Positions 1-32,389 of a stretch of DNA of 32,389 bases are shown piece after piece. The DNA comes from Deltaproteobacteria bacterium (lineage in GTDB: Bacteria > Desulfobacterota > Dissulfuribacteria > Dissulfuribacterales > QOAL01): positions 1 to 32,389 of the forward strand of contig JALVQQ010000206.1 in assembly GCA_027025395.1 (NCBI GenBank). The letters are read 5' to 3'. The notes under the pieces were generated by a model that worked only from the letters and a program-made list of their open reading frames with translations, did not search any database and was not told the origin of the DNA. Position 1 is the first letter of the stretch. Each line of letters opens with the position of its first letter. The position numbers were made by a program, and so were the translations under genes.

Positions 1-1
1 G

Positions 2-346
2 AGAAGGGGGCTCGGGCTTCCGGGCCCTGAACCTACATATGTTTTGAGGCTCGATGTGGAGCGCAACCAGCTGGTGGTAGGGAGCAAGAAGGAGCTTTTT
101 GCAAACTCTCTTGAAGTGCGTAATGTAAACTGGCTGGTTGATGTTCCCGGGCTTGACCAGGTTCCCGGGATTGAGTGCATGGTAAAGATACGTTACCGCC
201 ATGAGGCGGTGCGTGCCGTGGCAACTCTTTCCGGAAAACGGGTGAGGGTCGAGCTTTCAGAGCCCCAGAGGGCAGTGACACCGGGGCAGTTTGCGGTATT
301 TTACCAGGATGAAATCGTTATGGGTGGCGGTGAGATATGCGGGTAG
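2..346 (+). CDS. mnmA: tRNA-specific 2-thiouridylase MnmA, C-terminal part (5' end outside window)
   Basis: MnmA puts sulfur on C2 of the wobble uridine of tRNA-Lys, -Glu and -Gln. The reading frame is open from base 2 with no start needed, so this is the last ~114 residues of a gene that begins upstream. The visible part matches the C-terminal beta-barrel region of the family: 'VVGSKKELFANSLEV', 'VKIRYRH' and the near-terminal 'VTPGQFAVFYQDEIVMGGGEI', which corresponds to the canonical TPGQ-AVFY-GGGI end. The PP-loop ATP site and catalytic cysteines would lie outside the window. The stop overlaps the mtaB start by 10 bp, so the two tRNA modification genes are probably translationally coupled. 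Confidence 0.9.
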   Translation, partial: RRGLGLPGPEPTYVLRLDVERNQLVVGSKKELFANSLEVRNVNWLVDVPGLDQVPGIECMVKIRYRHEAVRAVATLSGKRVRVELSEPQRAVTPGQFAVFYQDEIVMGGGEICG

Positions 347-1641
347 CTGTCTATACCCTCGGATGCAAGGTAAACCAGTTTGAATCCCAGGCTGTATCCG
401 GCAAGTTTGAAGAGCTCGGCCACGAGGTTGTGCCCTGGCGTGGTGGCGCGGATCTGTTTGTAGTTAATACCTGTGCCGTAACCGCAAGGGCGGCTTCCCA
501 GAGCAGGCAGATGGTCAGGCGTTTCCGGAGGGATTATCCTGATGCCAGGGTGATAGCCACTGGCTGTCATGTGCAGACCGGAGCCGGAGAGCTTATGAAG
601 GCCGCAGGCGGCAGGCTGTGCCTTGTGGGCAATGACCAGAAACGGAGCCTGGTTGAGCTTGCCCTTGCCTCCGCCGGTTGCCTCGAGATGTATGTAGGCG
701 ATATCTTCAGGGTAAAGGAGATAGCGCCTTTCATGATTCGTGCGCCCTTTGATCGAACCCGGGCCTTTGTCAGGATACAGGACGGCTGTGACTCCTTCTG
801 TTCGTACTGCATCGTGCCTTATGCCCGCGGAAGAAGCAGGAGCATGCCTCCGGAAATGGTTCACCGCCAGATAGCGCTTCTTGAGTTGGAAGGTATCAGG
901 GAGGTGGTAATTACCGGCATCCATGTGGGGTTTTATGGCCAGGACCTTGCTGACAAAAGCGACCTTCTGGCGCTGCTGCGTTCTCTCTGTGGTGCTTTCC
1001 CGGCCATGCGTTTCCGCTTGAGTTCCATAGACCCTTCTGAAATCTCCGATGAAATGATTGAATGGGCGGCCTCTTGTCCCAATTTCTGCCCTCACTGGCA
1101 TCTGCCCCTTCAGAGCGGGTCGGAAAAGATTCTGAAGGCAATGAACAGAAAGTACACAGGCGCGGAGTTCAGGGGCGTGGTTGACAGATTGCTCGATGCC
1201 ATGCCTGATGCAGCAATAGGAATGGATGTCATGACCGGTTTCCCCGGGGAGGGGGACGACGAGTTTTTCGCCACTCTTCAGCTCCTCCAGGCGGTACCGC
1301 TGGCCTACCTTCACGTCTTTCCATACTCTCCACGGCCCCATACGGTTGCCGCCGCTCTTGACGGGCATGTGGCCAGGAAAAAAAAGATTGAACGCTCCGC
1401 CCTTTTGAGACGGCTTGGCGCCATCCGCAAACAGGAGTTTTATGAAAGAAACAGGGGCACGGTGCATCAGCTCCTGGTTGAGCGGCGGGATAAAAAGACC
1501 GGACTGTGGCAGGGGATGACAGAAAATTATATCAGCACGCTGGTTGAAGCCCGTGAGCCTGGTGAGGAAATGAAAAACAGCATGATCAGGGTAAGAATAA
1601 AAGAGGTGCGGGACAGACTCGCGGTGGCAGAGCCCGTTTGA
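337..1641 (+). CDS. mtaB: tRNA (N6-threonylcarbamoyladenosine(37)-C2)-methylthiotransferase MtaB
   Basis: A radical-SAM methylthiotransferase of 434 residues, normal for the family, which converts t6A37 to ms2t6A in tRNAs reading ANN codons. The N-terminal UPF0004 domain begins 'MRVAVYTLGCKVNQFE', typical of the MtaB branch rather than MiaB or RimO, and carries the auxiliary-cluster cysteines C10, C46 and C77. The radical-SAM CxxxCxxC is C151-C155-C158 ('CDSFCSYC') followed by 'IVPYARGRSRS'. 'HLPLQSGS' and 'GMDVMTGFPGE' are standard core motifs, and a TRAM-like tail follows about residue 370. The ATG lies inside the end of mnmA, overlapping it by 10 bp, which suggests coupled translation. Confidence 0.94.
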   Translation: MRVAVYTLGCKVNQFESQAVSGKFEELGHEVVPWRGGADLFVVNTCAVTARAASQSRQMVRRFRRDYPDARVIATGCHVQTGAGELMKAAGGRLCLVGNDQKRSLVELALASAGCLEMYVGDIFRVKEIAPFMIRAPFDRTRAFVRIQDGCDSFCSYCIVPYARGRSRSMPPEMVHRQIALLELEGIREVVITGIHVGFYGQDLADKSDLLALLRSLCGAFPAMRFRLSSIDPSEISDEMIEWAASCPNFCPHWHLPLQSGSEKILKAMNRKYTGAEFRGVVDRLLDAMPDAAIGMDVMTGFPGEGDDEFFATLQLLQAVPLAYLHVFPYSPRPHTVAAALDGHVARKKKIERSALLRRLGAIRKQEFYERNRGTVHQLLVERRDKKTGLWQGMTENYISTLVEAREPGEEMKNSMIRVRIKEVRDRLAVAEPV

Positions 1642-1732
1642 GCAGGTCAGCCTCTCTTTTTGGCCGCATGGCCGTTGGGGCAGCAATGCCAACAGATCAA
1701 ACCAGTCAATCAGAGTAGAGGAATGTAGCGGC

Positions 1733-4700
1733 ATGACAGAAGAAGTTCTTGAAAAATCCAAGGCCCTGAAAGTTAATCTTGAGGAAACAGCAGTCGGAAG
1801 GCTCAAGTTCGAGCCCAGGTTTGATGTATTGAGAGAGGCTGTTGCGGAGTACCGCGGCATAAGCCGGCAGTTGAACCAGCTTCTTTTTGAACTTCATCAT
1901 CCATACCGCAACTGGGACCTGGTAATTGGTGAACTGCGCTCTTTCGCCCTGAAAAATCTTGCCACCTACAGCCGTAATGAAAAGGGCGTTGAGTCAATAG
2001 GGGTGCTGCTTGAAACCATGCTGGAACTGGTGCGTGATGCCCCGCGTCAGCAGCAGAAGGTTGCCGCGGCGGACGCCCTGCTGGCCTATCTTGAAAAGCT
2101 GGTGAACTACTGCGATGACCAGATGCTTGAAAGGGTGCTTCCCAAAATGACAGGCGTCTTCAGAGGGATGTGTGATGTTGACCAGTCCATCATGCGCGCC
2201 CTTGCCAACAGTTTTCATCCACTGGCCAGGGTGGCCCGCAGGCTCGCCGCCAGGGTTGACGATCAGGCCTGTCCCGGGGAGATGTGGAAGCTCCTCTGCC
2301 AGGTGCTGATCAATGTCAGGAAGTCTTCCTATCTCTACTGGCTCTCGATGGAGGGGCCCCTGCAGTGGCTGCACCGTGTTGTGGAGCAGTATTCCATAAT
2401 TGTATCTCCTTCGGAGCTTGGCGCCATAGAAGATGTGCTCCGCCCTGTTTCAAGGCCGGAGATAAAGAAGTGGCTTGTGAAAATCGAGGAACTTGAAAAG
2501 GGAGAGCTTGACAGGCAGACCGTGGAGACTGTTGCCGATCTCCCGGGTCATCTTGACATCGTACGCATGTACAAGGAGATTGCCGGGAAGCTGACGGGTT
2601 TTTCGTGTCCGCTTCCCTCTGAACGCATGGAGCCCGGCACCCGGGAGCAGGAGGTGGGAATACACCTGCTGTTTCTTTTTCATATGGTGGAGATGGAGGG
2701 GCTCAACAAGATTCATGAGGACATCCTGCGTCAGATCAACCGCAACCTGGTATGCCTTATCAAGACCGCCGACGTAGGGCAGCTTAAAGAGGTGCTGCCC
2801 AGGGCATTTGACCTTCTCAAACAACAGGTAGGGAATTTCCCGAGGACAGCGCTTCAGTGCATTGAGACCATCGGAACTGAAATATTCAAGCGCAACAACT
2901 TCAGGCTGGTGGAACTTTTTCTTGAGCAGGTGGTTGATTTCGGTTTCCAGCCGCCCAGGGTCCAGGGGGTTGACAGTGAATGGCACGTACTCAGCAATCC
3001 GGCACATCTGCAGAATATCCGGGTATGGATGAAACTGATCGGGCAGAAGCCCAAGTACTGCGGCACCCTGCTATCTGGCCTTATAGTGAATCTCGGCCTT
3101 GCAGGTACCTGTATCAAGGATACCGATCTGTTCCAGCGGGATGTGACCAGCCTTCTGAACTGCGAAATAGAGCCTGTTTATAACCTGGTCAAGCAGTTTG
3201 CAAGGATCCTGCCGGTCTATTTCAACGAGATAGGCGCCGAGGGCCTTTTGCGTGACGTAACCACCGAGCTTGATGAAATTTCCAGGAGAAAGGACAGGCT
3301 CATCCATTTTCTGCGCAAGCAGAGTCATGTCGAGAGCAATAATCTCATTGTTTACTTTATTGAAGCAATACTCTGTTTCTGGTTCAGCAGGGAGAAGGAC
3401 TGCCTGAAACCCTATCTTGCTCCGCAGATACTGGAGGATATTCCGGTGCATGGCCAATATATTGACCATGTCAACCACCTGCTGCATCACCTTGCGAGAA
3501 GGTTGGAGCTTGAGCCATTTGCCGGCAACCTTGACAGGCTGCTCAGGATTGATGATGAAACCCTGCATTCCATCCTTGAAGAGGTCTCTGACGTGCCTCC
3601 TCATGAGCGCAGGAGGCTCGAGCTGCTGATCCAGATGTACAAGCTCGAGAACCAGAAGTACAAGCTTGGCACCCAGGAGATAGAGGCCCATCTCAGGGAG
3701 GCCAGGAAATACGGTTTTGACACCCTTGACCGGGTTATAGAGATACTTGGAAGCGACGATGCCGAAAGGAATCTGGATGTGATTCTCACCGAGCTTGAGA
3801 ATCTCAAGGAGATAATACTGAGCCCGGAAAAGTTTGAGCCGCAGGAGGAGATATATCTCAAACGCCATATCGCAGCGGACATACCGTCCATGTACGGCCG
3901 CTACCATGAAAAGAAGTTCGATGCGCTGGGACTGACTTTCAGGCTCGAAAATCTGGCAAATATCTACTTTGAGCGCCTGATGCTCGAGATGGAAGTGCCC
4001 TTCATTACCCGCGCCACCTTTGTCCACATACTGAAGGCGCTGAAGCTTTTCTGGAGGGCCATCAGGCTGAATGGAGTAAACTCAAAGAAATTTTCAACCT
4101 ATCTGACTCTTCTCGAGACTTCCCTGGAGGTAAGGCGTTTTTCCTTTACCCAGTATCTCGATATTGTCAAGGGACTTTCCGAGGGCGTCAAGGACATGAT
4201 CTATGTCTATTACCTCAGCCCTCACCAGGATAACATAGCGCGCATCATCAGGCAGCTTGGCCCTGACCAGCTCCTTCCCAAATACAGGGTTTCGCGCCGT
4301 GCGGAAGCGGCATCCGGTGATGATTCCTTTATGATAAGCCGCATTACCGAGAGATTCATGCGGGAGCTCATAGCGTCCACTTTCGGTCTTCAGAATCTGG
4401 ATAATTTCATAGGCAGGGTTTACCAGGTGCTTATGGAGCAGAAGAAGGTGCTCAGCTCCAGGGAAGTTGACATGCTCCTGAGTTATGATCCGGGCCAGGA
4501 TATATGCTCCATCTATATGCCCAGTCTCAAGACCCGCAATCTCATTCAGCTGGGCAACAAGGGCTACAACCTTGTTCTGCTGGCAAGGGATGGAATAAGG
4601 GTGCCTCCCGGCGTGATAATTACAACAGAGGTCTTCCGCTACTACAGCCTGTTTCAGAAACTGCCGGGTGCTTACAGGAATTTCTGTTCCCAGCTCAGGG

Positions 4701-6028
4701 AGGGCATCAAGGAAATTGAGCAGAGAACCGGGGCCAGGTTTGGCGACCCTTCCAATCCTCTGCTTCTGTCCGTAAGGAGCGGGGCGGCCATCTCCATGCC
4801 CGGAATGATGTCAACCATTATTAACGTGGGCAGCAACATTGAAACCACGGAAGGCATGGCTGAAATGACTGGTAACCAGTGGTTCGCCTGGGACAATTAC
4901 AGGAGGTTTGTGCAGTCCTGGTCCATGTCCTTCGGAATTTCAAGAGACGTGTTTACAGAGCTTATGCTGGCCCACAAGAAACGCTGTGGCGTGGAGAAAA
5001 AACGTGATTTTACCGGCGCCCAGATGAAAGATCTTGCCCTGCGCTACAGGAAGGCCGTTCTTGATCTTGGTGTTGATATAGAGGACGATCCCTTTGAACA
5101 GCTCATGATGTCGGTGAGGATGGTGCTCCATTCATGGGATTCGGAAAAGGCCCGAGCCTACCGCAAGATAATGGAAGTTTCAGATTACTGGGGCACTGCT
5201 GTAATAGTCCAGAGCATGAGTTACGGAAATCTGTCAAGCCAGGCCGGGACCGGCGTGGTCTTTACGGCAAATCCGCACAGAAAGCTTGACCGGGTAAGCC
5301 TTTGGGGTGACTATACCCTTGGCAATCAGGGTGAGGATATTGTAAGCGGCCTGGTTTCCACCAACCCAATATCAATCGAGCAGAAGGAGGCGATGGACCT
5401 GCCTGATGCGGTAAGCCTGGAGGAGTCGTCGCCGGAGATTTACGACGAGCTGCTTTCCCAGGCAAAGCGCATGATCTATGACAGGAAGTGGACGCCTCAG
5501 GAGATAGAGTTCACATTTGAGGGGCCGCACCGCGATGAACTGTACATACTCCAGAGCAGGGACATGACAACCAAGAAGAGGGGCTCGGTCAAGGTGTTTG
5601 TGCCTGGCCCTGATCTTGATGCGGCGTATCTTGGCCGCGGCATTGGCGTGGGAGGTGGCGCATTGTCGGGCAGGGCGGTTTTCAGCCTTGACGAGATAAA
5701 GCAGATGAGGGATAAAGAATCAGAAACCAGCCTTATTCTTATAAGGTCTGCCACGGTGCCTGATGATATCGTTGAAATTTCCGCGGCTGACGGACTGCTC
5801 ACCGCAAAGGGCGGCCAGACCTCCCATGCCGCAATAGTTGCCTTCAGGCTTGACAAGGCATGTGTGGTGGGCTGTGAACAGTTGATGGTGTTTGAGCAGA
5901 AGGGCATCGCCACCATACAGGATGTAACCATCCATTCAGGGGACTGGGTAAGCATTGACGGCAGGAACGGATCTGTCTATCTGGGTAAACATCCGGTGAG
6001 GGTGGAGCAGGAAAGCTCTTTGATATAA
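1733..6028 (+). CDS. PEP/pyruvate-dikinase-like protein with very long unrecognised N-terminal region
   Basis: 1431 residues. From about residue 936 ('NLIQLGNKGYNLVLLARDG') the protein matches the ATP-grasp (PPDK_N) domain of pyruvate phosphate dikinase and PEP synthase, including 'SVRSGAAISMPGMM' at about 1013. A swivelling phosphohistidine domain follows, with 'GGQTSHAAIVA' and the catalytic-type His1365. The chain ends 66 residues later, so the PEP/pyruvate-binding TIM barrel of true PPDK/PpsA is absent. Residues 1 to ~930 look almost entirely helical, with many Leu/Glu/Arg and no motif I recognise. The domain order ATP-grasp then His domain resembles a dikinase whose acceptor is not pyruvate, as in rifampin phosphotransferase, but the acceptor cannot be read from sequence. 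The ATG is preceded by AGAGGAA. The gene sits just upstream of gap-pgk-tpiA, which hints at a link to central carbon flux. The domain call is firm; the function is unknown. Confidence 0.85.
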   Translation: MTEEVLEKSKALKVNLEETAVGRLKFEPRFDVLREAVAEYRGISRQLNQLLFELHHPYRNWDLVIGELRSFALKNLATYSRNEKGVESIGVLLETMLELVRDAPRQQQKVAAADALLAYLEKLVNYCDDQMLERVLPKMTGVFRGMCDVDQSIMRALANSFHPLARVARRLAARVDDQACPGEMWKLLCQVLINVRKSSYLYWLSMEGPLQWLHRVVEQYSIIVSPSELGAIEDVLRPVSRPEIKKWLVKIEELEKGELDRQTVETVADLPGHLDIVRMYKEIAGKLTGFSCPLPSERMEPGTREQEVGIHLLFLFHMVEMEGLNKIHEDILRQINRNLVCLIKTADVGQLKEVLPRAFDLLKQQVGNFPRTALQCIETIGTEIFKRNNFRLVELFLEQVVDFGFQPPRVQGVDSEWHVLSNPAHLQNIRVWMKLIGQKPKYCGTLLSGLIVNLGLAGTCIKDTDLFQRDVTSLLNCEIEPVYNLVKQFARILPVYFNEIGAEGLLRDVTTELDEISRRKDRLIHFLRKQSHVESNNLIVYFIEAILCFWFSREKDCLKPYLAPQILEDIPVHGQYIDHVNHLLHHLARRLELEPFAGNLDRLLRIDDETLHSILEEVSDVPPHERRRLELLIQMYKLENQKYKLGTQEIEAHLREARKYGFDTLDRVIEILGSDDAERNLDVILTELENLKEIILSPEKFEPQEEIYLKRHIAADIPSMYGRYHEKKFDALGLTFRLENLANIYFERLMLEMEVPFITRATFVHILKALKLFWRAIRLNGVNSKKFSTYLTLLETSLEVRRFSFTQYLDIVKGLSEGVKDMIYVYYLSPHQDNIARIIRQLGPDQLLPKYRVSRRAEAASGDDSFMISRITERFMRELIASTFGLQNLDNFIGRVYQVLMEQKKVLSSREVDMLLSYDPGQDICSIYMPSLKTRNLIQLGNKGYNLVLLARDGIRVPPGVIITTEVFRYYSLFQKLPGAYRNFCSQLREGIKEIEQRTGARFGDPSNPLLLSVRSGAAISMPGMMSTIINVGSNIETTEGMAEMTGNQWFAWDNYRRFVQSWSMSFGISRDVFTELMLAHKKRCGVEKKRDFTGAQMKDLALRYRKAVLDLGVDIEDDPFEQLMMSVRMVLHSWDSEKARAYRKIMEVSDYWGTAVIVQSMSYGNLSSQAGTGVVFTANPHRKLDRVSLWGDYTLGNQGEDIVSGLVSTNPISIEQKEAMDLPDAVSLEESSPEIYDELLSQAKRMIYDRKWTPQEIEFTFEGPHRDELYILQSRDMTTKKRGSVKVFVPGPDLDAAYLGRGIGVGGGALSGRAVFSLDEIKQMRDKESETSLILIRSATVPDDIVEISAADGLLTAKGGQTSHAAIVAFRLDKACVVGCEQLMVFEQKGIATIQDVTIHSGDWVSIDGRNGSVYLGKHPVRVEQESSLI

Positions 6029-6181
6029 AGGAGTAAAATTTCATATCAACAAATTGGCGCAGGTCGGCCTTGAGTTGCATTTCAGGTGCGGCAAGGCAGG
6101 TCAGGTTGCAGGCTGATTTTTACTTTTTTAACCCTGGTGTATTACGCACCGCCATCTTTAATCCAGAGGAGTTTATTGTTT

Positions 6182-7438
6182 ATGGACAATGGAGCATCTC
6201 CCATGAAGCTTGGAATCAACGGACTTGGAAGGATAGGCAAACTCAGCTTATGGCATCATGTGGGCAGAAAGTTTTTTTCTGAAATCGTGGTTAATGTGGG
6301 TCGCGAAATCGGGCAGGGGCTTGAGGACATAGCGGCAGCCATTGACCGGGACAGCACATACGGTCGTCTTGGAGCCTATTTGTACGGGCATAAATGTCCA
6401 AGGGTCATTGAAAATCTCAATGACAGGGACGGCACAATGACCATTGACGGCGTGCCTGTAAGGATTCTCAGGGAGAGCAGGGACCCGCGAGGAATAGACT
6501 GGTCAGGCAATGATGTCAGGATCGTTGTGGACACTACCGGAGTGTTTCGTGATCCTACGGCGCCTGCCGATGCCGCCAGGGGAAGCCTCAGGGGACATCT
6601 TGAGGCAGGAGCGGACAAGGTTATACTTTCCGCCCCTTTCAAGATCGCCGACAAGGCGGCGGAGATGCCTGATGACGCTGTAACTACCGTTATGGGCATA
6701 AATGAAGACGACTACATACCGGACAGGCATGTCCTTGTTTCATCCGCAAGCTGCACCACCACGTGCCTTGCCTACATGGTCAAGCCCGTACTGGACTATT
6801 TTGGAGCCAACCGTATTCTGTCTGCTTCAATGGTAACGGTTCATGCCGCAACAGGAAGCCAGGTAGTGCTTGACCGGCTCCCAAAGGCAGGTGCCAGGGA
6901 CCTTCGCAAGAACCGGAGCATATTCAATAACATAATCCTTACTACCACGGGAGCCGCAAAGGCCCTGGGGCTGGTTATTCCCGAGATGAAGGGAATAGGA
7001 TTTCTTGCAGAGTCCGTAAGGGTTCCCACAAATACCGGTTCTCTCATCATACTTAACCTGACCATTCAGGATGAGAGCATGGAGAATCCGATAAACCGCG
7101 CGCTTGTGAACGACATATACAGAAAGGCCGCTGAAGGCCCCATGTCCGAACATCTCATCTACAGCGAGGAGCAGAACGTATCCGGGGACATTATCGGCAT
7201 GCCGGAGGCCGCTGCGATTATTGAGGGCACGGAGACTCACACCAGGACATCAGCCATACGCGTTGATCCCACGCTGGCGTGCAAGGCGCTGGGAGAGTCC
7301 CCCGACAGCATCACCTGTTCAGAGATTAATGTCCCGGTTACTAACGTCGTGGTATATGGCTGGTATGACAACGAACTCGGAAGCTATACGGTGATGCTGG
7401 GTGACAGGCTTGTCTCCATTGCAAAGTCCATGTTTTAG
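6182..7438 (+). CDS. gap: Glyceraldehyde-3-phosphate dehydrogenase, divergent type I-like
   Basis: Oxidative phosphorylation of glyceraldehyde-3-phosphate to 1,3-bisphosphoglycerate with NAD(P). The Rossmann start 'INGLGRIGK', catalytic Cys191 in 'SSASCTTTCLA', catalytic His in 'TVHAATGSQ', 'TTTGAAKALGLVIPEMKG' and 'GWYDNELGSY' place it in the GAPDH family. It deviates from the usual SNASCTTNCLAP at two Asn positions (Ser and Thr here) and is about 418 residues against the usual ~335, with extra sequence around 40-90 and between 300 and 400. I chose the ATG at 6182 because AGAGGAG ends 10 bases before it; an in-frame ATG at 6203 is also possible, and the frame stays open upstream to 6086 without further homology. 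It is followed by pgk and tpiA in glycolytic order. Confidence 0.88.
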   Translation: MDNGASPMKLGINGLGRIGKLSLWHHVGRKFFSEIVVNVGREIGQGLEDIAAAIDRDSTYGRLGAYLYGHKCPRVIENLNDRDGTMTIDGVPVRILRESRDPRGIDWSGNDVRIVVDTTGVFRDPTAPADAARGSLRGHLEAGADKVILSAPFKIADKAAEMPDDAVTTVMGINEDDYIPDRHVLVSSASCTTTCLAYMVKPVLDYFGANRILSASMVTVHAATGSQVVLDRLPKAGARDLRKNRSIFNNIILTTTGAAKALGLVIPEMKGIGFLAESVRVPTNTGSLIILNLTIQDESMENPINRALVNDIYRKAAEGPMSEHLIYSEEQNVSGDIIGMPEAAAIIEGTETHTRTSAIRVDPTLACKALGESPDSITCSEINVPVTNVVVYGWYDNELGSYTVMLGDRLVSIAKSMF

Positions 7439-7530
7439 TAATGTTGTATCAACGGAGTTGGCGCCTTCTGTTGCGCATGGAACCGGCTCTGTCTTAACAG
7501 TTGAAGAATTGTGCAGTTCGGAGAGCGCAG

Positions 7531-8724
7531 ATGATAAGATTCATTGATGAACTCGACCTGAAAGCGCGCAGGGTAATCATGCGCGTTGACTTCAATGTTC
7601 CTCTTGATGCTGAGTGCCGTATTACAGACGATAACCGTATCCAGGCCGCCATGCCCACCATAAGGCATGCGCTTGAAAATGGTTCAAGGCTGCTTATCTG
7701 TTCACACCTTGGAAGGCCCAAGGGCAAGAGGGTTGAAAAGTACAGCCTTGCTCCCGTTGCCGCAAGGCTCGGTGAAATTCTTGGCTTTGAGGTGCCGCTC
7801 GCCCCTGACTGCATAGGTCCGGAAACCGCAGGGATGGCAGCCCGGGTACAGGAGGGCAGGGCGCTGATGCTTGAAAATCTCCGTTACCATGCAGGGGAAA
7901 CCGCCAATGATCCGGAATTCGCTTCAGCGCTTGCCGGTCTTGCGGATGTGTATGTTAATGACGCTTTTGCTGTTTCACATAGGGCGCATGCGTCAGTTGT
8001 AGGCGTGCCTGCCGTGATGAAGGAGTGCGGCGGCGGATTCCTCATGAAATCCGAAATCACCTATTTCAACAGGGCCATGAGGGAACCGGCCAGGCCCATG
8101 ATTGCAATCCTTGGCGGGGCCAAGGTTTCAAGCAAGCTTGGGGCAATCGAGAATATCCTTCCAAGGGTAGATGTTTTGATTATCGGCGGGGCAATGGCCA
8201 ATACATTTCTTGTTGCCCGCGGAATTTCAGTTGGAAGGTCGCTTGTTGAATCCGAACTTGTTGACGTGGCGGCCAGGCTTATGGATGATGCTGCTGAAAG
8301 GGGGGTGAAGCTCCTTCTCCCGTCTGACGCGGTGGTGGCCGCTGAAATGACAGAGGGTGCCGCCACAGAGACAGTCGATATTCACTCTGTACCTGAAGAC
8401 AGGATGATTCTTGATATTGGGCCTGCTACCGTAAAGGCGTACAGTGAAGCCCTTGAAGGCGCCGGCACCATAGTCTGGAACGGTCCAATGGGCGCTTTTG
8501 AGATCAAACCCTTCAGCAGCGGCACCATGGAGCTTGCCCATGCGGTTGGCCGGAGTTCGGCCCTCAGCATTATCGGCGGTGGAGATACTGATCTTGCAAT
8601 CCACATGGCAGGGGAAAAGGACAATGTTTCCTACATGTCCACCGGAGGCGGTGCATTTCTGAGTCTCCTTGAAGGCAAGACTCTTCCCGGTTTTGAAGCC
8701 CTTGAGAAGTGCGGCGGGCGGTAA
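7531..8724 (+). CDS. pgk: Phosphoglycerate kinase
   Basis: Transfers phosphate from 1,3-bisphosphoglycerate to ADP, giving 3-phosphoglycerate and ATP, in the cytoplasm. At 397 residues it has the normal length. Visible family motifs are 'RVIMRVDFNVPLD' near the N-terminus, the substrate loop 'SHLGRPKG', 'YVNDAFAVSHRAHAS', 'ILGGAKVSSKL', 'VWNGPMGAFE' and the C-terminal nucleotide-binding 'STGGGAFLSLLEGKTLPG'. The expected GGDS is GGDT here, a mild change. The ATG at 7531 is preceded by GGAG at a good distance; the frame extends ten codons upstream but without homology. It lies 92 bp after gap and 107 bp before tpiA on the same strand. Confidence 0.96.
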   Translation: MIRFIDELDLKARRVIMRVDFNVPLDAECRITDDNRIQAAMPTIRHALENGSRLLICSHLGRPKGKRVEKYSLAPVAARLGEILGFEVPLAPDCIGPETAGMAARVQEGRALMLENLRYHAGETANDPEFASALAGLADVYVNDAFAVSHRAHASVVGVPAVMKECGGGFLMKSEITYFNRAMREPARPMIAILGGAKVSSKLGAIENILPRVDVLIIGGAMANTFLVARGISVGRSLVESELVDVAARLMDDAAERGVKLLLPSDAVVAAEMTEGAATETVDIHSVPEDRMILDIGPATVKAYSEALEGAGTIVWNGPMGAFEIKPFSSGTMELAHAVGRSSALSIIGGGDTDLAIHMAGEKDNVSYMSTGGGAFLSLLEGKTLPGFEALEKCGGR

Positions 8725-8831
8725 TCGCGTCCATTTGCGGCAAAATGGCGGCAGGCCGGTTCCGGGCCGTCATTCTCACCGCTCTTTCATTGAAGATGTG
8801 CTGAAATTGTACGAGAAGAGGAGGCATCACC

Positions 8832-9605
8832 ATGAGAATTCCCTTGATGGCTGCTAACTGGAAGATGCACAAGACCATTCCGGCGATAATATCTTTCCTG
8901 GACAGTTTCATTCCGCTGATGAGGGAGCTCGGCTCTGATCGTGAGGTGGTTATTGCCCCTCCGTTTATCGGCCTTGAGACGGTGTGCAGGGCATTGCGCG
9001 GCAGAAAAGGCATGGGGGTAGCGGCCCAGAATATGCATTTTGAGGAGCAGGGTGCGTTTACAGGCGAAATTTCGCCCCTGATGCTGTCGGATCTGGGGGT
9101 CGGTCATGTAATTCTGGGCCATTCGGAACGGCGCCACGTCTTTGGAGAAACCGATGGGTTTATAGCCAAAAAAGTAGTGTCCGCGCTGGAGCACGATTTG
9201 AAGCCGATCCTGTGCATTGGCGAAAAACTTGAGCAGCGCGAGGCAGGTGAAACCAATGCAGTGCTGGAAGCGCAGTTGAGAAAGGGGCTTTCAGGCGTTA
9301 CCGCTGAACAGGCGCAGGATGTAGTCATAGCGTATGAGCCGGTATGGGCAATCGGAACCGGTAAAACCGCCACTCCCGAACAGGCCCAGGAGGCGCATAT
9401 CTTTGCAAGAAAATGGATGGCAGAACATTTCAATTCAGGTATTGCGGACCAAATCCGAATATTGTATGGTGGCTCCGTCAAACCGGCCAATGCGGCGGAG
9501 CTTATGGCCCTGCCCGATGTTGACGGCGCGCTCGTGGGTGGAGCGGCGCTTGATGCGGAAAGCTTTGCTGAAATAGCCCTTTGCCCGTTGACGCCCCGTG
9601 CATGA
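8832..9605 (+). CDS. tpiA: Triosephosphate isomerase
   Basis: Interconverts dihydroxyacetone phosphate and glyceraldehyde-3-phosphate. It is 257 residues, a standard TIM barrel. The catalytic set is complete: Asn and Lys in 'AANWKMHK', electrophilic His in 'ILGHSERR', the base Glu in 'AYEPVWAIGTGKTA', and the phosphate-binding 'YGGSVKPANA' and 'GALVGGAALD'. The ATG follows a strong AGAGGAGG site by eight bases. It is the third of three consecutive glycolytic genes, and secG follows after 37 bp, so all are probably co-transcribed. Confidence 0.97.
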   Translation: MRIPLMAANWKMHKTIPAIISFLDSFIPLMRELGSDREVVIAPPFIGLETVCRALRGRKGMGVAAQNMHFEEQGAFTGEISPLMLSDLGVGHVILGHSERRHVFGETDGFIAKKVVSALEHDLKPILCIGEKLEQREAGETNAVLEAQLRKGLSGVTAEQAQDVVIAYEPVWAIGTGKTATPEQAQEAHIFARKWMAEHFNSGIADQIRILYGGSVKPANAAELMALPDVDGALVGGAALDAESFAEIALCPLTPRA

Positions 9606-9642
9606 AGCAGGGCGGGAAAAATAAAAAGTCAGAGAAAATTAA

Positions 9643-10074
9643 ATGTACACACTGGTTGTTACCATACATATAATAGTTTGCATTATTCTGGTGCTGACTG
9701 TTTTGCTGCAGCAGGGTAAGGGAGCAGAGGTTGGTGCGGTTTTCGGGTCCAGCGAGGCCATGTTTGGCAGTGCCGGTCCGGCGTCGGCACTTAACAAGCT
9801 TACCACCGTGGTTGCAATTATCTTTATGATAACCTCGCTGGGGCTGACCTATCTTGCGGCTCATCGCACCGGCAGTTCCGTCATGGAGAGTGTGAAGGTC
9901 CAGGCGCCCGCAACGCTGCCTGCGGAAGAGGCACCGGCGGAAGTGCCTCCCTTGCAGCATCCAGGGGCTGAAAAGGCGGAACCTGCTGCAAAAGATGTTC
10001 AGCAGCCAGCTGCCGGCAGCAGCGGGGCCGAAAAAGCAGAACCACAGCAAACATCAGTTCCTGCAAAAAAATAA
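9643..10074 (+). CDS. secG: Preprotein translocase subunit SecG
   Basis: Small inner-membrane partner of SecYE. It has two predicted membrane spans, about residues 2-22 ('YTLVVTIHIIVCIILVLTVL') and 50-70. Between them is the characteristic cytoplasmic loop 'LLQQGKGAEVGAVFGSSEAMFGSAG', and then 'ASALNKLTT' as in the family. At 143 residues it is longer than E. coli SecG (110) because of a low-complexity Ala/Pro/Glu-rich tail from about residue 85, as in other delta-type SecG proteins. It follows tpiA and is only 6 bp from the tRNA-Leu gene, so the tRNA is probably processed from the same transcript. Confidence 0.93.
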   Translation: MYTLVVTIHIIVCIILVLTVLLQQGKGAEVGAVFGSSEAMFGSAGPASALNKLTTVVAIIFMITSLGLTYLAAHRTGSSVMESVKVQAPATLPAEEAPAEVPPLQHPGAEKAEPAAKDVQQPAAGSSGAEKAEPQQTSVPAKK

Positions 10075-10080
10075 AAACAG

Positions 10081-10167
10081 GCCGAGGTGGTGGAATTGGT
10101 AGACACGCTATCTTGAGGGGGTAGTGGGCAACCGCCCGTGGGGGTTCGAATCCCCCCCTCGGCACCA
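10081..10167 (+). tRNA. leuU: tRNA-Leu (anticodon GAG)
   Basis: Class II tRNA of 87 nt. Acceptor stem GCCGAGG pairs with CCTCGGC (10157-10163), with discriminator A and an encoded CCA (10165-10167). The anticodon stem CTATC/GGTAG closes a 7-nt loop with GAG at 10115-10117. A long variable arm, GGGC-AACC-GCCC (10126-10137), is diagnostic of Leu/Ser types, and the T arm has the standard TTCGAAT loop. It reads CUC/CUU codons. The arrangement secG then tRNA-Leu(GAG) is the same as secG-leuU in E. coli. Confidence 0.97.
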
Positions 10168-10179
10168 GTCGGAAATAAT

Positions 10180-10211
10180 GCCCGTAATCTTCGTAGGTTA
10201 CGGGCTTTTTT
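10180..10211 (+). terminator. Rho-independent terminator after tRNA-Leu
   Basis: A perfect 8-bp stem, GCCCGTAA (10180-10187) with TTACGGGC (10198-10205), a 10-nt loop, and six T residues directly after (10206-10211). It lies 12 bp beyond the tRNA CCA end and should close the transcript carrying the glycolytic genes, secG and the tRNA. Confidence 0.92.
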
Positions 10212-10231
10212 AGTATCTGCTTTACAGGAAG

Positions 10232-10257
10232 AAGAGTTCCTCATAGTGTGAACTCTT
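10232..10257. repeat. 8-bp inverted repeat upstream of the Cys-rich/HAD gene pair
   Basis: AAGAGTTC (10232-10239) and its exact complement GAACTCTT (10250-10257), separated by 10 nt. It begins 20 bp after the previous terminator and 56 bp before the GTG start at 10288, so it lies where a promoter or 5' leader is expected. No T tract follows, so it is not a terminator. An operator or leader hairpin is possible; the role is unknown. Confidence 0.5.
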
Positions 10258-10287
10258 TACTCTTCGAAAGGTCAGGAGGGTTTTGGG

Positions 10288-10614
10288 GTGAGACAGTATT
10301 CCATAGATGAACTTGGTCCGGCCAAGGTAAGGGAAGTCAGGGAGTATCTGGATTCCCATTGTGAAAAGTCTGGTCTTGAGAATATATATTGGTTGCGCAT
10401 CCCTGACGACATGCTCTCTCCCGACCAGTATTCCCACAAGCAATGTCAGCCCCATTGTGCTGGCATTGAGGTAGGAGAAAGACAAGTGGTGTTTGAAATG
10501 CTGGTCAGGAGCCGTAACAGCCTGAAGTGCAGTTGCATATCCTATGCGACTGCCCAGCAGAGACAGTTTATCCTTGCGTTTGCTGACAGGATGTGCCAGG
10601 AGTTGGGATTATGA
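10288..10614 (+). CDS. Uncharacterised Cys-rich protein (108 residues)
   Basis: I do not recognise a named family. The start is GTG, chosen because AGGAGGG lies 8-9 bases before it and no ATG fits. The protein has six cysteines: C25, C53, C57 (in 'HKQCQPHC'), C81 and C83 ('CSC'), and C103. The H-x-x-C-x-x-x-C and C-x-C pattern would suit a zinc or Fe-S site, but that is inference. No signal peptide or membrane segment is seen. The gene overlaps the following HAD-like gene through an ATGA junction, so the two are translated together and probably act together. Confidence 0.72.
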   Translation: MRQYSIDELGPAKVREVREYLDSHCEKSGLENIYWLRIPDDMLSPDQYSHKQCQPHCAGIEVGERQVVFEMLVRSRNSLKCSCISYATAQQRQFILAFADRMCQELGL

Positions 10615-11714
10615 TTCAGGTTAATCTGGACTGCGAGGGACCGCTCACACAGAATGACAATGCGTATGAACTGTGTGAAAAGTTTATTCCTCGGGGCGGA
10701 ATTTTTTTTGCCAATGTCAGCAGGTACGATGATTATCTGGCGGATGTCGTCAGGAGACCTGGCTACAAGGCCGGGGATACCCTGAAGCTTGTACTTCCAT
10801 TCCTTAAGGCAAGCGGTGTTACATCAGCGGCAATGAGGGAGTTTTCCGCTGCCACTCTAAGGCTGCTTCCCGGCACAAGGCAGATGCTTCCCCGGATGGC
10901 GGCCCGGTTTCCGGTCTTTATCATAAGCACCAGTTACCGCCCCTACCTAGATGCACTTTGTGATGTTACGGGGTTCCCGCCGGATAATATCTACTGCACC
11001 GAGTGTGATATTGATGCGTACACCATTCCAGATTCGGAAAGAAAGCTGCTAATGGAACTGGCTGGTGAAATTGCCGCACAGCCCATGATGTCCTGGCCCC
11101 ATGATGCCGCGGGAGTCGAAGACCTTGACCGTGAGACAGCCTGCGTCCTTGAACGCCTTGAAGAGATATTCTGGCGTATTATTCCAGGCATGAAGGCTGG
11201 CAGGATGCTTGACGAGATAAATCCGGTAGGCGGAACGGAAAAGGCAGTGGCAGTGAGTGAAAGCCTTGAGCGTACCGGCCTTCGGCCTTCGGATGTCTTT
11301 TATGCGGGAGATAGCATAACAGATGTGCAGGCCCTTGAACTTGTAAGGGAGGGAGGGGGAGCCGCGCTCTCATTCAATGGCAACTCCTATGCGGTCCGTT
11401 CGGCCTCCTGGGCCTGTCTTTCTCCTGCAACGGCGGTTATCGGGGCGTTGGCGGAGGCAATGGGGAATTCAGGCGTTGCATCACTTGCAACAATGAGTTT
11501 TGACAGCAGCGGCATGGCGGATGCGGATGCCGTGTGTGACTTTCTGAGGAGAAACGGGGTGGAAGACGATATGTTCGAACTGCTGGCACAGGGGCGGCAT
11601 GAGGAAGAACCAAGAATTTATGATCTTGGTTTGGCGGATATCCCGGCGGTAATTACAGAAAGTGAGGCATTCAGAAAGGGTGTTCGTGGTATTTCAGTGG
11701 GAAATCTTGGTTGA
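10611..11714 (+). CDS. HAD-fold protein with atypical motif I (COG4030/EhaR-like)
   Basis: 367 residues with the four HAD-superfamily motifs: nucleophile-type Asp7 in 'NLDCEGPLTQND', motif II Ser/Thr in 'FIISTSYRPYL' (~104-112), motif III Lys211 ('GGTEKAVAV'), and motif IV 'YAGDSITD' (D234, D238). In ordinary HAD phosphatases motif I is DxD; here it is DxE, which could weaken or change phosphatase chemistry. The DxEGPL start resembles the archaeal COG4030/EhaR group as I remember it; that assignment is tentative. The ATG at 10611 overlaps the previous stop and has AGGAG 8 bases before it, so I prefer it to the in-frame GTG at 10593. Substrate unknown. Confidence 0.78.
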   Translation: MIQVNLDCEGPLTQNDNAYELCEKFIPRGGIFFANVSRYDDYLADVVRRPGYKAGDTLKLVLPFLKASGVTSAAMREFSAATLRLLPGTRQMLPRMAARFPVFIISTSYRPYLDALCDVTGFPPDNIYCTECDIDAYTIPDSERKLLMELAGEIAAQPMMSWPHDAAGVEDLDRETACVLERLEEIFWRIIPGMKAGRMLDEINPVGGTEKAVAVSESLERTGLRPSDVFYAGDSITDVQALELVREGGGAALSFNGNSYAVRSASWACLSPATAVIGALAEAMGNSGVASLATMSFDSSGMADADAVCDFLRRNGVEDDMFELLAQGRHEEEPRIYDLGLADIPAVITESEAFRKGVRGISVGNLG

Positions 11715-11831
11715 GGTCGGCAAGGGGCTGGTAAATTGCCCTTAACCGGGCCGGGGCATCGTCTGAGCTGGGCTGGAAATACCGCTGAAAACCCATGGAT
11801 TTGGTGCAAAGTGAGGTCTTTTCAAAAAAAC

Positions 11832-11861
11832 TTGATTGAGTATGTATGGTCTTGCTACAAT
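11832..11861 (+). promoter_or_regulatory. Predicted sigma70-type promoter with extended -10
   Basis: -35 TTGATT (11832-11837), an 18-nt spacer, and -10 TACAAT (11856-11861) preceded by TGC, which gives an extended -10. Transcription would begin near 11868, leaving a leader of about 95 nt before the ATG at 11963. Confidence 0.6.
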
Positions 11862-11962
11862 GAAACAGTTATACAGTGATGTGCGGCATCTGTTTCTTTA
11901 ATGCCAACGCCTTGGCGATTTCTTTTATGTTGATATGATGTTTGAGTATCAGGAGCTGCATA

Positions 11963-12259
11963 ATGGCCAAAATATTAACTATTCACGGCAGGAGCCGAAC
12001 CGGACTCGGGCGGGCGAGGAAGCTGGAACACATAAAGGATGAGCTGGCAAGATACCACGGCATTGATCTTGATGAACTTATGGCCTCCGGCCCGGCCAGC
12101 GGCCTTACAATCGACCAGTTTGAAGAGCTGTCAGAGAGCATCCTGCACGCAATAGATGATTTCTGCGAGAATCATCCACGGGTGACGGTGCATGATGTGC
12201 TTTACACGCTTGAAAATGTGAAGGATATCATAAAAGACAACCCGGTTGATGGTGAGTAG
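11963..12259 (+). CDS. Hypothetical protein (98 residues)
   Basis: No family recognised. The ATG at 11963 has AGGAG seven bases upstream; an in-frame TTG at 11942 is less likely. The protein is soluble and mostly helical in appearance, beginning 'MAKILTIHGRSRTGLGRARK' with a basic N-terminal part and then an acidic C-terminal part. No Cys cluster, signal peptide or catalytic motif is visible. It stands alone, with its own promoter candidate upstream and feoA converging downstream, so the neighbourhood gives no hint of function. Confidence 0.7.
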   Translation: MAKILTIHGRSRTGLGRARKLEHIKDELARYHGIDLDELMASGPASGLTIDQFEELSESILHAIDDFCENHPRVTVHDVLYTLENVKDIIKDNPVDGE

Positions 12260-12352
12260 TTGCCCACACGGATTTATGCTTCATGGACAGGCGCGGATCT
12301 GGCAAGTCATGTCCCGTTTTTCATTATCTCTCAATGGTCCTGTACAACCTCA

Positions 12353-12580
12353 CTAATCTATTTTTTTGATTTCAATCTGTTGAGCCTCTTCGTGCCTGAG
12401 GCTTACATGATATCCTTTTAATTCATATTCTACAGGGTCTTTAAGTGGCGCGTATTTAATGACTTTGACCGTGGCCCCTGTTATAAATCCCATTTCAAGC
12501 AGCCGTTTTTTGAATGGGCCCTTGGCATTCACCTTTATTACTTTGCCCTGTTCGCCCTTGTGCAGCTCATCAAGATTCAT
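12353..12580 (-). CDS. feoA: FeoA-family SH3-like protein
   Basis: 75 residues, the usual size of FeoA, a small SH3-fold partner of the FeoB ferrous iron transporter. Typical motifs are 'GEQGKVIKVNAKGPFKKRLLEMGFITGATVKVIKYAPLKDP' (quoted in part: 'KKRLLEMGFITGATVKVI') and the C-terminal 'YHVSLRHEEAQQIEI'. I chose the ATG at 12580; the frame runs upstream to 12709 but that extension has no FeoA-like sequence. The Shine-Dalgarno is weak (AAGAAA). No feoB is adjacent, so it may work with a distant FeoB or be a stand-alone FeoA-domain protein. Confidence 0.85.
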   Translation of the reverse strand: MNLDELHKGEQGKVIKVNAKGPFKKRLLEMGFITGATVKVIKYAPLKDPVEYELKGYHVSLRHEEAQQIEIKKID

Positions 12581-12892
12581 GATTTTCTTAATAATTATAT
12601 CCTGTTGAAAGTTATGAACAGACCCTTTGCCTGCCCTTGAAGTATTGGTATGCCTTCCGGCATACCGGATACTCTTCGTAACCGTAACACCTGCCAGCAG
12701 GATGTGCAATCATAAGGAAGTCAAGCCGGATACTGGCATTACGCCCATGCCGTCTTTCAAAAAAAAAGATTTGCTGTTATCCTTGGGAAGAAACATGGGA
12801 AAAGGTTCCCTTGTCAAAAACATATATATATTCCAGGCAATTAATCTCAATGTTTCTGGGATCATAAGGAAAGTGCAAGGAGTGAGATTCTT
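12581..12892. other. Divergent spacer between feoA and the SLOG gene
   Basis: 312 bp without a supported gene, serving both divergent neighbours. It contains a strong hairpin at 12642-12672 (listed separately), a small inverted repeat GGGAA-4-TTCCC near 12797-12810, and an AT-rich run at 12817-12832. I could not place a convincing -35/-10 pair or a Fur-type iron box by eye. Confidence 0.6.
12642..12672. repeat. Strong hairpin / palindrome in the feoA upstream region
   Basis: GGTATGCC (12647-12654), a TTCC loop, and GGCATACC (12659-12666) form a perfect 8-bp stem with a 4-nt loop. It is extended outside small internal loops by GTAT (12642-12645) with ATAC (12669-12672). No T tract lies on either side, so it is not a terminator. 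It sits about 62-92 bp upstream of the feoA start. Confidence 0.7.
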
Positions 12893-13279
12893 ATGGCAAA
12901 GGTAGCAGTCGGTGGTTCAAGAAGTTTTGATTCCTACGAGCTTGTCAGGGACGTTCTTGACATGCTTCTTGTAAGCGATGACATATTGTATTCGGGAAAT
13001 GCTCCTGGCGCTGACAGGCTCGGGGAGCGTTATGCAGAAGAAAACGAGATGGAATGGAAAATCATTCCCTCTGAATGGGAAAAGCATGGCCTGAAGGCAA
13101 CCATGATGAGAAATGAAGTGCTGTTAAGGGCCTCGGATTGCGCCATAATATTCTGGGATCGAAAGTCTGAAGGTTCAAAACATATGATAGATATAGCCCT
13201 GAGGGCAAAAAAACTACTGGCCGTGGTTTATCCCGATGGCAACCTGAAACTCCATCTGAATCCCAGAAAATTGGCATGA
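12893..13279 (+). CDS. SLOG-domain protein (DUF2493, YspA/cpYpsA-related)
   Basis: 128 residues forming a single Rossmann-like SLOG domain. Motifs are the N-terminal 'VAVGGSRSF', then 'LYSGNAPGADRLGERYAEE' with the nucleotide-binding G-x-A-x-G-A-D, and 'MMRNEVLLRASDCAIIFWDRKSEGSKHMI', where MRN and the SxGT-like 'SEGS' segment are typical. SLOG proteins bind or process nucleotides or nucleotide-derived ligands, and several act in phage or stress defence, but this one has no effector partner next to it. AAGGAG lies upstream of the ATG. It is transcribed away from feoA. The specific ligand is unknown. Confidence 0.82.
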   Translation: MAKVAVGGSRSFDSYELVRDVLDMLLVSDDILYSGNAPGADRLGERYAEENEMEWKIIPSEWEKHGLKATMMRNEVLLRASDCAIIFWDRKSEGSKHMIDIALRAKKLLAVVYPDGNLKLHLNPRKLA

Positions 13280-13452
13280 AGTCCGTCGGCCCCTTTTTTT
13301 ATGGTTCCTTTTTGTTATTGGTCCGGCTCGTATGAACCCGGATTGTACAGCCGTCCTTCTATTCCATGGATGCCGAGGGGAGGGACTATGGCAGACAGAG
13401 GCGATGTCAGGATGATGTATATGCTCCTGACTCGTCGGCGCCCTTCAGTTTA

Positions 13453-13480
13453 ATCATGAGAATTTGATCATGAGAATTTG
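13453..13480. repeat. Tandem duplication, two copies of 14 bp
   Basis: ATCATGAGAATTTG occurs twice head-to-tail with no mismatch (13453-13466 and 13467-13480). It probably arose by slippage; no function is evident. Confidence 0.9.
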
Positions 13481-13500
13481 AGCGTATTTTTTTGTTAAGC

Positions 13501-13530
13501 AAAAAAGGCAGGTTGTGGTTTCAACCTGCC
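13501..13530 (-). terminator. Rho-independent terminator of the cytochrome-MCP operon
   Basis: Read on the minus strand: GGCAGGTTG, a 6-nt loop, CAACCTGCC, then six T residues (complement of 13501-13506). The 9-bp stem is perfect (13507-13515 with 13522-13530). It lies about 60 bp after the MCP stop codon. Confidence 0.93.
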
Positions 13531-13589
13531 CCGGTGGCGCGCGGCGCGCACTGTCTTCAAAGCTTACTATTTGATTTATCTTAAAGATA

Positions 13590-15353
13590 TCAGAACTTGA
13601 ACTCCTGCAGGAGCCTGTCGAGTTTCAGGTAAAGTTCCTTGAGTTCTTCGGCAGACTGTTTTACACGCTGGGCACCTGCATCAGAATCGTTGCTTGCCTC
13701 GGTAATCTGACCGATCATCCGCTCCATCTGCTCCACGGTTTCACCTGTTGACTGCGCACTGGAACTCAGTTCATTCGTGGTTGCGGTCTGTTCTTCAACC
13801 GCTACCGCAATGGTATCCGACATTTCGGAGATCTGCCGTATCACCTCGACAATTTCGTTAATTGCCGTTATTGCGCCATCAACTCCACCCTTGAGTCCCT
13901 GGACACTTTCGTTGATGCCCGTCACGGAATCTCCGGTCTGCTTTGCAAGCTCCTTGATTTCATTTGCAACCACGGCAAAGCCCTTGCCTGCTTCGCCAGC
14001 CCTGGCTGCCTCAATGGTCGCATTAAGGGCAAGCAGGTTGGTCTGTTCTGCAATGGAGCCTATAAGCTGGCTGATTTCGCCGATCTTGTCCGAGGCATCA
14101 CTCAGTTCTCCTATAACCGAGGATGCTGTCTCCGCCTTTTCGCTGGCCTCCAGTGCCACATTCCTTGACATGCTGGTATTCTGGGCTATCTCGGCTACAG
14201 TGGCGTTCATCTCTTCCATTGCGTGGATTACGCCGCTGACCATGTCGCTGGTGCTGGCGACAGATGCGGCGACCTCGTGTGCAAGGCTGCTGGTGGAAGA
14301 TGCGGCTTCGCTCATGTTTTTGGCCTCATCCAGCACATGATCCGCCTCCCGGCCAACGTGTCTGGCATTGTTGCTGACCTTTGCCACCAGTTCACGAATC
14401 CTTGCGATGAATGCATTGATGAGCGTGGAAACTTCATCGACTTCGGTGGTGATGGCACCTTGGTAAACCTTGCATTCACTGCAACTGCTATATGTTCCAT
14501 CAAGTATCCTGGGACAGTGAACCTCGGTGGCATAACTTCCAGATTCGTGCCAGCAGTGGGCTTCCTTGCCATAAGAGGGACAGTCCGGCTTGTCGCAGTT
14601 CATCTCCATTGAGCAGTTTGCGGCAGTTACCTCTATCTGCTTCCTGAGATCTGCTTCCCCGGTGGCAAGATCCTTCATCCGGCTGGAAAGCTCCCGTATG
14701 GGGTTTATGGCAGTGCTGTTGAGTATGAAGACAAGTACAGGTATTGCCAGGGCTATAAGCACGGCAACGATTGACAGTATCTGTATCATGCTGCGGTTTT
14801 TGGCAAGAATTACGGCGGAAATGTCGCGTTTTACCAGTATGGCGCCAAGAACCGGATTGGATGAACCGTGACAGTGAAAACATGCGTGTTGATTTTTAAG
14901 TACGTGAAGCCCGTAGAGGGTGCCGGTGTCACCAGCCTTTACTACCTGTATCACAGGTTCTTCAGATGCCCGGGAAACGGCTTCGGTTCCCCTCCGGGCC
15001 ACACTTTCAGGGATTTTTTGCCACAGGTTTGTACCTTCTTCATGCTGATCCGGGGCATAGGTGATTTCTCCCTTGCTGGTAACGATATAGACCTGGATGT
15101 CATTTTTCATGTCTCTGACGATGCGCCTTACTCCCGCGTCGTCTCCAACGGTCATGGGGAACAGTATTGCCTCGTGCACGGCGTCAAGGGCCATTTGGGC
15201 CTGGTTAAGTTCATTTTCCCTGCTGATCTTTTCAACCGAGTCATAGTGCAGGAACAGCATGGTGGCCGTGCCAGCAAGAAAGAAGAATATTACAGGGCCA
15301 AGGATACGAATTTTGATGCCCCTGATGGCGAACAGCCTTGATACCAGTTTCAT
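13590..15353 (-). CDS. Methyl-accepting chemotaxis protein with periplasmic haem-binding sensor
   Basis: 587-residue transmembrane chemoreceptor. TM1 is about 17-36 and TM2 about 189-211. The periplasmic part carries one c-type haem motif, CFHCH (158-162), in '[15 protein letters not shown]', as in Tll0287/DUF3365-type haem sensor domains. A HAMP-like start ('[21 protein letters not shown]') is followed by a cytoplasmic Cys cluster (C247, C253, C258, C267, C280, C291, C294) matching the two-CW motif pattern. The conserved MCP signalling tip is '[20 protein letters not shown]' at ~436-455. No CheR-tether pentapeptide is at the C-terminus. The ATG at 15353 has GGGAGG upstream; the frame extends 30 codons further without homology. 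It lies 14 bp behind the tetraheme cytochrome gene, under the same sigma28-type promoter. Probably a redox or ligand-binding haem chemoreceptor. Confidence 0.93.
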
Positions 15354-15367
15354 GAGTATTACCTCCC

Positions 15368-15865
15368 TTAATGAGCACCGCCGTGGAGCAGGGGCTTGAA
15401 GTTGAAGGCCTTTACGCGGTCTTTTGAGTGGCACTTGCTGCACTGCCTTGCGGAAAGGCGGTCGGCGCCTAATATGTCAGCGGGGTCTCCGGATTCCACG
15501 TGTTTTTCTCCGGGGCCGTGGCAGACCTCGCATCCGGCATGGGCCATGTCCGGCGTGGTGTTTTCGTCAATAAAGCCGCCGGGTTTCCCATAGCCTGTGG
15601 TATGGCAGTGATAGCATGTTTTAACCTCCTTGCCGGAGAGATGGTCTCTCATTTTTTTTATGGCGTTGAATGAGTGGGCCTTTTTTGCATATTTTTTGAA
15701 ATTTTTGTAGGGCTCTTCATGACACTCCCTGCATGCCTCGGTTCCGACATACCTGTTTTCAGCAAGCGCTGCTGAAGTTGAAAAAAGCAGCAGGAGTGCC
15801 AGTATGACAGTTGTCAGGCAGTAATGTTTAATATAAAAATATATGTCTGAAAAATTTTTGAACAT
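15368..15865 (-). CDS. Periplasmic tetraheme c-type cytochrome
   Basis: 165 residues with a signal peptide ending near '[13 protein letters not shown]' (cleavage about residue 35/36) after a hydrophobic stretch 17-30. Four CxxCH haem motifs: CRECH (45-49), CYHCH (84-88), CEVCH (112-116) and CSKCH (142-146). The '[18 protein letters not shown]' start and '[13 protein letters not shown]' are characteristic of the cytochrome c554-like multiheme group of anaerobes. I chose the ATG at 15865 because GAGGGGAA lies properly before it; in-frame ATGs at 15889 and 15922 would put extra residues before the signal peptide. It is the first gene of an operon with the haem-containing chemoreceptor, suggesting electron transfer to, or joint sensing with, that receptor. 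Confidence 0.93.
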
Positions 15866-16185
15866 AAACTTCCCCTCTGCTTGTATCATTTTGACTTGCC
15901 TGGCAAAAGGAACTGCCGGCATGATTCTTTGTAAAGGCTATCCCGAGGTTGTAAGCAGCAAGAATGCCGGGTTACGTCTCATGTGCCCTGCACGTCTCAT
16001 CTTCGGCAAATTCGCAGGCTGCATAATCCTTGAGACAGCCGGTATGCTCCCTGAATGTCTATTTTATCGGCATGTCTTGAGCAAATATTAAGCAAATGTA
16101 GAATAAGGCCTGGAGTTTTTGGGCGAGGTTCCAGGCGGGAGACAGGAGGAGACTGCATGCCGGAGCAGGGCAAAAGCGCATGGGA
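15866..16185. other. Leader and promoter region of the cytochrome-MCP operon
   Basis: 320 bp between arnD and the cytochrome gene, no supported gene. It contains the sigma28-type promoter (16064-16090) and a 9-bp direct repeat, ACGTCTCAT at 15974-15982 and again at 15992-16000 (18-bp period), inside the predicted ~190-nt leader. Confidence 0.7.
16064..16090 (-). promoter_or_regulatory. Predicted sigma28 (FliA) flagellar-class promoter
   Basis: Read on the minus strand: TAATATTT (complement of 16083-16090), 11 nt, then GCCGATAA (complement of 16064-16071). The E. coli FliA consensus is TAAAGTTT-N11-GCCGATAA. The -10 is a perfect 8 of 8, the -35 is 6 of 8, and the spacing is exact. Transcription should begin near 16057, reading into the cytochrome and MCP genes. 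Chemoreceptors are classic FliA targets, which fits. Confidence 0.82.
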
Positions 16186-17094
16186 TCAGCGGGATGAAGC
16201 CACCTTTCCGGCGCGGCCGGGGAGTGTGATGGCGGCAAACCGCCTTGTGGGTACAGGCCGTGCCTGGCTCGTTAGCCTGTCTGCCATTTCGCCAAGGGTG
16301 ATGGCGCTGCCATGCCTTTTCAGGAGTTCAGGTATGAGCCTTTTGAAAAAGGCGGCATAGGGACCGCCTTCCACCTCCGCGTGCACCGCAAGCACTGGAT
16401 ATTTTTCCGAAGCAAGCGCATTGCAGAGTACCCTGGCCATTTCCGGTTCGCTTTTGCAGCCCGAAGCCAGCAGCTCCTCGATGCATGGTCCGGTGGTTGG
16501 AATCTGCAGCAGCGGCAGGGTTCTGCCCTTGATTTCAAGGTAGCACGGCGGGCCCTGACGCAGGTCACTTGCCCACCTGAGGCCAAGGCCAGCCTCAACC
16601 TCAAGACTCTGTTCGGTCGCCTGCCAGCCCGGCGCGGCGACTGCATGGGGCCTGGAACCCAGGATTTTTTCATGCGCCCTGAATGCCGCGTCAAATTCGG
16701 CACGGATCTCAGCCCTGGACATCTCATGCAGATGATCCTGCCATTTCCTGTGGTCCCAGGCATGAACAGCGATCTCATGACCTGCCGTGGCAATATTCCT
16801 TACAAGGTCAGGAAAGGCTGTGGCGATTGGCCGGGCCGGAAGGAGTGTTCCTGAAAGAATCGTTCGCCACCCATAAAGGGAAGGGGCGCTGGTGTTCAGC
16901 ATCTTTTTGAGAAATGCCGTGTCCCTGAATAGCCTGAAGATCGCCCTGCCTGCGTTGTCAGGGCCGTAGGAGAGACAGAAAGTAGCCTTTATCCCAAATG
17001 CTTCAAGTGTTTCAAGCAGAACAGGAACACCATCCCGCATTCCGTCATGGGTGTCCACATCAATTTTGAATGCAACCGCGTGTCTTTTGCTCAT
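16186..17094 (-). CDS. arnD: ArnD: 4-deoxy-4-formamido-L-arabinose-phosphoundecaprenol deformylase
   Basis: 302-residue NodB-fold deacetylase that removes the formyl group from undecaprenyl-phosphate-Ara4FN at the inner membrane during L-Ara4N lipid A modification. Diagnostic features are the metal-site 'KIDVDTHDGMRDGVP', then 'SYGPDNAGRAIFRLF', 'APSLYGW', 'HEIAVHAWDHRKWQ' with the two metal histidines, and 'VLAVHAEVEGG', all lining up with E. coli ArnD. The start ATG has only a weak Shine-Dalgarno, but it follows the arnB stop by 13 bp, so translation may be coupled. It is the last gene of the minus-strand cluster. The C-terminal ~20 residues are a basic, low-homology tail. Confidence 0.9.
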   Translation of the reverse strand: MSKRHAVAFKIDVDTHDGMRDGVPVLLETLEAFGIKATFCLSYGPDNAGRAIFRLFRDTAFLKKMLNTSAPSLYGWRTILSGTLLPARPIATAFPDLVRNIATAGHEIAVHAWDHRKWQDHLHEMSRAEIRAEFDAAFRAHEKILGSRPHAVAAPGWQATEQSLEVEAGLGLRWASDLRQGPPCYLEIKGRTLPLLQIPTTGPCIEELLASGCKSEPEMARVLCNALASEKYPVLAVHAEVEGGPYAAFFKRLIPELLKRHGSAITLGEMADRLTSQARPVPTRRFAAITLPGRAGKVASSR

Positions 17095-17107
17095 GCAAGC
17101 CAGTTAA

Positions 17108-18292
17108 TTATTTCTGCCTGAATCTCACAAGAAGTTTTTCAAGGGCGGCGACAACATCCGCCTGGTCGCTGTGGGTGAGAAGAGGATAGAGTGGAAGGGA
17201 GAAGAGACGGTCACTGTTCCATTCGGCCGCAGGCAACATTCCCAGGTCAAATCCGTATTTGTCCCTGTAGAATTTCTGGGTGTGCACTGCCGGAAAGTGG
17301 AGTCCGACTCCAATGTTTTCGGCCTGAAGCGCGGCTATGAAAGTGTCCCTGTTTACCTGGAGACTGTCTATGTCGAGCCGTACAATATAAAGATGCCAGG
17401 CGTGTTCATGCGGCCATGCCGGGGGAGAAAGGGGGATTATTTCAGGGAGTCCTTCAAGGAGCCTGTTGTAGTTTTCGGCAAGTTCCCTGCGAATCCTGTT
17501 GAATCTGTCCAGGCGTGCAAGCTGGTGGATGCCAATGGCCGCCTGGATGTCAAGCATGTTGTACTTGTAGCCTGGCTCTTCAACCTCATACTGCGGAATG
17601 CCTCCCTGGGCGTAGCGTTTCCACGCATCCCTGGATATGCCGTGAAATCTCAACCGGCGCATGCGTTTGGCCCACTCCACGTTACGGGTAAGTATTACCC
17701 CGCCCTCTCCGGTGGTGATGTTTTTGATTGGATGGAAGCTGAAGACTGCAGCTTCTGAACCAGAGCCCACAAGGCGTCCCTTGTAGGAGGCGCCAGCGGC
17801 ATGGGCCGCGTCTTCAATGAGGTGAATGTCATGGTTTTTACAGAGTGCTTCAAGAGGGTCAAGGTCTGCTGGAGCCCCGGCGAAATGCACCGGAATAATG
17901 GCGCGGGTTCGGGATGTTATTTTTCTGGAGACCTGTTCCGCATCGATCTGCAGGGTGTCCTTTTCAACGTCTGCAAAAACAGGAACAGCGCCTGCGTGAA
18001 CGATGTTGTTCACTGTTGAGGGCCAGGTGATTGGGGTGGTAATGATTTCGTCGCCGGGCCGCAGGTCAAGGCACTCAAGAGCCAGGTGTAGCCCGGCAGT
18101 AGCAGAGTTTACTGTAATGGCCTCGGCGCCGCCGGCCCAATCTGATAATGCCTCTTCAAATCTTGCAACCTTGGGGCCGGTTGTTATCCAGCCGGAGCGA
18201 AGGCTGTCAACTACCTCATCAATCTCCCTGTCGCTTATGGTGGGCCGTGAAAATGGAAGGAATTCACTTCTGACAGGGGCATTGTTCATCAT
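17108..18292 (-). CDS. arnB: ArnB: UDP-L-Ara4O aminotransferase
   Basis: 394-residue DegT/DnrJ/EryC1 PLP aminotransferase making UDP-L-Ara4N from the 4-keto sugar and glutamate. It opens with 'SEFLPFSRPTISDREIDEV' and 'SGWITTGPKVARFE', nearly the E. coli ArnB start. The PLP lysine is K190 in 'FSFHPIKNITTGEGG', preceded by 'LIEDAAHAAGASYKG'; 'VGLHFPAVHTQKFY' is another ArnB hallmark. The ATG overlaps the stop of the upstream transporter gene (ATGA junction), so the two are coupled. arnA, arnC and arnT are not in the window. Confidence 0.91.
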   Translation of the reverse strand: MMNNAPVRSEFLPFSRPTISDREIDEVVDSLRSGWITTGPKVARFEEALSDWAGGAEAITVNSATAGLHLALECLDLRPGDEIITTPITWPSTVNNIVHAGAVPVFADVEKDTLQIDAEQVSRKITSRTRAIIPVHFAGAPADLDPLEALCKNHDIHLIEDAAHAAGASYKGRLVGSGSEAAVFSFHPIKNITTGEGGVILTRNVEWAKRMRRLRFHGISRDAWKRYAQGGIPQYEVEEPGYKYNMLDIQAAIGIHQLARLDRFNRIRRELAENYNRLLEGLPEIIPLSPPAWPHEHAWHLYIVRLDIDSLQVNRDTFIAALQAENIGVGLHFPAVHTQKFYRDKYGFDLGMLPAAEWNSDRLFSLPLYPLLTHSDQADVVAALEKLLVRFRQK

Positions 18293-18663
18293 GCGGCACT
18301 CCTGGTTATCAGATAGACTCCGATACAGATTACGATTATTCCAACCCAGCGTATCGGGGTGAGGGCTTCATCAAAAAGGTATCTGCCCGCAACCGCTGTA
18401 ACGATGTAACCGACACTCAAAATGGGATAGGCAAAGCTTACCTCCACTCGGGAAAGCACCATCAACCAGACGACAACACTGACAACATAGCACGCCAGGC
18501 CCGCGATTACAAACGGGTTGAGCGCCACCCTGCAGGTGACCGGAATGATATTTTCCATTGAAAATTGAAAGTACCCTATCTGTATCATGCCCTTTTTGAG
18601 GGCAAGCTGGGCTGCCGCATTTAAAAGCACACCGGCAAGTATAAGTGGAATATATCGGTTCAT
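18289..18663 (-). CDS. SMR/EamA-type small membrane transporter, ArnE/ArnF-like
   Basis: 124 residues with four predicted membrane helices (about 3-20, 41-62, 67-88 and 97-117 from the chosen start), the EmrE/SMR layout. Coupling by overlap to arnB strongly suggests a role like ArnE/ArnF, flipping undecaprenyl-phosphate-Ara4N across the inner membrane. E. coli uses a heterodimer; only one subunit is here. I prefer the ATG at 18663, which has GGAG 9-10 bases upstream, to the TTG at 18681. Residues such as 'NAAAQLALKKGM' and 'VEVSFAYPILSVGYIVTAVAG' are typical of the family. Function from context; family call firm. Confidence 0.82.
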   Translation of the reverse strand: MNRYIPLILAGVLLNAAAQLALKKGMIQIGYFQFSMENIIPVTCRVALNPFVIAGLACYVVSVVVWLMVLSRVEVSFAYPILSVGYIVTAVAGRYLFDEALTPIRWVGIIVICIGVYLITRSAA

Positions 18664-18744
18664 GAGGTTTTCTCCGGTCAATCAAGGATATGGCCCGATA
18701 CCGGCTGATTTTGCGCCGCAGTCAGGCGGCACGAAGGCCTCTGT

Positions 18745-19971
18745 CTATAAAGCAAGCATTGCAACCGCGCCCCCGGCCAGCACAACCCACAGAATATCAA
18801 TATGCCTCCGCAATGCGATAAGTGAGGCGCCGCATAAAAAGAACGCCGCAGGCGTCCATTGAACAGACAGGCAGAATCGTATTGTCACTGCGGCAAGCAG
18901 GCCGGTGAACGAGCACATTATTCCCCGCATGACCATTTTGAACAGCCTGTTTTCCCTGATGCAATCAAACCAGGGGGTGACAAGCAGCAGCACCACAAAT
19001 GAGGGGGTAAATATGCAGATTGACGCGACCAGGGCGCCGGCTATTCCGTAGAGAAGGTATCCGACAAAGGTGGCGGTAATTACTATGGGGCCAGGTGTAA
19101 CCTGTCCAAGCGCTATTCCGTCCATGAGTGTTTTTTCATCAAGCAGATGCCTGGCCTGAACTGTTTCATGAAGCATCATGGGCAGTGACGCATATCCGCC
19201 GCCGTAGGCGAAGAAATCGATTTTGAGCATCATGAAACCAAGTTGGAAAAGTGGCCGATGGAAAAAAAAGAGTGCGGCAAGCAGCAGCGCCACTGTTAAT
19301 GAAACAATTATTCCAAACCTCATGGTGGAACGCATGAAGTCAGAGTGGCTGTCTGGCCTGCAATGTATCCCGCTGCTGTTTGCGCCTGAATCACCGATAA
19401 CGTTTCTGTAAAGCACCGGGGCAACAGCGGCGGACACGACGATCACAGTGACCGGACTGCCGTTCAGCACGATAAAGGCGGCTCCGGCCAGAGTGAGCAG
19501 GACATCGTGCCATGATGCCAGGGTCTTTTTGCCAAAGTTCCATGCCGCATTTGCAACAATGGCGATTACTATGACCTGGAGCCCTGCAAAGAGCGAAATT
19601 ATATGGGGCAGCTCTCTTCCCTTGGCATAGAGCACGGAAAGAGCAAGCATGAGTATCATGGCAGGCAGGGAGAAGCCAATATATGCGCCAAGGGAGCCGG
19701 CGGGGCCTGCTGCCCGCAGACCGGCATAGGCTGCGGCCTGCATGGCCGTGGCGCCCGGGATGGTCTGAACAAGGGCCACTCCTGCCCTGAAATCACGGTC
19801 GCTGACCCATTGGTGTTTTTTGACAGCAAGGTCCCGGATATAGGCAACCATGGCCGGGCCCCCAAATGCGGTAAGGCCCAGCCTTAAAAATGCAAGAAAA
19901 AGTTCGGCAACCGAAGGTGTCCTGTTTTGCGCGGATTCCTCGTGCTGGTTCATGTTTTCATCCTGTGACAT
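18745..19971 (-). CDS. chrA: Chromate transporter ChrA (two-domain)
   Basis: 408-residue CHR-family membrane protein formed of two homologous halves. The N-terminal half has the family signature 'FLRLGLTAFGGPAMVAYI' and 'GVALVQTIPGATAMQAAAYAG'; the C-terminal half repeats it as 'KIDFFAYGGGYASLPMM' and 'GIALGQVTPGPIVITATFVGY'. The halves are joined by a hydrophilic linker near 195-215. CHR proteins export chromate or transport related oxyanions such as sulfate. The start at 19971 has a weak ribosome site; the ATG at 19953 (AGGAT upstream) is an alternative. It lies 21 bp after bioB, so it probably shares its transcript, an odd pairing. Confidence 0.88.
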   Translation of the reverse strand: MSQDENMNQHEESAQNRTPSVAELFLAFLRLGLTAFGGPAMVAYIRDLAVKKHQWVSDRDFRAGVALVQTIPGATAMQAAAYAGLRAAGPAGSLGAYIGFSLPAMILMLALSVLYAKGRELPHIISLFAGLQVIVIAIVANAAWNFGKKTLASWHDVLLTLAGAAFIVLNGSPVTVIVVSAAVAPVLYRNVIGDSGANSSGIHCRPDSHSDFMRSTMRFGIIVSLTVALLLAALFFFHRPLFQLGFMMLKIDFFAYGGGYASLPMMLHETVQARHLLDEKTLMDGIALGQVTPGPIVITATFVGYLLYGIAGALVASICIFTPSFVVLLLVTPWFDCIRENRLFKMVMRGIMCSFTGLLAAVTIRFCLSVQWTPAAFFLCGASLIALRRHIDILWVVLAGGAVAMLAL

Positions 19972-19992
19972 GATTTGATCCCGGATATGCGG

Positions 19993-20952
19993 TTATTCCT
20001 CTGAGAAGAGTCCGCCGCCGCACTCTTCAGACCATATTTTGCGTATCTCTTCCACCATGGCCAGGTCTTCCTCCACGGCCCTTCCCCTTACCGTCAGGTA
20101 GCCGCCTATCAGCATTGCATCAGCCCCGGCGTTAAATGCCATGCCCTGGAAATCCTTCAGTATGCTGTCCCTCCCGCCTGCAAGCCTTATGGGTATTGAG
20201 GGCATGAGAATCCTGAATATGGCAATGGTGCGGAGAATCTCCGGGATGGAAATACGTGGGGGGCCTTCAAGTGGCGTCCCCTTTATTGGAACCAGTATAT
20301 TTACAGGAACGGAGTCAACGGCGAGTTCGGCAAGGGTTCTCCCCAATGAAAGCCTCTGCTCCCTGCTCTCTCCAAGGCCGATAAGACCGCCTGCGCATAC
20401 CTCAAGCCCTGCTTTCCTTGCAGCCCTTATTGTATTTACCCGCTGGTCGAAGGTATGGGTGGTACAGATAGAAGGGAAAAAATCCCTGCTGGTTTCAAGA
20501 TTGTGGTGGTACCTGGAAAGTCCGGCCTGTTTCAGGATTTCAAGGTGTTCGCATCTTGCGATTCCCAGGGAGGCGCAGACACTTATGCCGGTCTGCTCCC
20601 TTATGGCGGCTATGCGCTCTGCAATCTCTTCCGCCTGTCTCATGCTTTCGATCCCCCGGCCGCTGGTAACCAGACTGAAACGGGTAGCTCCTGTCTTTTG
20701 GGCATTGGATGCCTCCCTGACCAGTTGGTCAACAGGTTTAAGCCCGTATTCAGGTGATCTTGAGGCATGGCGGGCAGACTGCGCGCAGAAGGCACAGTCT
20801 TCAGTGCATTTGCCTGATCTGGCATTTGTTATGGTGCACAGCGAAAAACTGGTATTCCTGTTTACAAGCTTTATCCTCCGTGCAATGCCCATGATATCCG
20901 CCAGGGGCATCAGGGCAAGGCTTTCAATTTCATGCTTTGAAAAGGTTGGCAT
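19993..20952 (-). CDS. bioB: Biotin synthase BioB
   Basis: Radical-SAM enzyme inserting sulfur into dethiobiotin. 319 residues from the ATG at 20952, normal length. The radical-SAM motif is C49-C53-C56 in 'GKCTEDCAFCAQSARH'. The 2Fe-2S ligand region is represented by 'ICASLGIARCEHLEILKQAG'-type sequence (seen as 'VCASLGI'), 'YHHNLETSRDFFPSI' and 'GGLIGLGESREQRL'. The C-terminal 'GGRDSILKDFQ' and 'AFNAGADAMLIGGYLTVRG' are standard. The frame extends 89 codons upstream inside bioA without homology. The start is 1 bp after the bioA stop, so the two are tightly coupled. Confidence 0.94.
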   Translation of the reverse strand: MPTFSKHEIESLALMPLADIMGIARRIKLVNRNTSFSLCTITNARSGKCTEDCAFCAQSARHASRSPEYGLKPVDQLVREASNAQKTGATRFSLVTSGRGIESMRQAEEIAERIAAIREQTGISVCASLGIARCEHLEILKQAGLSRYHHNLETSRDFFPSICTTHTFDQRVNTIRAARKAGLEVCAGGLIGLGESREQRLSLGRTLAELAVDSVPVNILVPIKGTPLEGPPRISIPEILRTIAIFRILMPSIPIRLAGGRDSILKDFQGMAFNAGADAMLIGGYLTVRGRAVEEDLAMVEEIRKIWSEECGGGLFSEE

Positions 20953-20953
20953 G

Positions 20954-22363
20954 TTATGCCTGCCCTTCCATGCTGGCAAGCACTTCTGAAAGGCTTTGCC
21001 TGGTTCTTTCCAGTATATCATCAATCTGTTCCGTGGTTGTGCACAGCGGAGGGAACAGATATATAACGTCACCAAGCGGGCGCAGGATAACGCCTTTGTC
21101 AAGTCCTGCCAGGTAAACCTGCCAGCCGACTCTTCTCGCTGCGGGAAACGGCTCCCTGCTCTCCTTGTCAGCAACAATTTCAAAGGCGGCGGCCATGCCC
21201 GTACCCCTTGTGTCGCCAATGTGCGGAAGGCTTGCCATGCGTTCCTTGCCCTGCTGGAGACAGAGGATTTTTTCCCTGAGATTCCCGATTACATTTTCCC
21301 GCCTGAATACCTCGGCCGAACCCAGCGCGGCGGCGCACCCCAGGGGATTTGCAGTAAAGGTATGACCGTGGAAAAATGTCTTTCCCTCTGAATAGTCAGC
21401 ATAAAATGCCCTGTAGATTTCATCGGTTGTGAGTGTTGCGGCAAGGGGGAGGTAGCCGCCGGTAAGTCCCTTGGAAAGGCAGAGAAAATCCGGAGACACT
21501 GCAGCCTGTTCAAGAGCGAACATGGTGCCGGTCCTTCCAAAGCCAGTGGCAACTTCATCGAATATCAGATGAACTCCGTGACTGCGGCAGAGTGACACCG
21601 CCTCCGAAAGGTATTGCCGGGGATAGACAATAATGCCCCCTGCACCCATCATGAGAGGCTCGAGTATAAAGGCCGCAATGGTGCTTCCTCTTTCCTCCAG
21701 CAGTTTTCTCAGCGGCTCAAGACATTCAAGAGAGCAGTTAAGGGAGGAAAAGGGGCCTTCATCCGGGGTGTTCCATGATGATTTTTCAGGCTCTGGGCAC
21801 CCGGCAGGGCATCTGTAGCAGTAGGGGGCTGGAATGCGGTAGGAATCAAAGGTAAGTGGCCTGAACGGCCCTTCAAAGGCCGGGACGCCGCCAAGGCTGA
21901 TTGTGCCGATTGTGTCTCCGTGATATCCGCGTTCAAGGGATATGAATTTTTCCCTTCGGGGCTGGTTGTTAATCTTCCAGTACTGGAAGGACATCTTCAG
22001 GGCAACTTCGTTGGCAGTGGAGCCGTTATCGGAAAAGAATACCTTGGAAAGGGAAGGGGGGGTTATGGATACGAGGTATTCCGCAAGTTCCACCGCGGTT
22101 TCATGAGAGGTTGCCGCAAAGTGAACCTGTTCCAGGCGGTCAAGCTGATTCTTGACGCGCTGTTTTATAATGGGATGATTGTGGCCGTGCATTACACACC
22201 ACCATGAGGATATGGTGTCGTAATATCTTCTGCCCTTGGTGTCATAGAGGAAGACCCCGTCTGCCCTGTCCACCATGAGCAGGTCTGTGCTTTCGAAATC
22301 CTTCATCTGGGTGTAGGGATGCCAGATGAACCTACGGTCTTTTTCTTGAAGGTTTGCGCTCAT
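20954..22363 (-). CDS. bioA: Adenosylmethionine-8-amino-7-oxononanoate aminotransferase BioA
   Basis: PLP class III aminotransferase converting KAPA to DAPA, with SAM as amino donor. 469 residues from the ATG at 22363. Signature sequence: 'RFIWHPYTQMKDF', 'ISSWWCVMHGHNHP', 'VFFSDNGSTANEVALKM', 'LIFDEVATGFGRTGTMFA' and the PLP lysine K298 in 'LCLSKGLTGGYLPLAAT'. AGGA lies unusually close to the ATG (3 bases), so initiation may be weak. It heads a minus-strand cluster that continues into bioB and then chrA. No BirA-type operator was recognised upstream. bioF, bioC and bioD are not in the window. Confidence 0.94.
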   Translation of the reverse strand: MSANLQEKDRRFIWHPYTQMKDFESTDLLMVDRADGVFLYDTKGRRYYDTISSWWCVMHGHNHPIIKQRVKNQLDRLEQVHFAATSHETAVELAEYLVSITPPSLSKVFFSDNGSTANEVALKMSFQYWKINNQPRREKFISLERGYHGDTIGTISLGGVPAFEGPFRPLTFDSYRIPAPYCYRCPAGCPEPEKSSWNTPDEGPFSSLNCSLECLEPLRKLLEERGSTIAAFILEPLMMGAGGIIVYPRQYLSEAVSLCRSHGVHLIFDEVATGFGRTGTMFALEQAAVSPDFLCLSKGLTGGYLPLAATLTTDEIYRAFYADYSEGKTFFHGHTFTANPLGCAAALGSAEVFRRENVIGNLREKILCLQQGKERMASLPHIGDTRGTGMAAAFEIVADKESREPFPAARRVGWQVYLAGLDKGVILRPLGDVIYLFPPLCTTTEQIDDILERTRQSLSEVLASMEGQA

Positions 22364-22425
22364 TTCCTGTTGTTTTTTTCTGTATTGCTCCCTGCCAGCG
22401 AATTGTTCAGGTAATGCGCCGGGGC

Positions 22426-22464
22426 AAATAAAAGGCGGGAGACAACTTCCCAATGTCTCCCGCC
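22426..22464 (-). terminator. Rho-independent terminator of the glutamate synthase operon
   Basis: On the minus strand: GGCGGGAGACA (complement of 22454-22464), a 9-nt loop, TGTCTCCCGCC (complement of 22434-22444), then TTTTATTT. The 11-bp stem is perfect. It lies 50 bp after the last glutamate synthase gene and 63 bp before bioA, separating the two transcripts. Confidence 0.94.
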
Positions 22465-22513
22465 TGTAGCTTGCATCTTGCAGGTGTGTGCCTGCATTGA
22501 CAAAGGATATTGT

Positions 22514-24841
22514 TTAATACGGCTGCATTACCCATACACCGCTGGGACAGATGTCGGCGCAGAAGCCGCACGCAATGCACTTGTCATCGTCAGAAGTGTA
22601 GGCAAAGCTGCCTGTTTCTTCAAGTTTGATCCGGCTTATGGCCCCTGTGGGACATATTGTTTCACACAGGTGACAGTCACGGCACGCGCCACAGCTCATG
22701 CAGCGTCTGGCCTGGTCCTCGTCATTGTCACACCTGCAGTTGTCAGGGATAAAGAGCCTGTGAGTCAGCTGCTTGCGGTCTATTGCCTCTTTTTCAAAAG
22801 GATGAAATTTTTCGCCCTTTATGCTGCACATAATGGCATGCGCGGCTGTTTTGCCGCGCCCCAGTGCGTTGGTCGCAAGGCCCGGTTTTTCCACATCGCC
22901 GATGGCAAGCACCTTGGGATCAGATGTCCACCCGGCCTCGTCTGTCTTTATCCATGCGCCGTCTCCAACCCTTTCTACCTCAACTGTCTCAGGCAGGAAG
23001 TCCAGGGCGGGGACATCACCAATGGCCATAATCACGGTCTGGGCAGGATAGAGCTTGTCTGCCGCGTCAACAAGGCCTTCATCCGTGACTTTCCTTGGCT
23101 GAACCGGCCAGACGAACCTTGCTCCAAGCGCTTCGGCGGCCTCTTTCTTTTTGCCCACAGCCGCGGGCTTCCTGGTATCAACAAGAGTAACCTCATTGGC
23201 TCCGAGCCTGAACGCCTCGCAAGCAACGTGACAGGCCATGTTGCCGGCCCCGATAATGACAACCTGCTTGCCAATTTCGGGGGGATTGTCGCTCTTGGCC
23301 GCTTTCAGAAAGTCAAGGGTCCGGATTACCCGTTCATGGCCGGGGAAGGAGATCTTTTTGGGTTCGTGTGCTCCCACTGCAACCACAACGTAATCATGCT
23401 CATCCTGAAGTTCACTGAATTTCTGCCTGGTTATCAGGGTGTTGAAATGGACATGGATGTTTCCTGTATGAAGGAACCGGTCAATTTCAGCCTCCCATAC
23501 GGCAAGCGGCAGCCTTTCCCTCGGAATGATCTGTGCGAGCTTCCCGCCAAGCTTGTCATCCTTTTCAAAAATATGGGCCTCAACACCTTCCCTGGCAAGC
23601 TGCCAGGCCGCATTCATGCCAGCCGGGCCTCCCCCTATGACGGCTACCTTCCTGCCTATCGGTTCAGGAACCTTTGGCGGCGGGACATCCTTGCTGTGCT
23701 GTCCCAGAAGCGATATGTCAATGTTGTCGTCCGTAACGTCGCTGGAGCAGTTCTGCATGCAGAGGTTGGGGCAGATCTGCCCGCATACCGAGGCTGGAAG
23801 CGGGGTGTACTCCAGGATCATTTCATAGGCTTCCCTGGTTTTGCCGTCCCTGAGCAGTCTAAGCCGTTCCACAGTGGGGATATGGACCGGGCAGTGGTAT
23901 TCACAGGACGCCGCATTTTCCTTGTTGGCCCAGAATGGACGCCGCCTGCGCAGTTCGCCGGTTTCAATGAGGCCGATGGGAGAACGGTCCAGCCCGGGAG
24001 CCAGGTCGCGGAGCGGATCACCGCCAAACTCCTTGTCCCAGACCCGCCTCCGGAATTCATCCATGGGCATGTCTCCGGAGAATAGCAGCGCCACCTCCCT
24101 CGGGGGAATTGCGACAAGCATCTTCCACTGACTGCGGTCCGAAAGTTCTTCAAGCAGATCCATGCGGTTGATATTTTCCAGGTATGCAGGAAGCCTTTCA
24201 ACAAGCCACTGCCACTGTTCATCGTCCGGGAGTACTGCCCTGACATTGGTGCGGGAGTAGGTCTGGTCGGTCTTTCCGCGATAGTAGATCCAACCGCCCA
24301 CCATTCCCACACAGGGTCTGTAACCCAGTACACTGTTTGGTGTCTTGGGCTCCACGCCGCATATTACAGCAATGCCTCCGCAGTTGAATTCGGCAAAGGC
24401 GTCGCCAACAGACCCCAGCACCCAGAGCTCGGGACGTTCATAATCGGGGTTCCATTTTGTCATGGTAAGGCCCCTGGCGCCAATGGAGCCGCCTATCATG
24501 ACCTTGCCCTGGGCCATTGCATTACATACGCCGTTTGTTGCGTCTCCCAGTACCGTAATCTCAGCGCCGATATTGAGATAGCCAACATCATCGGATGCGG
24601 AACCGTGGCATATAATCCTGGTGCCAGGCGTTCCCATGCATCCCAGGCGCTGTCCGCATGGGCCTTTTACATGCACTTCATGGTCGCCGCCCTGCAGGCG
24701 GCCTCCCACGTTGTGCTGTCCATACGTTTCAAGTATCAGTTTGTCGGATTTTGCAGCCGCCTCCTGCACCAGAGCCTCAAAATCCTTTGAGCTGATGCGC
24801 CGGCCCTGGCTGTCAATACCCTTTACGATTACTTCATTCAC
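22514..24841 (-). CDS. Glutamate synthase-associated fusion: GXGXG domain + GltD-like oxidoreductase + ferredoxin
   Basis: 775 residues. Residues ~40-200 are the GXGXG beta-helix domain of the glutamate synthase large subunit ('MGTPGTRIICHGSASDDVGY', 'GKVMIGGSIGARGLTMT', 'FAEFNCGGIAVICG'). A GltD-type module follows: Fe-S cysteines in 'CEYHCPVHIP' (313-322) and 'CGQICPNLCMQNC' (353-365), FAD-binding 'VAVIGGGPAGMN' (399-410), NAD(P)-binding 'VVIIGAGNMACHV' (527-539), and 'VLAIGDVEKPG'. The C-terminus has two 4Fe-4S motifs ('CMSCGACRDCHLCETICP' and 'CIACGFCADICPSG'). The start is GTG, with GGAG nine bases upstream; no in-frame ATG is better. It would pass electrons from NAD(P)H or ferredoxin to the synthase subunit encoded just upstream. 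Confidence 0.9.
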   Translation of the reverse strand: MNEVIVKGIDSQGRRISSKDFEALVQEAAAKSDKLILETYGQHNVGGRLQGGDHEVHVKGPCGQRLGCMGTPGTRIICHGSASDDVGYLNIGAEITVLGDATNGVCNAMAQGKVMIGGSIGARGLTMTKWNPDYERPELWVLGSVGDAFAEFNCGGIAVICGVEPKTPNSVLGYRPCVGMVGGWIYYRGKTDQTYSRTNVRAVLPDDEQWQWLVERLPAYLENINRMDLLEELSDRSQWKMLVAIPPREVALLFSGDMPMDEFRRRVWDKEFGGDPLRDLAPGLDRSPIGLIETGELRRRRPFWANKENAASCEYHCPVHIPTVERLRLLRDGKTREAYEMILEYTPLPASVCGQICPNLCMQNCSSDVTDDNIDISLLGQHSKDVPPPKVPEPIGRKVAVIGGGPAGMNAAWQLAREGVEAHIFEKDDKLGGKLAQIIPRERLPLAVWEAEIDRFLHTGNIHVHFNTLITRQKFSELQDEHDYVVVAVGAHEPKKISFPGHERVIRTLDFLKAAKSDNPPEIGKQVVIIGAGNMACHVACEAFRLGANEVTLVDTRKPAAVGKKKEAAEALGARFVWPVQPRKVTDEGLVDAADKLYPAQTVIMAIGDVPALDFLPETVEVERVGDGAWIKTDEAGWTSDPKVLAIGDVEKPGLATNALGRGKTAAHAIMCSIKGEKFHPFEKEAIDRKQLTHRLFIPDNCRCDNDEDQARRCMSCGACRDCHLCETICPTGAISRIKLEETGSFAYTSDDDKCIACGFCADICPSGVWVMQPY

Positions 24842-24869
24842 TTTATTTGTCTCCGGTCTCTTTCAGGTA

Positions 24870-26510
24870 TTAACAGATATATTTTATCTGAAGCCTGTCC
24901 GCCACGTCCTTGTCTTCAATGCCTATTGCGTCCGACATGCCTATTGGCAGGCTCTGGGAGCGGCCAAGCGGCGCCATGATCTTTTTCATTTCGGTTTTAA
25001 TGGCCTTGAAGGTGTCAACCACGCGCTCAGCCACCTTGTCGGGGTCAAGACGGCGGTACAGCTTGGGGTTCTGGCTGGTTATTCCCTTGGGGCAGATACC
25101 AATGTTGCAGACATTGCATCTGTTGTTTTCATCGCCCAGGCACCCCGCGGCTGCCTGCATGATATACTTGCCCAGATGCACGCCGCTTGCGCCAAGCATG
25201 ATCAGCGCCATGCCGTTCTGTGTGACGTTGCCGTTTTTGCCTACACCGCCCGCAGCGAATATGGGAATTTCATTCTGTTTGCCCTGCGCGCAGAGGTCCA
25301 GGTAACATTCACGCAGGTTCGATGCAATGGGATGACCCATGGCGTCCATGCTTACATTGTAGGCAGCGCCGGTTCCGCCGTCCACTCCATCTATCAGGAG
25401 ACCGGCTGCGTAGGGATTTCTCACTATATTGTTCAGGACCGCCTTGGCGGATGTGGAACCCGAGATTTTCGGATAAACCGGCACCCTGAAATCCCATGCC
25501 ATCGAGAGTGACTGAATCATCTTCATGATAGACTCTTCGATGGAGTAGAGGGTGTGATGAACCGGAGGAGAGGGAAGATCAACTCCTTCAGGCACACCCC
25601 TGAGCCGAGCAATAAGCTCGCTGACCTTGAACCACATCAGGAGGCCACCGTCTCCTGGCTTGGCACCCTGGCCGTATTTGATCTCAATGGCGGCAGGGTC
25701 GCATTTCATGTCGGGGATGGCCCTTATGATCTCGTCCCATCCAAAGTAGCCCGATGCAATCTGGAGAATGATGTACTTCAGAAACTTGCTCTTGAGTATC
25801 CAGGGGGGGCATCCGCCTTCTCCCGATGCCATGACTACCGGAATCCCGAGCACCTCGTTGCAGTAGGCCACGCCCTGGAGAAGGCCAAGCCACATGTTTG
25901 GTGAAAGTGCGCCAAAGGACATGGAGCCTATCACAAAGGGGAAGATTTCCCTGACCGGCGGTATCCACTCTCCGGAAAGCTTGCGTTTTATGTATTCATC
26001 GGGTGGCAGCACCCTTCCCAGCAGGGTATTAAGTTCAAATTCATGCCTGCCTGCATCCAGCGCCGGGTCGGTAAGCATGGAGATACGGTCAAAAAGAATC
26101 CTGTCCAGCAGGTTCGGGCCCGGGACATTTCGTCTGCCCCCGCGTTTCACCGCATTTCCGCCCTTTGTGCTCTGGTAGCGCAGCCTGTCTATTATCGGGT
26201 TGAAGACCGGCCCAATGGCCTGATTCGGGCAGACATAGGCGCACATGCCGCATCCGATACAGCGGTGATCCACGTCGGTTTTCTGCCGGATGCCGACAAA
26301 TATCTTGAAGGTATTGCTACGCTCGGATGCGTTGAGCACCATCTTTGGCATGCGCTTCCTCATGTACTGCAGTTTTATGGCCCCGGTGGGACATACTGCA
26401 GTGCACCTGCCACATAGCATGCACCTGGATTCGTTGTGTTCAACGATCCAGGGCATGTCCTTGATGCTCAGGCTGCCTGGGGTAGAGGGAATGGATCGAA
26501 TTGAGACCAT
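24870..26510 (-). CDS. Glutamate synthase FMN subunit with N-terminal ferredoxin domain
   Basis: 546 residues, archaeal-type glutamate synthase core that reduces 2-oxoglutarate plus ammonia to glutamate on FMN. Two N-terminal 4Fe-4S motifs: C30-C33-C36-C40 ('CMLCGRCTAVCP') and C84-C87-C90-C94 ('CIGCGMCAYVCP'). The Glu_synthase barrel follows (~190-500) with 'SMSFGALSPNM', 'EIKYGQGAKPGDGG', 'LLIDGVDGGTGAA', 'IFAAGGVGKNGNVTQ' and the 3Fe-4S-type cysteines C465, C468 and C473 in 'CNVCNIGICPKGITSQNP'. The start has AGGAG eight bases before it, although the gene overlaps the previous one by 43 bp. The amidotransferase and GXGXG domains found in one-chain GltB are separate genes here. Confidence 0.93.
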   Translation of the reverse strand: MVSIRSIPSTPGSLSIKDMPWIVEHNESRCMLCGRCTAVCPTGAIKLQYMRKRMPKMVLNASERSNTFKIFVGIRQKTDVDHRCIGCGMCAYVCPNQAIGPVFNPIIDRLRYQSTKGGNAVKRGGRRNVPGPNLLDRILFDRISMLTDPALDAGRHEFELNTLLGRVLPPDEYIKRKLSGEWIPPVREIFPFVIGSMSFGALSPNMWLGLLQGVAYCNEVLGIPVVMASGEGGCPPWILKSKFLKYIILQIASGYFGWDEIIRAIPDMKCDPAAIEIKYGQGAKPGDGGLLMWFKVSELIARLRGVPEGVDLPSPPVHHTLYSIEESIMKMIQSLSMAWDFRVPVYPKISGSTSAKAVLNNIVRNPYAAGLLIDGVDGGTGAAYNVSMDAMGHPIASNLRECYLDLCAQGKQNEIPIFAAGGVGKNGNVTQNGMALIMLGASGVHLGKYIMQAAAGCLGDENNRCNVCNIGICPKGITSQNPKLYRRLDPDKVAERVVDTFKAIKTEMKKIMAPLGRSQSLPIGMSDAIGIEDKDVADRLQIKYIC

Positions 26511-27610
26511 ATCTTAAACTCCTGTCGTTCTGGTGGAACAACCACTGTATGTTCACGCATTGGTTGGAAATCAAGGGAACGATCCCTGTCCGGAATCATG
26601 GCGTCAACGCCGCACATTTCGGAAGCCATTGCCCACTCGCCCGGTTTGCCGCCAATGGTGGCCGGCCTCAGCTTCTTGGCGTCCATTACCAGTATGCAGG
26701 TTTCATCAGGCAGGCTTCCCATCACGCAGTTGGGACCGTCAATTATAAGCCTGCGGCAGGCGTTACGGAGCCCAAGAAGGAAATCTCCCTGGGGATGATT
26801 TTGAAGCTCCTCGGTTTTAAGCGGCGTAATTACATGCTTGTAGGCCTCAAGGGGCAGTTTGAGCTGCCTCGTCACATAGTGGAGAATGTGGGTAAATACC
26901 TCACTGTCAGACTGATAACCCATGTAAGCGGGGTAATGCCTGCCGGTCAGCCAGTCCCTTATGGGGACAAAGGCGGTATTTTCCCCGTTTGTCATGGTGC
27001 CGATTCCCTGAATAAAAAACGGGTGGCACGCATAGAGGTTGATGCCGTAGTTGGTGTTCTGTCTCCCCTGGGCCATGCATATGCGGGATTTGATGCGGCC
27101 CGAGTCAAGGCCAAGCGCATTGCCGACCTTCAGGGGCCAGCCTACTTCCTTTATCATTATTACATCAGGCCAGAAAGAGAATACCGTAAGGTCTCCGCCG
27201 TGCTCCTCACCGTCCCTGCGTATCGCCAGCCTGGTGGCTGTGAGTTTGTCCTCTATTTCCTCCTCGGAGTGTACGGCCCATGAATCAGGAAGTTTGTAAA
27301 CCTGTACAAAGTATTTGAATCTGTCCCTGGCTTCGATTTTCGAAAAATCAGCGTCAAATTCATGGTCATACTTGAGTACAAATCCCCGCGCCTCCATGAA
27401 TTTGTTCAGACGCTTCATGGCGTCACGCGTGTGGGCAATGCCAGACAGAATGGGGTGAGTTGCTTCATAGTTGAAGTCGGTGAATTCAACCCCCCTGAGT
27501 AAAAGTCCCAGTCCGCTTCCATCATAGCCCTCCTGCATGGCCTCCATGGCCCGCAGTATCTCGTAAGGTGAAAACGGATTGTTCGCGGTTTTCAGTGCTA
27601 ACCGGCACAT
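26468..27610 (-). CDS. Class II glutamine amidotransferase subunit of split glutamate synthase
   Basis: 380 residues. The predicted nucleophile is Cys2, exposed after Met removal ('MCRLALKT'), the hallmark of Ntn-type class II amidotransferases. Other family elements are 'GYDGSGLGLLLRG', 'GIAHTRDAM', 'YACHPFFIQGIGTMTNGEN', 'YQSDSEVFTHILHYV' and 'LRNACRRLIIDGPNCVMG'. It hydrolyses glutamine and hands ammonia to the FMN subunit encoded next, whose start lies 43 bp inside this gene. The ATG has AAGGAG at seven bases. It is the first gene of the three-gene operon. Confidence 0.9.
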   Translation of the reverse strand: MCRLALKTANNPFSPYEILRAMEAMQEGYDGSGLGLLLRGVEFTDFNYEATHPILSGIAHTRDAMKRLNKFMEARGFVLKYDHEFDADFSKIEARDRFKYFVQVYKLPDSWAVHSEEEIEDKLTATRLAIRRDGEEHGGDLTVFSFWPDVIMIKEVGWPLKVGNALGLDSGRIKSRICMAQGRQNTNYGINLYACHPFFIQGIGTMTNGENTAFVPIRDWLTGRHYPAYMGYQSDSEVFTHILHYVTRQLKLPLEAYKHVITPLKTEELQNHPQGDFLLGLRNACRRLIIDGPNCVMGSLPDETCILVMDAKKLRPATIGGKPGEWAMASEMCGVDAMIPDRDRSLDFQPMREHTVVVPPERQEFKIWSQFDPFPLPQAA

Positions 27611-28272
27611 AGAGTAACTCCTTCAAAACAGAGATAGTAGGTCAGTCCGCCTCTCTGAGGCCGGGATGTGGCCCCTCGGTGGAGGCCAATAAGAGCCGCG
27701 CCTCCGCTCTTTTTGTCCAAAAAGTATCGTTGGGTGAACTGATTTCTGGTAAAAAGGCAGTTTCAGATGACAGTACATCGAAAAGAGCCTGTAATGCCAA
27801 AGGAGGGCCTTGCGGGACCGGAATTGAAATGGCCAGAAACGCCAGAATGGAAAATCTGCTGTTGCTGGTCAAGTTCAGGGCGCAATTCTGCACCGAACCG
27901 GTCTGACCCGTAAATATATGGCAAACAGGGTGATTACAATGAAATGCATTAATTGTCAATGGAACATGAGACAGGAGCGGCGTATGGCTCAACATGACCG
28001 GCATCAGGTCCTGTAGGTGTTGTGCGCCCCTTTTCAGACACAAAACGTGATGGAGCATCAAATGAAAACCGGAGTGACATAATTTAATGCTTCACTTTTT
28101 TTTCTTTCATGTTACCCTGAAAAGGCCGTGATCAAGATTCGTGAAAATAGCCTGAATTTTTTCATGTGCCTTTTCACGACAGAGCAGGTTGCGCTGGCTG
28201 GGCCGTGCCGCATTGAGCCGGGCGGGCCTTTCCAGGGCTTCTGGCAGGCAAACGGCACCATGAAGAGTTATT
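27611..28272. other. Divergent spacer between glutamate synthase operon and DHH gene
   Basis: 662 bp. No gene is well supported. There is a GTG-started 75-codon frame on plus (27679-27906) and a 139-codon frame on minus, neither with a ribosome site or recognisable homology. A promoter candidate for the glt operon lies at 27933-27959. A weak hairpin AAGAGC/GCTCTT with T residues after it (27691-27714) and an inverted repeat CGTGAAAA/TTTTCACG (28140-28147, 28171-28178) are also present. Confidence 0.55.
27933..27959 (-). promoter_or_regulatory. Possible sigma70-type promoter for the glutamate synthase operon
   Basis: On the minus strand: a perfect -35 TTGACA (complement of 27954-27959), a short 15-nt spacer, and TGTAAT (complement of 27933-27938, five of six to TATAAT). 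The short spacer lowers confidence. If real, the leader is about 315 nt long. Confidence 0.4.
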
Positions 28273-29343
28273 ATGGCTGAGAATGGTCAGACACCCAGAA
28301 AAAAGTCCTCCGGGTCGGGAGACAACGGTAACGAGGTCCAGTCAGCGGAACGAAGCATAAGGGCCTCAAGGCGGCAGACCCATATTGAACGCCTGATGAC
28401 CTTCCTGCAGCTTTTCAGGCGGGACGACCATGTTCTAATCGTTATTGTTGCCGATCCGGATTCCATGTCCAGCGCAATGGCCGTAAAGCGTATCCTTGCG
28501 CGGCGCGTCACCGAGATTACGATTGTTCATCCAAATCAGATAAAAAGGGTGAATAACCTGGCAATGAGGGATTTCCTCAAGATTCCCCTTAAACCCCTGA
28601 GGGGTACCAAGCGTGACGAATATTCAAAATTTGTCCTGCTTGATTCCCAGCCCACGCACCGGCCTGAGCTCTCTTCCATCAAGTTTGATGCCGTTATAGA
28701 CCATCATCCCGTAACCCAGGGCTGGGATGCTCCGTTTGCCGATATACGTCCAGAGTACGGGGCTACGGCATCAATGCTGACCGAGTATCTCAAGGCAGCC
28801 AAGATAAAGCCTGTGGTGGCTCTTGCCACCGCGCTTTTTTATGGCATAAAGGTTGACACCCAGAATTTTACCAAAAAGGCCACTTCGGCCGATGTCCTGT
28901 GTTTTCAGTACCTTTTCAAACGTATTAATCAGCAGCTTCTCAACAAGATAGAAAATTCCGATTTCCGCAAATCCGAGCTAAAGTATTTCAAGCTTGCGAT
29001 TGAGGCGATGAAGACCAGCAAGAACCGCATTTACTGTCATGTGGGCAGGGTGGGCAATCCGGATGTGCTGGTGTTGCTTGCTGATTTTTTCTCTCATGTT
29101 TACGAGATCGGGTGGGTGATTGTTTCCGGGCAGTACGGGGAGAAACTGGTGGTGATCTTCAGGAGTGACGGTTACAAGAAGGATGCCGGTAAACTGGCGG
29201 CAAAGGTATTCGGAAAACTTGGCTCCGCAGGTGGTCACCGCGGGAGCGCCAGGGCAGAGGTGCCGCTTCGCAACATACCTGATAAAGATATGAGCACTTT
29301 CAATACCGTCGGACTTCAGAGGTTTTTCAAGCCACATCTGTAA
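28273..29343 (+). CDS. DHH-family phosphoesterase (NrnA-like)
   Basis: 356 residues. The DHH domain has motif I 'VADPDSMSSAMA' (D61, D63), motif II D124 in 'VLLDSQPTHRP', motif III 'VIDHHPV' (D143-H144-H145), and motif IV in 'GIKVDTQNF'. The C-terminal DHHA1 domain has the GGH substrate motif at 320-322 ('GGHRGSARAEVPL'). The family includes nano-RNases/pAp phosphatases and cyclic dinucleotide phosphodiesterases, so the substrate is a small nucleotide or short RNA. Motif I lacks the usual leading His. The first ~35 residues are polar and probably disordered. It lies 55 bp upstream of the GlgC-like gene on the same strand; a diguanylate cyclase lies just beyond. Confidence 0.87.
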   Translation: MAENGQTPRKKSSGSGDNGNEVQSAERSIRASRRQTHIERLMTFLQLFRRDDHVLIVIVADPDSMSSAMAVKRILARRVTEITIVHPNQIKRVNNLAMRDFLKIPLKPLRGTKRDEYSKFVLLDSQPTHRPELSSIKFDAVIDHHPVTQGWDAPFADIRPEYGATASMLTEYLKAAKIKPVVALATALFYGIKVDTQNFTKKATSADVLCFQYLFKRINQQLLNKIENSDFRKSELKYFKLAIEAMKTSKNRIYCHVGRVGNPDVLVLLADFFSHVYEIGWVIVSGQYGEKLVVIFRSDGYKKDAGKLAAKVFGKLGSAGGHRGSARAEVPLRNIPDKDMSTFNTVGLQRFFKPHL

Positions 29344-29398
29344 TATTTGCCTGCGCGCAACCTGAATTGCGGGCAGCATGAAGTGAGGTGCAATACTA

Positions 29399-30649
29399 AT
29401 GCCCAAGATCCTTGCAATGGTGCTGGCAGGAGGCAGGGTTGATGAGCTGGGCGTTCTTACCCATCTACGCCCAAAGTCAACGGTTCCCTTTGGCGGATTA
29501 TACAGGTTTATCGATTTTACCCTGAGCAACCTTATGCATGCCGGCATTGAGCGGGTCGGGATACTTAGTCAGTACAGGTCATCTTCACTTGTGGAACATA
29601 TCGGTACCGGCGCTGCATGGGACATGATCGGAAGGAATCGCGGGATTACACTTCTGCCCCCGTTCCAGGGCATGCATGATTCCGACTGGTACAAGGGTAC
29701 TGCGGATGCTGTATATCAAAATCTCGACTTTGTCGCGGCGCACAAGCCCGATTTGGTGCTGGTGGTGTCTGGTGACCATGTTCACAACATGAATTACACA
29801 AGCCTTGTGGAATATCATCTTGATTCCGGTGCTGATATAACCGCGGGATTCGTTGAAGTGCCGCTGAGTGGCTCCTCACGGTTCGGGCTTGGCAGGATAG
29901 AAGGAACGGGCAGTGAAGGTGGAAGGCTTGTGGAGTATGTGGAAAAGCCGGAAAAACCTATTTCAAACTGGGCTTCCATGACTACCTATCTCTTCAGGAC
30001 CGATATTCTGCGGGAGGTGCTTGAGCAGAACGCCATGCAGGAATCACATGAGTTCGGAAGAGATATCCTGCCTTCGGTCATGAAGTCGCACAATGTTCAC
30101 GGTTTCAAGTTTTTTGGTTACTGGGCCTACAGCAGGACCCTTGAGGAGTACTGGCGGGCAAATATGGACATAATGGGTGAAAGGCCAAGGATCAGGCTGG
30201 CGGACTGGGGGCTTCGTACAAATCTTGACCACGAAGCCATACGGGACAGGGGGCCGGCGCTGATAAATTCGGTTTCTGGCGGGTTGCTCGACAATGTCAG
30301 GCTCTATAATGGTGTCAGGATTGAGGGACAGGTTGAAAATTCCATACTTTTCCCTGGTGTTCACATAGGGGCAGGGGCAAGGGTAAGGGATTCAATACTC
30401 TTTTTTGATACGCAGGTAGGTCCGGGGGCGTTTTTGGACAGGACCATTTCGGATATAGGGGTAAGCATTGGCAGGGGATGCCGCGTTGGAGAGCCTGGAG
30501 GCGGTCTGGCGGTAATAGGTGCCGGGACCCAGGTGCCACGAGATGTAGTGATCGCGCAGGGATGCAGTGTTTATCCCGGGATGGGGGCGGACGATTTTAC
30601 ACTGATGGAGTATGCCGCCCACAGTGAGATCAAACCGCGGCATGCTTGA
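29399..30649 (+). CDS. GlgC-like glucose-1-phosphate adenylyltransferase family protein
   Basis: 416 residues. N-terminal nucleotidyltransferase fold ('MVLAGGRVDELGVLTHLRPK', 'VPFGGLYRFIDFTLSNLMHAGIERVGILSQY', 'GTADAVYQNLDF', 'LVVSGDHVHNMNY', 'YVEKPEKP') and a C-terminal left-handed beta-helix of hexapeptide repeats from ~300 ('GVRIEGQVENSILFPGVHIG'). GlgC makes ADP-glucose for glycogen. The pyrophosphorylase signature usually reads GGRGxRLxPLT; here the Arg is Glu and the Pro is Val, so the nucleotide or sugar preference may differ. GTGAGG lies upstream of the ATG. No other glycogen gene is in the window. Confidence 0.84.
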   Translation: MPKILAMVLAGGRVDELGVLTHLRPKSTVPFGGLYRFIDFTLSNLMHAGIERVGILSQYRSSSLVEHIGTGAAWDMIGRNRGITLLPPFQGMHDSDWYKGTADAVYQNLDFVAAHKPDLVLVVSGDHVHNMNYTSLVEYHLDSGADITAGFVEVPLSGSSRFGLGRIEGTGSEGGRLVEYVEKPEKPISNWASMTTYLFRTDILREVLEQNAMQESHEFGRDILPSVMKSHNVHGFKFFGYWAYSRTLEEYWRANMDIMGERPRIRLADWGLRTNLDHEAIRDRGPALINSVSGGLLDNVRLYNGVRIEGQVENSILFPGVHIGAGARVRDSILFFDTQVGPGAFLDRTISDIGVSIGRGCRVGEPGGGLAVIGAGTQVPRDVVIAQGCSVYPGMGADDFTLMEYAAHSEIKPRHA

Positions 30650-30717
30650 GATGATGAACAGCGCCGGGGCCGTTTCCCAGGCAGGTGCTGATTAAGCCGT
30701 CCCGTTCCGGCCTCCGG

Positions 30718-31698
30718 TCATTCAGAGAATATACGGACACAGTTCCTGCCTGATTTTTTGGCGGCAGAGAGAGCCATCTCAGCACGGTCAACCACCTCTT
30801 CAGCAGTCATCGCTGGTTTCCAGCAGGATATCCCGCACGACGTGGTAACCTTTATCCTTGTTTTCCCGCCGTCCGCAATCATCACCGTTTTGGCAAGCTG
30901 GCTCTGAAATGACTCAACATGCCTTAAAGCCTCGTCAATTTGAATCCCGGGCATGATTACGGCAAATTCATCACCGCCATACCTGTAAACTGAACCGCTG
31001 GCGGTAAAGTGATTTTTTGTAAGCAGGCCAAGCTGCCTGAGTATGGCGTCGCCTATGGGGTGTCCATAGGTGTCGTTGATTTGCCTGAAGTTGTCTATGT
31101 CAATCACTGCAAGGCAGAAACCCTTGTTGCTGTCGGCATCACGGTTTGCCGCCTCGGTAATCTCCTGTATGTCATGATGCCAGGTTTGGGCGTTGTATGT
31201 TCCGCTCAGATTGTCCAGGTCTATCTCTTCTGCAAGCAGGCCAAGTTTTTTCCTGTGCTGCCGTATGTCCAGCATTGCGTTGCCGATTTTTCTTGTATAT
31301 TCGTTGCCTGCATCAAGAAATGAATTGATGTTCCGGCCAAGTTTTTCCCCCTGCTTTTCATCAATGGCCTTTATAAAGTCGTTGATGGCTTCAAATTCCT
31401 TTTCAAGGAGCGCGAGGCTTTTGAGGGCATCGGTTTCAAAATCCTTGAGGATCTTTTCTGCTCCATCCAGTGAGTCGCCGGCAGAAGTCATGATGGCCTT
31501 CAGCCTTGCGCGGCATTCAGCCTGATCGGTCATGACTTCCTGGAGAACAGTATCCTTTTTGAGTCTGGTTGCCACCTGCATAAACTCGCGTTCATAGCAC
31601 TGGGGCAGGGGAGGGGTGTTGTCACTGACAAGGTTGTGGAGGGATTGCCTGGCGACCTCGGATATGTCTGTCAAAATTTTGGTCCAGTTGTTGTTCAT
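30718..31698 (-). CDS. GGDEF-domain diguanylate cyclase (soluble)
   Basis: 326 residues. The C-terminal GGDEF domain (~160-326) has the intact active site GGDEF at 241-245 in 'VYRYGGDEFAVIMPG', the metal Asp in 'LAVIDIDNFRQINDTYGHPIGD' (in part 'AVIDIDNFRQINDTYGH'), and 'AEMALSAAKKSGRN'. No RxxD inhibitory site is found at the expected place before GGDEF ('TASG' there), so feedback by c-di-GMP may be absent. The N-terminal ~155 residues look helical, with no membrane segment; I do not recognise a sensor domain. The ATG at 31698 has GGGAG upstream; the frame extends 44 codons further without homology. Confidence 0.92.
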   Translation of the reverse strand: MNNNWTKILTDISEVARQSLHNLVSDNTPPLPQCYEREFMQVATRLKKDTVLQEVMTDQAECRARLKAIMTSAGDSLDGAEKILKDFETDALKSLALLEKEFEAINDFIKAIDEKQGEKLGRNINSFLDAGNEYTRKIGNAMLDIRQHRKKLGLLAEEIDLDNLSGTYNAQTWHHDIQEITEAANRDADSNKGFCLAVIDIDNFRQINDTYGHPIGDAILRQLGLLTKNHFTASGSVYRYGGDEFAVIMPGIQIDEALRHVESFQSQLAKTVMIADGGKTRIKVTTSCGISCWKPAMTAEEVVDRAEMALSAAKKSGRNCVRIFSE

Positions 31699-32281
31699 GT
31701 TTGCTCCCGTCCTGGTTGCATGCCGGATTCTTTTCTCGCAGCGCTGTCTGAAATTACCTGGTGTCCATCCAGAAATGGTTAATTTGATGGCCATTAAGAA
31801 TTGCGGATTTTTTGCAAAAAAGCAAAACAATCAACCCTAGCCCTGCAGCAACCATGATCCACGGGCTGTCCGTGCAATAGGGCACTCCTCAGAGCAAACT
31901 CACTGAAAGCAATGGCAATACGGTTTTCTGGCGCTTTCCGAATATAAATATATCCAATCCAATTGAGCCGAATAGAGCCCAGGCACAAGCATTGAAGCGT
32001 TTATTGAAATCCTCGACTCCCAGCCTTCAGGCAGGAAGAGACAATCGGTTAATTCTTTGTGATTCCGGCACATCATATCACCCTCAACGCAACTCTGGAG
32101 GCGTTGAGGGCGGGATGCTTTGTATTCAGTTATCTTTGTGAGGGCTTTTTCAGGGTTCCAATCGTCAAATTCATTCAAGGCTATCTCATCAGGATTGATA
32201 GATTCACACCTATGGCCTCATTGATGCCTGATAAGTTATCCAGTCAAAGTTGTCTTTCCTGAGCAATAAGGGTCAATCATT
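31699..32281. other. Non-coding spacer at the right end
   Basis: About 580 bp upstream of the diguanylate cyclase and of the gene beginning at 32282. No convincing gene; short frames on both strands lack ribosome sites. It contains a palindromic A/T run, T6-GC-A6 (31808-31821), and a perfect 10-bp inverted repeat at 32081-32110. Confidence 0.55.
32081..32110. repeat. Perfect 10-bp inverted repeat
   Basis: CCCTCAACGC (32081-32090), a 10-nt loop, and GCGTTGAGGG (32101-32110). No T tract follows on either strand, so it is unlikely to be a simple terminator. It could be a dispersed repeat, an element end, or an RNA hairpin. Confidence 0.75.
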
Positions 32282-32389
32282 ATGATTAAAACGGGTAAAT
32301 GTGTTGCTCTATCAATCAATCTGGCTATTTTTTCATGGCTATACATACTTCATGCCCCAGCCGTGAAATTACTGACCATGCCGCAAACC
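32282..32389 (+). CDS. N-terminal start of a probable exported protein (truncated by window)
   Basis: An open frame from ATG at 32282 to the last base (36 codons). AAGGG lies about nine bases upstream. The start has two Lys residues, then a hydrophobic stretch 'CVALSINLAIFSWLYILHAP', which looks like a signal peptide or membrane anchor. Nothing downstream is visible, so no function can be given. Confidence 0.4.
   Translation, partial: MIKTGKCVALSINLAIFSWLYILHAPAVKLLTMPQT

Follow-up and report, generated by a model that had tools for sequence, protein, structure and literature searches.

An AF1437-Group HAD Protein Whose Coupling to an Undescribed Small Protein Is Specific to One Bacterial Order

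Organization of the Locus

Two overlapping genes, one for a small cysteine-containing protein and one for a HAD protein, are found in the window (the whole stretch of DNA analyzed, 32,389 nucleotides from a draft genome of 2.53 Mb; Table 1), and the question that they raise is whether their products share a function and what that function might be. The original prediction saw in them an uncharacterized two-protein function, perhaps metal dependent, placed behind an operator-like palindrome. The overlap on which it was built is correct: the TGA stop codon of the small gene (10612-10614) and the ATG of the HAD gene (at 10611) are joined in the sequence ATGA. The neighbors of the pair at this locus are gap-pgk-tpi-secG-tRNA-Leu and FeoA/SLOG/MCP. 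The terminator of the tRNA-Leu gene lies between the upstream unit and the pair, an arrangement that is conserved in L003 and L004, loci of the same genus. Since this terminator is strong and stands directly after the tRNA-Leu gene, the two genes are probably transcribed as a unit of their own.

Table 1. Features of the two-gene locus and its upstream region (positions in the window)
Feature	Position	Strand	Remarks
tRNA-Leu (GAG)	10081..10167	+	Upstream neighbor; ARAGORN
tRNA-Leu intrinsic terminator	10180..10205	+	11-pair stem and T run
Perfect 8-bp inverted repeat, 10-bp spacer	10232..10257	.	Proposed operator, not conserved
Small protein gene, 108 aa	10288..10614	+	GTG start; family undescribed; candidate His1Cys3 metal site
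HAD phosphatase gene, 367 aa	10611..11714	+	AF1437 group; motifs I-IV; C-terminal tail

Coupling of the Small and HAD Genes

Among 60 relatives surveyed for the pair, the small protein was found in 42 and the HAD protein in 41, with both present in 38. The two genes are adjacent and on the same strand in 33 of these 38, and the distance from the stop codon of the small gene to the codon of HAD motif I is usually 15-66 bp. The genes that flank the pair vary between genera, and the coupling has thus been kept amid changing surroundings. Four genomes of the order carry the small and HAD genes at separate sites. In G035 (L084:2184-4042) and G039, about 430-500 bp lie between the two genes with no obvious conserved gene inside, and in G041, which belongs to the same genus, the HAD protein was found and the small protein was not.

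A sample of 296 genomes of the phylum, 282 of them outside the window's order, gives a different picture. Outside the order the small protein occurs in 18 of 47 genomes with the HAD protein versus 80 of 235 genomes without it (p 0.62), and the genes are adjacent in none of the 18 genomes that have both. The coupling is therefore real but specific to this bacterial order. Co-occurrence of the two proteins, on which the original prediction hinged, holds within the order and fails outside it, where the proteins are distributed independently and their genes are never adjacent, so that a general two-protein function is not supported. Of the 47 HAD-containing genomes outside the order, 29 lack the small protein, which is dispensable for the HAD protein elsewhere.

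Two alternative explanations bear on these distributions. The first is that the genes share transcription and nothing more, joint expression being convenient in this order while the products are functionally unlinked. The lack of linkage outside the order agrees with this, as does the presence there of other stable neighbors of the small gene: of 30 loci lacking the HAD gene, 8 have RNase J beside it, often with FtsK (both were named from reading the sequences, not by a model search), and HemA accompanies it in a likely Desulfovibrio group. Within the order, however, the pair has stayed intact while its flanking genes changed many times, and shared transcription alone is an explanation that we regard as possible but doubtful. 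The second, which is unlikely, is that the small and HAD proteins need each other, either as the two subunits of one enzyme or in a metal-dependent complex. The ATGA overlap and the persistence of adjacency as the flanks change would suit such an arrangement, but it is difficult to reconcile with the many HAD proteins that lack the small protein outside the order, with the 80 genomes there that have the small protein alone, with the lack of both association and adjacency in that sample and with the separate sites of the two genes in four genomes of the order itself.

The HAD Protein

The HAD protein matches PF12710 (Pfam, E 5e-9), and the only relative that sequence searches found in the PDB is AF1437 of Archaeoglobus fulgidus (1Y8A; E 1.4e-33, profile E 7e-47), which we take to be COG4030. 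An AlphaFold model (pLDDT 78) has 1Y8A as its top Foldseek match (E 4.9e-16, TM 0.72 by target), followed by SerB and ThrH. The two proteins belong to the same family, sharing DxEGP and GDSxxD and resembling each other in sequence and fold across most of their length, although AF1437 is archaeal. The archaeal relationship proposed for the HAD protein is thus supported by both sequence and fold.

All of the HAD superfamily motifs are present: motif I, with an aspartate and an acidic residue at +2 (DCEGP; D7 and E9); motif II, with its serine or threonine (STSY; S106); motif III, with its lysine (EKA; K211); and motif IV, with its aspartate (GDSITD; residues 233-238). D7, E9, the STSY of motif II, the motif III lysine and the GDSITD of motif IV are invariant among the HAD members of the order. 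Motif I reads DCEGP in 46 of 47 bacterial members and DWEGP in AF1437, from which it follows that DxE is the normal state of this HAD group. The DxE motif that had been noted together with motifs II-IV is present and invariant, but it is the family's own motif I rather than a departure from DxD.

ThrH and SerB, phosphoserine phosphatases of the HAD-IB type, are the next best fold matches after 1Y8A, and motif I of ThrH likewise contains a glutamate (DLEG). In contrast to these enzymes of about 205 aa, the HAD protein has 367 aa with a conserved C-terminal domain and tail, and the TM score by query is only 0.3-0.4. The extreme C-terminal tail conserved in the HAD family (SExxRKxVRGxxxGxLG) is encoded at 11660-11711 of the window.

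Judging from its motifs, the HAD protein would be a catalytically competent member of the AF1437 group, resembling phosphoserine phosphatases. The phosphate would be attacked by Asp7 as nucleophile, with Glu9 serving as the general acid/base in place of the usual second aspartate and Lys211 as the lysine of motif III, and Mg2+ would be held by Asp7 together with Asp234/Asp238.

The Small Protein

The small protein resembles nothing in Pfam, NCBIfam, PHROGs or the PDB, and a Pfam search with all 23 members returned scattered matches only (E above 0.05). It is thus a family that is undescribed in these databases, although it is present in 111 of the 296 sampled genomes of the phylum. Viral and plasmid relatives were sought for both the small protein and the HAD protein, and none were found for either. 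The predicted model of the small protein (pLDDT 46) is too poor for a structure search. In a Desulfovibrio-like family, the small gene comes right after a cytochrome-assembly-like gene and the gene for glutamyl-tRNA reductase (HemA) (L113:3983-6457).

Across the phylum, P55, E70, L72 and R74 are invariant in 59 distinct sequences, as are H50, C53, C81 and C83 (each in 59/59). C25 occurs in 44% of these sequences, as does C57, and the C103 position is mostly leucine, with cysteine rare (C25 and C103 are cited in profile numbering). Three of the six cysteines are thus variable, and the protein cannot be described as a six-cysteine family. Its proposed HxxCxxxC plus CxC pattern is reduced accordingly: C57 is missing from more than half of the sequences, so the first element shrinks to HxxC (H50, C53), with a spacing of HxxxC in two members, while the CxC (C81, C83) stands in full. 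The HxxC and CxC elements together probably make up one candidate four-ligand His1Cys3 metal site, predicted to hold Zn or Fe, and to this extent the conservation of H50, C53, C81 and C83 lends support to the idea of a metal. Within the order, the HAD gene is translationally coupled to the gene for this predicted His1Cys3 protein, which is probably a metal- or redox-responsive accessory or a co-expressed partner.

Formyltransferase and PfkB-Type Kinase as Companions of the HAD Protein

The association of the HAD protein with a formyltransferase extends well beyond the order. Both occur in 54 of the 296 genomes (60 have the HAD protein and 64 the formyltransferase; p 8e-42) and, while this test, like the other genome-level co-occurrence tests, treats related genomes as independent, the family-level count agrees with it (both in 22 families, the HAD protein in 23 and the formyltransferase in 26; p 3e-17). 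The two genes are adjacent in 24 of the 54 genomes. Six genomes have the HAD protein without the formyltransferase (G051, G076, G208, G246, G284 and G320), and ten have the formyltransferase without the HAD protein. At 17 HAD loci outside the order, a PfkB-type kinase gene is beside the HAD gene in 10 and the formyltransferase gene likewise in 10, the operon PfkB kinase-formyltransferase-HAD being common there. Within the order the formyltransferase and PfkB genes are not near the HAD gene but are beside each other at three of the loci read; the formyltransferase gene of the window's own genome is on another contig (G000:C148:4340-5158). The wider partner of the HAD protein is the formyltransferase rather than the small protein.

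The companion formyltransferase matches PF00551 (Formyl_trans_N). It resembles PurN in having this domain, with N126, H128 and D166 of the formyltransferase site invariant, but it scores far under the cut-off of the PurN model (55.7 vs 150 bits) and has a different N-terminal substrate loop (W-F-S-T-G-R-D). CdhC (a subunit of acetyl-CoA synthase) is present in 56 of the 60 genomes with the HAD protein and in 61 of the 64 with the formyltransferase, a link that could stem from shared ancestry.

Several other genes are found near these loci. A rhomboid protease gene and a gene for an SDH-family Clp-fold serine protease follow the HAD gene at 6 and 5, respectively, of the 17 loci outside the order, and the HAD-rhomboid-SDH arrangement occurs in several families (L123, L132, L135, L140 and L141). 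A CobD-like aminotransferase gene is near the HAD or formyltransferase gene in some genomes; where it adjoins the HAD gene it lies on the opposite strand, and it was judged incidental. The window encodes a SLOG-type protein (PF10686) at 12893-13279, and SLOG homologues are immediately upstream of the formyltransferase gene in G023 (L151:4887-5288) and G024 (L152:6034-6444), the latter locus also having a FeoA gene, like the window. The shared SLOG genes are a second hint of kinship between the locus of the HAD pair and the formyltransferase locus.

Relationship to Hydrogenases and the Eha Operon

EhaR of methanogens is presumably a HAD protein of the AF1437/COG4030 group, and the tail of the eha operon and the bacterial operon would therefore share three enzyme types. 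The likeness of the HAD, formyltransferase and PfkB kinase operon to EhaR-EhaS-EhaT is suggestive, but here no hydrogenase subunit genes are near the HAD gene, and the formyltransferase of the bacteria resembles PurN rather than Ftr. EhaS and EhaT, of the eha operon tail, were originally annotated as a formyltransferase and a ribokinase (PMC3087415). Linkage of this type of HAD gene with formyltransferase and ribokinase-type genes is seen in other families of the phylum and not at the window locus, where the HAD gene is not within an eha hydrogenase operon. A search of the literature on AF1437, COG4030 and EhaR gave two useful papers (PMC3087415 and PMC2674652) and none on AF1437.

The tentative connection to hydrogenase loci in the original prediction is weak. 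Among the neighbors of the pair at the window locus, none was identified as a hydrogenase gene, and HypD is missing from 7 of the 60 genomes with the HAD protein, including G026, which is 99% complete (association of the HAD protein with HypD, p 4e-4). It is accordingly very unlikely that the HAD protein serves an anaerobic [NiFe]-hydrogenase function (supply of cofactor or CO ligand), as the eha tail might suggest: the first annotations of EhaS and EhaT agree in enzyme type with the two bacterial neighbors of the HAD gene, but none of the neighbors identified is a hydrogenase gene, and with so weak a HypD co-occurrence and such clear exceptions a role in hydrogenase cofactor supply was set aside.

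The Upstream Palindrome

The predicted inverted repeat exists, with perfect 8-bp arms (AAGAGTTC at 10232-10239 and GAACTCTT at 10250-10257). Perfect 8-bp repeats with spacers of 3-15 bp number 19 in the window versus 4-9 in shuffled windows, and the other such repeat close to the pair is the tRNA-Leu terminator. The palindrome lies 31-56 bp ahead of the start of the small gene and is the sole match in the window, but a role as the operator through which a repressor controls the pair is hardly credible, since comparable repeats arise by chance and it is absent from both same-genus relatives (L003 and L004), where the tRNA terminator alone precedes the pair, and from all other relatives examined.

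Proposed Function and Implications

The explanation that we favor, to which we give about an even chance of being correct, is that the HAD protein is a PSP-type small-molecule phosphatase of a one-carbon-linked kinase/formyltransferase pathway, with an order-specific coupling to a metal-binding accessory protein. The HAD protein would act with the PurN-like, 10-formyl-THF-type formyltransferase and the PfkB-type kinase, almost exclusively in anaerobes that have acetyl-CoA synthase. Along this route, a compound resembling a sugar or nucleoside may be phosphorylated, formylated and dephosphorylated, not necessarily in that order. A more specific version, which is conceivable although we consider it improbable to about the same degree as shared transcription, is that the HAD protein, the PurN-like formyltransferase and the PfkB kinase form one conserved acetyl-CoA-pathway route to a formylated phospho-metabolite. 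This route would be functionally equivalent to EhaR-S-T of methanogens, a different formyltransferase having been adopted to suit the folate instead of the methanopterin C1 carrier, and the His1Cys3 protein would act as a lineage-specific regulator or helper.

The structure of this HAD group has been solved since 2005; a structure is thus in hand for a group whose function is not given in the literature searched. The small protein represents a widespread undescribed family with a fixed His1Cys3 signature. The near-perfect co-occurrence of the HAD protein and the formyltransferase, together with their near-restriction to genomes with acetyl-CoA synthase, provides a concrete pathway for testing.
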